Source of the DNA: Helicobacteraceae bacterium
Lineage (GTDB): Bacteria; Campylobacterota; Campylobacteria; Campylobacterales; SZUA-545
Assembly (NCBI GenBank): GCA_031275395.1
Contig: JAISOU010000046.1
Span: forward strand, 1-54,499
Direction: 5' to 3'
DNA length: 54,499 nt
Within the stretch, counting starts at the first letter, position 1; each line of letters begins with the position of its first letter. The notes beneath the pieces were generated by a model, which saw only the letters and a list, made by a program, of their open reading frames with translations, made no database searches and was not told the DNA's origin. Positions 1-54,499 of the stretch are shown piece by piece. The translations under genes and the position numbers were made by a program.

Positions 1-1
1 C

Positions 2-148
2 ATTATTCATAACTATCAATCCATTATCGCCAAAGAGTGCGAAGGCATACTTGCCGATCATAGCCAAGTCCCAACCGAAGCGAAACTAATGCAATACGCT
101 TTTCCTTTGAAAAGCGACGGATCGCAAGATTTCATAACGAAGGACTAA
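2..148 (+). CDS. Partial unknown gene, C-terminal end only
   Basis: An open frame enters from the left edge and ends with TAA at 146-148, giving the last 48 residues of a protein (ending SQDFITKD). It is hydrophilic, has one Cys (AKECEG) and carries no motif I recognise. The next gene starts one base after the stop, so the two are probably co-transcribed. A function cannot be assigned from this fragment. Confidence 0.5.
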   Translation: MIHNYQSIIAKECEGILADHSQVPTEAKLMQYAFPLKSDGSQDFITKD

Positions 149-149
149 G

Positions 150-437
150 ATGATTAGTATGCGTTACACAATTTGTATTTATTGCGGGTTTATATGCGCG
201 TTCTTGATTATTAGCGAGTTTGTTACTAAATCTTTTCCGATATGGTATTTAACGTATTTTCTCGGTTTGCATGTAATGGTTATTTTTATTGTTCCCGCTA
301 TTATAATCTTATTTTTTTATAACACATACCTATCAATATTCAGAAAACCTATATATATTCTTTATATTTTAACAGACTGCATTATTCCTATGATTGCGAT
401 CGGCTATTTTGGCGAGAAATTTCCATTTAGAATGTGA
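150..437 (+). CDS. Small integral membrane protein, unknown function
   Basis: The 95-residue product is strongly hydrophobic, with about three predicted membrane spans: roughly residues 5-25, 30-55 and 65-88. The start ATG follows the previous stop at once and has an AAGGA-type ribosome site inside the end of that gene; a second ATG three codons later is an alternative. I recognise no family. Base composition is AT-richer than the core genes further right, which suits an accessory gene. It could be a membrane partner or immunity-like protein of the truncated upstream gene, but nothing in the sequence proves that. Confidence 0.55.
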   Translation: MISMRYTICIYCGFICAFLIISEFVTKSFPIWYLTYFLGLHVMVIFIVPAIIILFFYNTYLSIFRKPIYILYILTDCIIPMIAIGYFGEKFPFRM

Positions 438-451
438 GAAGGAAACCACAA

Positions 452-717
452 ATGACAACACGGGGTTGGATTTCGCTTGCCGTGTTTATCCCAATGGCGT
501 TATATCAACAACATCTTCGCTATGGACGGCGTTGATTAACGGTTGGACATACCAAGAGGACAAGGAGAACTTTTCGTTGCGTATAATGCCTACTATGAAT
601 TGGATAGAAGAGCCAAGAAAGTTTGGCGCGAGACGCGAAAGCGGCGCAAGAGCGCGCGCGGGCTACGATCTCTACGACGATAAAGGCGTAAAAGCCATAA
701 AGCCAAAGGGATCATAG
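452..717 (+). pseudogene. Frame-disrupted remnant of a small gene
   Basis: An ATG at 452 with a GAAGGA ribosome site 8 bases upstream opens a frame that ends after 27 codons (TGA 533-535). Protein-like sequence then continues in other frames: one frame reads GQGELFVAYNAYYELDRR and VWRETRK after an in-frame TAA at 537-539, and another reads YDLYDDKGVKAIK up to TAG 715-717. The simplest reading is a single gene broken by at least two frame changes. Sequencing error is the alternative explanation. I cannot name the original product. Confidence 0.4.
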
Positions 718-761
718 GCGATTCGCTTAGTTCAAATACTGTATTGCCGCCGCTTTTATCG

Positions 762-1274
762 ATGTGCTTTGCTTTCAGTCTTTGCTACGCTAAAGACGAT
801 CCCTGCCTTAACTTTGGCGAGAATATTAAGATCTTTACCGATTTGGAAATGTTAAATAAAGACGCGGCGGAGGTTAAATCAATGCTCGACCTTAACGGCG
901 ACGGCGTTAAAGATCGGGTAGTTTTGCTTTCAATTAGCAAAAAGTCAAAGTTTGTCTCCGATATTGTTGTATCCAATCCATTTCCAAAACAATTTTTTCA
1001 CAAAGACGACGCGAATTTAACCGATACTCCACATTTGGCGATCGGCATTATTCATAACGCTACTGAAACCGCCGCGTGCAAACGATTTGTTATTTACAAC
1101 AATGCGATTTTTGGAGAATGGATCGGACCAAATGAAGGGTTTCCCATAGAATTATACCAGTCCTACAAACTATATGCCGCTATAAGTATATGGACGCGAG
1201 AAGGGAATGATAATGTTCTTTTCTGGAATGGGAAAGAATATGAGGCGGAATACTATGACTATGAGCCACAATAA
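762..1274 (+). CDS. Secreted protein with Asp-rich DLNGDG motif, paralogue of the next gene
   Basis: The product is about 170 residues from the ATG at 762; a TTG at 744 in the same frame would add six. The N-terminus is short and hydrophobic (CFAFSLCYA) and may be a truncated signal peptide. The body shares with the downstream gene the blocks DPCLNFG, IKIFT, LDLNGDG-x-x-DRVV, PHLA-x-GIIH and IYNNA-x-x-GEW, so the two are tandem duplicates. DLNGDG-x-x-D is the calcium-loop pattern of FG-GAP/VCBS and dockerin-like proteins. No catalytic motif is visible. This copy may have lost its lipobox, since no LSGC-like site remains. Confidence 0.65.
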   Translation: MCFAFSLCYAKDDPCLNFGENIKIFTDLEMLNKDAAEVKSMLDLNGDGVKDRVVLLSISKKSKFVSDIVVSNPFPKQFFHKDDANLTDTPHLAIGIIHNATETAACKRFVIYNNAIFGEWIGPNEGFPIELYQSYKLYAAISIWTREGNDNVLFWNGKEYEAEYYDYEPQ

Positions 1275-1322
1275 CAAAGAGGACGCGATAATAACGCTAC
1301 CAAATAAAACAAAGGAGTTCCA

Positions 1323-1943
1323 ATGCTTTCTAGATCGTTCTTAATCGCCGTAACCTTGCTTTCGTTTATCTTGAGCGGTTGCGCTATTCGCGGCAACGCC
1401 AACGTTGGCGATCCCTGCCTTAACTTTGGAGATGGTATAAAGATATTTACGGAATTGGAACATTTTTATAGAGGAGACGTTATAAAATCCCAACTCGATC
1501 TAAACGGAGACGGTATAGCCGATCGGGTGGTATTTCTGCCAATAACCAAACAATCCAAGATCGCCAAAGACGTAACTTTAACAAATCCATACGCCGATTT
1601 AGAAGACGGAGAGGATTCTAGGCTGTCCGATATTCCGCATTTGGCGGTGGGCATTATCCATAGCGCCACAAAAACTAAACCTTGCGAAAAGTATATTATC
1701 TACAATAACGCGCTTTATGGAGAGTGGTCGGATGATATCGAGGTTCTAAAAAAGATAGTTGATTTTAGTGAAGCATGGGCGGAGTTGGCAAGAAGATTTT
1801 ATGAAAAAACAACATACAGAGACGCCAAGTATTATGAAATTAAATATGACGCGATCGAGTTTGCCTTTCCCAAATATGGACCTATTTATCTATTCTGGGA
1901 CGGCAAGCGCTATAAATCGCTTGCCGATATGAGCGGTGGCTAG
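1323..1943 (+). CDS. Lipoprotein with DLNGDG motif, paralogue of the previous gene
   Basis: The 206-residue product begins with a signal peptide and a clear lipobox, FILSGC, with the lipidated Cys near residue 20. It shares the DPCLNFG, LDLNGDG, PHLAVGIIH and YNNALYGEW blocks with the gene 48 bases upstream. The Asp-rich loop resembles calcium-binding loops of VCBS/FG-GAP repeats. A good ribosome site (AAAGGAG) precedes the ATG. It is probably anchored in the outer or inner membrane facing the periplasm. Its function is unknown. The pair may be a lineage-specific duplication, with the first copy decaying at its N-terminus. Confidence 0.75.
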   Translation: MLSRSFLIAVTLLSFILSGCAIRGNANVGDPCLNFGDGIKIFTELEHFYRGDVIKSQLDLNGDGIADRVVFLPITKQSKIAKDVTLTNPYADLEDGEDSRLSDIPHLAVGIIHSATKTKPCEKYIIYNNALYGEWSDDIEVLKKIVDFSEAWAELARRFYEKTTYRDAKYYEIKYDAIEFAFPKYGPIYLFWDGKRYKSLADMSGG

Positions 1944-2123
1944 CGTTAACCAACGGAGTTGAATGATTAAGGGTTATAGCGCTCGATCTAACGCTTACTA
2001 CAATATGTGGATATGAATAACGCTTCAAAAGAGACTAAAAAGCGCGCAAGTTAGGCGATTGTAAACGTTTGCAATTTATGAAAGATAAGGGCGTTGTGCG
2101 CAATTAAGACTTAAGATAGGAAG

Positions 2124-3458
2124 TTAGACTTTAACCAGCTTCCACTTTCCGCGTCTAAACGCTAAGTATAGCCATATTCCACAAAGCCAAGTTTCTACGA
2201 GCATAGCGATCCAAACAAACCAAACGTCGTTAAAAAGTTTCGCTAAGATAAACGACGGAATAATCCTAAAAATACACATTGCGGTAAAGTTGATATAAAA
2301 GCTCGTTTTTGTATCTCCCGCGCCCCGAAAAGCGCCGCTTAAAACAAAGGCTACGCCAAGAGGAATCTGGCTTAACCCCACGCATACCAGATAATCTACC
2401 GCCGCGTCGATTACCTCTATGTCGTCGCCTCTAAAAATCTCGGCTAAAGGACGCGCAAAAACGGCGATCAGAATCCCTGCCGCGCCCATAATAACCGCCG
2501 CTAAAAACGCCGTAAAAAGAGCGTCTTTTTCCGCTTCCACAGGATTTTTCGCGCCAAGCGCCCGTCCCGTTAAGCTCATGGCGGCGATCGTAAAGCCGAT
2601 ACCGGAGGTAAATACCAAACTTTCGACGCGCAAACCTATTTGATAACCGGTCATCACGCTATTGCCAAACTCGGCGACAATTCGCATAAAAACCAAAAAC
2701 GCGCCGTATGTAAAAAGTCGCTCCGCTCCGCCTGGTATCCCGATCTTAACTCCGCGCCACAATAGCGAGCGATCGAAAATAAGCAGCGGGGTAACGGGGC
2801 GTTTTTTAACGAATATAAAATAGAAATAACAGGCGGTTTCAATATAAAAAGCGATCGCCGTAGCCGCCGCCGCGCCCGCTACTCCAAAAGAGGCGATCCC
2901 TAGCGGTTCTACGCCAAAAATTAGCGCGTAACTTAGCGCTACATTGATGATGTTGCTAACGATCTTTATGATAAGCGGGGTTTTAATATCCGCCGCCGCG
3001 CTAAAGGCGCCAAAGGCGATCTGATTTATCATCATAGCGGGCAAAGCAAAAGCTAATACGTAAAGATACGATCCGCCAAGCTCCACTACGCGATCGCCGC
3101 TGTTCATCATCACAAAAGGCATTTCGGATAAATAGATTGCGAGAAAAAAAGAAGGGATACTAAGAATTAGCGCCGCGATTGCAAAAGTAGAAAAAACTTT
3201 ACCCGCGCTTTTCCCGTCGAGAGCGCCCCAAAATCTGCTCATCAGCGCGTTTGAACCGATATAAAAAACGCCCATAAAAACGTAAAAAAGCCCCATAAAT
3301 TGTACCGCGACGCCGATTGCAGCGGTAGCCGCGACCTCTAAATAGCCTACAAGATAAAAATCGATTAGCACTTGCGTCATATCGATTAGAGCGCCAAGCG
3401 CGGCTGGTAAAGCTAGGGAGATCACGCGAGAAAAACGATCTTTACAAAAAAACGGCAA
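2124..3458 (-). CDS. MATE-family multidrug/Na+ efflux protein
   Basis: The 444-residue protein has about 12 membrane spans in two homologous halves, the length and layout of the NorM/DinF/MATE family. These carriers export cationic drugs or metabolites in exchange for Na+ or H+. Family-like features are the opening SLALPAALGALIDMTQVLIDF, a mid-protein PGGAERLFTYGAF and a late SGAFRGAGDTKTSF. The start is a TTG with AAAGGA about five bases upstream. It is a single gene on the minus strand, divergent from the exonuclease unit, with a TATAAT box upstream. The substrate cannot be predicted. Confidence 0.9.
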   Translation of the reverse strand: MPFFCKDRFSRVISLALPAALGALIDMTQVLIDFYLVGYLEVAATAAIGVAVQFMGLFYVFMGVFYIGSNALMSRFWGALDGKSAGKVFSTFAIAALILSIPSFFLAIYLSEMPFVMMNSGDRVVELGGSYLYVLAFALPAMMINQIAFGAFSAAADIKTPLIIKIVSNIINVALSYALIFGVEPLGIASFGVAGAAAATAIAFYIETACYFYFIFVKKRPVTPLLIFDRSLLWRGVKIGIPGGAERLFTYGAFLVFMRIVAEFGNSVMTGYQIGLRVESLVFTSGIGFTIAAMSLTGRALGAKNPVEAEKDALFTAFLAAVIMGAAGILIAVFARPLAEIFRGDDIEVIDAAVDYLVCVGLSQIPLGVAFVLSGAFRGAGDTKTSFYINFTAMCIFRIIPSFILAKLFNDVWFVWIAMLVETWLCGIWLYLAFRRGKWKLVKV

Positions 3459-3484
3459 ATAGTTCCTTTGAGCGTAAAAGGTTA

Positions 3485-3490
3485 ATTATA
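3485..3490 (-). promoter_or_regulatory. Candidate -10 box (TATAAT) for the MATE gene
   Basis: On the minus strand this reads TATAAT, a perfect sigma-70 -10 box, 26 bases before the TTG start of the MATE gene. No convincing -35 is seen, which is usual in Campylobacterota. Confidence 0.45.
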
Positions 3491-3504
3491 CTATCATCAC
3501 CCAA

Positions 3505-3606
3505 ATGACGCCTATTCTTGATCTACTTGCGTGGGGCGTAGCCGCGCTGGTATTTATCTATATCATTCGCGGTTACCACAGAAAAAAGACGGGTTTAGAC
3601 GAGTAG
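3505..3606 (+). CDS. Possible 33-residue membrane peptide
   Basis: An ATG at 3505 opens a 33-codon frame: a hydrophobic segment (LLAWGVAALVFIYIIRG), then a basic tail (YHRKKTG). This is the layout of a single-span small membrane protein. It lies 24 bases before the exonuclease gene on the same strand. No strong ribosome site precedes it, so expression is uncertain. The hydrophobic-then-basic pattern argues against chance, but only conservation in relatives would settle it. Confidence 0.4.
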   Translation: MTPILDLLAWGVAALVFIYIIRGYHRKKTGLDE

Positions 3607-3630
3607 GTTTAACGCGTTAGAAGGAAAAAT

Positions 3631-4371
3631 ATGGCGGCTTTTGTTCTGTTGGATACGGAAACGACGGGCGGAGGATTAAACGATCGCGTCTGTCAACTTG
3701 CGTTTATAACGGCGCGCGCAAAAGAGCCGCTAACGTTCGCAAACTCGCTTTGCAAGCCGCCCGTTGCGATCGACTTCGGCGCGATGGCGATCCACCATAT
3801 TACCGAAGAGGCGATCGCCGATAAGCCGCCGTTTGCCGAGTGCGAAGCGGCGATTGCTCTAAACGAGCTAAACAGAGAGGAAAACGTTTTAATCATTCAA
3901 AACGCGCCGTTCGATCTTGAAATGCTAAGGCGCGAGGGCTTCGCGTGGAAAGGCGCGCTGATTGACACGCTTCGCGTTTCGCGCCACCTTATGCCCGATC
4001 TGCCTAGCCACTCGTTACAATATTTGCGTTACGCGCTTGGACTTTACCGCGACGAAGCCCAAATAGCGGCAAAACTTGGCGAAGCGATAAGGGCGCACGA
4101 CGCGATCGGCGATTGCGTCGTTTTATATCTTTTAACTCAGTATCTTTTGATAAAAACGGGTAAAAATAAAGACGGGGTTACGACGCTTTTAGAATTAACA
4201 AAAAAGCCGATCGAAATGAAAATAATCCGCTTTGGAAAATACCGCGATAAAAGTTTTGAAGAGATAGCCAAGATCGATCCCAAATATTTAGAATGGCTAC
4301 ATAACAGCGAAATGCAAAAAGATAGCCCCGATAGCGATCTAATCTATACAATCGAGCGCGTTTTGGAATGA
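3631..4371 (+). CDS. DEDDh 3'-5' exonuclease with ExoX-type C-terminal domain
   Basis: The 246-residue protein carries the exonuclease motifs of the DnaQ superfamily: DTETTG (Exo I, about residue 8), IHHITEE, NAPFD (Exo II, about 90) and HDAIGD (Exo III, about 152). It therefore removes nucleotides from 3' ends using two metal ions. The C-terminal block FGKYRDKSFEEIAKIDP-x-YLEWL is the small domain found on exodeoxyribonuclease X-like proteins, so a repair exonuclease is likelier than the replicative Pol III epsilon subunit. AGAAGGA sits before the ATG. Its stop overlaps the next start (ATGA). Confidence 0.85.
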   Translation: MAAFVLLDTETTGGGLNDRVCQLAFITARAKEPLTFANSLCKPPVAIDFGAMAIHHITEEAIADKPPFAECEAAIALNELNREENVLIIQNAPFDLEMLRREGFAWKGALIDTLRVSRHLMPDLPSHSLQYLRYALGLYRDEAQIAAKLGEAIRAHDAIGDCVVLYLLTQYLLIKTGKNKDGVTTLLELTKKPIEMKIIRFGKYRDKSFEEIAKIDPKYLEWLHNSEMQKDSPDSDLIYTIERVLE

Positions 4372-4781
4372 TTAAATTAACGCTTGTATCAATATGGGCT
4401 ATATTGTGCGCTATTCTGTTTTTGGCGATCAACATATACGCGATTGTTCAGGTAACGCGAGGGAATAAAAAACCTAGAAAACCGACCGTAGTCGCCGTTC
4501 CCGATATTGCAATAGAAGAGATGGAGAAGATCGTTCAGGATAAAAATAGCGCGATCGAAGCTCTAAAAGCCGTTATAGAGGCGTTAATCGCGCACCATAC
4601 GATCGAGGCGAAAAAGGACGGCAAAACAAGCAAGGGCGCAAAGCGTTTGCTCGATCTGATCTTTACTATGGCGGGGCATAAAAATATGAGCACCGATCTT
4701 CGCGCCGATACGCTTAAACGTTTTGGCAAAGCGAATCCGAGCTACGCTAAAGATTTTGATCGCGCTTTGACGAAAAACTAA
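4368..4781 (+). CDS. Single-span membrane protein, unknown function
   Basis: The 137-residue protein has one N-terminal membrane span (about residues 5-28), a Lys-rich cytoplasmic start and a helical soluble tail (EEMEKIVQDKNSAIEALKAV) that may form a coiled coil. The C-terminus (MSTDLRADTLKRFGKANPSY) looks folded. It overlaps the exonuclease by four bases and ends four bases before mobA, so it belongs to that operon. I do not recognise a named family; similar small anchored proteins occur in Campylobacterota. No function is assigned. Confidence 0.7.
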   Translation: MIKLTLVSIWAILCAILFLAINIYAIVQVTRGNKKPRKPTVVAVPDIAIEEMEKIVQDKNSAIEALKAVIEALIAHHTIEAKKDGKTSKGAKRLLDLIFTMAGHKNMSTDLRADTLKRFGKANPSYAKDFDRALTKN

Positions 4782-4785
4782 AAAA

Positions 4786-5349
4786 ATGCGAAGCGTTTGC
4801 GCGGTTATTTTGGCGGGCGGCAAATCAAAAAGAATGGGAACGAACAAAGCGCTTTTGCCTTTTGGCGGTTTTTCAACTTTGGCGGAATATCAGTTTCGTA
4901 GGCTAAAAACCTGCGGGCTGTTTGAAAGCGTCGCGCTATCTATTAAAACGCCGTTTTTGCCTTTTGAGGCTCCGTTAATTTTAGACGAATCCGAGCTATC
5001 CGCGCCAATTACGGCTCTTTGCGCAATCCTTAAACGCGCCGCGAACGATCGCGTTTTAATTCTTGCCGTAGATACGCCGTTTTTTAACGATTTTAAGCGC
5101 CTGATCGATATAGACGCTCCAGCCGCGATCGCCCGTAGCGATAGCGGAATCCATCCGTTGTGCGCCGTTTATAGCAGATCGCTTCTACCGCTCTTTGAAA
5201 ACGCTATTAAAAACGGCGAATACTCGATAAAAAAAGCGTTAAAAGAAGCGCCGATCGTCTATGCCGATTTTGACGAAAAATCGTTAATAAATCTAAACTA
5301 TCCAGACCAATATCAAAGCGCTAAACTAAGCGATCAAAAAGGCGCGTAA
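4786..5349 (+). CDS. mobA: Molybdenum cofactor guanylyltransferase MobA
   Basis: MobA transfers GMP from GTP to Mo-molybdopterin to form the guanine dinucleotide cofactor of enzymes such as nitrate and formate reductases. The 187-residue length fits. The nucleotidyltransferase signature is at the N-terminus: VILAGGKSKRMG-x-x-KALLPFGG (about residues 7-27), with the Mg-binding VDTPFF near 95 and SGIHPLCAVYS near 125. It is the last gene of the exonuclease operon and converges with mfd. Together with MobB and the mod genes it points to active molybdoenzymes. Confidence 0.88.
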   Translation: MRSVCAVILAGGKSKRMGTNKALLPFGGFSTLAEYQFRRLKTCGLFESVALSIKTPFLPFEAPLILDESELSAPITALCAILKRAANDRVLILAVDTPFFNDFKRLIDIDAPAAIARSDSGIHPLCAVYSRSLLPLFENAIKNGEYSIKKALKEAPIVYADFDEKSLINLNYPDQYQSAKLSDQKGA

Positions 5350-5388
5350 CGCTAAAGCGTCGCCGCCTATTTTTACGATCGTAACGCT

Positions 5389-8300
5389 TTAAGTTTTTTG
5401 CCGCGATCGAAGCCAATTTAACGCGCTTGAAATTATATCGTCGTCGTCCGCGCTAGGCGCGCTAACGATCTCTTTAGCGCCGCTTAAAAGAGTAAAGGCG
5501 ATCGTCTGCCGATAGTTCTGCACGACGCAAACGCCGCGATCGGAGGCGAGCGCTTTGATCGCCATTAGGTCGATAAATTGGCGCGTCGTTAGATCTATAC
5601 GCCCAAAACGATCGGCTATCTCGTCGGCAAGCTCGTAGACTTCCTCGATCGTCTTTGTCTGCGCGAAACGGCGGTATAGATCAAGTCTTAAGCGCTCTTC
5701 TTCGACGCATTCGGCGCTGATATAGGCTTTGATCGTCAGTCTGATTTCGATGTTTTTTTGCGTTTCTTTAATCTCGCCGCCCAGATCGCTTAAAGCCTCT
5801 TCTAGCATTTTTAGATAAAGCCCGTAGCCTATCTGTTTAATATGTCCGCTCTGATCCGCGCCTAAAATATTGCCGCCGCCGCGAATCTCCAGATCGTAAA
5901 ACGCAAGCGCCGATCCGCTTCCAAGATAGGAGTTATTTTCTAACGCCAAAAGCCGTTTTTTCGCCTCTTGCGTTAAGCCCTCTTCGTCCTCGATCATAAA
6001 ATAACAATAACCTTGTCTGCGCGATCTGCCCACGCGCCCGCGAAGCTGATGTAGTTCGGCGATTCCAAAGCGATCCGCGCCGTCGATAATAATCGTATTG
6101 GCGTTAGGAAGATGTATTCCGGATTCTACGATCGTGGTCGAAAGCAGCATATCATATTCGCCTTTTTCAAAACGTAGCAGTTCGTTTTCGCTAACCTCGT
6201 CGGTTACCTTTGAGTGCAAAACTAAAATCTTAAGATTTGGCAGGATTTCTAAAATAGCGCGTTTTTTCGCCTCTATACCGACAATTCTATTATAAATATA
6301 AAAGATTTGCCCGCCGCGTTTTATCTCTCTTATAAACGCTTCTTTCAAAACTTTCTCATCATAACTCTTAACGATAGTGCGAACGTCGAAACGATCCAGA
6401 GGCGACGTTAAAATATCGCTTATCTGCTTGATTTTGCTTAACGCCATATTAAGACTTCGCGGAATTGGCGTGGCGGACATAGATAGTAAATGCAAACGTT
6501 CGGATTTATCTTTAAGAGTTTCTTTTTGCTTAACGCCAAACTTATGCTCTTCGTCGATTACCATTAACGCCAGATTCTTAAACTCCGCTTTTAACAATGC
6601 GTGCGTTCCTACGACAACGCCTATTTTTCCGTTTTTCAGACCTTCCAATACCGCTTTTTTTTCGCGCTCGCTCGCGTAGCGATCTAGCCTGCGAACATCG
6701 ATTCCATAAGGCGAAAAACGATTCTTAAGGCTTTCAAAATGTTGGCGGCTAAGTAACGTAGTAGGCACGATCAGCGCCGCTTGAAAACCCGACTGATAGA
6801 CCGCCAATATCGCGTTCATCGCCACTTCGGTTTTGCCAAAACCGACGTCGCCGCTAAGAAGGCGATCCATAGCTTTGCCGCTTCTTAAATCGGCGAATAT
6901 TTCTGAAATGGATTTTATCTGATCGGCGGTGTAGTCAAAACCGGCGTCGTTTGTAAAACGCTCGATTAGACCTTCGTCAATCAAAATTGGCGGCGCCAGC
7001 GCGATTTCGCGTTTTGCGGCGCGACGGATAATCTCGTCGGCGATCTCGTAAAGTTTAGTGCGAACGCCCTCTTTGATTCGCGCAAAACTTCCCTTTCCAA
7101 GCCGATCTACGCAAGGCGTCGCGCCGCTTTCGGCGACAAAGCGATCAATAAGATGTAGGTTTTCCACGGGCAGCAAAAGCCTATCTTCGTCAGCGTAGGC
7201 GATCGCCGCGCAATCTCTCGCGCCGCCAAGAAGATTGACCTGTTCTAACCCTAAAAAACGTCCTACGCCGTAGGTTTCATGGACGACCAGATCGCCTACG
7301 GTTAGCGAATCTAAAAGAAGCGCGGGATTTTTACGGCGGCTTTTCTGCCGCGACGGTTTATTTAGGCTTAAAAATAGCTCGTCCGCGCCGATCAAGCTTA
7401 AAGCGGAATCGGTAAAAAGCAGCTTTGCGCCGCTTGGATCTAGCTCCTTCGCGTTTAATAACGTTTCGTAAGCGAGCGCGATCGTTAGCCGTTTATTTTT
7501 ATGAAACTGCGCGATCGTTTTTGGATCGCTTGCCTGCAACGCTTTGAAAGCGCCCGTTTCGGGAACGATCGTAAGATTTTCTATCGTTTCAATAGGCGCG
7601 AGGTATTGAGCGTTTGTAGCGTATATTTCGTCTAGCGTTTCGCGCAGATTTCCGGCGATACAAAAATCGATTTTGTCGGTTAAATATACGCTTAAGTCCA
7701 GCTCCGGAAGTTTCCATAATCCTAAACTTGCCAAGTCTTTGATAAAAGCGTTGGATCGATCGTTCTCTATTAGGTTTTTTATTTTTTGACTCTGATCGCC
7801 GTTTAAGGCGAAAAGCGCGGGACGGATTAAAATCTTTTCCAATTCGGTTTTATCGCTTTTTTGCGTAACTATATCAATATGACGAATACTTTCTATTAGC
7901 TCGTCGTCGAGCAAAATCCTAATCGGAAAATTGAAGCCTACGGCAAAAATATCGATCACCTCGCCGCGAAAGCTAACTTCGCCCTTTTGTTCGACGGTAT
8001 CCACGCAATCGTAACCCCAATCGAGCAGGCGCGTTTTTAGCGTCGTTATATCGATCTGATCGCCAAAATTAAGTTCAATCGTTTCAAATAGCGTCGGCGC
8101 GGCTAAAGGTTTAACGATTGTCGCTATCGGAGAGATTAAAAACTTATCTTTATTTTTGCTTTCGTAAAACGATCCAAGCGCGTCGCTAAGGGCGATCAGC
8201 TCGCCTTGATAACTGCGCAGATCGTCGCCGAAACTCGCCCGCAAATCCGGTAAAATAAAAACCTCGCGCTCCAGCAACTTAACGGCGTCGGCGCACCAAC

Positions 8301-8412
8301 GCGCCGCTTTATCGTCCGCAACGATCGCGCCGCCGATCTTTGGGCGGTTTTTCAGAAAGCTAAAAAGCGAAGCGGCTATATGCGCGGCTTGCGGTATCGA
8401 TTGCGATCGCAT
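5389..8412 (-). CDS. mfd: Transcription-repair coupling factor Mfd
   Basis: Mfd pushes stalled RNA polymerase off damaged DNA and recruits UvrA. The 1007-residue protein is slightly shorter than E. coli Mfd, as usual in Campylobacterota. In order: a UvrB-like N-terminal region, the CarD-type polymerase-binding domain (VGDLVVHETYGVGRFLGLEQ, about residue 380), then the RecG-like translocase with Walker A SGDVGFGKTEVA (about 525), a DEEH box (VIDEEHKFG), SATPIPRSL, and motif VI QLRGRVGRS-x-x-QGYCY. The TRCF domain closes the protein. It is a single-gene unit convergent with mobA. Confidence 0.97.
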   Translation of the reverse strand: MRSQSIPQAAHIAASLFSFLKNRPKIGGAIVADDKAARWCADAVKLLEREVFILPDLRASFGDDLRSYQGELIALSDALGSFYESKNKDKFLISPIATIVKPLAAPTLFETIELNFGDQIDITTLKTRLLDWGYDCVDTVEQKGEVSFRGEVIDIFAVGFNFPIRILLDDELIESIRHIDIVTQKSDKTELEKILIRPALFALNGDQSQKIKNLIENDRSNAFIKDLASLGLWKLPELDLSVYLTDKIDFCIAGNLRETLDEIYATNAQYLAPIETIENLTIVPETGAFKALQASDPKTIAQFHKNKRLTIALAYETLLNAKELDPSGAKLLFTDSALSLIGADELFLSLNKPSRQKSRRKNPALLLDSLTVGDLVVHETYGVGRFLGLEQVNLLGGARDCAAIAYADEDRLLLPVENLHLIDRFVAESGATPCVDRLGKGSFARIKEGVRTKLYEIADEIIRRAAKREIALAPPILIDEGLIERFTNDAGFDYTADQIKSISEIFADLRSGKAMDRLLSGDVGFGKTEVAMNAILAVYQSGFQAALIVPTTLLSRQHFESLKNRFSPYGIDVRRLDRYASEREKKAVLEGLKNGKIGVVVGTHALLKAEFKNLALMVIDEEHKFGVKQKETLKDKSERLHLLSMSATPIPRSLNMALSKIKQISDILTSPLDRFDVRTIVKSYDEKVLKEAFIREIKRGGQIFYIYNRIVGIEAKKRAILEILPNLKILVLHSKVTDEVSENELLRFEKGEYDMLLSTTIVESGIHLPNANTIIIDGADRFGIAELHQLRGRVGRSRRQGYCYFMIEDEEGLTQEAKKRLLALENNSYLGSGSALAFYDLEIRGGGNILGADQSGHIKQIGYGLYLKMLEEALSDLGGEIKETQKNIEIRLTIKAYISAECVEEERLRLDLYRRFAQTKTIEEVYELADEIADRFGRIDLTTRQFIDLMAIKALASDRGVCVVQNYRQTIAFTLLSGAKEIVSAPSADDDDIISSALNWLRSRQKT

Positions 8413-8682
8413 TATTTTTCTAATTTTGCGTCTTGTTGATTACAGCCCGCAAAAGCCAAAAAATATTCCCTCACCTTATCTCCTTATCGTAATTGTATTT
8501 GCAACGCGAAACTCTACGATCTCATACCTAAAACGCAAATGATCCTTGAATATATCGAAAACTTGCCTCTAAACTTAAAAGATCGAAAATAAGAGGTTTT
8601 TGCGATTTTGACGAAAGACGAAACCGCGAATGGTATAGGCGTTTGATTTAGCGGTTTTGAAGCGCTTTGTAAAGTTGATTTA

Positions 8683-8767
8683 TGGTGCGGTCGGCGAGAG
8701 TCGAACTCGCATGGGTCGCCCCGCCACCCCCTCAAGATGGTGTGTCTACCAGTTTCACCACGACCGC
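8683..8767 (-). tRNA. tRNA-Leu (anticodon GAG)
   Basis: On the minus strand an 85-base cloverleaf folds: acceptor GCGGTCG pairs with CGACCGC, the D arm contains AAACTGGTAGAC, the anticodon stem CCATC/GGTGG encloses TTGAGGG (anticodon GAG), a long class II variable arm follows, and the T arm GCGAG-TTCGACT-CTCGC is intact. CCA is encoded after the discriminator A. The long variable arm and anticodon give leucine. Confidence 0.95.
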
Positions 8768-8821
8768 GATAAAAGGCGCGATTATATGCGATATGCGCTT
8801 AATGCCCCTAAAGTTTGAAGT

Positions 8822-8842
8822 CGCCCGCCGCAACGGCGGGCG
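8822..8842 (-). terminator. Strong hairpin after atpE
   Basis: CGCCCGCCG and CGGCGGGCG form a 9-bp GC-rich stem with a three-base loop, 26 bases after the atpE stop. There is no T run on either side, so it may act as a terminator without a U tract or as an mRNA-stabilising 3' end. Confidence 0.55.
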
Positions 8843-8867
8843 CGATATTTGCCTAAAAGCGTTTCTA

Positions 8868-9200
8868 CTACTGAAGCGCTGTGAAAAAGCCGATAAACGG
8901 GTTAGCGTAAAGCGCGATAATCGCGAAAACTAACGTGTAGATTACTTGCGCTTCGATCATCGCAAGCGCGATAAACATTGTGGTCATCAGTTTACCGCCC
9001 ATGCCCGGATTGCGCGCCGTGCCGGCGATTGTAGCCGCAGCCGTATTGCCCATACCGATCGCGCCGCCCAGCGCCGCCAAACCAAGACCGACTACGGCGG
9101 CTAAAACCGAGTAAGCGGCGAAAGTTTCGCCCGCGCTGCCCTCAATGGCGGCAAATGCCGAACACGCCAAAGCGGCGAATACGAAAAGAATCTTTTTCAT
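8868..9200 (-). CDS. atpE: ATP synthase F0 subunit c
   Basis: Subunit c forms the membrane rotor ring that carries ions through F0. The 110-residue protein has an N-terminal signal-like segment (KKILFVFAALACSAFA), as in other Campylobacterota, then two hairpin helices. The Gly/Ala-rich first helix leads into GTARNPGM, the polar loop that contacts F1. The ion carboxylate is the Glu in AMIEAQVIYT of the second helix. I chose the ATG at 9200 because a TTGGAGG ribosome site sits just upstream; a longer TTG reading would start inside that site. It stands apart from other atp genes, which is normal for this phylum. Confidence 0.95.
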   Translation of the reverse strand: MKKILFVFAALACSAFAAIEGSAGETFAAYSVLAAVVGLGLAALGGAIGMGNTAAATIAGTARNPGMGGKLMTTMFIALAMIEAQVIYTLVFAIIALYANPFIGFFTALQ

Positions 9201-9285
9201 AAAAACCTCCAAAGTTTGCTTAACCCCGTTCGGCTTGCGTATCCCTACAAGGCGGTTAGCGAACGAAATGCTACATAAAAACGGC

Positions 9286-10620
9286 TTAACGCTCGCTAAT
9301 TAGGTATAGGCGTTTGCGTTCGCCGCTTGTGGCTATGCCGAGCTGTTCGCGGTATTTTGTGATGGTGCGCCGAACCATTTTAATCGTAAATCGCGTTTCG
9401 ATCAGCTGGAGAAGTTTCTGATCGCTTAAAGGCTTTTCGCGCGGTTCTTCTTTGATCAGTTTCGTAAGATAGTCTTTAATAGCGCGCGTGGAAGTTTCGT
9501 TTGCGTCGTCGATCGCTATGCTAAAAAAACTTTTAAGCGCGAAAACGCCGCGATCGCACGCAAGATATTTACCGCTGATTGCGCGGCTGATCGTGCTAGA
9601 ATTACGTCCTAAGTCTTCGGAAATATCGGCAAGTTTCATCGGCGCTATATCGGAGCCGTTTTTGAAAAAATCGTATTGGCGATCGACAATCATAAGCCCG
9701 ATTTTTTTTAGCGTTTTTCTTCGCATATCCACCGCGTCTATTAGATCGCGGGCTTCTTTGATCTTTGCGCGGACAAAATCCTCTTTTTTTATGTTTTCTG
9801 GAGCTTCGATCGTTAGCTTTGGATAATATGGGTCGTTTAATTCTACCTCTAATAGATCGTCGTCGGTAAAAACAAAAATATCTGGTATGATTTGCGTAGA
9901 ATCCTCTAAAAAGTCTAAAGCGGGCGGGTTTCTTAAACGCTTAAAGAGATCCATAGCTTCGCTAAAGCCCTCCTCTTTGTGAAAAGCGGATAGATTTTCC
10001 CTATTATATATTAGCGTTTTTACAAGCTGGTATAACCGATCGCTTATATCATATTCTCTTAATTGCCACATAAAGCACTCCGCAATATCTTTAGCGCCTA
10101 CGCCGGAGGGCGAAAAATGCTCGAAACGCAAACGGATTTTTTCTACAATTTGCGCGCTAACTTTATAGCGATTTGCGATCGCTTCAATATCGCCGTCAAA
10201 AAAGCCCAGATCGTCGATAGCGTCGATAATAGATCTTGCTATAATCTTGCTTTGCGGCGTAGGAAAAAGATGATCGGTTATCTGATCTTCCAACGCTTCG
10301 TAAAGCGATCTTTGTTGAATACTTGTCGCCTCTATTACGTCGGAAAGGGAACGTTTGGGTTCGTCGCGTCGGTAATAGTCGTCTTCGTTATCTAAAAAAT
10401 CGTCGTCTTCTATACGATCTTGCGCGTTTGGATCGTGTTCGTCGTAAGAGATCTCTTGATTTGATTTTATCTGTAAAAAAGGGTTGGCTTCGGCTTCAAT
10501 CTTTAATCGGGATTCTAAATCGGTTACGGAACATTGCAAAAGCGGAAGCCAATTTCTCATTGTCGCGCTTATGCGATATTTTGTTTGAGCGTCGCCTCCC
10601 GTCCGAAGTTGCAAGCTCAT
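9286..10620 (-). CDS. rpoN: RNA polymerase sigma-54 factor
   Basis: Sigma-54 directs polymerase to -24/-12 promoters and in Campylobacterota controls middle flagellar genes; it also commonly controls nif genes elsewhere. The 444-residue product starts with region I (SLQLRTGGDAQTKYRISATM, Gln-rich and activator-contacting), then an acidic linker, the core-binding domain, an HTH (ISEDLGRNSSTISRAISGKY) and the RpoN box VRRTITKYREQLGI near the C-terminus. The start is the ATG at 10620, which overlaps the lptB stop by four bases; a longer upstream reading lies inside lptB. It is the last gene of the S4–trpD–tsaE–lptB–rpoN operon. Confidence 0.96.
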   Translation of the reverse strand: MSLQLRTGGDAQTKYRISATMRNWLPLLQCSVTDLESRLKIEAEANPFLQIKSNQEISYDEHDPNAQDRIEDDDFLDNEDDYYRRDEPKRSLSDVIEATSIQQRSLYEALEDQITDHLFPTPQSKIIARSIIDAIDDLGFFDGDIEAIANRYKVSAQIVEKIRLRFEHFSPSGVGAKDIAECFMWQLREYDISDRLYQLVKTLIYNRENLSAFHKEEGFSEAMDLFKRLRNPPALDFLEDSTQIIPDIFVFTDDDLLEVELNDPYYPKLTIEAPENIKKEDFVRAKIKEARDLIDAVDMRRKTLKKIGLMIVDRQYDFFKNGSDIAPMKLADISEDLGRNSSTISRAISGKYLACDRGVFALKSFFSIAIDDANETSTRAIKDYLTKLIKEEPREKPLSDQKLLQLIETRFTIKMVRRTITKYREQLGIATSGERKRLYLISER

Positions 10621-11357
10621 AGCTTGTAATTTTCTCCCAGATAGTGTCGAATCACTAACGGATCGCGCCCCACCGCGTCCGCCGCGCCGCTTGCTATGAT
10701 CGCGCCGTCGTGAAGAACGTAGGCGATATCGCATACGCCTAACGTTTCGCGCACGTTGTGATCGGTGATCAAAACTCCGATGTTTTGCTCGCTTAGAAAT
10801 CTAATCGTTTTTTGAATATCCGCTACGGCGATCGGATCGACTCCCGCAAACGGCTCGTCAAGCAAAATAAACTTAGGGTTTGCCACCAAAGCCCGCGCAA
10901 TTTCTACGCGCCGTCTTTCGCCGCCTGAAAGATTAACTCCCTTTCTGGCGCGGATATGTTCGATATTGAATTGTTCTAAAAGGATTTCTACGCGATTTAA
11001 GCCTTCTTCTTTGTTGTCCGCGAAGGCGAGTTCTGCGGCTAGATATAGATTGTCTTCCGCGCTAAGCTCTTTGAAAATACTACTTTCTTGCGGTAGATAG
11101 CCGATTCCGAGCCGCGATCGTTCGTGTAAAGAAAGTTTTGATATTTCTCGATCGTCTAGCCATACCTCTCCGCTTGTAGCGGGGACAAGCCCGCAGATAA
11201 TATAGAAGGTGGTCGTTTTGCCCGCGCCGTTTGGTCCGAGCAAGCTAACGATTTGCGAGCTTTTAACCTCGATCGACACGCCGCGCAGTATCTCCGCGCT
11301 TTTGTATCGTTTAACTAAATTGCCGCTTCTTAGCGAATGGATTTTTTCACTCATCAT
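10617..11357 (-). CDS. lptB: LPS export ABC transporter ATPase LptB
   Basis: LptB is the cytoplasmic ATPase that powers LptFGC-driven transport of lipopolysaccharide to the outer membrane. The 246-residue protein has Walker A GPNGAGKTTTF (about residue 40), signature LSGGERRRVEIARAL, Walker B FILLDEPFAGVDP and the H-loop LITDHNVRETL, all typical of LptB. Two ATG codons (11357, 11354) are possible starts, both overlapping the end of tsaE. The tsaE–lptB–rpoN order matches C. jejuni. The final residues YLGENYKL overlap the rpoN start. Confidence 0.94.
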   Translation of the reverse strand: MMSEKIHSLRSGNLVKRYKSAEILRGVSIEVKSSQIVSLLGPNGAGKTTTFYIICGLVPATSGEVWLDDREISKLSLHERSRLGIGYLPQESSIFKELSAEDNLYLAAELAFADNKEEGLNRVEILLEQFNIEHIRARKGVNLSGGERRRVEIARALVANPKFILLDEPFAGVDPIAVADIQKTIRFLSEQNIGVLITDHNVRETLGVCDIAYVLHDGAIIASGAADAVGRDPLVIRHYLGENYKL

Positions 11358-11757
11358 AAACGCCTATCAAGCGCAGATCGCCGTCTAATTCGATCGTAAT
11401 TTTTATAAACTTGATCGCGCTTTTTTTAAGATAATTTTCTATCGTTTCGTCAGCCCATTCTATAAAGCTCCAACCGCTATCTAGCTCTTCATACAAGCCT
11501 CTTGCGAAAAAATCTTCGCTTCCGATTCGATAGAGATCGAAATGGCGCAGATTAGGCGCGTATTCGTGCATAATTCCAAAGGTAGGCGAAGCGGCTTCTT
11601 TTGCGCTAAACGCCAAAGCGAACCGCTTTACAAAAGCGGTTTTCCCCGCGCCTAAAACCCCGCTTAAAATAACGACTATTCCGTCTTGATAACGCGAGAT
11701 CAGATCGCGGCAGATCGGATCGAAATCTTCGGGACTTTTCGCTAATTTTTTATTCAT
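11347..11757 (-). CDS. tsaE: tRNA t6A modification ATPase TsaE
   Basis: TsaE works with TsaB, TsaC and TsaD to place the threonylcarbamoyl group on A37 of ANN-decoding tRNAs. The 136-residue protein has Walker A GVLGAGKTAFVKRF (about residue 37), the SPTFGIMHEY segment (about 75), HFDLYRIGSEDF, and FIEWAD near residue 118, the usual TsaE pattern and length. It overlaps trpD upstream by four bases and lptB downstream by about ten, so translation is probably coupled across this operon. Confidence 0.93.
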   Translation of the reverse strand: MNKKLAKSPEDFDPICRDLISRYQDGIVVILSGVLGAGKTAFVKRFALAFSAKEAASPTFGIMHEYAPNLRHFDLYRIGSEDFFARGLYEELDSGWSFIEWADETIENYLKKSAIKFIKITIELDGDLRLIGVYDE

Positions 11758-12737
11758 AGTTTAGAGCTGACTTCGACGATCTGATCTAGCTTTTTCGCGG
11801 CTTTGCCCGACTCGATCGCTTCCGAAGCGATCTCTATGCCCTCTTTAATATCCCGCGCCATACCGATCACCTCTAGCGCGATCGCCGTGTTGAAGTAGAT
11901 CGCGTCGCGCTGCGCGGGCGTCGCTACGCCGTTAAAGATGTTGCGCGCGATCTGCGCGTTAAACTTCGCGTCCGCTCCGCGCAAAGCCTCTAACGGAGCG
12001 CGAATCAACCCAAAATGCGAAGCGTCTAACTCGTAAAGATGAATATTTTCGCCGATCAACCGCGCTACGCGAGAAGCTCCCGAAAGCGTCAATTCATCTA
12101 CGCCGCCGTCGCCGCAAATCACCGCGGCGGATTTTGAACCCATCTTTTTAAGAACCTCCGCCAAAACGGGCGCAAGCGCGTGATCATATACGCCGATACA
12201 CTGCTTATTCACGCCCGCAGGATTGGTTAGTGGCCCTAAAATGTTAAAGATCGTGCGGTGGTTTAGGCTTTTTCTGATCGGCATAATGTGCTTTAGCGCG
12301 GGGTGGTGGCGTTGCGCGAACATAAAAACAAAACCCGTTTCTTCCAGAAGTTTTACCTGTTGATCGGGATTAAGATCTAAAGAAACGCCAAGCGCCTCCA
12401 GCGCGTCCGCGCTTCCGGATTTACTCGTAATCGATCGGTTGCCGTGTTTTGCCACAAAGCCGCCCGCCGCGCATACGACCAAACTTGAAGTCGTGGATAT
12501 GTTAAACGAGTAGCTTTTGTCGCCGCCCGTGCCGACCACATCGACCAGTTTGCCTTCCAAAGCGGGGTCTAAATCCAGCCTTAGCGCGTGCGATGTCATT
12601 ACCTCCGCCGCCGCCGCGATCTCCTCCGCGGTTTCGCCGCGCTCGAACATTTCGCGCAACATAATTTGCGCCTCCTCAAAACCAAGCTCGTTTTTGAATA
12701 GCTTGTCAAATTGCCCTTTTGCCTCTTGGTAGGTCAA
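11754..12737 (-). CDS. trpD: Anthranilate phosphoribosyltransferase
   Basis: TrpD joins anthranilate to phosphoribosyl pyrophosphate, the second committed step of tryptophan synthesis. The 327-residue protein shows the PRPP site VDVVGTGGDKSYSFNIST (about residue 63), KHGNRSITSKSGSADALEALG, and the metal-binding DE pair in CGDGGVDEL. No other trp gene lies nearby. It sits between the S4 gene and tsaE with four-base overlaps on both sides; in C. jejuni those two genes are adjacent, so trpD looks like an insertion into a housekeeping operon. Confidence 0.95.
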   Translation of the reverse strand: MTYQEAKGQFDKLFKNELGFEEAQIMLREMFERGETAEEIAAAAEVMTSHALRLDLDPALEGKLVDVVGTGGDKSYSFNISTTSSLVVCAAGGFVAKHGNRSITSKSGSADALEALGVSLDLNPDQQVKLLEETGFVFMFAQRHHPALKHIMPIRKSLNHRTIFNILGPLTNPAGVNKQCIGVYDHALAPVLAEVLKKMGSKSAAVICGDGGVDELTLSGASRVARLIGENIHLYELDASHFGLIRAPLEALRGADAKFNAQIARNIFNGVATPAQRDAIYFNTAIALEVIGMARDIKEGIEIASEAIESGKAAKKLDQIVEVSSKL

Positions 12738-12982
12738 GCGATTTCCTTAATGTAATTTTTTTGCGCCGCTTTAGGGATCGAGCGCGTAGCGGGTATGGCA
12801 AGCGTTTCGTAACGCTTTGTATGCGTTAGAAACTTTAGCTCGATAACGTCGCCTACGCGCGTTTCGCGGCTGGCTTTAACTACCGCTCCGTTAATCGTTA
12901 CGGCGTTATGCGCTATCATATCTTGCGCAGTTGCGCGACGCTTTACGAGATTGACGGCGTTTAGAAACGAATCGATACGCAT
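12734..12982 (-). CDS. S4-domain RNA-binding protein (Hsp15/RlbA-like)
   Basis: The 82-residue protein is one S4 fold: MRIDSFLNAVNLVKRRATAQ, then AVTINGAVVKASRETRVGDVI. S4 proteins of this size bind rRNA or tRNA; HslR (Hsp15) recycles 50S subunits with a stuck peptidyl-tRNA. It is the first gene of the operon ending in rpoN. Its ATG has a GGGAGG ribosome site, and a TAAAAT -10-like box lies about 24 bases upstream. Its substrate here is inferred from size only. Confidence 0.85.
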   Translation of the reverse strand: MRIDSFLNAVNLVKRRATAQDMIAHNAVTINGAVVKASRETRVGDVIELKFLTHTKRYETLAIPATRSIPKAAQKNYIKEIA

Positions 12983-13005
12983 TTTGCGCCTCCCTATAAA
13001 GCGTG

Positions 13006-13011
13006 ATTTTA
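13006..13011 (-). promoter_or_regulatory. Candidate -10 box (TAAAAT) for the S4–trpD–tsaE–lptB–rpoN operon
   Basis: The minus strand reads TAAAAT in the 63-base divergent space between the S4 gene and mnmH. Position and AT context suit a sigma-70 -10 element. No -35 is evident. Confidence 0.33.
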
Positions 13012-13045
13012 GCCGCTAAAGCCTTTAATATGGATTGGTTTTTGC

Positions 13046-14050
13046 TTGTTTAATGAAATTTCCGCTCGCGATCTTCTCTACGACAGAGGGCGTTTTTCCG
13101 CCGTTTTCGACGCTAGATCGCCTAGCGAATACGCTTTGGCAAACGTTCCAAACGCGATCAACTTTTATGCTATGACGGACGAAGAGCGCGCCGACGTGGG
13201 GACGCTTTACGCGCGAAAACCGTTTGAAGCGCGATCGTTAGGCGCAAGTTATATTTGCAAAAACCTAGCCGATCATCTGCTATGGCTAGAAAAACGATTT
13301 TCTCCCGCCGATCGCCTTGCGATCTATTGCGCGAAGGGCGGAATGAGAAGCTCGTCGATCGCGGTGGTTTTGACGCATATCGGTTATCGAATCTGGCGCG
13401 TTCAGGGCGGCTTCAAAGCCTACCGCGCGGAGGTTGTGCGATATTTTGACGAAGCGCTCAATTTTCGTTTTATTACCCTCGACGCGCCGACGGGAAGCGG
13501 CAAGAGCGAGCTGATCCGCGCTCTAAATTGGAGCGTCGATCTCGAAGCGCTCGCCAACCACAAAGGATCGGCGTTTGGCGAAGCGCCGATCGCGCAACCA
13601 AAAACGGCGAAGTTTGAAAACGATCTGCAATACGCTTTATCGCGCTTTGATCCTAGTTTTCCAATCGCGATCGAAGCCGAAAGCCGCTCGATCGGGCGAA
13701 TCGTTCTGCCGCAAAAGTTATATGCCGCGATCCAAAACGGTTTTCGCGTTTTTATTAAAACCCCAATCGAAGATCGCGTTAAAAGAATTGCGTCCGAATA
13801 CGGAGCAATCTCAGGCGATTTTTTTAACGCCGCTATGAAAAGAATCTCGCCCTATATATCCCGCGACGTTTTTAGCGCAATTTGCGAGGCGTTTAACAAA
13901 CGCGATCTTGAAAATTGCGCGTTTTTATTATTGACGCAATACTACGATAAGGTTTATAAAAAAGCGCAAAAATACGACGCGACCGTCGAGTTTGATACAA
14001 TCGAAAACGCGATTGCAAAGCTAGAATCAATCCGCTCTAATCAATCGTAA
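13046..14050 (+). CDS. mnmH: tRNA 2-selenouridine synthase (rhodanese/P-loop)
   Basis: MnmH (SelU/YbbB) replaces sulphur with selenium at wobble U34 of tRNAs, through a geranylated intermediate, using selenophosphate. The 334-residue protein has an N-terminal rhodanese domain (DARSPSEY near residue 22, catalytic Cys in YCAKGGMRSSS near 95) and a C-terminal P-loop domain (DAPTGSGKSELIRAL near 147, then AIEAESRSIG). Both halves are required signatures. The start is taken as TTG 13046; no strong ribosome site is seen, so it is uncertain by a few codons. A selD gene is expected elsewhere. Confidence 0.92.
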   Translation: MFNEISARDLLYDRGRFSAVFDARSPSEYALANVPNAINFYAMTDEERADVGTLYARKPFEARSLGASYICKNLADHLLWLEKRFSPADRLAIYCAKGGMRSSSIAVVLTHIGYRIWRVQGGFKAYRAEVVRYFDEALNFRFITLDAPTGSGKSELIRALNWSVDLEALANHKGSAFGEAPIAQPKTAKFENDLQYALSRFDPSFPIAIEAESRSIGRIVLPQKLYAAIQNGFRVFIKTPIEDRVKRIASEYGAISGDFFNAAMKRISPYISRDVFSAICEAFNKRDLENCAFLLLTQYYDKVYKKAQKYDATVEFDTIENAIAKLESIRSNQS

Positions 14051-14113
14051 CGGCTAACGCTCGGCGATTTAAGAGTAGCGGAGGTTTACGCTTATTTTAC
14101 GATCGCCGAAAAA

Positions 14114-16249
14114 CTACAAAATACCTCTTTGACCTTTGCTGTTTTGTTCGCCTAGAACGCCCGTTTTTTGTAGCTGTTCGACTATTCTTGCGGCGCGGTT
14201 ATAGCCGATCTGCAAGCGGCGCTGAATGTAGCTAATAGAACTTTTACGCTCGGTTAAAACGATCTGCTTCGCCTCTTCATACATTTCGTCAAGCGTATCG
14301 TCGTCGCCCAATCTGCCTTCGCCGCCGCTTGCGCCGCCCGCCGCGTCGCCGCTTTCCAACAAAAAGCTGTTGTCGTATTCCGGCGCTCTTTGCGATTTGA
14401 TAAACTCCACGATTTTTTCGATCTCTCTTTCGGAGCTAAACGGCGCGTGGAGGCGCACTAACCCCACGCTTCCGGGCGGCGTGAAAAGCATATCGCCGCG
14501 CCCTAAAAGACTGTCCGCGCCTTGCGTGTCTAAGATCACTTTAGAATCGATCTTACTGCCGACGCGATAGCTAATGCGGCTTGGCAGGTTTGCCTTAATC
14601 AGTCCAGTGATCACGTCGACGCTTGGACGCTGCGTAGCGACAATCAGATGAATACCGCTTGCCCGCGCCATTTGCGCCAAACGGGCGATCGATATTTCCA
14701 CCTCTTTGCCGCCGCTCATCATCAGATCGGCTAGCTCGTCGATCACGACGACGATAAAGGGCAGAGGCTCAAACTTTTCCTCTTTCGCCTTTTGGTTATA
14801 GCCTTCGATATTTTTTGTCTTGGTTTTGCTCATTAGCTCGTAGCGCCGCTCCATCTCGCCGACCATATTGGCAAGCGCGGCGATCGCCTGTTTGGGCCTT
14901 GTGATAACGGGCGTTAAAAGATGCGGAATATCGTTGTAGATACTAAACTCTAGCATTTTTGGATCGACCATCAAAAGACGCAAACTATCGGGCGAATTGC
15001 GGTATAGCAGAGATAAGATCATCGCGTTTATACCGACGCTTTTACCGCTTCCCGTCGTACCCGCGATCAAAAGGTGCGGCAGTTTTTTCAGATCGGTTAC
15101 AAACGGATTGCCCACAATATCTTTTCCAAGCGCGATCGTAAGAGGGCTTGAAGCGCCGCTAAAAACCGAGCTGGCTAGAACCTCGCGCAAATAGATCGTT
15201 TCAAAAGTTTTATTTGGAATCTCTATGCCGATCACGTCTTTACCCGGTATCGGCGCTTGAATACGGATCGTTTGAGCGCGCAAAGCCATCGCAATATCGT
15301 TTTCAAGGCTGAGAACGCGCGAAACTTTAACGTGCGCGGCGGGCTTAAACTCGAAAGTGGTTACGACAGGCCCCGTATATGTGCGCGTAACGTCGCCTTC
15401 GATCTTAAACATACGCAGTTTTTCCATCAGATCGGAGATCTTTTCGTCGATCTCGTTTTCGTTGATCTCGCTTGGCTTATTTGCGGGGGCGGCTAGAAAG
15501 TCGATCGGCGGCAGGACAAAATCTTTAGGCTTTTCTCTCGCGCCTTTATCCACCTGTTCTAGCAGAAGTTTATTCTCGTCTAATTCGTGGACGATCACTA
15601 CCTCTCTGCCTTTGCGCTTACGCCGCGAGATCGCGACGTCGTCGTCGTCGTCAAAATCTTGCGAAAGCGCCTTTTTGCGCCGAATATCCTCGTAATTGGG
15701 CAGTTCCTCTAACTTTTGGCGTTCGCTCGGACGCGAGATCATATCCGCAAAGGAGTCTTTGGCAGCCTCTTTGAACGTGCGCCAGTGATCGAACATTTTC
15801 GTGTTAGGAAACCAGCGCGCCAAAAGCGAAAGCATATCGATAATAGTAATATGAAAAGAGAGCAACCAACCATTGACGATCAGGAAAAACGCGAAAACGC
15901 CCGCGCCCGCGCTTCCTATGATCGGGCGCATAGATTCGCACAGCGCAACGCCGACTGTTCCGCGATCAAAGAAAAGCGCCTGAAAGATCAACCCCGCAAA
16001 ACCAAATAGCAAAACCGCCGCGATCAGCTCGATCCAGCGGCGCGGCGACGGATTGAAGCGGTAGGCGCGCCACGAAAGCAAAAGACCGATTGGCGGCGCG
16101 GCGTAGATCAAAAAACCGAACGTTTCGCTAAAAAGCTCCGCCAAGCCTTTGCCATAAACGCCTACTTTTGCGATACTACCCGCGTAAAGCGCGACCGCGA
16201 CGTAGATCCATATCCCTATAGATATAAGAAAAAATCCCTCTCTTTTCAC
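14114..16249 (-). CDS. ftsK: DNA translocase FtsK
   Basis: FtsK anchors at the division septum and pumps chromosome termini apart. The 711-residue protein has four N-terminal membrane spans (within residues 1-140), a short charged linker, the alpha/beta motor with Walker A AGTTGSGKSVGINAM (about 398) and Walker B FIVVVIDELADLMM (about 500), and a C-terminal gamma winged helix (SISYIQRRLQIGYNRAARIV) that reads polar KOPS-like sites. It converges with mnmH and is followed in reading direction by a 63-base spacer. ftsK next to flgL is the C. jejuni order. Confidence 0.96.
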   Translation of the reverse strand: MKREGFFLISIGIWIYVAVALYAGSIAKVGVYGKGLAELFSETFGFLIYAAPPIGLLLSWRAYRFNPSPRRWIELIAAVLLFGFAGLIFQALFFDRGTVGVALCESMRPIIGSAGAGVFAFFLIVNGWLLSFHITIIDMLSLLARWFPNTKMFDHWRTFKEAAKDSFADMISRPSERQKLEELPNYEDIRRKKALSQDFDDDDDVAISRRKRKGREVVIVHELDENKLLLEQVDKGAREKPKDFVLPPIDFLAAPANKPSEINENEIDEKISDLMEKLRMFKIEGDVTRTYTGPVVTTFEFKPAAHVKVSRVLSLENDIAMALRAQTIRIQAPIPGKDVIGIEIPNKTFETIYLREVLASSVFSGASSPLTIALGKDIVGNPFVTDLKKLPHLLIAGTTGSGKSVGINAMILSLLYRNSPDSLRLLMVDPKMLEFSIYNDIPHLLTPVITRPKQAIAALANMVGEMERRYELMSKTKTKNIEGYNQKAKEEKFEPLPFIVVVIDELADLMMSGGKEVEISIARLAQMARASGIHLIVATQRPSVDVITGLIKANLPSRISYRVGSKIDSKVILDTQGADSLLGRGDMLFTPPGSVGLVRLHAPFSSEREIEKIVEFIKSQRAPEYDNSFLLESGDAAGGASGGEGRLGDDDTLDEMYEEAKQIVLTERKSSISYIQRRLQIGYNRAARIVEQLQKTGVLGEQNSKGQRGIL

Positions 16250-16257
16250 TCGGACTC

Positions 16258-19116
16258 TTAAATGTAATTTACTAAGCTCAGGCTTTGTATGCGGTTAAGA
16301 GTAGCCAAAAGTCCTTGATACGCGACGCTAAGTTGATTCCATCTGAAGATCGCTTCGCCCGTATCCATATCCAAAACTTCCGATTTTAGCGTTTCTACGT
16401 TCAGCGTCATCATCACGCTTTTTTCGTAGGTCAGCTCCAACTTCGCGCCTACCGATCCGTTGGTCGTATGTACTCTGTTGAGGTGATCGAGTAGGTGATC
16501 GACCGCGTAAATCGCGTTTTGAATACCGATATTTCTCGCCCCGTCTTCGCTATTTCCGTCGGGGCGCGTCATTCCGATTCGCACGGCGTCGATCGCCTCT
16601 TGAAGCTGGTCGAAAAGATTGACTCTGGATTCGTCGATCGTCAGCGCGTTATTGGCGGCGAACGTCCAAGCGGGCGATTTATCGACCTTAAGCTCCGTTT
16701 GCGCGTCCTGAAAGAGAAAGTTGATATCTGTCTGCGTAGTTCCCAGCGCCGCGTTGTCGCGGACGATCAGCCGCCCGTCTAAAATATCTACGATAAAGCC
16801 GCCGTTTCCCGCGCCGTCGCCAAAGGTATTGTCGATCGCCGTTTGCAAATCCGCGATCGTAGAGTTTTGCGTAAGCGTTACGCTAGCCGCCGCGCCGTTC
16901 ATATTTGTCCCGCTTAAAACGAGATTTCCCGTAAAGTTAAAGCCGAACGCGTCGCTTAAGGGCTTATCGAGGCGAGTTTCTTTAAGCGTCCAGCCCTGTT
17001 CGCCCTTTGCGCCCGTATAGGTTTGCAAAGCGGTTTTGTCGGAAACGAGGTTAGTCGAATCAAAGCGATCGGTATTAGCGTCGAAAAGCGATATTTGCAT
17101 TTTGCTTTCGCTTGTCGTATTGTCTTTGACTACGAGCCGCCCAAGCGAATCCATCGTAACGCCTACGCTCTTTTGCGCCGTTTCCAGCGCGGCGTTATAG
17201 GATTCAAACGATCCGTCGGCGGGAGTTTGTCCGCTAAGGACGATATTCATCACGTTCATCAGCTGTTGATAGGTCGCGCCTTTATGGGTTTCATTCCTTG
17301 TTTCCAGCCCGTCGTTATAGGGAACTAGCGCTTGGGATTGGTAGCCGCTTGCCGTCGTCAAAGCGCCGTTGGGATCGTATAGATCGTAGATCGCGCCCGC
17401 CGCGGGCTCGATAATCTGATAAGTCGAAAGCCGCCCGTTCGCGTCGGGAACGTCGCGAAGCGTAATCTCTACTAGCTTTCGCTCGCCGTTAATATCGTTG
17501 ATCTCCAGATGAAGCCGCTGTTCGTCCAACGCTTCGCTTCCGCTCGTTTCTTTTAGTTGCGAGGAGGGCGTCGCGTAGGAGCTATCGGCGCGAACCGTCT
17601 GCGAAATCGTAGAGGTTAGAACCGCGCCGCTTTTTTCAAACCGCGCCCGATCGTAAGCCAAAGCGTCGGGAGCGCTAAAAGCCAAAACCTTTTCGCCGCT
17701 TAGATTTTGCGCCTCGATCGTTATCGCGTTTAATTTGGAAGAAACGAAAAGCTCCGGTGGCGTATCGGGGCTTGAAGCGACGTTATCGAAGATCGCCAGC
17801 AAACCGTTTTGTATATCGACGTCGAAACTGCCGCCCAGATCGGTTTCCAGCGCGGCTTTGATTTCGCTCGTCAATTCGCCGATCGTCGTCAGATTATTAA
17901 CGGAAAAGCTACGAACCGAACCGTTGATCGAAAAGCTAACCTGATCGACGTTCGCGCCCATAACGCTTTGAACGGTATCGAACTTTGTGGCGATCGCCTC
18001 GCTATCCTGCTTACGCAGAACGCTATCGAATTTAAAGAGCCGCTGATCGTACGGATCTTGCGCGGAAGCGATCTTATCCTGCGTTTTCGCGTAGGCGTAG
18101 CCGCTTTTGATAAAGGAATAAACATGCGCGTTTTCAATTTCGCCTAACTCGCTAACGTCGTCTACTTTAACGTCGCTTGCCGCAAGGTGCAGATCGCTTA
18201 GCATACGCCCGCTTTTAATATCCGTAATTTCGATATGTCCCAAAGAGTTGATAGTTACATCGACGGCTTTATAGATATTGGTGTTGCCCATTTCGCGACC
18301 GATCCGATCTAGCAGATCCTGAACGCTCGCGCCGTTTGTCATTTCGATACGCGACTTGAAGCTCTCCCCGTCGGGCTTCGTTCCGCGCAGATAAAAGTAG
18401 GTCGGTTTGCTATCGTCGCTCTGCCCGATCAGATCGCGGATCGTATCGCTCGTGGTTATCGGAACTGGCGTATCCAGTCCCATCGGATCGTCTTTACTTA
18501 AAACGCTATGGTGCAAAAGCGTTTGATTATAGAGCTGTATATTGGTCGTCAAGCGTTTTGAATAGTCGCTATCTACGCCCTGCATAAGCGTCCAGCCGTC
18601 GATGTTGTAAGCGATCTCCACGCGATCGCCCGCTTGAGCCTTTACCTCCTGATCGTTTCCCTGATAGATTCCGCTTTCGCTGAAAGGCTTTTGTTTCATA
18701 TTTGTTCCGGAGAATAAAAAAGTTCCGTTAATCGAGGTGTTCGCCGTATCGCGGATATTAAACATCAGCGCCTCTAAATCGCTTGCTAGCGCCGCGTAGC
18801 TTGTGGCGGAATGCACGTCGTTTGCCGCCTGAACTAGCTTGACCTTGAAGGACTCTAGCGTCTTTTTCATAGAGGCGATCGCTACGTCGGTATTGTCCGA
18901 AAAGGTCTTTGCCTTTTGAACGTTGTCCGAAACCTGATTCAGCGTCGCTTTTTCATTGATAAGCCGCAAAACGTCTTGATAGATCGTCGTCTCTTCGTAG
19001 CCGAAATTGATCTTTAGCCCCGTACTAAATTGGTTATTGACCTTGATAAGAGAGCTTAAGGTTTTTTGCTGGTTAAATAGGTAGTTGTTGTAGATTGACG
19101 TCGTGCTAACGCGCAT
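16258..19116 (-). CDS. flgL: Flagellar hook-filament junction protein FlgL (HAP3), very long
   Basis: FlgL joins the hook to the filament. The conserved D0 ends are present: RVSTTSIYNNYLFNQQKTL at the N-terminus, FSTGLKI, FLFSGTN near residue 150, and the helical C-terminus ending TLNRIQSLSLVNYI. The 952 residues far exceed the roughly 300 of enteric FlgL and the roughly 750 of Campylobacter; the extra length lies in the surface-exposed middle, which has repeated immunoglobulin-like segments (GELTSEIKAAL, IADLQTAIDNTF). The start is ATG 19116, seven codons inside the longest frame, because AAAGGAG sits at proper spacing. A sigma-28-like promoter lies upstream. Confidence 0.93.
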   Translation of the reverse strand: MRVSTTSIYNNYLFNQQKTLSSLIKVNNQFSTGLKINFGYEETTIYQDVLRLINEKATLNQVSDNVQKAKTFSDNTDVAIASMKKTLESFKVKLVQAANDVHSATSYAALASDLEALMFNIRDTANTSINGTFLFSGTNMKQKPFSESGIYQGNDQEVKAQAGDRVEIAYNIDGWTLMQGVDSDYSKRLTTNIQLYNQTLLHHSVLSKDDPMGLDTPVPITTSDTIRDLIGQSDDSKPTYFYLRGTKPDGESFKSRIEMTNGASVQDLLDRIGREMGNTNIYKAVDVTINSLGHIEITDIKSGRMLSDLHLAASDVKVDDVSELGEIENAHVYSFIKSGYAYAKTQDKIASAQDPYDQRLFKFDSVLRKQDSEAIATKFDTVQSVMGANVDQVSFSINGSVRSFSVNNLTTIGELTSEIKAALETDLGGSFDVDIQNGLLAIFDNVASSPDTPPELFVSSKLNAITIEAQNLSGEKVLAFSAPDALAYDRARFEKSGAVLTSTISQTVRADSSYATPSSQLKETSGSEALDEQRLHLEINDINGERKLVEITLRDVPDANGRLSTYQIIEPAAGAIYDLYDPNGALTTASGYQSQALVPYNDGLETRNETHKGATYQQLMNVMNIVLSGQTPADGSFESYNAALETAQKSVGVTMDSLGRLVVKDNTTSESKMQISLFDANTDRFDSTNLVSDKTALQTYTGAKGEQGWTLKETRLDKPLSDAFGFNFTGNLVLSGTNMNGAAASVTLTQNSTIADLQTAIDNTFGDGAGNGGFIVDILDGRLIVRDNAALGTTQTDINFLFQDAQTELKVDKSPAWTFAANNALTIDESRVNLFDQLQEAIDAVRIGMTRPDGNSEDGARNIGIQNAIYAVDHLLDHLNRVHTTNGSVGAKLELTYEKSVMMTLNVETLKSEVLDMDTGEAIFRWNQLSVAYQGLLATLNRIQSLSLVNYI

Positions 19117-19164
19117 TAGAAACTCCTTTTTGAGCATATAGAAAGCAATTTTAATTCCTTTGCG

Positions 19165-19191
19165 AGATCGGCAAAAAACGACGGCGCTTTA
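19165..19191 (-). promoter_or_regulatory. Sigma-28 (FliA)-type promoter before flgL
   Basis: The minus strand reads TAAA, exactly 15 bases, then GCCGATCT. The enterobacterial FliA consensus is TAAA-N15-GCCGATAA, so six of eight -10 bases and the spacing match. It lies about 49 bases before the flgL start, where a late flagellar promoter is expected. Confidence 0.6.
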
Positions 19192-19209
19192 ATTAGGAGC
19201 TTATTATGG

Positions 19210-19215
19210 TATAGT
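19210..19215 (+). promoter_or_regulatory. Candidate -10 box (TATAGT) for the porin gene
   Basis: TTATTATGGTATAGT lies 32 bases before the porin ATG. TATAGT matches a sigma-70 -10 box with an upstream TATGG extension. The same hexamer recurs before the PLD gene at 51315-51320. Confidence 0.5.
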
Positions 19216-19246
19216 TGCGCTATTTTGTTACAAGAGGAGTTTTTCG

Positions 19247-20407
19247 ATGCTCAGACATATTGGAGTCGCGTTTGCTTTGGCGGCATACGCTTTCGCGGCA
19301 AGCGGCGGGTTTCTCGCGCCCGCTCCAGTAAAAACCAACGGTATAGACGGCGCGTTTATAAACGGCAAACACGGCGGCGCTTTAAGCGCGTTAGGGCAGA
19401 TTAGCGCCGAAGACGATTCGTTTCTTTACGGATACGCCGATCTGTTCTTTACTACGGCAAGCTATTTGGGCTTTCGCGGCGATATCGGTCTAAGCGGCGT
19501 CGGGCTGTGGTGGAAAGACGACGACGCGTTTTTTTCCAAAGACAATGCGGCTATGCACACGGCAAATCTTGGATTTTTCGCCGATCAGTTTTCGGTGGCG
19601 TTTGGGCGCGGCAAGCTTGATTTGGTCTTAGCGCGCAACTATTACCAAGGCGCGGTAGCCGAGCTAAGGCCAAACGATCAGATTAGCGTTCGCGGGGCGT
19701 ACCTTAGATCGAAGGCGCTTACCGATTACGACGCAGGCGCAATCTTTAGCGATTTTAAAAAGTTCAACGACGACGGCGCGATCGCGATTGACGTCGGTTT
19801 CAAAGCGGGCGATCTATACGCCAACCCCTATTTTTACCACGCTTTTGATATAGCGACGTGGTTTGGGGGCAAGGTCGTTTTTGATCGGCTAAAAAACGAT
19901 AGCGGTTTTGCTTTGACGGGGCATTTAGCGGCAAGCGCCGAAGACGACGAGTCGAACGCCGAAGACGGCTTTTTCTTGGAGTTGCAGGGCGATTTCAAAC
20001 TTAATAGCAACTTAGGTTTCTTTGGCGGTTTTGCTCTTGCGGGATTGGACGGGCTTGGTTCGATTCGCGCTTTGGGCGAAAGTTATCACGCAACGGGCGC
20101 TAAAGGCGTAGCAAATACGATCAATCCCTTTTGGGACGCGGGTTGCCAAATGTTCGCGCTTGAAGCGAAAACGCTCTATGCGGGCGTAGAGTTTGCGCAG
20201 GATAGATTATGGGCGGGCGCGATGTTAGGCATTACCAGCGCGAAAGACGACGACTATTACGAGATTGATATTCGCGGCGAATACGCGATCACGAAATCGT
20301 TTATCGCGGAGGCGGCGTTTGTTACGGGCGATTTTGGAGACGATCGCGGTAACCCCGTTCTGGACAGCCAAACGCAGATTAAATTCGGCGTTCGCTATCT
20401 TTTCTAA
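19247..20407 (+). CDS. Outer-membrane porin-like beta-barrel protein
   Basis: The 386-residue protein has a signal peptide (LRHIGVAFALAAYAFA, cleavage about residue 18), alternating short beta strands rich in Gly, Asp and aromatics, and a C-terminal Phe (FGVRYLF), the BAM recognition mark of outer-membrane barrels. It probably forms a channel for small solutes, like the Opr/MomP-type porins of Campylobacterota. AAGAGGAG stands before the ATG, and it is monocistronic with its own -10 box and a hairpin after the stop. Solute preference cannot be read from the sequence. Confidence 0.8.
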   Translation: MLRHIGVAFALAAYAFAASGGFLAPAPVKTNGIDGAFINGKHGGALSALGQISAEDDSFLYGYADLFFTTASYLGFRGDIGLSGVGLWWKDDDAFFSKDNAAMHTANLGFFADQFSVAFGRGKLDLVLARNYYQGAVAELRPNDQISVRGAYLRSKALTDYDAGAIFSDFKKFNDDGAIAIDVGFKAGDLYANPYFYHAFDIATWFGGKVVFDRLKNDSGFALTGHLAASAEDDESNAEDGFFLELQGDFKLNSNLGFFGGFALAGLDGLGSIRALGESYHATGAKGVANTINPFWDAGCQMFALEAKTLYAGVEFAQDRLWAGAMLGITSAKDDDYYEIDIRGEYAITKSFIAEAAFVTGDFGDDRGNPVLDSQTQIKFGVRYLF

Positions 20408-20421
20408 GGTTTTTTATCGTC

Positions 20422-20445
20422 CCCTTGTTAATCGCAAACAATGGG
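20422..20445 (+). terminator. Hairpin after the porin gene
   Basis: CCCTTGTT and AACAATGGG pair with one bulged A around a seven-base loop, 15 bases after the porin stop. The right arm and following bases, CAAACAATGGGCG, recur in a hairpin at 32253-32286. It may end transcription from both sides, since the next gene converges. Confidence 0.4.
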
Positions 20446-20487
20446 CGGCAAAGCAAAGCCGATAAACTACGCAAACGTTTTGCGCGG

Positions 20488-20802
20488 TTAATCGGCGACG
20501 GCGTATAGGTCGTTTTCTTCCGATATGGCAAACTCGATAAAGGTTATTAGTTCGGATAGGGGGATTGCGGGCGTATTTTTTTCTCGTTTTAGTTTTATTA
20601 ACTCCTTTTTGAAGCGGTTTAGCTCGCCAAAATAAATAATCGTATCCTTGCAATAATCCTCTAGCCTATATAAGATCGGAAAATCTTTTTTCGGATTTGC
20701 CATAGAAAATAGCGCGTCGTACATTTTTATATCGATCGGAAAATAATTTTCGGAGCAGGGTGCTTTTTTATCGCTTTTCCTAGCAATTAAATCTAAAGCC
20801 AT
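20488..20802 (-). CDS. Conserved-looking small cytoplasmic protein, unknown
   Basis: The 104-residue soluble protein has mixed charged helices (FGELNRFKKELIKLKREKN) and an acidic end (EFAISEENDLYAVAD). It has no membrane span or metal motif. It has a GAGG ribosome site and starts 11 bases after the membrane gene upstream, so it is likely the third gene of that operon. I do not recognise a family. The shape, an N-terminal domain plus a C-terminal helix pair, is typical of small regulators, but no role is claimed. Confidence 0.6.
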   Translation of the reverse strand: MALDLIARKSDKKAPCSENYFPIDIKMYDALFSMANPKKDFPILYRLEDYCKDTIIYFGELNRFKKELIKLKREKNTPAIPLSELITFIEFAISEENDLYAVAD

Positions 20803-20813
20803 TTTATCCTCTT

Positions 20814-21167
20814 TTATAGCGCCGCGATCGCTTTGGCTAAAACGATCGTAACGATTAACGCCAAAAGCGTGATTATACGATAGATCAAACGCGCTTTTTT
20901 ATTAAATCTCGCGTTAAAAAACGGGCATAGGAAAAACAGCGCGATCGTCAATAAACCAAACGCGGCTTTTGCGTAGTAAATAGCGGCGTTTTGAAGCATA
21001 GCGCCGCCGCTAACGATTAAGACAAACGCGGCGATCGCCGTCGGAACGATCGCTTTTTTATAGAGCGGCTTTAACGTTTCCTGATCAAAAGAACGGCGCA
21101 AAACCAGACGATCGATCAGAATAAAACCGCCCAAAACAAAAGCGGCGAAAAGATGAGCGATCAGCAT
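20814..21167 (-). CDS. Four-span membrane protein, CopD/DUF2269-like
   Basis: The 117-residue protein has about four membrane helices, with an early His in LIAHLFAAFVLGGFILIDRL and polar DRLVLRR on the cytoplasmic side. This resembles short CopD-like or DUF2269-type proteins found across Campylobacterota, where a His near the start of helix 1 may bind metal or haem. It overlaps the upstream metallopeptidase-like gene by seven bases. The specific function is unknown. Confidence 0.65.
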   Translation of the reverse strand: MLIAHLFAAFVLGGFILIDRLVLRRSFDQETLKPLYKKAIVPTAIAAFVLIVSGGAMLQNAAIYYAKAAFGLLTIALFFLCPFFNARFNKKARLIYRIITLLALIVTIVLAKAIAAL

Positions 21168-21766
21168 ATATCAAACCTTAGAAAATCGCCGTTTTCTTTA
21201 AGCCATTTTTCCGCTTCCAAAAAATCGGGCGCGATCGACGCGACGCAATTCCAAAAATCTCGCTTATGATTCATATAATTTAGATGCGCGATCTCGTGCG
21301 CGGCTATATATTTTGCGACAAAAAGCGGCGACTTTACAATCCGCCAATTAAAACTTAGCGTTTTTTTAACCGAACAGCTTCCGTAGCGGCTTATCTGATC
21401 GGCGATTCTGATCTTATTAAAACAAACGTCCAAAACGGCGGCGAGGCGATCGCACTCTTTACTGAAAAACGTTAAAGCCTCCTTGCGATAAAAGCCGTTT
21501 AGATCGCCGCTTGGAGGCGCAATCCACTCGCCTAAAAGAGGGATCAGCCCTTCGCGATCTTTGTAGAGCTTTCGCGCTTTTTCAATCGCGTTCAAACGCC
21601 GCGCCGCGTGCTTGGCGATCCAATTTTTATGCTTTTTTAGCGCGTCGTCGATCGTCTTTTGCGAGGTTGAAAGCGAAGCGGTAAAAACCGCTCTTCCGTC
21701 GCGATCGACGCTTAAACGCCAACGCTTAACGCCGCGCTTGCGGACGATTAAAACCTCTTGTTCCAT
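21161..21766 (-). CDS. YgjP-like (DUF45) zinc metallopeptidase-fold protein
   Basis: The protein is about 201 residues from the ATG at 21766. It contains the zinc-binding motif AAHEIAHLNYMNHKRDFW near residue 157: HEIAH gives two His ligands and the H in NHKRDFW is the third. This is the M48-related DUF45/YgjP family. The upstream block RYGSC-x-x-KKTLSFNWRIV is the family's other conserved stretch. A GTG 11 codons earlier is in frame, but MEQEVLIVRKRGVKRWRL begins like the family. It is divergent from the rhodanese gene. The biological substrate of the family is not established. Confidence 0.85.
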   Translation of the reverse strand: MEQEVLIVRKRGVKRWRLSVDRDGRAVFTASLSTSQKTIDDALKKHKNWIAKHAARRLNAIEKARKLYKDREGLIPLLGEWIAPPSGDLNGFYRKEALTFFSKECDRLAAVLDVCFNKIRIADQISRYGSCSVKKTLSFNWRIVKSPLFVAKYIAAHEIAHLNYMNHKRDFWNCVASIAPDFLEAEKWLKENGDFLRFDIC

Positions 21767-21802
21767 TCGATACTTTATCGTTTTGTTGGTAAAAATCACG
21801 TT

Positions 21803-22162
21803 ATGAATACGGAAGAACTACAAGGGCTGTTGAACCAAGAGTCAATAAACGGCGACGAGCTTGAACGGCTACTATCGGCGCGATCGAGTGGCGAGGTCGA
21901 TTTTAAGCTCGTCGATACGCGGGAAAAATACGAGTCGATGAGCAAATCGATCGCGGGGACGGACGCGCTTTTGCCCACAAGCTCTTTTTACCCCAAAGTT
22001 AAAACGCTTAAAGACAAGGAGCAAATCTATATTTTGTATTGCTCCGGCGGCGATCGAAGCGCGCTTCACCGCAAAAATATGCGCGCTTTGGGGTATAAAA
22101 AGGTCGTCGATCTGCAAGACGGGATCGACGCTTACGGCGGCGCGACGATCAAAAGCGGCTAG
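21803..22162 (+). CDS. Rhodanese-like sulphurtransferase domain protein
   Basis: The 119-residue single rhodanese domain has KLVDTREKYESMS at the CH2A-like position and the active-site loop YCSGGDRSALH with its Cys near residue 87. It may carry persulphide sulphur. I start it at ATG 21803 (MNTEELQ), because the longer frame runs into the divergent gene. An N-terminal 30-residue extension precedes the domain. It is followed nine bases later by tlyA, so it probably shares that operon. Confidence 0.85.
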   Translation: MNTEELQGLLNQESINGDELERLLSARSSGEVDFKLVDTREKYESMSKSIAGTDALLPTSSFYPKVKTLKDKEQIYILYCSGGDRSALHRKNMRALGYKKVVDLQDGIDAYGGATIKSG

Positions 22163-22171
22163 GCGGCGCGG

Positions 22172-22897
22172 TTGAACGATTTGCGAACGCGCCTAGATCT
22201 GGCGTTAGCGCGGCGCGAAAATATCAGCCGTAACAAAGCCGCGGAAATGATAGAAAGCGGCGTCGTTCGCGTAAGCGGCGTTTTACGAAACAAGCCGTCG
22301 TTTATAACGAGCGAAACGGACGCGATCACAACCGAACGCGCCGATCGGTTTGCGAGCCGATCGGCGTATAAACTGCTGGGGTTTTTGGAGGCGATCGCGC
22401 TTGACGTTAGCGGTTTAGACTGCCTCGACGTAGGCGCGAGCGCGGGCGGTTGGACGCAGGTTTTGCTTGAACGCGGCGCGGCGCAAGTAACCGCGATCGA
22501 CGTCGGCGAAAATCAGCTAAACCCTATTTTGCGCGCCGATACGCGGGTAAGATCGATGGAAAAAACCGATATCCGCCTATTTGCCGCCCCGCCGTTTGAT
22601 CTTGTCGTTTGCGACGCTTCGTTTATCTCGCTGGAAAAAATCGTTGGCGTGATCGACGCGCTTGCAAAGGATAAAATTATCGCGTTGTTCAAGCCGCAAT
22701 TTGAAGTAGGACGCGCCGCAAAACGCGACAAAAACGACGTTGTAGTCGATCAAAAGGCGATCGAAAAAGCCGCTTTGCGCTTTGAAAACGCCGCGAGCGC
22801 GTTAGGTTGGATTTTACAGGCTAAACTTCCGTCTGCGATCAAAGGGAAAAAGGGAAATCTTGAATATCTGTTCTATTATCGAAAAATCGTCCGTTAA
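22172..22897 (+). CDS. tlyA: TlyA-type rRNA 2'-O-methyltransferase
   Basis: TlyA methylates the 2'-OH of 23S rRNA C1920 (and sometimes 16S C1409), which affects capreomycin sensitivity and, in Campylobacter, motility. The 241-residue protein has an N-terminal S4 domain (RENISRNKAAEMIESGVVRV) and an FtsJ-like methyltransferase: SAM site CLDVGASAGGWTQVLLERGA (about 88), catalytic K near RSAYKLLGFLEA, VVCDASFISLEKI, and LFKPQFEVGR. It starts at a TTG. It overlaps ribF by 38 bases; tlyA–ribF is the Campylobacter order. Confidence 0.92.
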   Translation: MNDLRTRLDLALARRENISRNKAAEMIESGVVRVSGVLRNKPSFITSETDAITTERADRFASRSAYKLLGFLEAIALDVSGLDCLDVGASAGGWTQVLLERGAAQVTAIDVGENQLNPILRADTRVRSMEKTDIRLFAAPPFDLVVCDASFISLEKIVGVIDALAKDKIIALFKPQFEVGRAAKRDKNDVVVDQKAIEKAALRFENAASALGWILQAKLPSAIKGKKGNLEYLFYYRKIVR

Positions 22898-23729
22898 AGC
22901 GTTTGCTCTAGGCGGTTTCGACGGGCTTCATATAGCGCACCGCGCCATTATCAATCGGCTCGGCGAAGGCGGCGCTATGCTTGCGATCGAACATAATCGC
23001 GTCTGTTTAACGCCCGGTTGCGTCAGAGAACGTTTCTGTTCCGTTCCCGTCGTTATCTTGCCTTTGGAGCAGGTCAGAGAGCTTACGCCGCGCGAGTTCA
23101 TCGCGCTTTTGCAAAGCGAGTTTGTTAATCTCAAACGCCTTGTGGTCGGCTATGATTTTCGTTTCGGCAAAGATCGCGCCGCAGGAGGCGAGGAGCTTAA
23201 AAAAATCTTTAGCGGCGAAACAATTATCGTCCCTGAAATAACTTTCGGCGGATCGGCGGTGCATGCGGCGCGAATACGATCGCTTTTGCTGGACGGCAAC
23301 GTTCGCGGCGCGGCGCGGCTATTAAACCGCCCGCACCTTGTCGAGGGCGAAATTGTTCGCGGGCAGGGTTTGGGATCGGAGCGTTTATACCCTACGATCA
23401 ATCTATCAACGCGGCTTTTTTTAGCGCCGCAGGACGGAGTTTATGCGAGCTGGACGGAGATTAACGAAAAATGTTATCGTTCGGTCGCTTTTGTGGGTAG
23501 AAGACTCAGCGCCGACGGAGCGTTTTCTATAGAAACGCATATTATCGAGAAAAACGCGAATAGCGACGAATTTGCAAACGCCGATCGCGCCGCGATTTTC
23601 TTTATCGATCGTATTCGCGGAAATAGGCGTTTCGACGATTTAGAAGCGCTAAAAGAGCAGATCAAAAAAGATATTTACGCCGCAACGGATATTTTGGCGC
23701 AAGAGGAGTTAAAATGCAAAGATTTATAG
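22860..23729 (+). CDS. ribF: Riboflavin kinase / FAD synthetase
   Basis: RibF phosphorylates riboflavin to FMN and adenylates it to FAD. The 289-residue protein has an N-terminal adenylyltransferase domain with GGFDGLHIAHRAII (nucleotidyltransferase HxxH region, about residue 18) and VVGYDFRFGKDRAAG. The C-terminal flavokinase has VEGEIVRGQGLGSERLYPTIN (PTxN metal site) and DGVYASW. The start is TTG 22860 inside the end of tlyA. Its last 16 bases overlap the UbiD-family gene. The UbiD family needs prenylated FMN, so the FMN link is suggestive. Confidence 0.9.
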   Translation: MNICSIIEKSSVKAFALGGFDGLHIAHRAIINRLGEGGAMLAIEHNRVCLTPGCVRERFCSVPVVILPLEQVRELTPREFIALLQSEFVNLKRLVVGYDFRFGKDRAAGGEELKKIFSGETIIVPEITFGGSAVHAARIRSLLLDGNVRGAARLLNRPHLVEGEIVRGQGLGSERLYPTINLSTRLFLAPQDGVYASWTEINEKCYRSVAFVGRRLSADGAFSIETHIIEKNANSDEFANADRAAIFFIDRIRGNRRFDDLEALKEQIKKDIYAATDILAQEELKCKDL

Positions 23730-25522
23730 AACGGTTAAAAGAGCTAGGCGAATTGCGCGTGATAGACGAGGCGACAGACGTTTATTTAGAGATAGCGCAT
23801 ATCGCTTACGCGGAGATTAAAAAAGAAAACGGCGGGCAGGCGCTATTATTTACAAAACCTACGCGCGGCGATCGCCTCTATAAAACGCCGGTTTTGGCAA
23901 ATCTTTACGGATCGCAAAAGAGGGTAAAAGCGATTTTCGGGCGCGACGTGGAAGAGGTAGCTTCGCGGGTTTCAAAACTACTCGCGGGCGATCACCCTAC
24001 AACCTTTCGCGGCAAGCTTGCAAAAGCTTTAGAGTTATTCAAACTTCGCAAATGTTTTCCCGCTAGATCAAATAGGCGCGGTAAGAGTCAAGAGATAGTT
24101 AAATTAAACGAGCAGGGCAAACTTAGCGATCTGCCTATATTAACCACTTGGAAAGGCGACGGCGGGGCGTTTATTACAATGGGGCAGGTTTATACGCGAT
24201 CGCTTGACGGAAAAGCGCATAATCTCGGTATGTATCGCCTTCAGGTTTTTGACGATCAAACTCTTGGGCTTCATTGGCAGATTCACAAAGATTCCAGCCA
24301 TTTTTTTAACGAATACGAAGCGGCGGGCGTTCCTATGCCAGTTAGCGTCGTTATCGGCGGCGATCCGCTTTATACTTGGTGCGCTACCGCGCCGCTTCCG
24401 CGAGGGATTTTTGAACTTTTATTATACGGATTTATACGAGGAAAAAAAGCGAAATTGGTTAAATGTTTGACGAATAATCTATATGTGCCTAGCGACGCGG
24501 ATTTTGTGATCGAAGGTTTTGTAGAAAACCCTAAAGAGAGAATGATTGAAGGAGAGTTTGGCGATCATACGGGTTACTATACGTTAAAAGAGCCGTATCC
24601 CTTTATGCGTATCAAAGCTATTACCAGCAAACGCGATCCTATTTTTTTGGCTACGGTCGTTGGAAAACCGCCGATAGAGGACAAATATATGGGCTATCCG
24701 ACGGAGCGTATTTTTCTGCCGCTTTTTAAGACGAGCTGTCCGGAGCTAATTGATTATAAAATGCCTGAAAACGGCGTTTTTCACAACTTAATTTTGGCGA
24801 AACTGCGCGTAAGTTACGCGGGACACGCGCTTCAGGCGATGCACGCCTTTTGGGGCGTAGGTCAGATGAGTTTTGTAAAGCACGCGATCTTTGTCGGAAT
24901 CGACGCGCCCGATCTTGGCGATTATTCGGCTTTGTTAAAACATTGTTTGGATCGTTTTTCACCCGATCGCCTCTTAATCTCTCAAGGCGTTTTGGACGCT
25001 TTGGATCATAGCTCTCCGCAGGCGCTTCTCGGCGGTAAATTGGGCGCGGATTTTACGGGCGAAAAGCTAGAAAAGACTATCGATATTTTAAGCGATCAAG
25101 AGCTGTTCAAAAAAGTTAAAGCGGCGCTTCCCGAAGCGCTCGCGCTTAAGCAATACGGGATTGATAGCGCAAACCCTATCGTTTTATTACAGATTCGCAA
25201 AACCCGCCCCGCTAAAGAGTTGGCGATCGCGCTAAAGCCGCTAAAAAAATATCTATCTATTGTCGCGGTTTTAGACGAAAAAAATAACGACGTAGAAAAC
25301 GCCTATATGTCCGTTTGGCGCATTAGCAATAATATCGACGTCGCGCGCGATCTGATTATCGACGATTTAGTTTTTTTAGACGCGACGAGCAAAAGCGAAT
25401 TGGACGGCTTTACGCGGGAGTGGCCAAAAGACGTCGATTGCGATCGAGAAACGATCGAAAAGTTGCGCAAAAAAGGCTTATGGAGTTATAATCGAGAGTT
25501 TGAAAGGAGATTTCAACTATGA
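23714..25522 (+). CDS. UbiD-family prenyl-FMN-dependent decarboxylase
   Basis: The UbiD family removes carboxyl groups from aromatic or unsaturated acids using prenylated FMN. The 602-residue protein is slightly longer than E. coli UbiD (about 500). Features are the ITMGQVYTRSLDG block (about 155), SVVIGGDPLYTWCATAPLPRG, the catalytic-region EGEFGDHTGYYTLKEPYP (acidic residues, about 275) and MGYPTERIFLPLF. In Campylobacterota such a protein commonly serves menaquinone synthesis by the futalosine route (MqnL role), which is my preferred inference. It overlaps ribF and the amidotransferase, so the operon is tight. Confidence 0.9.
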   Translation: MQRFIERLKELGELRVIDEATDVYLEIAHIAYAEIKKENGGQALLFTKPTRGDRLYKTPVLANLYGSQKRVKAIFGRDVEEVASRVSKLLAGDHPTTFRGKLAKALELFKLRKCFPARSNRRGKSQEIVKLNEQGKLSDLPILTTWKGDGGAFITMGQVYTRSLDGKAHNLGMYRLQVFDDQTLGLHWQIHKDSSHFFNEYEAAGVPMPVSVVIGGDPLYTWCATAPLPRGIFELLLYGFIRGKKAKLVKCLTNNLYVPSDADFVIEGFVENPKERMIEGEFGDHTGYYTLKEPYPFMRIKAITSKRDPIFLATVVGKPPIEDKYMGYPTERIFLPLFKTSCPELIDYKMPENGVFHNLILAKLRVSYAGHALQAMHAFWGVGQMSFVKHAIFVGIDAPDLGDYSALLKHCLDRFSPDRLLISQGVLDALDHSSPQALLGGKLGADFTGEKLEKTIDILSDQELFKKVKAALPEALALKQYGIDSANPIVLLQIRKTRPAKELAIALKPLKKYLSIVAVLDEKNNDVENAYMSVWRISNNIDVARDLIIDDLVFLDATSKSELDGFTREWPKDVDCDRETIEKLRKKGLWSYNREFERRFQL

Positions 25523-26193
25523 GAGCGCATATAATTCAACATATATGGTTTGAAGACAGCGGAACGATCGGCGAGATTTTACGCGATCGGGGTTATGAAA
25601 TTAGCGTTACAATATTTGATAAAAATGAAACGCTTCCGCCGCTTGAAAATATTGACGTTCTCGTTATTATGGGCGGCTTTATGAGCGCGAACGACGAGGA
25701 TAAATACTCTTGGATAAAAGGTGAAAAAGCTTTTATTAAAAACGCGATCGATTCCGGCGTAAAAACGTTAGGCGTTTGTTTAGGCGCGCAGTTAATCGCT
25801 TCGGCGCTTGGCGCAAAGGTCTATAAGAATAAACAAAAGGAGATCGGCTGGCATAAAATCGTCGCTAAAGATCAATCGTTTTTGCCTAAAGAAGCGCTTG
25901 TTTTTCAGTGGCATGGCGAAACCTTTGATCTGCCGATCGGCGCTAAACTTTTAGCCTCTAGCGAAGTCTGCGAAAATCAAGCGTTTTCCTTTGGCAAAAA
26001 CGCGATCGCTTTACAGTTTCATCTTGAAACTACGCCGCGATCGGCTAAGCTACTCTGCGAAAACTGCCGCGACGAGCTTATTAACGCGTCCTATGTTCAA
26101 AGCGAAGAGCAAATATTAAACGTTCCAGCAGAAAACTACGCGGCGATTAAAGCGATTATGCGCGATCTGTTAGATCGTCTGCTTGGAGTTTAA
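25519..26193 (+). CDS. Class I glutamine amidotransferase-like protein
   Basis: The 224-residue single-domain triad amidotransferase resembles the GMP synthase GATase. The nucleophile Cys is in LGVCLGAQLIASALGA (about residue 87), the His in LQFHLETT (about 172) with the Glu two residues on, and oxyanion-type GGFMSANDED near 52. Stand-alone members include gamma-glutamyl compound hydrolases such as PuuD-like and YfeJ-like proteins. It overlaps the UbiD-family gene by four bases (ATGA). The acceptor substrate is unknown. Confidence 0.85.
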   Translation: MRAHIIQHIWFEDSGTIGEILRDRGYEISVTIFDKNETLPPLENIDVLVIMGGFMSANDEDKYSWIKGEKAFIKNAIDSGVKTLGVCLGAQLIASALGAKVYKNKQKEIGWHKIVAKDQSFLPKEALVFQWHGETFDLPIGAKLLASSEVCENQAFSFGKNAIALQFHLETTPRSAKLLCENCRDELINASYVQSEEQILNVPAENYAAIKAIMRDLLDRLLGV

Positions 26194-26201
26194 GCGACGT
26201 A

Positions 26202-27038
26202 TTATTCAAAGATGATCGTTTTGTTTTTGTAGATAAAAACGCGATCGTCGCAAACGAGCCTTAACGCTCGCGCCAAAGTTTGTTTTTCCACGTCTTTTCC
26301 AAACAGCGCCATATCCTCCGCGCTATAGGTGTGATTAACGTTAAGAACGCCCTGCGCAATAATGGGACCTTCGTCGAGGTTATTATTGACAAAGTGCGCC
26401 GTCGCGCCGATGATTTTCACGCCGCGATCGTAGGCTTGTTTGTATGGACTAGCGCCAATAAAAGCGGGTAAGAACGAATGGTGAATGTTGATAATTTTAT
26501 TATTATATTTTTCCACAAAATCAGGCGTTAAAATACGCATATATTTTGCCAGAACGACATAATCGCAATCGTATTGCGCAAGCGTTTTAAGAAGCTCTGC
26601 TTCGTGCGCTTCTCTCGTAAGATTTTGATGAGAGATATAGCGATAAGTTACTCCAAAACTTTCGGCTAAAACTCTTAGATCGTCGTAGTTGCTGACGATC
26701 GCCTGAATATCGATATCCAACTCGTTATATTTACAGCGTAGCAGCAGATCGCCTAAACAGTGGCGCTCTTTTGTAGCCATAATCACTACGCGCTTTTTTC
26801 GCTTTGGGATTAGTTTAACGCTATGATCGGCGCTAAAGAGAGCCGATAGATCGTCAAATAACGATTGGACGGGCGCTCCGCTAAGATCGGTGCGCATAAA
26901 AAAGCGGTTGTATTGTTTTTCTACAAACTCGTTATTTTGTTCGATATTAAGATTATGTTTTAAGATCGCGCCCGTGATCTGGTGGATCAGCCCCTTTTTA
27001 TCTTCCGTTTCGATTAGCAGTCGGTGACGATCGCTCAT
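26202..27038 (-). CDS. purU: Formyltetrahydrofolate deformylase
   Basis: PurU hydrolyses 10-formyl-THF to formate and THF, balancing one-carbon pools. The 278-residue protein has an N-terminal ACT-type domain (RLLIETEDKKGLIHQITGAI) and a formyltransferase-fold domain with INIHHSFLPAFIGASPYKQAY (catalytic Asn-His region, about 215) and NNLDEGPIIAQ (catalytic Asp). Length and order of motifs are standard. It overlaps the GH5 gene by four bases (ATGA), so both are read from the same mRNA, an odd pairing for a housekeeping gene. Confidence 0.95.
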   Translation of the reverse strand: MSDRHRLLIETEDKKGLIHQITGAILKHNLNIEQNNEFVEKQYNRFFMRTDLSGAPVQSLFDDLSALFSADHSVKLIPKRKKRVVIMATKERHCLGDLLLRCKYNELDIDIQAIVSNYDDLRVLAESFGVTYRYISHQNLTREAHEAELLKTLAQYDCDYVVLAKYMRILTPDFVEKYNNKIINIHHSFLPAFIGASPYKQAYDRGVKIIGATAHFVNNNLDEGPIIAQGVLNVNHTYSAEDMALFGKDVEKQTLARALRLVCDDRVFIYKNKTIIFE

Positions 27039-28741
27039 ATTCCCTCTTTCTTAACTATTTCGATCGAATCTAGCCATATTGAAAAATCCGAAAGATCGGC
27101 GTTTTCCGCGACGAATTGAAGAAGGTCGATCGCCTCCCACGAAAAAAGTCCTTCCGGATTATGCCAGGAACTATCCCAAGCGCCGTGTTCGGTCATCTCT
27201 TTTAATGGTATCGTTATCGTATGCCACTCTGCGTCTGCGGGTAGTATATTTTGCTTGATCTTATATCGCATTCTCCAAGGAAGCTCGCTATCGCTTTGCC
27301 GATCGACAAATCTAACGTCAAAATCGATCGGTGTTTGCGCGTTTTCATTAGTGGCTTTAGCCTTAAATCGCAATGCGTAATTATTCTCTTTTAGATACTT
27401 CCAATCAACGGCGCGGGTAAATTGAAAGGTATAGGAGTCGTATTGCGCGGGAGAGCCCCAAAAAATAGCGTATTTGCCTTCGTATGAGTTAGCGTCAAAA
27501 AGATCGTGCCGCGCGCCTTTCATTACGGAATGGGTTGGCAGAATACCTTTGCCGAAATAATCGCCGTATATCATAAAGCTATCTTTAATTGTTTCGGAAG
27601 TTTTTTGCGTCGGAGGGGTAAATCCTAGCGCTCTAACAATATCGGTATCCAGATCGGAATAAATATCGCCGCCTTGCGGGGTTTTATAAATACCAAAAGC
27701 TCCGGAATAATCCCACTGCGTCCAAGGAATATCGCGATCGTTCAGTAGCTTAACAACCGTTTCATACCATCTTAAACGATCCTCGCGCAAGGCGTTTGGC
27801 ATATTTACTCCAAACTCTCCGCAAAAAATCCTCGCGTTGCGATCTTTTGAAAACTTGACGGCTTTATCTAAAGCGCTTGCAAGCGCTTCTTGCGTAGCTT
27901 CTAAATGGTATCTGTTTATCTGATCTATTCGCCACGCTTCTAATTCGCTAGGTATTTGCGGCATTTCGTGAGCGTCATACGGAAAAGGAACGCCTTTAAG
28001 GTTGGTAAGAGGCAATTCTCCCCAAGTCGTCCCTTGATGGGTAAATATATGCGGATTGTAGAAGTGAAAGGTATAGATAAGATTATAATCGTCAAACTCC
28101 GGAAGTTCGATAAGAGAATCTATATTATTCCAATAGTAGCCGCCGACTATGATCGAATGGGTTTGATCTTTTGCGCGGATAGTTTTTATAACCTCTTGCT
28201 GAATATCCGACCAACGAGAAGCGCTCATAGTTTCCGCGCCGACGTCGTATGGTTCGTTAAGTATTTCGTAGAGAACAAACTCGCTTCTGTCTTTGAAATG
28301 ATCGGCGACTTCAGCCCAAAGAGGAACAAGCGTTTTATTGATATCCGACGGAGTAGGATTATTACCGCGCGACGAGTGGTTATCGATAATAATGTATATC
28401 TTATAGTATTCCGCCCAATCCACAACCTGATCGAGCAGATCAAAAAACAGTTTATCGACCTTATAACTAGCGTTTGCTTCCATAGTATGAAATACGATCG
28501 GCAGTCTGATTATGTTTACGCCAAGTTTTTTTAACTCCCCAAAATCCTCTTTTACGTATTTGCCGAAGTTCGCCGAATGAATGGAATCGCTAACTTGAAA
28601 CCATCCGGTAAGGTTAGCGCCTTTTGAAAAACTATAGCTTTCTTGATCGCGTTCGTTATATCCGCTAGTTTTGTTGCCGCCGCACGCCAAAACGACAAAT
28701 AGCGCAACCAGACCTATTGCTAATAATCTAAAGGTTCTCAT
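27035..28741 (-). CDS. GH5-family glycoside hydrolase, lipoprotein, with C-terminal beta domain
   Basis: The 568-residue protein has a lipobox (VALFVVLACGG, Cys near residue 21), so it is a membrane-anchored secreted enzyme. The catalytic TIM barrel (about 40-370) has the GH5 signatures: NIIRLPIVFHTMEA, IIIDNHSS, the acid/base Glu in YEILNEPYD (about 150), FHFYNPHIFTHQG, the nucleophile Glu in ARIFCGEFGVN (about 300) and WTQWDYSGAFG. The last 180 residues are beta-rich (FAVENADLSDFSIWLDSIEI-like pattern), probably carbohydrate-binding. It likely cleaves a beta-1,4-glucan, mannan or similar polymer. Such enzymes are rare in Campylobacterota, so acquisition by transfer is plausible. Confidence 0.88.
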   Translation of the reverse strand: MRTFRLLAIGLVALFVVLACGGNKTSGYNERDQESYSFSKGANLTGWFQVSDSIHSANFGKYVKEDFGELKKLGVNIIRLPIVFHTMEANASYKVDKLFFDLLDQVVDWAEYYKIYIIIDNHSSRGNNPTPSDINKTLVPLWAEVADHFKDRSEFVLYEILNEPYDVGAETMSASRWSDIQQEVIKTIRAKDQTHSIIVGGYYWNNIDSLIELPEFDDYNLIYTFHFYNPHIFTHQGTTWGELPLTNLKGVPFPYDAHEMPQIPSELEAWRIDQINRYHLEATQEALASALDKAVKFSKDRNARIFCGEFGVNMPNALREDRLRWYETVVKLLNDRDIPWTQWDYSGAFGIYKTPQGGDIYSDLDTDIVRALGFTPPTQKTSETIKDSFMIYGDYFGKGILPTHSVMKGARHDLFDANSYEGKYAIFWGSPAQYDSYTFQFTRAVDWKYLKENNYALRFKAKATNENAQTPIDFDVRFVDRQSDSELPWRMRYKIKQNILPADAEWHTITIPLKEMTEHGAWDSSWHNPEGLFSWEAIDLLQFVAENADLSDFSIWLDSIEIVKKEGI

Positions 28742-28791
28742 AAGACGACCCCAACGCCAAAAACTTTAACAAACGCTTCGCTTTTTAGTTT

Positions 28792-29241
28792 CTATTTTTT
28801 CGCTAAATTGCGCCGCCGTTGCAAAGCCCTCTCGCGATGCTCTTCCTTCTTTTTCTGATACCCTTCGATTTGGCACTTTTCCGAGCAATATTTTTTTGCT
28901 CGCAATCTTGGAACCTCGTTGCCGCAAATAGGACAAACGCGCGGCGGAAGCCCCATACTCTTAGCGTGGTAGATCGCCGACGACGGAGTGCAGCCGTGTT
29001 TTTTGGCAAAAGCTCTAGCGCTTATCTCAAGCATATCGCCCCGTCGCTCTTCCCACCAAGATTCAGGGCGTTGCTTGCCCCATTTTTGGCGCGCGATTCC
29101 CCGCTCGTCTTTGACCTTACGGATATGGTGGCGCGTCGTGTTTTTACTGATGCGATACTTAGCGCTGAAATCTTTAGTCGGCGTCGATAAAAGCTCGTCG
29201 GCGCGTTCCTTCCACCAAGAGGCGTCTCTTTCTTGTTCCAT
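28792..29241 (-). CDS. Duplicated-module protein with zinc finger, possible DNA-binding
   Basis: The 149-residue basic protein has two similar modules of about 40 residues: SWWKERADELLSTPTKDF followed by KNTTRHHIRKVK, then SWWEERRGDMLEISARAF followed by PSSAIYHAKSMG. Each looks like a helix-turn-helix unit. Next comes a four-Cys zinc site, CPICGNEVPRLRAKKYC-x-x-x-C, and a very basic helical tail (QRRRNLAKK). AAAGGA precedes the ATG. This layout suggests a nucleic-acid-binding protein of plasmid or phage flavour. It lies between tRNA-Arg and the GH5 gene, a common integration neighbourhood. No family name is assigned. Confidence 0.7.
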   Translation of the reverse strand: MEQERDASWWKERADELLSTPTKDFSAKYRISKNTTRHHIRKVKDERGIARQKWGKQRPESWWEERRGDMLEISARAFAKKHGCTPSSAIYHAKSMGLPPRVCPICGNEVPRLRAKKYCSEKCQIEGYQKKKEEHRERALQRRRNLAKK

Positions 29242-29302
29242 TGTTTTGTCCTTTAACCGAAAATATACATTGGTTATTATAGATCAACTTTCTAATTCGT
29301 TG

Positions 29303-29379
29303 TGGCGCGCCCGGCAGGACTCGAACCTGCGACCTACGGAACCGGAATCCGTCGCTCTATCCAACTAAACTACGGACGC
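29303..29379 (-). tRNA. tRNA-Arg (anticodon CCG)
   Basis: The minus strand folds as a 77-base cloverleaf: acceptor GCGTCCG with CGGGCGC (one G-U pair), D arm AGTTTAGTTGGATAGAGC, anticodon stem ACGGA/TCCGT enclosing TTCCGGT (anticodon CCG), and T arm GCAGG-TTCGAGT-CCTGC. Discriminator G is followed by encoded CCA. The CCG anticodon reads CGG arginine codons. Confidence 0.95.
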
Positions 29380-29472
29380 GCAAAAAAGCGTAATTGTAGC
29401 GTTTCTACGCTATTGCGTCGGCAAAATCAGACGTCAAAAAGCGCTTTAACGGACGCGCAAAGAAGGTCAGGG

Positions 29473-29478
29473 TAAAAT
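29473..29478 (+). promoter_or_regulatory. Candidate -10 box (TAAAAT) for the DUF2156–mobB–fbp operon
   Basis: TAAAAT lies 22 bases before the DUF2156 ATG, in the only gap upstream of this four-gene unit. No -35 is evident, so confidence is limited. Confidence 0.35.
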
Positions 29479-29500
29479 AAACGTTTTGTCTGGAGGATTG

Positions 29501-30388
29501 ATGGATTTTTCGCCGATAAGCTTCGCTCAACAAGCGATCTTGGACGACGCGCTAAAAATAAGCGCGTCGCGATGCGCCGACGCGACCTTTGTTAATCTAT
29601 GGCTTTGGCGTTTCGAGCGAAAAATAGAGCTTGCGATCCAAAGCGGCTTTGTATTTATCAAGCAAACCTACGAGGGTCAACCGCCATATTTTCTCTTTCC
29701 GATCGGGCGCGGCGATCCAGAAACCGCCATCGACGCGCTGAGAAAACATTGCGCCGATCGCGGTTTTGCTTTGAGCTTCCGCGCTTTGACGATCGAACAA
29801 AAAACCGCCCTTGAAAGTGCCTGTCCAGATCTATTCGATTTTACGCTAAATCGCGATCACAGCGATTATCTCTATGATTGCGCGGCGCTAATTGCCCTAA
29901 ACGGGCGCGATTATCACTCCAAAAAAAACTTTATCAACCGCTTTGCGACCTTTTACGGTATTCATTACGAGCGTCTAAACGATCAAAATCTCGGCGAAAC
30001 GATCGCCTTTATAAACGCTTGGTTTGATCGCGCTCCATATCCCGCAGAATCCGAAAAAAAAGGGATTGTCTCCCTTTTGAACGAATATCGCCGCTTTCGC
30101 TGTTCTTATGGAATCCTACGCGCCGAAGGGTGGATCGTGGCTTTTACGATCGGCGAATCTCTTAGCGACGATATAGCGGTGATTCACGTTGAAAAAGCCG
30201 ACGGCGCGAACTATCAGGGCAGTTATCAGACGATCAATCAGGCTCATCTCCAAGCGGAATACTTCGATAAAAAGTTTATAAACCGCGAGGAGGATTTGGG
30301 TATCGAAGGTTTGCGAAAAGCCAAACTCTCTTACAGACCGATCGCGCTTATCGATAAGTTCGACGCTACGATAAAGGATCAAAAATGA
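29501..30388 (+). CDS. DUF2156 (phosphatidylglycerol lysyltransferase-like) protein
   Basis: The 295-residue protein resembles the soluble double-GNAT domain of MprF and stand-alone DUF2156 proteins: an N-terminal FVNLWLWRFERKIELAI and a C-terminal EYRRFRCSYGILRAEGWIVAFTIGE followed by HVEKADGANYQGSYQTINQ and EEDLGIEGLRKAKLSYRP. The last block (NREEDLGxxGLRxAKxSY) is the family hallmark. Without the MprF flippase domain, it may transfer an amino acid from a charged tRNA to an unknown acceptor. The start ATG 29501 has GGAGG upstream. It overlaps mobB by four bases. Confidence 0.85.
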   Translation: MDFSPISFAQQAILDDALKISASRCADATFVNLWLWRFERKIELAIQSGFVFIKQTYEGQPPYFLFPIGRGDPETAIDALRKHCADRGFALSFRALTIEQKTALESACPDLFDFTLNRDHSDYLYDCAALIALNGRDYHSKKNFINRFATFYGIHYERLNDQNLGETIAFINAWFDRAPYPAESEKKGIVSLLNEYRRFRCSYGILRAEGWIVAFTIGESLSDDIAVIHVEKADGANYQGSYQTINQAHLQAEYFDKKFINREEDLGIEGLRKAKLSYRPIALIDKFDATIKDQK

Positions 30389-30882
30389 CGAGAAAAGCGG
30401 TCGCTTTTACCGGCCCTTCAAATAGCGGCAAGACGACGTTAATCGTCAAGTTAGCCGAGCTGCTACTACCGCAAAAAAAAGTCGCGATCGTCAAAAACGA
30501 TCCGAAGGACAAGGCGCGTTTTGACGTAGAAGGCAAAGATAGCGATCGTTTTTTCAAAACGGGCGCGGAGGTCGCGGTAGTCAGCCCGACGAGAACGACG
30601 CTTTTTTCGCGTAAGGCGGGCGTGATCGAGGAGATCGTAAGGCTATTTGGAGATTTTGACTATCTTTTTGTCGAAGGATTAAAAACTCTGCCATTGCCGC
30701 GCATAGCGGTTTTCAGAAACGCGATCGACGAAAGCTATTTCGATTACGCGCAGGCGATTGCGATCGACGCGACGATCGATCCAAAAAAGTGTAAAATACC
30801 CGACGGAATTGACATACTCAATCTAAACGATCCTCGTTTTGTTTTAGAGTGGATCAAGCGTCGAGCTAAGGAGGTTCAATGA
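30385..30882 (+). CDS. mobB: Molybdopterin-guanine dinucleotide biosynthesis adapter MobB
   Basis: MobB is a GTP-binding helper of MobA in making MGD. The 165-residue protein has Walker [17 protein letters not shown] (about residue 8), [21 protein letters not shown] (a family block, usually VIKHDHH; here NDPKD replaces the His-rich form), [16 protein letters not shown] (Walker B region, about 93). Overlaps of four bases with DUF2156 and fbp show one operon. mobB–fbp adjacency is also seen in C. jejuni. Confidence 0.9.
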
Positions 30883-31724
30883 AAGAGGTTTTTGAAGGAA
30901 TCGCAAAGGCGGCGGCGCGGATTGCGGAGGCTTTGGAGCATGACGACACGGGTTACTCGGACAATAAAAACTCTACGGGCGACGTTCAACTTAAACTCGA
31001 TATTAGAAGCGACTATATCGTGGAGGAGGAGTTAAGCCGTATTCCCACCGTCCGCGCCCTTGCGAGCGAAGAAAAAGAGCAGATAGAGCCGATTAGAACG
31101 GGCGGGCAGTATCTTGTGGGCTACGATCCGCTTGACGGAAGTTCGCTCGCGGACGTCGATCTATCCGTAGGGTCGATCTTTGGCGTGTATGAAAATAGTT
31201 TTTTGGGCGCGAATCTTATGGCGGCGGCGTATGTGGTCTATGGTCCTCGCGTGGAGATGGTTACGGCGTATAAGCAAAACGTCGAGTTGTGGCGGCAGGA
31301 TCGCGGCGAGTTTAAGTTCGTTCAGATTTTGCGGCTTAGAGATAGCGGCAAACTTGTCGCGCCGGGCGGCACGCAGCAATATTGGTATCCGCACCACAAA
31401 GAGCTGATCGACTCTATGTTTGCCGAAGGTTATCGGCTTCGCTACTCTGGCGGTATGGTTCCCGATCTACATCAGATTTTAATCAAAGGCGGAGGTCTAT
31501 TTAGCTACCCCGGAACGACCGATAAGGCAAAGGGTAAAATCCGATTGGTGTTTGAATCGATGCCTTTTGCGAAGGTTTTTGAGATGGCGGGCGGACTTGC
31601 GCTAAACGATCGCGGCGAACGGCTTTTGGTAAGCGAACCAAAAGGACATCACGACACGTCGCCCTGTTTTTTTGGCTCTAAAACGGAGATCGAGCGAGCA
31701 ATGAGGGCGTATGGAAACGTTTAA
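30879..31724 (+). CDS. fbp: Class I fructose-1,6-bisphosphatase
   Basis: Fbp dephosphorylates fructose-1,6-bisphosphate in gluconeogenesis, important in Campylobacterota that do not use sugars by glycolysis. The 281-residue protein has [11 protein letters not shown] (metal Glu, about 68), the catalytic [23 protein letters not shown] (about 85), [13 protein letters not shown] and the sugar-phosphate site [21 protein letters not shown]. Length is shorter than the 330 of enterics but normal for this group. It overlaps mobB by four and the next small gene by 14 bases. Confidence 0.95.
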
Positions 31725-31923
31725 CCCGCCGGAAATCGGTCTGGACAGTTTCGAGCAAAAGCGCGAAGAGAGCCGTGCCGTTTTAGCGCAATGCCAGCGC
31801 GAGCGCAAACTAACGGGCTGCTACGATTGCGACAAGGTATTCGAGTGCCAAACGCGATCGGAATACGTTAATTGCGTCTATCGATCGATGAGCAAAGGCG
31901 CGGCGGGCGGCTTTGAGTTTTAA
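31711..31923 (+). CDS. Small five-cysteine protein, conserved-type
   Basis: The 70-residue soluble protein has Cys residues in [22 protein letters not shown] (C-x8-C-x2-C-x5-C) and [18 protein letters not shown]. The spacing suggests metal binding or a small Fe-S or zinc site. It overlaps fbp by 14 bases and closes the operon. Proteins of this look recur in Campylobacterota next to fbp or mobB, as far as I recall, with no assigned role. Confidence 0.7.
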
Positions 31924-32317
31924 CGCGCTCGATTTTTGAACTGTTACCTTTTGCAAATCCGCGTAGCCGCTAGATTTTCGGGCAATTTATACGGGGTTGT
32001 TTTACTTGTCGGCAAAGCCGAGCGCCTTTGCGCGTAACGTTCGCGCCATATACGAGTATGTCAAACGCGATTTCATACGGTTTTGTCGCATTTTGAACGC
32101 AAAATCGCTTTGAGGGCGCGCTTAGTTAAGCGTTTTGCGTTATGATTACATTTTAGAATATTGATAATCGGTATCTTGAAATCTTAGCTTGAGTAAAATT
32201 GGTAACGTTTCGGCTTATCGCGTTGCTAACGCGCCGGCGCGAGGTTTTAAGCCTCGCCCTTTGTTCCTCTCCAAACAATGGGCGAGACCTGAAATCTCTG
32301 CGGCGTTTTATAAAAGG
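31924..32317. other. Gene-free gap between two converging operons
   Basis: About 394 bases hold no supported gene. The left part is featureless and AT/GC mixed, with one TTATGATTACATT stretch. The right part (32239-32286) carries two overlapping inverted repeats, described separately. It separates the end of the fbp unit from the end of modC, so 3' ends of both transcripts should lie here. Confidence 0.6.
32239..32286. terminator. Pair of mutually exclusive hairpins
   Basis: GCGAGG (32239-32244) can pair with CCTCGC (32252-32257). Alternatively CTCGCCC (32253-32259) pairs with GGGCGAG (32280-32286), extended inward by TTGTT/AACAA around an eight-base loop. The two stems share bases 32253-32257. 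Position between converging operons suggests a bidirectional terminator. No T run follows. Confidence 0.45.
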
Positions 32318-33190
32318 TTAATTCATTTTGGCGATCATCGGATTAAAGGCTTTGGAGGCGATCAGAACGCGATCGCCTATCTTGATATTTTCTATTTCGC
32401 TTTGCGTCGCGGCGACTTTGACAATATCGCTTCCCGCAAGAACGCTCAATATATAAACAAGCCCCGATTCTTCAATCGCTAAAACTTCGCCGATCAGTCG
32501 AAACTTATTACTGATATTTCCCGCCGAAAAAACCTCCGCCGGCGTTCCGCTCTTAACTACTTTTCCGTTTTCGATCACATAGGTTCTGATCGAGAGCTTA
32601 AAAACCTCGCTTAGATCGTGGCTTACCAAAAGCGTGGCGGGATTAAGCGTTTTTTGAAGCGTCAAAAGCTCCTCTTGCAACTCCTGTCGCATAGCGTTGT
32701 CTAAAGCGCTTAAAGGCTCGTCCAGTAATAAGATTTTTGGTTTCAAAGCTAACGCCCTCGCAAAGGCGACGCGCTGTTTTTGTCCGCCGCTAAGTTGCGC
32801 GGGTTTCTGATCTTGCAGGGCGGTTAATTTGCATAACTCAAGCAAGCGATCGGCGTTATATTTTTCGTTTTTAGCAAGCGCAAACTCTATATTTTTTCTA
32901 ACGCTCATATTGGGAAAAAGCGCGTAATCCTGAAAGACGAAGCCGACGCGCCTTTTTTGCGGTTTTATATCGATCTTTCGCGCTTTATCAAACCATATTT
33001 CGCCATTAACTACAATCGATCCGCTATCTGGTTTGGTTAGTCCCGCGATCATTCTAAGAAGCGTAGTTTTACCCGCGCCGCTAGAACCAAAAATGGTAAC
33101 AAACTCCCCTTCGTTTATCGATCCGTTAAAGGTAAACTCTATATTTCCGTTTGCGGATTTAAGCCGTTTTTTTACGTCGATCTCTATCAT
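32318..33190 (-). CDS. modC: Molybdate ABC transporter ATPase ModC
   Basis: ModC powers molybdate uptake. The 290-residue protein has Walker A GSSGAGKTTLLRMIAGLT (about 34), signature LSGGQKQRVAFARAL, Walker B ILLLDEPLSALDN, H-loop LLVSHDLSEVF, and a C-terminal part consistent with one MOP/TOBE domain (about 225-285: LVYILSVLAGSDIVKVAATQ). It overlaps modB by four bases. Its operon mate order modA–TOBE–modB–modC is that of C. jejuni. Confidence 0.92.
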   Translation of the reverse strand: MIEIDVKKRLKSANGNIEFTFNGSINEGEFVTIFGSSGAGKTTLLRMIAGLTKPDSGSIVVNGEIWFDKARKIDIKPQKRRVGFVFQDYALFPNMSVRKNIEFALAKNEKYNADRLLELCKLTALQDQKPAQLSGGQKQRVAFARALALKPKILLLDEPLSALDNAMRQELQEELLTLQKTLNPATLLVSHDLSEVFKLSIRTYVIENGKVVKSGTPAEVFSAGNISNKFRLIGEVLAIEESGLVYILSVLAGSDIVKVAATQSEIENIKIGDRVLIASKAFNPMIAKMN

Positions 33191-33864
33191 AAAGCGTCCG
33201 CTCTTGTAAATCTACGATTAAGAATATAAACGCATAAAAGCATTGCGAAAGTAATAAGAAATAGCGTAAAAGCGTATTGATGGGCAAGCGGGTAATTAGG
33301 CGCGTTAACTTCGTCGTAGATCGCTATACTAGCGACCTTTGTGGCGCGGGTACTACCGCCTAACATAAGTACGACGCCAAACTCGCCGACGGTATGCGCA
33401 AAACTAAGTACCGTTCCTACCAAAAGCGAGCTTTTCATATTGGGAAGCATAATGAAAAAGAGCGTTTTTATCTTACTAATTCCGAGCGTTGCGGCGGCTT
33501 CCCGTAAAGAGGAGTTAAGCGAAGAAAAACCGCTTTGAATCGGATGAACCATAAAGGGCAAACTAAACAATACCGAACCTACCACTAAACCTTCAAAAGT
33601 AAAAGCTAATTGAATATCAAAAGTCTGTTTCAAAAAAACGCCGATCGGACTGTTGATCGGGCTGAAAGCCATCAAAAGGTAAAAGCCTAAAACGCTTGGC
33701 GGTAAAACCAGCGGCATACTCACAATAGCCTCTATGACGACGCGAGAGCGATTTTTGGTATGCGCTACCCAATAAGCTAAAGGAATTGCAATAAAGAACA
33801 AAATAAGCGTGGTAATCGCGGCAAGTTTGAATGTTGTGAGCATCGTTATAGTAAAATCGCTCAA
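33187..33864 (-). CDS. modB: Molybdate ABC transporter permease ModB
   Basis: The 225-residue inner-membrane protein has about five to six spans and the permease EAA loop LREAAATLGISKIKTLFFIMLPN (about residue 130), which contacts ModC. PLVLPPSVLGFYLL near residue 52 is typical of ModB/CysTW permeases. It overlaps both neighbours by four bases. Confidence 0.92.
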   Translation of the reverse strand: MSDFTITMLTTFKLAAITTLILFFIAIPLAYWVAHTKNRSRVVIEAIVSMPLVLPPSVLGFYLLMAFSPINSPIGVFLKQTFDIQLAFTFEGLVVGSVLFSLPFMVHPIQSGFSSLNSSLREAAATLGISKIKTLFFIMLPNMKSSLLVGTVLSFAHTVGEFGVVLMLGGSTRATKVASIAIYDEVNAPNYPLAHQYAFTLFLITFAMLLCVYILNRRFTRADAL

Positions 33865-34265
33865 CCTAAATCCTTTAGCGATATTTCATTTGCTTTAACC
33901 AGCCACTCTACGCGATCGCCAACCGTAAGATTTAATCGTTTTGCCGATCGCTCCGTAATAATCGATTTAACGATCTCATCTTTGTTATTAAGCGTTATTT
34001 CGCATAAAAGCCCGCCGTAACGCAAAGCGCTAATAGTCGCGCTGTGGCGGTTTCTTAGGCTAATCTCTCCGCTTAGGTTTTTGGCGATCGCGACTTCGGT
34101 TTCCTTAAATAGGACTTCGACCTTGCGCCCGATCGCCAAATAAGCGCAACTTTTAGGCGTTTCTACGACAAGCGACGAAAAGCGCATATCGTTCGATACG
34201 ATCTCGACGATCGACAAAGCGCCGTCGGTTTCTATATGCGATATTTCGCCTAAAAGCGCGTTCAT
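33861..34265 (-). CDS. TOBE/MOP-domain molybdate-binding protein
   Basis: The 134-residue protein consists of two Mop-like repeats: a first around NALLGEISHIETDGALSIVEIVS and a second around SLRNRHSATISALRYGGLLCEITL, ending VGDRVEWLVKANEISL, the usual close of a Mop repeat. It may store or sense molybdate in the cytoplasm. Its start overlaps the modA stop by one base (TAATG). The same kind of gene sits between modA and modB in C. jejuni. It lacks the HTH of ModE. Confidence 0.82.
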   Translation of the reverse strand: MNALLGEISHIETDGALSIVEIVSNDMRFSSLVVETPKSCAYLAIGRKVEVLFKETEVAIAKNLSGEISLRNRHSATISALRYGGLLCEITLNNKDEIVKSIITERSAKRLNLTVGDRVEWLVKANEISLKDLG

Positions 34266-34990
34266 TATTTAATTACGCTTAATCCGTGTTTGTTAAAGAT
34301 CGTAACCGCCGTATCAGACTTCAAAAACGCGACGAATTTTTTGGCTTCGTCAAGTTTTTTAGTCGATTTCAGAATAACGGTTCCGTAGTAAAGCGGATCG
34401 TAAAGTTTTGAATCAACGTATTCAAACTTTCCTTCGCCCGCCGCGATCTTATTCGCCACAACGGAATAACCCGTAATGCCAACTTCCGCGTTGCCGTTTT
34501 CAACGTAAGCCGTCGCCTGCGCGATGTCCTCGCCATAAACTAATTTATCTTTGATCTTGTCGTAAACGCCCGCTTTTTCTAGCGCTTGGATTGCCGCCGC
34601 GCCCAAAGGAGCGGTTTTAGGGTTTGCTACGGCGATATGCTTAACGTTTTTACCGGTCAAAACGTCAAAACCTTTTTTAAGATCAAGCGACTTGCCCCAA
34701 AAAATCAGTTTGTTTTCAACCGTCAGGATCACCGCGCCTTCGGCTTGCCCGTTTTTAACGACCGTTTCGGGAAACTTTGTATCCGCGCTCATAAACACGT
34801 CAAACGGCGCGCCCTCGCCGATCTGTTGGGTCAGTTTTCCGCTTGCCGCGAAAACAGTTTCAACTTTGCCGTCTTTATACGCCGCGACCAGCTCGGTCAA
34901 AGCGTTTTTGTAGCTTGCCGCCGCCGCTACCGTTATATCCGCAAACAATAACGCCGCGCAAGAAAAAAACGCGACTAACAACCTTTTCAT
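34265..34990 (-). CDS. modA: Periplasmic molybdate-binding protein ModA
   Basis: ModA captures molybdate (or tungstate) in the periplasm for ModBC. The 241-residue protein has a signal peptide (KRLLVAFFSCAALLFADI) followed by the family start VAAAASYKNALTELVAAYK, FAASGKLTQQIGEGAPFDVFMSAD (ligand site, about 60) and GAAAIQALEKAGVYDKIKDKLVYGEDI. It is first in the modA–TOBE–modB–modC unit, 56 bases after modE, behind a TATAAT box embedded in a palindrome. Confidence 0.94.
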   Translation of the reverse strand: MKRLLVAFFSCAALLFADITVAAAASYKNALTELVAAYKDGKVETVFAASGKLTQQIGEGAPFDVFMSADTKFPETVVKNGQAEGAVILTVENKLIFWGKSLDLKKGFDVLTGKNVKHIAVANPKTAPLGAAAIQALEKAGVYDKIKDKLVYGEDIAQATAYVENGNAEVGITGYSVVANKIAAGEGKFEYVDSKLYDPLYYGTVILKSTKKLDEAKKFVAFLKSDTAVTIFNKHGLSVIK

Positions 34991-35014
34991 TTCAACTCCT
35001 TAATTAAATTGCGG

Positions 35015-35031
35015 GGCGGATTATACCCGCC
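35015..35031 (-). promoter_or_regulatory. mod promoter -10 inside a GGCGG/CCGCC palindrome
   Basis: The minus strand carries TATAAT (35025-35020) flanked by inverted GGCGG and CCGCC arms separated by seven bases. A dimeric repressor bound here would block polymerase, and the molybdate regulator ModE is encoded directly upstream. The sequence does not match the E. coli ModE box, so ModE as the binder is inference. Confidence 0.45.
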
Positions 35032-35046
35032 GCCGCTCGCCCAAAT

Positions 35047-35826
35047 CTAGGCGCCTATGATGACGTGCGACGCTTTGAACAAAGCCCACGCTTTGTCGCC
35101 GCGTTTGAAGTCAAGTTCCTTTTGCGCGTCTTCGGTGATAACCGCCGTGAGCGTAGCGCCGCCTTCGATCGAAAGTTTGATCTCGACATTGACCTTGCCT
35201 TCTACGATCGCTTCCACCGTCCCCTCGATCGCGTTTCTAACGCTGATCAACTTGGGCTTACTCCGCGCAAGAATAACCCAGCTAGATTTAACGAGCGCAT
35301 AAGCCTCGTCGCCTTCTTTAAGCCCCATATCCTCCACGCCGTCGTTGGTAATGGTGGCGATAATCGTCGTTTTGCCGCGAACAAGCAGTTTGATCTCGGA
35401 ATTAACCGCGCCCTTTATGATCTCGACGACCTTGCCGACAAGCTGATTTCTCGCGCTTGTTTTCATTGTAATCCTTTGCGCCGTCCGCAATAAAGAGGAC
35501 GGATCTCCGCTACGCGAAAACAGATCGATTAACGCCGAATGTTTTGCGTGAAGCAGATCAAAGAGCGCTATAAGCGATTCGCCCGCTTCCGTTAGTTTGG
35601 TTCCGCCGCCGCCCTTGCCGCCGCTAACGCGCTCTACGAGCGGCTGAGGGGATAGGTTGTTCATTGAATCTACCAAATCCCAAGCGGTTTTATAGCCGAT
35701 CTTGATCGCTTTCGCCGCTCGATTGATCGAGCCAAGCGAAGAGATCGCCTTCAAAAGCGCCACGCGGCTTTCGCCTAAAAACTGCGCTTTGTCCTGATTT
35801 AGCCAAACCTCTCCGCCAACCGTCAT
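35047..35826 (-). CDS. modE: Molybdate-responsive transcription regulator ModE
   Basis: ModE represses molybdate uptake and adjusts molybdoenzyme genes when Mo is bound. The 259-residue full-length form has an N-terminal winged HTH of the LysR type (SINRAAKAIKIGYKTAWDLVDSMNN, about residues 33-57), the GGKGGGGTKLTEAG wing, and two tandem Mop/TOBE domains (SARNQLVGKVVEIIKGAVNSEI and SVRNAIEGTVEAIVEGKVNVEI) that bind oxyanion at the dimer interface. It precedes modA in the same direction. Confidence 0.94.
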   Translation of the reverse strand: MTVGGEVWLNQDKAQFLGESRVALLKAISSLGSINRAAKAIKIGYKTAWDLVDSMNNLSPQPLVERVSGGKGGGGTKLTEAGESLIALFDLLHAKHSALIDLFSRSGDPSSLLRTAQRITMKTSARNQLVGKVVEIIKGAVNSEIKLLVRGKTTIIATITNDGVEDMGLKEGDEAYALVKSSWVILARSKPKLISVRNAIEGTVEAIVEGKVNVEIKLSIEGGATLTAVITEDAQKELDFKRGDKAWALFKASHVIIGA

Positions 35827-35961
35827 CTTTATTGCCTTACCGCTTTCGTTTTAGCGAAAGGGAGCGTTATATTAGCAAAGATACGGTAGCGCGTCAATAC
35901 GATTGCCTCAAAGCGATGACTATTTTTTAAGCGCCCAAAACAAAGCGAAAACCGCAAACGA

Positions 35962-36171
35962 CTACTCGCTTAAACGTTTCGCATTGACCTCGCTAGGCAA
36001 CTTTTTGGGAGCGGGATCGATAAACCACTCCTCGCCGTTATTCAGCGTTATTTTGCCGCCAAACTTCTCCTCGTTATCGAACTCGATCGCCTTGATCGTC
36101 TCTTCCATATCCTTTTTAGCGACGTAGAAATAGATCGTTTCGCCCTTTTGCCTTAACATCACCTTTGCCAT
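35962..36171 (-). CDS. nifT: NifT/FixU-type nitrogen-fixation protein
   Basis: The 69-residue protein matches the NifT/FixU pattern along its length: KVMLRQ at the start, FYVAKKDMEE, then NEEKFGGKITLNNGEEWFI and LPSEVNAKRL at the end. NifT is found with nitrogenase structural genes and has no fully settled role in FeMo-cofactor maturation. Its ATG abuts the stop of the aldo/keto reductase, whose last codons contain AGGAGG. No nifHDK genes are in this window, so this copy is detached from any core cluster or lies at the edge of one. Family assignment is by remembered motif, not by search. Confidence 0.82.
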   Translation of the reverse strand: MAKVMLRQKGETIYFYVAKKDMEETIKAIEFDNEEKFGGKITLNNGEEWFIDPAPKKLPSEVNAKRLSE

Positions 36172-37287
36172 TTAGCCTCCTTGCAAATTGAAAAGCGCAT
36201 TGTAACTTTTTGCGGCGCACCTTTCTGCCTCTAAAACAAGCAGATTTTCCAAAACGTGCGCCGCGTTTGTAGAGCTAAAGAGCGCCGATTTCACTCCGAT
36301 CGCGCTTCTGGCAAACTGCAAAGCGTATTGAGTCGCGTTTGAAAAACCGCCCCCTAAAAGCGCCGCGGCTTTGGGCGAAAACGGGCGTTTGAAAAGCGCC
36401 ATTCTTAATAGCGACGAGCTTGCGATAGCGTTAATTTTTAAGCGCTCCGCCGCTTGAAAAAGCGTGTAATATAACCCGTCGTCCAAAGGCTGATTCGTAT
36501 AGTTATATGCGTGCGGTTTTGCGAGATTAAAAGGCGATTGAATAAATCTGAAACGGTGGTTTTCTCCGCCGATCTTTTGCGCTATTTTTACCAGATCGTT
36601 TAATCGGATATATTCGGCGTGATCCTCCTCCCATAAAAAGGCGTTCCAGCTTGCGATTCCATAAAAACCTATTTTATGTGCCGCGCATAGCGATTCAAAT
36701 AACTCAAACGCCGCTTCTATGCGTTTTAACAGCGTTTTATAATCGATATAACCAAGCTGGATTTCAGGATTATGCAAATAAAAGCAGTCGATCGATTCTA
36801 ATCCAAGATTTTCTAGCGACCACTCTAAACTTTGCGTTAAAAACTTAGGCGTTAGGCAGTGCTGATCGGCGATTATATCCTCTTTTTCGGCTAGCTCTTT
36901 TTTGATTATTTCGTCGTCGATCCACTCGTAAGGATTTTGCGGAAACGGATAATCGAGCGGCAAAAAACCCGCTTTGCTTGCCACAAATAGTTCGTCGCGT
37001 TTTACGACGCCGTTTGCGATCGCCTTTTTGATCGCCTTGCCTATCTCTTTCTCGCTCTGTCTAAAGCGGTAGTTAATAGCCGTATCGATATGATTTATCC
37101 CGTTTGCGATCGCGGCGTAAATCGCTTCCTCGTAGCTAACTTTATACGCCTCCTCCCAATATGGCTCCGGCATATAACTGCCGATTCCAAGCGAGCTAAT
37201 CGCAAGATTTTCCGCGATCGAATACGCGTCTTTATGTTTGCTATATTTTAAAGCGTATCGTTTTGTTCCTTCGATCGACGCTAACAT
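36172..37287 (-). CDS. Aldo/keto reductase family oxidoreductase
   Basis: The 371-residue TIM-barrel NADPH-dependent reductase has SSLGIGSYMPEPYW, GINHIDTAINYRFRQSEKEIGKAI (Asp and Tyr of the catalytic set, about residues 65-75), FVASKAGF (catalytic Lys, about 106), ESIDCFYLHNPE (catalytic His) and GFYGIASWN. It is longer than usual (about 330), with an insert around 110-145. It begins eight bases after the kinase gene and joins nifT, so it belongs to the same run. The substrate is unknown. Confidence 0.85.
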   Translation of the reverse strand: MLASIEGTKRYALKYSKHKDAYSIAENLAISSLGIGSYMPEPYWEEAYKVSYEEAIYAAIANGINHIDTAINYRFRQSEKEIGKAIKKAIANGVVKRDELFVASKAGFLPLDYPFPQNPYEWIDDEIIKKELAEKEDIIADQHCLTPKFLTQSLEWSLENLGLESIDCFYLHNPEIQLGYIDYKTLLKRIEAAFELFESLCAAHKIGFYGIASWNAFLWEEDHAEYIRLNDLVKIAQKIGGENHRFRFIQSPFNLAKPHAYNYTNQPLDDGLYYTLFQAAERLKINAIASSSLLRMALFKRPFSPKAAALLGGGFSNATQYALQFARSAIGVKSALFSSTNAAHVLENLLVLEAERCAAKSYNALFNLQGG

Positions 37288-37295
37288 TGCTATCC

Positions 37296-40220
37296 TTATA
37301 TTATATTCGCCGCTTCGGTAATACGTCTAATATGTTTTTCATAAACGTTTCCTTCTTTCTTAAAGCTCCTTATGGATATAAAAAGGGAGGCGACTAAAAA
37401 TACGGCTATAAATACAAAACGCGAATCCGATCCCCTTGGAAGTACGTTAAATAATATAGGTAATATAGCTAAGATAGTTATGGCAAAAATCGTTGTCTTC
37501 GTATCAAGCGCGTCAAGTAATTCGTTTATAATTTTTACGTCTTCCGCGATCCATTTAGTCTTTAGATTGCGCAGATTATTCAGATATGCCCGTAGTTGTT
37601 CCCTATTAACGGTAGCCTGTATCTCTCTTCTTCTCTGCGGGCGTTCTATAAGAGATATAAGCGAAAGAAGTTTTTTATAGTTTCTACGGGCGTAATCATC
37701 TTTTAAAAAACGCGAAACGTAAAGGTAGTCGCTAATATCCACAATAAAACTTTTATTTGCGGCGAGGTTTTTAACGCCCTCTTTATTTTTCATAGCCTCT
37801 TTGCCATATTTAGCGTAAATAAATAACGAAATTTTATTCTCCGCGCACAGTTTAAATTGTTGATAAAGCTTTTCGCTTGCGGAGGAGCTATGATTTTCTA
37901 AAGCGTTTATCAGAAAAAGCGGCTCGAAATAATCCTTAAAAGCCTCTTGAAACTCTTGTTTTGTAATAGTCTTTTCAAGCTCTAGCTTAAAATTCGGCTC
38001 TGATAGCCTAAAGAGATCCTTAGCCCAAAAAGCCTTTTTGCCGTTTTTAATCGCATTGTATAGTTTCGCGTCGTTTTCAAGAGCTATCGCTAATGAAAAC
38101 ATTTGCATATTTTTCATATACGGAAGTTTAGTTCCGTAGGCGAAACTGTAGTTATCCAGAGCGCGGGCAAACTCTAGCGTTAGAAAACCCGCTTTCTTGA
38201 TGGCGTTAAAGGTTTTGCAGGCTTGAAACCAAATAACGCAGTTTTGGATTGTAGGCGGTTTGGACAGAATACTAAGATCATCGGGAAAGTAGCAGTAGTT
38301 TCGCTTTTTCGTATAGTTTTGTATGGTCTGTCTAATCTCTTCTTGGGTAAAGAGTTTGCCTGCGGTTTTGAGATCGTAGTAGAGCCTTACGCCTTCGATA
38401 TAGACGCTTAAAGGGGTATCAACGACTTTATCTCTAATTTCTTTTGGCAGATACTCGGTAAGATCCTCTTTTTTAAGAAGTCTTAATTTCCAATGCCCGC
38501 AGTGAAACTTTAAGACGGAGATTATATTTTCATAAAAATCAACGGGTAGCAGATACTCATCTTTATTGGTTAGCAGATCGTAAGCCGATAGTAGTCGCTC
38601 GGCGCTCTTTGCGTAATCTTTCTCGTCGCTTACGCCAAGATACTCGGGAGATAATAGGATATTTAATATAAACTCGTCAAGTTTGCCGTTTTTATTATCG
38701 CCGGTCAATTCGCCGCTATCTAATAGCGCCCGATCGTCAAACCCGTTAGCGCTATCTCTATCTATTTTCCTTGTCGCTTTTAGAAACGCATTATGGGCGG
38801 TTAATAACGTCCCGTCGCAAATAGCCTCTAAAATATCCTTATCGTCGTTTGTTTCCTGTTTGCAAAAGATCGCGACGTTTCTTAAGGTAATCAAACGCCC
38901 CATAAAGACAAATTGCGGCTGCTCTGTAAAAGAGTAGAACGCTTCGGCTAAAGCGAGATCGCCGCCAAAGCGTTTGTTATCTAGGTGTTTAGTTACGCAC
39001 AGGTCTATCTTTTGAGCCTCGTTTAATCGATCTAAGCGGGCTAACCATAGTTTTAGGTATCCTCTCATAAGATGAGTCTTGACGGTTTCCCAAGCCTTTT
39101 TGTCGGTAGAGGCAAAGGCTAAAACCTCCCCAATACTCTCGTATTCAACGTCGTTTATCTTGTAGCTTTTAAGGTTTTGCTTTTGCGCCCGCTCTCTATA
39201 AACGGGAATATTCCGTTCTCCTTTAAGATAGAGTTTAACCTCGCTATAAGCCCAACGCTTTTTAGGATCGCGGGTTAATAAACCCTCTATTAACGTTCTG
39301 TAAGGTTCGTTTATCGTCTTATCAAGCTCTATATCTTTTGTAATAAGGCTATGCATAACGATCGCTTCAGGAATGTTTTCAAATGGGTGTTTGTCGCATA
39401 ACAGCTCGTATACGATCATTCCTAAAGCCCACCAATCGACCTCTTTTCCGATAATGCCGCTAAAGGATTCCGGAGCGAAATAGATTCTTGTTCCGCTCTT
39501 AGTAGTCATCTTTTTTGTCATATCCTCGTCTATGATCGAGGATATGCCAAAGTCGGTTAAAACCAGATCAAGAGGGTCGTCCGAGCGAACCAGAACGTTT
39601 GGAGGTTTTAGATCGCGATGGATTATCTGATTATTGTGTAAAAGGTCTAGTATATCGGCGATCTCTTCTATAACGCGAAAGATCTTCGCGTTATCGTTTT
39701 TATCGATCTTGAAGCCTTTTAACGATCCCAGTCTTGCATACTCCTGTATCTCATACCAACGCCCGCTCTTTTCGTCCTGATCGATAGCGTCTATGCCTAT
39801 TAGATGTTCGGGGTATTTACTCGATAGCTCTATTGTTTTATCTGATATTCTTTGGTTTGGCTTGATACCGTAGCGGTAGAGTTTTAAGATGCGCTCTTCG
39901 TCGGTATTGCGTTTCTTGATTAAATATACGTCGGCTTCTGCTCCCGCTACCGGTAATTGACTAATGATTTGGTAGTCTAGGAAAGAGGCGAGGGGGGTTA
40001 AATCTATTTGCGCTAAACGATCGCTATCGATCGATGTTTGTTCCGAGTTAAAGTCGTTACCGATTGAAGTTTGAGAGAGATCGAGCGTCGTTTCAGATGC
40101 GTCTAAGGTTGTTGAGGAATTGATAAGATCGGCGTTTAGGGGCGTTTCTTCGATCGCGTCGTCAATTGTCGTTTTTGGCGCGTATCGATCGTCGTCTAAG
40201 GTCGTTTTATCGTTGTTCAT
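37296..40220 (-). CDS. Membrane-anchored Ser/Thr protein kinase with T-x-x-D N-terminal tail
   Basis: The 974-residue protein starts with a 70-residue disordered tail holding repeated T-x-x-D motifs (TTLDDD, TTIDDA, TTLDAS, TTLDLS, TSIDSD). The kinase domain (about 80-345) is Hanks type and looks active: ILKLYRYG Lys, IIHRDLKPPNVL, LTDFGISS, YFAPESFSG, VDWWALGMIVYEL; the Gly loop is degenerate (VAGAEADVYL). A long helical region of unknown fold follows (345-900), then two membrane spans near 915-960 and a short tail. It overlaps the coiled-coil gene by four bases and forms a set with PP2C. Comparable sets include E. coli YegI/YegK, but the middle region is unlike any I know. Confidence 0.88.
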   Translation of the reverse strand: MNNDKTTLDDDRYAPKTTIDDAIEETPLNADLINSSTTLDASETTLDLSQTSIGNDFNSEQTSIDSDRLAQIDLTPLASFLDYQIISQLPVAGAEADVYLIKKRNTDEERILKLYRYGIKPNQRISDKTIELSSKYPEHLIGIDAIDQDEKSGRWYEIQEYARLGSLKGFKIDKNDNAKIFRVIEEIADILDLLHNNQIIHRDLKPPNVLVRSDDPLDLVLTDFGISSIIDEDMTKKMTTKSGTRIYFAPESFSGIIGKEVDWWALGMIVYELLCDKHPFENIPEAIVMHSLITKDIELDKTINEPYRTLIEGLLTRDPKKRWAYSEVKLYLKGERNIPVYRERAQKQNLKSYKINDVEYESIGEVLAFASTDKKAWETVKTHLMRGYLKLWLARLDRLNEAQKIDLCVTKHLDNKRFGGDLALAEAFYSFTEQPQFVFMGRLITLRNVAIFCKQETNDDKDILEAICDGTLLTAHNAFLKATRKIDRDSANGFDDRALLDSGELTGDNKNGKLDEFILNILLSPEYLGVSDEKDYAKSAERLLSAYDLLTNKDEYLLPVDFYENIISVLKFHCGHWKLRLLKKEDLTEYLPKEIRDKVVDTPLSVYIEGVRLYYDLKTAGKLFTQEEIRQTIQNYTKKRNYCYFPDDLSILSKPPTIQNCVIWFQACKTFNAIKKAGFLTLEFARALDNYSFAYGTKLPYMKNMQMFSLAIALENDAKLYNAIKNGKKAFWAKDLFRLSEPNFKLELEKTITKQEFQEAFKDYFEPLFLINALENHSSSASEKLYQQFKLCAENKISLFIYAKYGKEAMKNKEGVKNLAANKSFIVDISDYLYVSRFLKDDYARRNYKKLLSLISLIERPQRRREIQATVNREQLRAYLNNLRNLKTKWIAEDVKIINELLDALDTKTTIFAITILAILPILFNVLPRGSDSRFVFIAVFLVASLFISIRSFKKEGNVYEKHIRRITEAANII

Positions 40221-41638
40221 ATTTTTAGCTCCGCGCCCGATTTTTGTTTCTTAATTTTTTGCTTTGGTTTCAATCGGTATTCCACCGCTTGATTTTCCGG
40301 CGTAATTCTGAGCTTTTCAGTTAATACTATTCCGCTATCTTTTAACGTTTCTTTTAAGCGATCAAAATCGCCGCACCACTTTGCCGCTACCTCTTGATCG
40401 CGTTGTAGCTGATAGGCGTTTGGCTTTAGCTCTTTTTCGCTACCCACTTCCCTGATCACTCTAAAGGCAAGATCGCCCTCTTTGTTCTGCGCAAATAGTA
40501 GCTTATAGCCCTCGTCGTTTAGATCGAAGTAAGCGGCGCTATCCTCGCTTTTTGCGCGATTATAGCCAAGTTTTTCGATCAGATCGCCCGCAAGCGTTAT
40601 CACGTCTTCATTAAGAACGTTTTGATCGAACGCCGAAATATGCGATAAGCGTTCAAACTGCTTTTTATCAATTATCTTTTGCGTTAAAGCCAAACGAATC
40701 TCTTCTTTTATTTTGTCGTTTATCACGCCGGCTGCGAGCAAAGTTTTTAACTCGTCTTTATAAACGTCCGTCCAAGCCCGCGCCTGTCGCAAAGAGCCAA
40801 GCTTAACGCGTAGCGAATCCTTAATCAATTTTAGCCTATCGTCCGCTTTAAGCGACTGCGCCTCTTTCGCTAACTCTCTCTCTTTTTTTATCGGCGCGCC
40901 AAGCTCCGCCGCGATTATCTCTAATTTGTCGATCGACGAAACGATCAGCGCTTTTAACGATTCTGTCTTAGACGATTTTCTCTCAATTTTTTCCTCGACT
41001 AATTTGTCGTCGCCAAGAGATTTAATAATCGTTTTTTCTTCTTTCGCACGCGCTAAAAGTTTAAGAGCTTCTTCTAGGTTCTCTTTGCGCTCTTTCAGAT
41101 CGAACGCTTCGCTCTTTGAACGCTCTAATTTGCTGGAAGCGCGTTTAATCGTTTCTTTTCCGACCGCGCTATTTTCCAGCTGCGCTATCAAATTATCCGC
41201 ATTTGTTTGCACCTTCTCCATAGACGCCAAATCCTCTTGCCAAAGTTGCGCTTGATACTTGATCTCCAACGCTTTATCGCTAAAGGTTTTTGAAAGCTTC
41301 TCGCACATCTTATCGTGATATTGGCTCTCAAACCATTCTATATTATATTTAGCTATCCCTTGCGAAGCGATATCTTTTAAGTCGTTAAGCGCTTCGGCGG
41401 CAAGTTTTTTATCAAATCTTACCTCTTTTAATCTAGCTTCGACCTCCGCTATTGTTCTATCGAAACTAAGGCGAAACCAACGTTTATTTTCTTCAAAGCG
41501 TTTCTTTTTCAAAAGCTCCGCATTAACAGTCGCTACCGCCGCCATAGCCGCGCCTACAGCAGACGCGGTCGCTATTGCTTTTATTGCCACCATCGCTTTC
41601 ATTACCGCATAACCGCTTACCACCACTACGCTACTCAT
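40217..41638 (-). CDS. Coiled-coil protein between phosphatase and kinase, unknown
   Basis: The 473-residue protein has a hydrophobic Ala/Val-rich N-terminus (VVVVSGYAVMKAMVAIKAIA) that may insert in the membrane, then about 250 residues of heptad-rich charged helices (SKLERSKSEAFDLKERKENL, KEEKTIIKSLGDDKLVEE), then a folded C-terminus of about 130 residues ending in a basic KPKQKIKKQK segment. It overlaps PP2C by eight and the kinase by four bases. A scaffold or substrate of the pair is the natural guess. I find no motif of a known family. Confidence 0.75.
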   Translation of the reverse strand: MSSVVVVSGYAVMKAMVAIKAIATASAVGAAMAAVATVNAELLKKKRFEENKRWFRLSFDRTIAEVEARLKEVRFDKKLAAEALNDLKDIASQGIAKYNIEWFESQYHDKMCEKLSKTFSDKALEIKYQAQLWQEDLASMEKVQTNADNLIAQLENSAVGKETIKRASSKLERSKSEAFDLKERKENLEEALKLLARAKEEKTIIKSLGDDKLVEEKIERKSSKTESLKALIVSSIDKLEIIAAELGAPIKKERELAKEAQSLKADDRLKLIKDSLRVKLGSLRQARAWTDVYKDELKTLLAAGVINDKIKEEIRLALTQKIIDKKQFERLSHISAFDQNVLNEDVITLAGDLIEKLGYNRAKSEDSAAYFDLNDEGYKLLFAQNKEGDLAFRVIREVGSEKELKPNAYQLQRDQEVAAKWCGDFDRLKETLKDSGIVLTEKLRITPENQAVEYRLKPKQKIKKQKSGAELKI

Positions 41639-42374
41639 AAGCCCCTACCTTTATAAAAGAGTAATTATCGTTTGCCTCTTGCCGCAAACGCAAGGTTAAC
41701 TTTGTTAGATCGGCTTCGCTCGCCAATCTTTCCAATTCCTCTATCTCGAAGAGTTCCCAAACGCCGTCGGAACAGATAAACAATTCTAACTCCTTCTGCC
41801 AAGCAAATTCTGAAATTGTAAAACGCAAAGGCTCTTTGCCCGTCAGAGCCGAAGTAACGACGTTTCTGTTTGGGTGCAAACGCGCCGTTTCGTCGTCGAT
41901 CTCTCCGGAATCGATTAAGCTTTGAACAAACGAATAATCGCGGGTTAGCCGCTCTAAATATGCGCCGTTAAAACGATAAACTCTGCTATCGCCGCAGTGA
42001 AAAACAAGCGCGCTTTTTTGTTTTATTAACGCTCCGGCAATCGTAGCGCCAAAATTAGTTAAACCATTATCGATCGCGATCGCTTCGGCTAGTTTTTTGT
42101 TTGCCTCTTTGATCGCGTTTTCTAGCGAATCCTTATCGCTTGGTTTTAACGCGGCGATCGTTTCGATTATAACGCGGCTTGCCTTCTCGCCGTTTTTATG
42201 ACCGCCCATACCGTCGCACGCGCAAAACGTCGCGCAATCGTCGCGGATTATCTCCTCTTGAATCGGCGTTTCTAAGTTGGCTTCGTAAAACGGCGTATCG
42301 CAAAGCAAAATTGAATCTTCGTTGATCGCTCGCCGTCCGCTTGCCGCGCTCATATAAATAACGTTAAAACGCAT
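41631..42374 (-). CDS. PP2C-type Ser/Thr protein phosphatase
   Basis: The 247-residue PPM-family phosphatase has the metal-binding motifs in order: GRRAINEDSILLCD, CACDGMGGHKNGEKASRVI (about 53), LVFHCGDSRVYRF (about 125), ELFICSDGVWELF (about 190) and ANDNYSFIKV at the C-terminus. It removes phosphate from Ser/Thr, here probably from targets of the kinase two genes downstream. It starts 29 bases after the dehydrogenase stop and overlaps the coiled-coil gene. Confidence 0.92.
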   Translation of the reverse strand: MRFNVIYMSAASGRRAINEDSILLCDTPFYEANLETPIQEEIIRDDCATFCACDGMGGHKNGEKASRVIIETIAALKPSDKDSLENAIKEANKKLAEAIAIDNGLTNFGATIAGALIKQKSALVFHCGDSRVYRFNGAYLERLTRDYSFVQSLIDSGEIDDETARLHPNRNVVTSALTGKEPLRFTISEFAWQKELELFICSDGVWELFEIEELERLASEADLTKLTLRLRQEANDNYSFIKVGAYE

Positions 42375-42403
42375 ATCGATCTCCGCCGCGATATATTGAG
42401 ATT

Positions 42404-43480
42404 TTACCCATCTACGATTACCCGCTTCAAAGTTTCGTCGTTTTCGATCAGCACCAAGGCGCGTTCAAAGCTGTCTTTTTCGCTAAGGATCGTATAATAA
42501 TCGCGCTTAATAGACGGCGCTAATCCCAGCGCGGCGATAAACTCTTTTTTTGCGATCGGATCGGAAGCCGCAAACTCCCAAAAGCCGATTTTTTCCAAAA
42601 TCTCGCGCAACAAGTGCGTATTCGGATTATTCTGCAATAACGCGCAAAGATAAGAGGCGATCGCCACTTGAACGCCGTGCAATTTTGGCTTTGCGCTAAC
42701 CGAATCTAGCGCGTGAGAGATTAAATGTTCCGATCCGCTTGCGGGGCGCGAAGATCCCGCTACTTCCATAGCTATTCCGCTTGTAGTTAGCGACGAAGCT
42801 AAAGATCTTTGAAACTCCGTAGCGTAAATATCGTAACTATGCTTCAAAAAAAGAAGATCAAGAGAATTATATGCAAGCATAGAGGCAAAATCGCTGAAAT
42901 GTTCATAACCTCTATTAAACGCCTCTTTCCAATCTAAAAGCGCCGTAATTTTTGAAACCATATCGCCCACGCCCGAATATAGATAATTTGCGGGTGAAAC
43001 CTTAATAATATCGAGATCGATCACAATGCCAAACGGCATTTTTGAACGCGCCGAAACTCGTTTGCCCTGAACTAAAAGCGACGATCCGGGCGAGCAAAAG
43101 CCGTCGTTTGAAAGAATCGTCGGCGCGCATATATACGGTTTTTGCAATAAAAACGCGGTATATTTTGCCGCGTCCAAAGCCTTGCCGCCGCCAATTCCTA
43201 CAATAGCGTCCAATCCGCTAGGAAGAGCGAAGGCGCTATGCGCTATAGCGTCGAGATCAATCGATTCCACGCTCTTTTGCTCCGCAATTTCGATCTTATA
43301 TCTATTAAGCGTTTCAGAAAAACGCGGTTCGATTAAGTTTGCCGTATTCTTGCCCATAAAAACGGCGATTTTCATCATCTCTTTATCATAAAGATATTTA
43401 CCGATTCTGGCAATCTTGCCGTTTCCAATTTTAAGCAAATATGGTATGCTAATCTGTTTGGTATTTGGAGCGGCGATCAT
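42404..43480 (-). CDS. Glycerol-1-phosphate dehydrogenase-like protein
   Basis: The 358-residue protein belongs to the EgsA/AraM branch of iron-type alcohol dehydrogenases, which reduce dihydroxyacetone phosphate to sn-glycerol-1-phosphate. Features: GIGGGKALDAAKYTAFLL (NAD(P) binding, about 95), APTILSNDGFCSPGSSL, metal ligands in YSGVGDMVSKITALLDW (Asp), SGSEHLISHALD (His) and KLHGVQVAIA (His). It overlaps the HAD gene by four bases. Exact substrate is inferred from family; sedoheptulose-cyclase-like and other branches have similar motifs. Confidence 0.85.
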   Translation of the reverse strand: MIAAPNTKQISIPYLLKIGNGKIARIGKYLYDKEMMKIAVFMGKNTANLIEPRFSETLNRYKIEIAEQKSVESIDLDAIAHSAFALPSGLDAIVGIGGGKALDAAKYTAFLLQKPYICAPTILSNDGFCSPGSSLLVQGKRVSARSKMPFGIVIDLDIIKVSPANYLYSGVGDMVSKITALLDWKEAFNRGYEHFSDFASMLAYNSLDLLFLKHSYDIYATEFQRSLASSLTTSGIAMEVAGSSRPASGSEHLISHALDSVSAKPKLHGVQVAIASYLCALLQNNPNTHLLREILEKIGFWEFAASDPIAKKEFIAALGLAPSIKRDYYTILSEKDSFERALVLIENDETLKRVIVDG

Positions 43481-44142
43481 CTTATCTCCTTTATATTATT
43501 TATAAAAAAATATTCTATATCTCCGAAATCGTTAAACTCCAGCGTGTTGATCCTAGCTTCGCGACATTTTTCAAGCAACATCTTTCGCGCAAAAACAACG
43601 TCGGCGATTTTTGCCGATTCAAAATCTGGTAATCCGTCGCCCGCAAAAATTAACGTGTAACCTTGATCCTTTAGCGTCTTTGCAAGCTTATATTTTGATA
43701 CGCCCGTTTGCCGATCGTAAAAAGGATCGTTTATATCCGGCGCTTTTAGCGTTAATCCGTTTGTCTGATCGTATTCGCCGTTGTTTGCTAAAAGCAAAAT
43801 ATTATAGGTTTTGATCCATTCGCCAATTAGCGCTTTAATATAATAGTCGCACCCCGCGCTTGCAATATAGGTTGGAATACCTTTTTCGTAGCATAGGGCA
43901 AAAACCGATCGCGCTTTAGGATCGACCCTAACGCCGCTAACAAACCGATCGAAATCCTCTTTGGAAAGTCTAAGCGAAGCGAACATCTCTTTTAGCGCGT
44001 CAAAATGCGTCTTGTTGCCCGTTAAGTATTCGCGCCAAGGCGCAAGCGCGCTATCGTCAAAAAACGCTTCGGCGGTGTAGTAGAAAAAATCGTCGTCGCT
44101 GATCGTGCCGTCAAAATCGCTCAAAAACGCATATTTATTCAT
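43477..44142 (-). CDS. HAD phosphatase, MtnX/phosphoserine-phosphatase-like
   Basis: The 221-residue protein has HAD motif I FLSDFDGTISDDD (nucleophile Asp near 9), motif II IASAGCDYYI (about 92), Lys in SKYKLAKTLKD and motif III IFAGDGLPDFESAKIADVVFA. This pattern fits MtnX (methionine salvage) and PSP-like phosphatases. A four-base overlap with the dehydrogenase suggests action on its product or substrate. It begins a run of seven co-directional genes; the 120-base gap upstream probably holds the promoter. Confidence 0.85.
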   Translation of the reverse strand: MNKYAFLSDFDGTISDDDFFYYTAEAFFDDSALAPWREYLTGNKTHFDALKEMFASLRLSKEDFDRFVSGVRVDPKARSVFALCYEKGIPTYIASAGCDYYIKALIGEWIKTYNILLLANNGEYDQTNGLTLKAPDINDPFYDRQTGVSKYKLAKTLKDQGYTLIFAGDGLPDFESAKIADVVFARKMLLEKCREARINTLEFNDFGDIEYFFINNIKEIR

Positions 44143-44262
44143 ATCGCATTATTGCATTTTTTTAGCTTTTTGCGGTTTTACGCAGGCGAAAATCGGACAA
44201 AACCGCGAGAAGGACGGCGCGGGGTAAAACCAAGCGGCGATACGCGGATTTAACGCTGACGT

Positions 44263-44829
44263 TTATATTTTTGCGTAAAGTAGGATTCGGCAACTATTTT
44301 CTATAAGCGCGAATTTTTTAGCAAGCTCGTTGATCTCTCTTGCGTGAGCGTAGATGCCGTAACCGCGAATAATTAAAATATCCAAATCCTGATCGATCAT
44401 CATTTTTGGTATCTCTACGTCGGCGCGTTCATACCAATCGTCCGCTTTTTTTGGATCGTAGATTTTTAGGCTTGGATATAAACGTTTTCCAAAGTAATCG
44501 CGGGGAACAATATAATCCGCGTCTAACGAATAGGCTGTGGCAAACGGAGGCATAGCGTAGGCGACAAACTTTGCGTCGGGAATATTTTGATAGATCGACG
44601 AGTGAATCTCGCTATCTAAACTAGCGTCTTTCCAACGATAATCGCGGGCGTGCCTTAATAGAATAAAGTCCTCTTCGTCCATCGCGTCGAATATCGCCTC
44701 TTTTTTATTGATAATAAACTTATTTAACTCGATTCTAGCGGAGATCGATCCGTGAAAAATGCCAAAGAAGTTTTGTCGAAACAGCGAGAGCGAAACGCGG
44801 CGTAACTTATCTATAATCGTTTCTTCCAT
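44263..44829 (-). CDS. Class II aldolase/adducin-fold protein lacking zinc His residues
   Basis: The 188-residue protein follows the class II aldolase/MtnB fold: FGIFHGSISARIE corresponds to the usual GNxSxR phosphate loop and AYAMPPFATAYSLD to the usual HxHPPxATAxS. The zinc His pair is replaced (AYAMPP), and IIRGYGIYAHAREINEL lacks the NHG His. Either it is non-catalytic or it uses another mechanism. I believe similar proteins occur in Campylobacter. It abuts the FAD oxidoreductase (one base apart), so they are co-expressed. Confidence 0.75.
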   Translation of the reverse strand: MEETIIDKLRRVSLSLFRQNFFGIFHGSISARIELNKFIINKKEAIFDAMDEEDFILLRHARDYRWKDASLDSEIHSSIYQNIPDAKFVAYAMPPFATAYSLDADYIVPRDYFGKRLYPSLKIYDPKKADDWYERADVEIPKMMIDQDLDILIIRGYGIYAHAREINELAKKFALIENSCRILLYAKI

Positions 44830-45969
44830 TTAATACTCCAAAGGCGAAAATTGTTTTAAGGTATCGCAAGAGCTTGCTTTAATATCTCTTCTAAAGGTTC
44901 GCAAAATAAAACGGGACGGCTTAAACGGATTTTCTATATCTTTTTCGCCGTTTGCGATCGTCTTTGCAACTATTTTTGCGACGTATGGCGCGGTTACAAA
45001 TCCTCTTGCGCCGTGCGCGCCAAAATAGTATAGATTCGGATAGTAGGAAAAAGAATCTTCCGCAACTCTTTCGCCGTTTGGCAAATTAGGAAAATCGCGC
45101 AATATTTTATGAGCGTTTGGAAACTTTCCCGCGATAGGAATATAATCGGAGCTTGCGGGGCGCATACCGCCAAGAATATCTAAAAACTCCGCGTTTTTAA
45201 TTTCAGGCAGCATTTTAATCGCTTTTTTCAGAAGCTCGTCGATCGCGCTAGGGTCGATTTGCCAATCTATTGCGGCGCGTTTATGCGTAGCGCCGATCGC
45301 CGCCGTTTGATTAGCAAAGCTAGCGGAAATCGCAATATCGCTCATATAGTTATAAGCGATCGGACGAACGGGTTTGACGCGCAAACGCTCGCCCCATACG
45401 CCGCGAGTTTTTAGCCACCAATCGGGCAGTAGCGACGGATAAGCGCCCGTAGCGACGACGAGAGTTTGCGCGCTTAATTCGCCGATATGCCATTCGCCGT
45501 TTTTATAACGTAAGCGATCGGCTTTTGCGTTTTCAAAAACGACGCATTTTTCAAAAAGTCTTTCGCATAATTTTACCGCGTCTATAGCGCCCGCGTTTGG
45601 AAAAAATATCGCTTCGCCGCGACGCTCATACTCGATTTTTGTTAGCTTAATATTGTCGTTAAAGCGCTCTATCGATTCGCCGCTTTTTGCGAAACGCAAA
45701 GCGCCGTTTTTTACCAAAAGATCGGGGGCTATTTTTTCGTAAAAAGAAATTGAAAAAGCTAGCGCTTCATTGATAAAATCAACAAGCGATCCTTTACCCA
45801 TCATAGGCGAAAGAAAAGCGCCCGCCGCGCCGCTTGCTCCGCTTGCGATCTTTGCCAGTTCTACGACGCATACGTTTAGATCGTTTTTAGCAAGAAAATA
45901 TCCTATTGACGCGCCGCCGATTCCTCCGCCGATTACGATCGCGTCGAATCTTTTTACAGGCACGCGCAA
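44830..45969 (-). CDS. FAD-dependent oxidoreductase, MnmC C-terminal-like
   Basis: The 379-residue DAO-family protein has the N-terminal FAD fold AIVIGGGIGGASIGYFLAKN (about 10-30), GASGAAGAFLSPMM, LVVATGAYPSLL (about 170), LGGMRPASSDYIPIAG and the C-terminal FGAHGARGFVTAPYVA. The latter three blocks resemble the oxidoreductase half of MnmC, which cuts cmnm5U34 of tRNA to nm5U. Without a methyltransferase half it would act as MnmC2. Another amine oxidase role is possible. It overlaps mtaB by 16 bases, another tRNA-modifying gene, which supports the MnmC2 reading. Confidence 0.8.
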   Translation of the reverse strand: MRVPVKRFDAIVIGGGIGGASIGYFLAKNDLNVCVVELAKIASGASGAAGAFLSPMMGKGSLVDFINEALAFSISFYEKIAPDLLVKNGALRFAKSGESIERFNDNIKLTKIEYERRGEAIFFPNAGAIDAVKLCERLFEKCVVFENAKADRLRYKNGEWHIGELSAQTLVVATGAYPSLLPDWWLKTRGVWGERLRVKPVRPIAYNYMSDIAISASFANQTAAIGATHKRAAIDWQIDPSAIDELLKKAIKMLPEIKNAEFLDILGGMRPASSDYIPIAGKFPNAHKILRDFPNLPNGERVAEDSFSYYPNLYYFGAHGARGFVTAPYVAKIVAKTIANGEKDIENPFKPSRFILRTFRRDIKASSCDTLKQFSPLEY

Positions 45970-47207
45970 TCCTCTATACGGGCTTCTATAGCGCCGTTTT
46001 GGTCGATCGAATATTTTTTAACCTCAATCCAACCGCTATGATCGCTATCGGAGTTAATTTGAACCCGTGAGAAAAACTGATCTAATCCGCTATTATCTTT
46101 TTCGATTAAAACGATAAGCGACTCTTTATTTTTAAGATAAAAATCGCGTCTTTTTTGGTCGATAATTTTAGCGATCGCTTTGCGCCGCTCGTTTGCTATA
46201 AGTCCATTAACGTCGATTTTCATCTTTGCCGCTTTTGTCCCTTCGCGGGGGCTAAATGGAAATATATGAATATGCGTTAAAGGCAGTAGTTTTAAGCGAT
46301 CGATAGCCTCGTTAAAAATCTCTTCGCTCTCGCTAGGAAAACCCACGATATAATCGCTTCCGATCGCAAAGCCAAGCTTTGAAACTTTTTCCAACAAAAT
46401 ACGATCGCTTTTGACGCTGTTTCTACGATTCATCGCTTTTAATATACGATCGCTTGTGTGTTGCAAAGCTATATGCAGATGTTTTGCCATAAAAGGAGCG
46501 GCGCATATATCCAATAATTCGTCGCTAACCAAACACGGCTCGATACTGCTTAAACGCAGACGGCGAACGCCAGAAATCTTGCCGATAGAGGCGATCAGAT
46601 CGGCGATATTTTCGCCGCGATCGCGCCCGTAAGCGCCCGTATTTACGCCCGTTAAAACAAACTCTTCAAAACCGCGATCCGCAAGCCTTTTAATCTGTTC
46701 CAGAACAAAGCTTTTAGACGCGCTTCGGGCTTTGCCGCGAACAAGCGGAATAACGCAGTAACTACAATTAAAATCGCACCCGTCCTGTATTTTAATAAAC
46801 GCTCTTGTTTTCCCGTCGAAACGATCGATAATGGTTTCGTCAAAACTATCTAAAGCGCCAAGCGCCTCAAAAGGCTTTTCGGCGCTCAAAAAGTCGTCGA
46901 TCCGCGCCTTTTCGGAGTGTCCGAAAACGCCGTCGATCTCGGCGTTTTCTAGTAATCTTTTACCCAAACTCGCCGCGCCGCAACCCGTAAATAATAATTT
47001 TGCTTTTGGATTTTCGCGCCGCATTCGTCTAACGAAAGCTCTAACCGTCGCGTCGGCGCTATTTGTAACGGTGCAGGAATTAACGACGATCGCGTCGGAA
47101 TCGGCTTCGTTATCGGCGATTTGCCATTCGTTTAAGCGAGCGGCGATCACGCTTGTATCAAAAAAATTAGATCGACAACCGAAGGTTTTGAAATAAACCG
47201 TTTTCAC
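45954..47207 (-). CDS. mtaB: tRNA methylthiotransferase MtaB-like (radical SAM)
   Basis: This enzyme class adds a methylthio group to t6A37 of tRNA. The 417-residue protein has the N-terminal UPF0004 cluster Cys residues (KTFGCRSNFFD, VNSCTVTNSAD, FTGCGAAS), the radical SAM motif KIQDGCDFNCSYCVIPLVRG (CxxxCxxC, about 140), IALQHTSDRILKAMNRR and GFPSESEEIF. The TRAM-like C-terminus is short. NSCTVT and the length favour MtaB over MiaB or RimO. It overlaps argS and the oxidoreductase. Confidence 0.9.
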   Translation of the reverse strand: MKTVYFKTFGCRSNFFDTSVIAARLNEWQIADNEADSDAIVVNSCTVTNSADATVRAFVRRMRRENPKAKLLFTGCGAASLGKRLLENAEIDGVFGHSEKARIDDFLSAEKPFEALGALDSFDETIIDRFDGKTRAFIKIQDGCDFNCSYCVIPLVRGKARSASKSFVLEQIKRLADRGFEEFVLTGVNTGAYGRDRGENIADLIASIGKISGVRRLRLSSIEPCLVSDELLDICAAPFMAKHLHIALQHTSDRILKAMNRRNSVKSDRILLEKVSKLGFAIGSDYIVGFPSESEEIFNEAIDRLKLLPLTHIHIFPFSPREGTKAAKMKIDVNGLIANERRKAIAKIIDQKRRDFYLKNKESLIVLIEKDNSGLDQFFSRVQINSDSDHSGWIEVKKYSIDQNGAIEARIEDCACL

Positions 47208-48799
47208 ATTCTTGTTTTAGCCGTTATGCCAAGCAGTCGCAAACCGATTCTGATCGATAGCGCCGTTAATAAAAGAATCTTTGCGAAACTATCTTGGTTA
47301 TTAGAGCCGATTACGCGATTATCCGCATAAAACTTATGCGTTTTTACGGCGAGTTTATAGAGGTAATCGGTTAATAGGTGCGGTTGGCGCGTTTTGAAAC
47401 TTTCGCTAATTATTTCGCTTAGTTGCAAAGCGGCAAATAATAATTCTTTGGCGTCTGACGGAAGATCGCTTAATATAACGCCGCTAAAATCGCTTGGCTC
47501 TTTACCCAATTTTTCAAAGAGCGAGCAGATTCTTGCGTGCGCGTAATTGACGTAGTAGATTGGATTGTTACTATCCTCTTTTTTCAATAAATTGACGTCA
47601 AACTCTAAATGCGTGTCGGAGCGTTTTGTAAGAAAGATAAAACGCAACGCGTCGTATCCAACCTCTTCGCCAACTTCCTCCATAGCTACAAAGTTACCCG
47701 ATCGTTTGCCCATTTTATACGGCTCGCCGTTTTTAAGTAACGAAACCATTTGCGATAATAAAATCTCTAATTTATTTGAATCGTAGCCTAAATATTCGAT
47801 CGCCGCTTTTACTCGCGGGATATATCCGTGATGATCCGCGCCCCATATATTGATCGCGCGATCGTATCCGCGCGCAAACTTATCGTCGTGATAGATAATA
47901 TCGCCCGCAAGATATGTTGGCGCTCCGTTTTCGCGCGCTATGACGCGATCTTTTCCGTCGCCTTTTTTGGACGAGGCAAGCCACGTTTTATTATCGTCGT
48001 CTATATAGATCGCGTCGTTTTTCCTTAAACGTTCTAAAATAGCGTTCCAACGATCGTATAAAGATTTTTCGCTCACGAAACGATCAAAAACAATATCCGC
48101 GTTACTAAGAGTTTTCTTGATCCACTCTAGCATTTGATCTTTTGCCCAAACGCACAACTCCGACAAATCGGAATCTGGCGCAAAAGCCGAGATTCCAAAG
48201 CGTTCCAAAGCGTTTTTGGCTAGATTGGATATATATTCGCCCTGATAACATTCGTCTGGAAAATCTATCTTTTCGCCAAGCGCTTCGATACGAGCTTTAT
48301 AATAAACCGATTTTCCAAGCAGATCAACCTGATTTCCCGCGTCGTTTATGTAATATTCGCTTGTAACCGAATACCCTAAATGCCGCGCAAGCTGCGCAAG
48401 CGAGTCGCCGTAAAAAGCTCCGCGCGCGTGTCCGATATGCAGAGGTCCCGTAGGATTTGCGCTAACAAACTCAAGCAGGATTTTTTCGTTCTTATTTTCA
48501 GCCGCGCCAAAGCGATCGCCAAGTTTTAGCGCTTCGTTTGCGCAGTCGTCTAAAAAACGATCGCTTAATTTGAAATTAACAAACCCGCTCGTGGCGCTAA
48601 CTTCGCTGAAAAGTTCCGGATTTTCCAGCTTCTTGCTTAACTCCAGAGCGATCTCGTTTGGCGCTTTGCCTTCCGTCTTCGCCAATGAAAAGGCGATCGG
48701 CGTGGCAAAATGCCCAAAAGAGGAATCTTTAGGCGCGTTTAACGCCGCTTGCTTTGCGCCGATTTGCTCGCGAATAAAACGCGAAATCCGCTCTTTCAC
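47204..48799 (-). CDS. argS: Arginyl-tRNA synthetase
   Basis: ArgRS charges tRNA-Arg. The 531-residue class I enzyme has FVSANPTGPLHIGHARGAFY (HIGH motif, about 118), the KMSK-like PYKMGKRSGNFV (about 372; Gly replaces Ser, tolerated in this family), and the helical DALR anticodon domain (NYAHARICSLFEKL onward). An N-terminal Add-1 domain is present. It follows tatA by 54 bases and overlaps mtaB by four. This order is conserved with C. jejuni. Confidence 0.97.
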   Translation of the reverse strand: MKERISRFIREQIGAKQAALNAPKDSSFGHFATPIAFSLAKTEGKAPNEIALELSKKLENPELFSEVSATSGFVNFKLSDRFLDDCANEALKLGDRFGAAENKNEKILLEFVSANPTGPLHIGHARGAFYGDSLAQLARHLGYSVTSEYYINDAGNQVDLLGKSVYYKARIEALGEKIDFPDECYQGEYISNLAKNALERFGISAFAPDSDLSELCVWAKDQMLEWIKKTLSNADIVFDRFVSEKSLYDRWNAILERLRKNDAIYIDDDNKTWLASSKKGDGKDRVIARENGAPTYLAGDIIYHDDKFARGYDRAINIWGADHHGYIPRVKAAIEYLGYDSNKLEILLSQMVSLLKNGEPYKMGKRSGNFVAMEEVGEEVGYDALRFIFLTKRSDTHLEFDVNLLKKEDSNNPIYYVNYAHARICSLFEKLGKEPSDFSGVILSDLPSDAKELLFAALQLSEIISESFKTRQPHLLTDYLYKLAVKTHKFYADNRVIGSNNQDSFAKILLLTALSIRIGLRLLGITAKTRM

Positions 48800-48853
48800 A
48801 GATCGACCTTTATAACTTCTATTTTCAAACCTAGCGCCATAAAATTACGCGAT

Positions 48854-49066
48854 TTACGCGGTTTTGGCGCTTTCGTTATTAGGCGTTTTCGCCTCTTTTT
48901 CTTTGTCGCCTTCGATCGTCTTGACTTCGGCTTCGTCCTCTTTGATCGCGTTTTTAAAGTTCTTTATGCCGATTCCGAGTCCTTTTGCCAATTCGGGTAT
49001 CTTTTTTGCCCCAAACAGTAAAACCACAATAATAAGAATAACGATCAGGTTTTGCATACTAACCAT
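48854..49066 (-). CDS. tatA: Sec-independent translocase subunit TatA
   Basis: The 70-residue protein has a single N-terminal membrane helix ([25 protein letters not shown], about 7-30), the hinge [11 protein letters not shown] typical of TatA, an amphipathic helix (KNFKNAIKE) and a charged disordered tail. It builds the pore that exports folded proteins such as Mo-cofactor enzymes, in line with mob and mod genes here. The start is the first ATG after AAAAAGGAG; a second ATG three codons later is possible. It lies between gmk and argS as in Campylobacter. Confidence 0.93.
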
Positions 49067-49098
49067 TTTTTCTCCTTTTTTATTTAATTGCCGCGACT

Positions 49099-49710
49099 CT
49101 AACTAAGCCACTCGGCGATGAACTTGCGTAATTCTACCTTGTCGCGCTTTATCCGCGAGGCAAGCGCCAGCGCTTTAAGCGTTTCCAAGCTCTTTTCAAA
49201 GCTATCGTTGATCAAAAGATAGTCGTAAGCGCCAATGGATTGCATCTCGTCGAGCGCGTTTTCCAGCCGTTTTCGGATCGCTTCGGGATCGTCCGCGCCG
49301 CGTTTTTCCAGCCGTTCTTTTAAGATCGCGTTCGACGGCGCGGTAACAAAAACGCTCGTCGTTACGTTTGCAAAGAGCTTGACGATCGACGCCTGTCCTT
49401 GAACGTCTATATCAAAAACGACCGTTTTGCCCTCTTTTAACTCGCTTTCGACCCGCGATCTGCTTGTGCCGTAGTAGTTGTTATGCACGTTTGCCCACTC
49501 CAAAAACTCGCCTCTTTCGACCGCGTCGCTAAAGGCTTCTTTGGAGGTAAAAAAGTAATCTTTTCCCTCTTGTTCGCCGATTCTTGCGGTTCTTGTCGTC
49601 GTCGATACGGAAAGATGGGCAAAGTCAAAATCCTCGCATAATTTTTCACACAGCGAGCTTTTGCCCGATCCGCTGGGGCCTGAAACAACCAGAAGCGATC
49701 CGCTCATCAT
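49099..49710 (-). CDS. gmk: Guanylate kinase
   Basis: Gmk phosphorylates GMP to GDP. The 203-residue protein has Walker [18 protein letters not shown] (about 8), the GMP-binding [19 protein letters not shown] (about 37), [13 protein letters not shown] (about 71) and [12 protein letters not shown]. Its start overlaps the end of the acidic gene by four bases. All residues expected for activity are visible. Confidence 0.97.
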
Positions 49711-51269
49711 TTTTTCTTTGGAAACGCTATATTGATCGTCAGCTGCATTCCGTCCAGCAATTCGCGCAGGGTATTTGGAGGTAGAGCCGCCAACGCGCTT
49801 TCAAGCGCGCTTTTTTGCGCGCTCTGTTCCGATCCCTCGTCGGCGCGTTCGCCAAAGGTTAGCTTCAACGTTTCTTGCGATTCGTCCTCCTGATCTTCTT
49901 CGATCTGCGGCGGCGTTAGCTCCAGCTTTTCGCCAAGCGCCAGCGCCACGTCGCTTTCGCCAAGCGCCGATAATTCGTCGTCAGTTTCTTCTTTTGGTTC
50001 TTGCGCGATAGGCGTTTGCTCGGTATGTTCCTCTAGCTCCTCTAGTTCGCCTACGATCGGGGTTTGATCGATTGGATCGATCGGATCAAGCGGGATCTCG
50101 TCAAAACTGATTTTGAAATCGTCGTCGATAGGCTCTTCGGCGGGGGTTTCTTGCGCGATATTCTCGTCGATCGTATCTTGGTTTTTTGGAAGCTCGTCAA
50201 AACTTATTTCAAACTTCTCGCTAGGAGCGTTAGCGTCCTCTATGCCAAGATCGATATCGGCAATCTCCTCCTCTTTCGCGTCGCTTTTTTCCGGCTCGGC
50301 TTCGGCGGCGCTCTCCTGTTTAAGATCGGCTAAATCCTCGTCGTCAAGCAACGAACCGTTTTCGCCAAGATCCAGTTTAAGCTCCTCTTGCGTCGTATTC
50401 AGATCGCCTAAATCGTCCAGATCGCCTAAACCCTCCTGTTGCGTCGTATCCACGCCTAAATCGTCCAGATCGCCTAGATCGCCCAAACCTTCCTGTTGCG
50501 TCGTATTCAGATCGTCCAAATCGTCCAGATCGCCTAAACCCTCCTGTTGGGGCGCGTCGAGATCGTCCGTAGGCGTTTCGCTCGGTTTTTCTTGCGGCTC
50601 TTGGTTAATCTCGTCTAATAACCCTTTAACCTCGTCAATCTCCTCTTTGTCTAAAACGGAAGTTTTCGGCTCGTTTTCGTCGTTAGCGCTTTGATCCGCT
50701 TGCGTTTCGTCCGCGGGTTTCTCCTGCGCGACCGACAAGTCAAGATCGTCGTTTTGATCGATCAGATCGATCTCCTGCGCCTGATCGCCTTCGATCGGCG
50801 CGAGATCCTCGACCTGCGCCGTATCCGCGCCGCTTGGAGAGGTCGTCTGCGTTTCGTCCGACGCGCTCAGATCTCCTAGATCGCCTAAATCCGCCGCATT
50901 GTCGTCAAACAGCGCCAAATCGTCGTCCACAGACGGAAGCTCTTCCGGCGTCTCGTCGCTTTTGTTGGCGGCAAACTCGTCGGTGAGATCCGTAGGCAGA
51001 AGCGGCTTTTTAATGTAGAGATCAAAGCCTTCGATTTCCTCGCCGTTCTTGGGATATAAAAGCCCGATTTTGGCGTTTGAATACTTGGCGCGCAAGGTTT
51101 CTATTCCCTCGCCGTCCAAACTTTCGTTATCGACCAACGCCCACGCGTAATCGCCCGCCGCCGCGTCCGCTACGTTTTCGGCGGTCAATAACTCCATTCC
51201 GCTTTTCTGCGCGCTAAGACGCACCAGCTTTTCAACCATTGCGTTTTTATTGATGAGTAGAATCTTCAT
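49707..51269 (-). CDS. Highly acidic repeat protein with receiver-like N-terminus
   Basis: The 520-residue protein has an N-terminal receiver-like fold of about 100 residues (KILLINKNAMVEKLVRLSAQ, WALVDNESLDGEGIETL, GLLYPKN, DLYIKKPLLPTDL), with a Lys of the KP(L) motif but a degenerate acidic triad. Then come about 350 residues rich in Asp, Glu, Leu and Gln, containing near-repeats of TTQQEGLGDLDDLDDL (about 260-330), and a folded tail LPPNTLRELLDGMQLTINIAFP. It is homologous by position to the acidic protein next to gmk and fliR in C. jejuni. ATG 51269 is chosen for its AGGGAGCGG ribosome site. Confidence 0.82.
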   Translation of the reverse strand: MKILLINKNAMVEKLVRLSAQKSGMELLTAENVADAAAGDYAWALVDNESLDGEGIETLRAKYSNAKIGLLYPKNGEEIEGFDLYIKKPLLPTDLTDEFAANKSDETPEELPSVDDDLALFDDNAADLGDLGDLSASDETQTTSPSGADTAQVEDLAPIEGDQAQEIDLIDQNDDLDLSVAQEKPADETQADQSANDENEPKTSVLDKEEIDEVKGLLDEINQEPQEKPSETPTDDLDAPQQEGLGDLDDLDDLNTTQQEGLGDLGDLDDLGVDTTQQEGLGDLDDLGDLNTTQEELKLDLGENGSLLDDEDLADLKQESAAEAEPEKSDAKEEEIADIDLGIEDANAPSEKFEISFDELPKNQDTIDENIAQETPAEEPIDDDFKISFDEIPLDPIDPIDQTPIVGELEELEEHTEQTPIAQEPKEETDDELSALGESDVALALGEKLELTPPQIEEDQEDESQETLKLTFGERADEGSEQSAQKSALESALAALPPNTLRELLDGMQLTINIAFPKKK

Positions 51270-51314
51270 TACCGCTCCCTGCAAGCATTTCAAGTAAAAG
51301 AATTAAAGCCATTG

Positions 51315-51320
51315 TATAGT
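51315..51320 (+). promoter_or_regulatory. Candidate -10 box (TATAGT) for the PLD gene
   Basis: TATAGT lies 38 bases before the ATG at 51358, in the divergent space to the acidic gene. It is the same hexamer as before the porin gene. Confidence 0.4.
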
Positions 51321-51357
51321 ATGCGCGCTTTTTTATCTATGTTAATAGGGGTTCAAT

Positions 51358-51882
51358 ATGCGTTTTATAGCGATTTTTTTCTTGACGTTCGCGCCGCTTC
51401 TAGCCGATCGCTACTTCTATGTAACGCCAAAAGAGGGCGCGCGAGCCGAAGCGGCGATCGTAAAAACGATCGATAAAGCCGAACGCGAGATCATCATAAC
51501 GATGTATTCCTTCACCAACAACAATCTAAGCGCCGCGCTTAAACGGGCGGCAAAACGCGGCGTCAAGATTACCATCGTCGTCGATGAAAAGAATATGCTT
51601 GGCAACCTCAGAGATTCCAAAGCGGGCGAACTTGCGAAGATTAAGAATATCCTCGTCAAAACGGCGCGGGGCGATCTGGCAAAAAGCGGTAAATACTACG
51701 GCATTATGCACCTAAAAGTCGCCGTAATCGACGAGGCGCTTAGCGTCTATGGATCGGCGAATTGGACAAACTCGGCGTTTAACGTCAATCACGAGATCGT
51801 TTTTATCGACGACGACGAAAAGCTGGCAAAAGAGATAAGGGGCTATCTGAAGGCGATCGTTTCAGAGGCGGAAAACTACTAA
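51358..51882 (+). CDS. Secreted phospholipase D-family (Nuc-like) protein
   Basis: The 174-residue protein has a signal peptide (RFIAIFFLTFAPLLADRY) and one HKD motif, MHLKVAVIDEALSVYGSANW (about 119-138, H-x-K-x4-D-x6-GSANW). Single-HKD proteins of this size act as dimers; the best known is the Nuc endonuclease of Salmonella. It is probably a periplasmic or secreted nuclease; lipase activity is possible but less likely. It is read opposite to the surrounding flagellar and housekeeping operon and overlaps the end of fliR by four bases. Confidence 0.87.
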   Translation: MRFIAIFFLTFAPLLADRYFYVTPKEGARAEAAIVKTIDKAEREIIITMYSFTNNNLSAALKRAAKRGVKITIVVDEKNMLGNLRDSKAGELAKIKNILVKTARGDLAKSGKYYGIMHLKVAVIDEALSVYGSANWTNSAFNVNHEIVFIDDDEKLAKEIRGYLKAIVSEAENY

Positions 51883-52649
51883 AAGAAGAGCGATCCCAAC
51901 GAGTTATAAACCCGCGCCCATTCGTTCTTAAATACAAGCGCGAACGATCCGCACGTAACCGTTAGCACGATCAGCGCCAGCAAAATTCTAGCGGGCATAC
52001 CGACGACAAGCAGGTTAAAGCTAGGCACCGTTTTCATAATCATTCCGAAGGCAATATCGGAAAGTAGCGAAAGCGCGACGATCGGAAACGCGATCGACGT
52101 TCCCAATATGAAAAGCCAGCCAAAGCCTTTGATCGCGTAAGCCAGAAAGTCGTAGCCGAAAACAAACCCGCCAAGCGGCGCGGCAAAAAGCGATTTTGTC
52201 AAAAAGAGCAAAACCAGATGATGCCCGTCGAAAGCCAAGAAAAGCAAAATGGCGATCAGATATAAAAACTGCGCGATGATCGTGCTGGACGATTCGTTTT
52301 GCGGATCCATAGCGCTCGCCATAGAAAAGCTCATTGCAAAACTGATCTGTTCGCCCGCGTATTGCGTCGCGCTAAAAAGCAGGTTTAGGACAAAACCGAC
52401 GGCAAAACCGAACGCAAGCTCGCTAAGAACCGCCAGCGCTACGCTCGCGCCGCTAATCTCAAAGGCGATCGGCGGCAGAATCGGATACAAAAGGACGGCT
52501 AATAAAAAGGCGATCGGCGCTTTGATCGAAGGAAAAATCGAACCGGAGGAAAAAAACGGCATAAAGATAAAGATCGCGCCCATTCTCGTAAAGAGCAGGA
52601 TAAAATTGACGACCCGCTCGTCTGTAAAGAAAAAGACGAAATCGGTCAT
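51879..52649 (-). CDS. fliR: Flagellar type III export protein FliR
   Basis: FliR is part of the FliPQR core of the flagellar export gate. The 256-residue protein has about six spans and family-typical blocks: FFTDERVVNFILLFTRMGAIFIFMPFF-like start, FAVGFVLNLLFSATQYAGEQISFAMSF (about 85), MDPQNESSS near residue 115, SIAFPIVALSLLSDIAFGMI and FNLLVVGMPARILLALI. It overlaps the ABC ATPase by four bases. The position beside gmk is conserved in C. jejuni. Confidence 0.94.
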   Translation of the reverse strand: MTDFVFFFTDERVVNFILLFTRMGAIFIFMPFFSSGSIFPSIKAPIAFLLAVLLYPILPPIAFEISGASVALAVLSELAFGFAVGFVLNLLFSATQYAGEQISFAMSFSMASAMDPQNESSSTIIAQFLYLIAILLFLAFDGHHLVLLFLTKSLFAAPLGGFVFGYDFLAYAIKGFGWLFILGTSIAFPIVALSLLSDIAFGMIMKTVPSFNLLVVGMPARILLALIVLTVTCGSFALVFKNEWARVYNSLGSLFF

Positions 52650-53293
52650 TGTTCGATTAGCGCGCCATTTTCAAGGCGGTAGCGGCGATCGGCTTTTTTG
52701 GCGAGCGCCTCGTCGTGCGTAACGAGAAAAAACGCGCCCTGATTACGTTTTGTATAGTCGAACAAAACGTTCATAACCTCGCTTGCCGTTTGTCGATCGA
52801 GGTTGCCCGTAGGCTCGTCGGCAAAGAGCAATTTGGGCTTTTTGGTCAGCGCTCTGGCGATCGACAATCGCTGTTGTTGCCCGCCCGAAAGGCTCATAGC
52901 GTCCTGTTGCAAAATATGCGCGATCGAAAGCCTCTCTAAAAGCTCCTCGTCGATCTCCGATCCGCGAAGCAAAGCGGCGACTTGCAAGTTTTCACGCGCC
53001 GTAAAACCTCTAAAAAGGTAGTGCTGCTGAAAAATTAGCCCGATCGTTTCGCGCCGCAACTTGATAAACTCGCTGGGTTTTAGCGCGTAAATATCGCGCC
53101 CAAGCGCCTCCGCCACGCCTTTCTCCGGTTTCAAAAACGAGGAAAGAATATGCAAAAGCGTGCTTTTTCCGCTCCCGCTAACGCCCTGTATAGCTAGGCT
53201 TTCGCCCGCTTTAATCTCAAGACGGACGTTTTTGAAAAGCGGATAGTCGAAATCGAACGAGTGCGCGATATTTTCGGCTCTAAGCAGGATCAT
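52646..53293 (-). CDS. LolD/FtsE-type ABC transporter ATPase
   Basis: The 215-residue ATPase has Walker A GVSGSGKSTLLHILSSFL (about 36), the Q-loop IFQQHYLFRGFTARENL, signature LSGGQQQRLSIARAL, Walker B LLFADEPTGNLDRQTA and H-loop VTHDEALAKKA. This is the MacB/LolD/FtsE class that drives lipoprotein release or efflux with a separate permease. No permease lies beside it. It is first in the unit ending in fliR, as in C. jejuni. Confidence 0.88.
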   Translation of the reverse strand: MILLRAENIAHSFDFDYPLFKNVRLEIKAGESLAIQGVSGSGKSTLLHILSSFLKPEKGVAEALGRDIYALKPSEFIKLRRETIGLIFQQHYLFRGFTARENLQVAALLRGSEIDEELLERLSIAHILQQDAMSLSGGQQQRLSIARALTKKPKLLFADEPTGNLDRQTASEVMNVLFDYTKRNQGAFFLVTHDEALAKKADRRYRLENGALIEQ

Positions 53294-53509
53294 CGCATAA
53301 CCTTATTGTAAATCTACGCCTTATTCTAGGAAAAATTAGCTATTTTGCCCGCTTTATGTAGAAACAAACGACGCAAAATCCGTCCTGATTTGTCGCTAAA
53401 CTTGATCAAAAATAACGGCGTTTTTTTAGTAGATTTATAGCGATTGCGAACATATTTTTATTTTTTCCGCTACCATACAGATCATTTCTCGCCCAATAAA
53501 GGAGCTTCA

Positions 53510-54499
53510 ATGTTTCAACGTTCATTAAACCTCTCTAATGGGGGGGGGGGGGGCGACCTTTCAAGCTCTAACAAGAGCTTTTAACGCTTTTATTAACAAA
53601 CCCTTTGCTTTACTTACGCTTGTAGCGTTCCTGTTTATCGGTTGCGATCTATACCGCGATAGGGCAAGCAAAGGAGGCAACAACAATTCAATAAGCTACA
53701 ACATTAGCTTCTATAACGCCGATCTTGATCTTGTTGAAACAAAATCGATCTTGGGAGGTTCGATCAACCCTTCCTCTCATAATAGTTTGGTTTTGGAGTG
53801 GTATAAGGCAAACGAAAGCGCGGCTACGACAAACCACAACTTAGACGATGATATTCGCTTCTACGCCATTCCTAACGTTAAAGAGATAACTACTCAAGCG
53901 GAGTTAGCTAATATTGGCGCAGACGCTACAACCTTAGCGGGCAAATATATTCTACTTAACGATATAGCGTTAAGCGATAGCGGCGCTGGCGTTGATAGTA
54001 GCGGTTGGAATCCGATCGGTAGCGACTTCAATCGTTTTAAGGGTATCTTTAACGGAAACGGATATAAGATAACCAATCTATGGATCAATATACCATCAAC
54101 CGATAATGTTGGTCTTTTTGGCTATATCGAGGGCGCAAAGATTAGAAATCTAGGCGTTGAGATCAATAATAGCAAGGGCGGAGTTCAAGGATACAATTCT
54201 GTCGGCGGTATTGCGGGGAGTGTTGTCGGCAACTCGTCGATAACCAATAGCTACGTTGCGGGAAGCGTTAGCGGAACAGGCCGTGTCGGCGGTATTGCGG
54301 GATATGTTGTCGGCAACTCCTCCTCGATAACCAATAGCTACGTTGCGGGAAGCGTTAGCGGAGTAGTTAATGTCGGCGGTATTGCGGGGTGTATTGAGTC
54401 TTCTGCGATCATCACAAATAACGCCGCAATTAATCCGTCTGTCAGCGCAACCTCTTACATAAATCGCGTTGTCGGGTATATCAAGGACGGAACAGTTTC
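53510..54499 (+). CDS. Phase-variable GLUG-repeat lipoprotein, out of frame here, cut by window edge
   Basis: ATG 53510, with AAAGGAG upstream, opens MFQRSLNLSN and runs into 14 G. With 14 G this frame ends at TAA 53582-53584. The long frame beyond the tract (from 53553, stop-free to the edge) encodes ATFQALTRAFNAF, a hydrophobic segment with lipobox LLTLVAFLFIGC (Cys codon 53643-53645), then about 285 residues including GLUG-type repeats (VGGIAG, ITNSYVAGSVSG). The lipoprotein frame joins the good start only with 13, 10 or 16 G. A second ATG at 53538 is in frame with the lipoprotein at 14 G but lacks a ribosome site. It is probably a surface-exposed adhesin-like protein. Confidence 0.8.
53540..53553 (+). 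repeat. Poly-G tract, 14 G
   Basis: Fourteen consecutive G start 30 bases into the lipoprotein gene. Such tracts slip during replication and switch genes on and off in Campylobacter and Helicobacter. Exact length may also reflect sequencing or assembly choice. Confidence 0.95.
54201..54391 (+). repeat. Direct repeats in the lipoprotein gene (84/87 bp)
   Basis: Units start at 54201, 54285 and 54372 (third incomplete), each beginning GTCGGCGGTATTGCGG and containing, in the first two, ATAACCAATAGCTACGTTGC. Spacing of 84 and 87 bases keeps the reading frame. The first two units are nearly identical at DNA level, which suggests recent duplication. Confidence 0.9.

Follow-up and report, generated by a model that had tools for sequence, protein, structure and literature searches.

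A homopolymeric G tract in the leader of a GLUG-repeat lipoprotein gene as a probable on/off contingency switch in a Helicobacteraceae genome

The window, by which we mean the whole 54,499-nucleotide stretch of DNA analysed, is contig C9 of the assembly of a Helicobacteraceae bacterium (genome G000; 2.08 Mb in 96 contigs), and 0.95 kb from its end lies a homopolymeric G tract in a lipoprotein gene (Table 1). Direct reading of the window sequence gives an exact count of 14 G, this being the length in the consensus of a still unfinished assembly. As no other G or C run in the 54.5 kb reaches 8 (7 overlapping matches, 0.15 expected), and as homologues carry tracts at the same site, the tract is not a chance run. 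An earlier note on this DNA had reported 14 G in the 5' end of a lipoprotein gene, which we confirm; the tract begins 30 nt after the first start codon, ATG1, in the 5' part of the coding region. The putative -10 element upstream, whose role as part of a promoter we infer, is the same in homologues from two other genomes (G005 and G011), where it stands at a similar distance from the Shine-Dalgarno (SD) sequence. Elsewhere in the window, on the minus strand (49707-51293), is encoded a 528-aa acidic protein with internal GLGDLDDLDDLNTTQQE-type repeats, adjoining guanylate kinase.

Table 1. Features of the lipoprotein locus, in window coordinates
Feature	Position	Strand	Remarks
Putative -10 region CCGCTACCATA	53467..53477	+	aligned with CCGCTATAATC / CCGCTATGATC upstream of homologous leaders
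Shine-Dalgarno AAAGGAG, serving ATG1	53498..53504	+	duplex -6.3 kcal/mol; conserved in homologous leaders
ATG1, main start	53510..53512	+	lipoprotein frame at tract length 1 mod 3 (13, 16)
ATG1 frame at 14 G	53510..53584	+	24 aa, then TAA
ATG2	53538..53540	+	last base is first G of the tract; lipoprotein frame at 2 mod 3 (14); no SD
14-G slippage tract	53540..53553	+	homologues have G7-G13 or C9-C18 here
Rest of presequence and lipoprotein signal peptide	53554..53645	+	lipobox FIGC (53634-53645), Cys 53643-53645
Mature lipoprotein, GLUG-repeat beta-helix, cut by contig end	53643..54497	+	Pfam PF07581; AlphaFold2 model

The two starts, ATG 53510 and ATG 53538, lie in different frames, both of which are open through the repeat. 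The frame of ATG1 relative to the gene is set by the tract length and coincides with it only at 1 mod 3; at the assembled 14 G its product is MFQRSLNLSNGGGGGDLSSSNKSF, with a stop at 53584, and it is ATG2 that opens a 320-codon lipoprotein frame running past the contig end. At lengths of 0 mod 3 (12, 15) both frames end early. The earlier note had connected the SD-led ATG1 to the lipoprotein at 13 or 16 G, ATG2, with its last base as the first G of the tract, at 14 G, and neither at 12 or 15 G; once the frames are translated, this whole modulo-3 table holds. A downstream alternative start in the lipoprotein frame was considered and rejected, as no ATG, GTG or TTG was found in that frame between the tract and the lipobox.

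Judged by its signal peptide, its lipobox and a cysteine that is invariant in the alignment of 10 family sequences, all of them present, the gene product is a bacterial lipoprotein. Its GLUG motif (PF07581) is recovered with E=2.9e-6 and 27.7 bits, against a Pfam gathering cut-off of 20.5, and the scores of homologues reach 89.6 bits. The AlphaFold2 model of the product is a beta-helix (pLDDT 85.7) and its best match in the PDB, 3n6z, which is thus the nearest solved fold, is likewise a beta-helix protein, from Bacteroides, annotated as a putative IgA1 protease. A scan of the part of the protein that lies in the window, and of the four complete relatives, found no protease domain.

The protein is one of a family of surface lipoproteins with GLUG repeats in Campylobacterota MAGs; matches occur in 12 of the 60 genomes searched (its own genome and relatives taken together), and its own genome has paralogues too. 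The named relatives are from Campylobacteraceae and Helicobacteraceae MAGs, whose isolate naming we take to be that of the termite-gut series in PMC9137090. In many family members a poly-G or poly-C tract separates an SD-led ATG from the signal peptide: homologues in four genomes (G005, G011, G003 and G002) carry G7-G13 or C9-C18 ahead of the hydrophobic part of the signal peptide, and an SD-ATGTTTCAA leader is common to the window's genome (two copies), G005 and G011. Two copies in G011 are 97% identical from the SD to the lipobox and differ there by a single indel, the tract itself, which is C15 and in frame from the SD-led ATG on contig C1, and C13 and out of frame on contig C84; in G005 related copies have G7 versus G9, these length differences in both genomes being differences between paralogues and not between strains of one locus. 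From the alignment, the G011 pair comes close to a natural record of slippage. This pair (L135 and L208) and a second one in G005 (L218 on C95 and L222 on C115), each 97% identical from SD to lipobox, are diverged elsewhere, with identities of 78-82% over the 100 nt upstream and 83-85% over the next 300 nt (gaps excluded), so that leader and signal peptide look as if they had been kept alike by gene conversion.

Taking as phase-variable a gene with a hypermutable simple repeat, here a G or C run of about 9 or more, in the 5' part of its coding region, we find the arrangement at this locus, and a phase-variable lipoprotein is well supported by the sequence and its homologues. We propose that the locus is probably an ordinary contingency locus subject to on/off translational phase variation, at which the second ATG is incidental and its output at 14 G negligible. 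Slipped-strand mispairing, which we infer for this population, would alter the number of G in the leader that precedes the signal peptide of this surface lipoprotein; a count of 13 or 16 would join the SD-led ATG1 to the lipoprotein and turn the gene ON, and in the other two frames it would be OFF from ATG1. The poly-glycine encoded by the tract would be cleaved off with the signal peptide: the tract lies upstream of the lipobox, and therefore any added Gly or Pro should be lost in the same cleavage, and gain or loss of G in multiples of three should spare the mature protein. ATG2, having no ribosome site, would yield little or no protein at 14 G, and expression in that state is predicted to be weak at most. 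It exists because an Asn codon (AAT) happens to stand before the G run, and seems no more than incidental to an Asn-Gly codon pair.

How often such an ATG would arise by chance could be gauged from samples of comparable sequence. When the genes of the window are cut into codon-aligned 30-nt pieces, an open out-of-frame ATG is present in 13.7% of those that a G follows. Across 100 Campylobacterales genomes, we collected 56 distinct SD-led poly-G leaders in which no stop intervenes between ATG1 and the tract, and among these there was no excess of open out-of-frame ATGs at any position (11 of 56, against 12.3 +/- 3.0 in shuffles). Selection for an ATG abutting the tract was likewise considered and set aside as not significant, whether in any frame (12 of 56 against 7.8 expected, P ~0.07) or out of frame (8 of 56 against 5.9 +/- 2.2, P 0.24). 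The layout of SD and ATG1 followed by an ATG2 abutting G9 recurs in 26 of 399 Campylobacterales genomes, and in it, counting distinct places among the matches listed with an open ATG1 frame, ATG2 is in frame in 14 and out of frame in 22; the idea of a uniquely designed arrangement was rejected, given this recurrence and an out-of-frame share about as chance predicts. The second start is thus neither maintained nor enriched past chance in these comparisons, and they give no sign of selection for it; such enrichment would be expected were three states selected, although lic2A itself is not defined by it. In another Campylobacterales genome (G363, contig C1), five identical copies of an SD-ATG leader end in ATG and poly-G with the second ATG in frame, and appear to be a repeated phase-variable leader of another family.

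The earlier note had gone further than a plain switch and read the locus as having strong, weak and off states; its poly-G switch and its frame arithmetic stand, borne out by the tracts of the family and by the sister pair two C apart, and the distinct weak state does not fare as well. Under such a three-level scheme, ATG1 would give strong output at 13 or 16 G, ATG2 weak output at 14 and neither any at 12 or 15, so that the mature lipoprotein would be identical and its amounts would differ. We consider this unlikely, although the frame logic is exact and starts in different frames upstream of a repeat have a precedent in lic2A (PMC4235727). With an assumed anti-SD tail, the SD duplex energy is +0.7 kcal/mol for ATG2 against -6.3 for ATG1, with medians of -4.0 over the annotated ATG starts and -2.4 over out-of-frame internal ATGs; among the 31 annotated ATG starts of the window, one is no better served by its SD than ATG2, and therefore starts without an SD are possible. 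Only 28 nt, roughly the footprint of one ribosome, separate ATG2 from the strong start before it, and the G run that it adjoins might, by a rough energy model, form a quadruplex. Translational coupling from ATG1 to ATG2 was rejected, since the ATG1 frame at 14 G ends more than 40 nt past ATG2 and re-initiation backwards over that distance would be improbable. Nor is ATG2 conserved: it is missing from most family leaders and stands in the lipoprotein frame in no other genome of the family. A homologue in G011 (L217, contig C39) retains AATGG with an interrupted tract and has its lipoprotein read directly from ATG1, and one in G005 (contig C17) has AACTGGG instead of AATGGG and so lacks ATG2. 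As assembled, ATG1 leaves the lipoprotein OFF in ten SD-led leaders of the family, eight of which lack a second ATG in the lipoprotein frame; the other two, which share one common leader with a second open ATG in that frame, are the window copy and a paralogue on contig C26 of the same genome. Both of these copies, the one with 14 G and the other with the interrupted tract GGTGGTGGGGGG, stand, as assembled, in the frame accessible from ATG2 alone. The C26 tract, being interrupted, is probably frozen and no longer slipping, and this paralogue would therefore be a fixed OFF copy if ATG2 is dead; that both copies occupy the ATG2 frame does not fit comfortably with the on/off reading and speaks for the weak state. 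Against it, together with the missing SD and the lack of conservation, stands the chance-level frequency of out-of-frame ATGs in poly-G leaders.

Long homopolymers are slippage sites for polymerases and ribosomes alike, and 14 G is long, so that leaky output in every state, graded by the frequency of transcriptional or ribosomal slippage on the G run, is another conceivable reading and one that may coexist with on/off switching; it is independent of ATG2 and would hold for every tract gene of the genome, and we regard it as rather improbable as the account of this locus. That the run is an inflated or misjoined homopolymer, an artefact of assembly or sequencing, appears very improbable. Several runs at contig ends of this assembly are, at 50 to 70 G, implausibly long, and the window tract lies close to a contig end, but leader, tract and signal peptide follow in the same order in independent genomes, with conserved flanking frames, and the related MAGs were sequenced by HiSeq, which is not two-colour chemistry (PMC9137090), in a study to which the window's genome is not known to belong. 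A poly-G read artefact at this particular site was rejected, the join between leader and signal peptide being identical in other genomes. We retain on/off switching from ATG1 as the best explanation.

A pattern search recovered 52 G or C runs of length 10 or more in the genome, a count to be read as an upper estimate because the 50-70 G at the ends of contigs C46, C72 and C95 are probably assembly artefacts. Many other tracts lie inside genes, among them those for TonB receptors, an acyltransferase, a sulfatase, a subtilase lipoprotein and other lipoproteins, a set typical of the usual contingency-gene repertoire. The TonB-dependent receptor genes on contigs C48 and C88 (L068, L115 and L116, two of them on one contig) have tracts of G12-G14. 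The subtilase-family lipoprotein gene (L107, contig C61, position 2957) has G15 in an N-terminal extension; its second, tract-abutting ATG is in the same frame as the first, and a further in-frame ATG (MKRLIV...) past the tract, just before the signal peptide, might allow expression at a basal level in every state.

Tract length is the usual basis on which phase states are inferred from genomes. Should ATG2 be a working weak start, which we hold to be doubtful, a single mononucleotide tract would give strong, weak and off output and the C26 paralogue would be fixed in the weak state. Were that true, with about 1 in 5 SD-led poly-G leaders of the order containing an open out-of-frame ATG, many contingency genes of Campylobacterales annotated as on/off would really be three-level, and a call of on or off made from tract length would be mistaken for a sizeable minority of these genes. 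As matters stand, an uncultured relative of termite-gut Campylobacterota emerges with a large homopolymer contingency-gene set, as in its pathogenic relatives, and here the switch acts on a multi-copy surface-lipoprotein family and is placed in a removable leader.

Translational switching usually offers one ON state per two OFF states, the exceptions given in section 4.1 of PMC4235727 being genes whose repeat is preceded by several initiation codons that differ in frame, such as lic2A (citing Dixon et al. 2007). The present locus resembles lic2A and other lic genes of Haemophilus influenzae, as described there, in having a repeat in the 5' end of the frame with more than one upstream start in different frames, and hence the potential for unequal expression levels; graded output from such starts, already reported for lic2A, would accordingly not be new in principle. 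The repeat of lic2A is a tetranucleotide, CAAT, the product is a glycosyltransferase and the use of its starts has been tested, whereas here a mononucleotide G tract precedes a lipoprotein and the second ATG, a candidate start, has no SD. The product shares the GLUG motif and a modelled beta-helix with GLUG-repeat (PF07581) surface proteins, and differs from them in being lipid-anchored. Comparable too are the poly-G and poly-C translational contingency genes of Campylobacter and Helicobacter, such as pldA and fliP of H. pylori and those of H. canadensis, in which a coding-region homopolymer likewise sets ON and OFF by frameshift in a Campylobacterales host (PMC2823697, PMC11768039); unlike those, the window locus has a tract that precedes the signal peptide of a lipoprotein, belongs to a multi-copy GLUG family and comes from an uncultured relative of termite-gut Campylobacterota.
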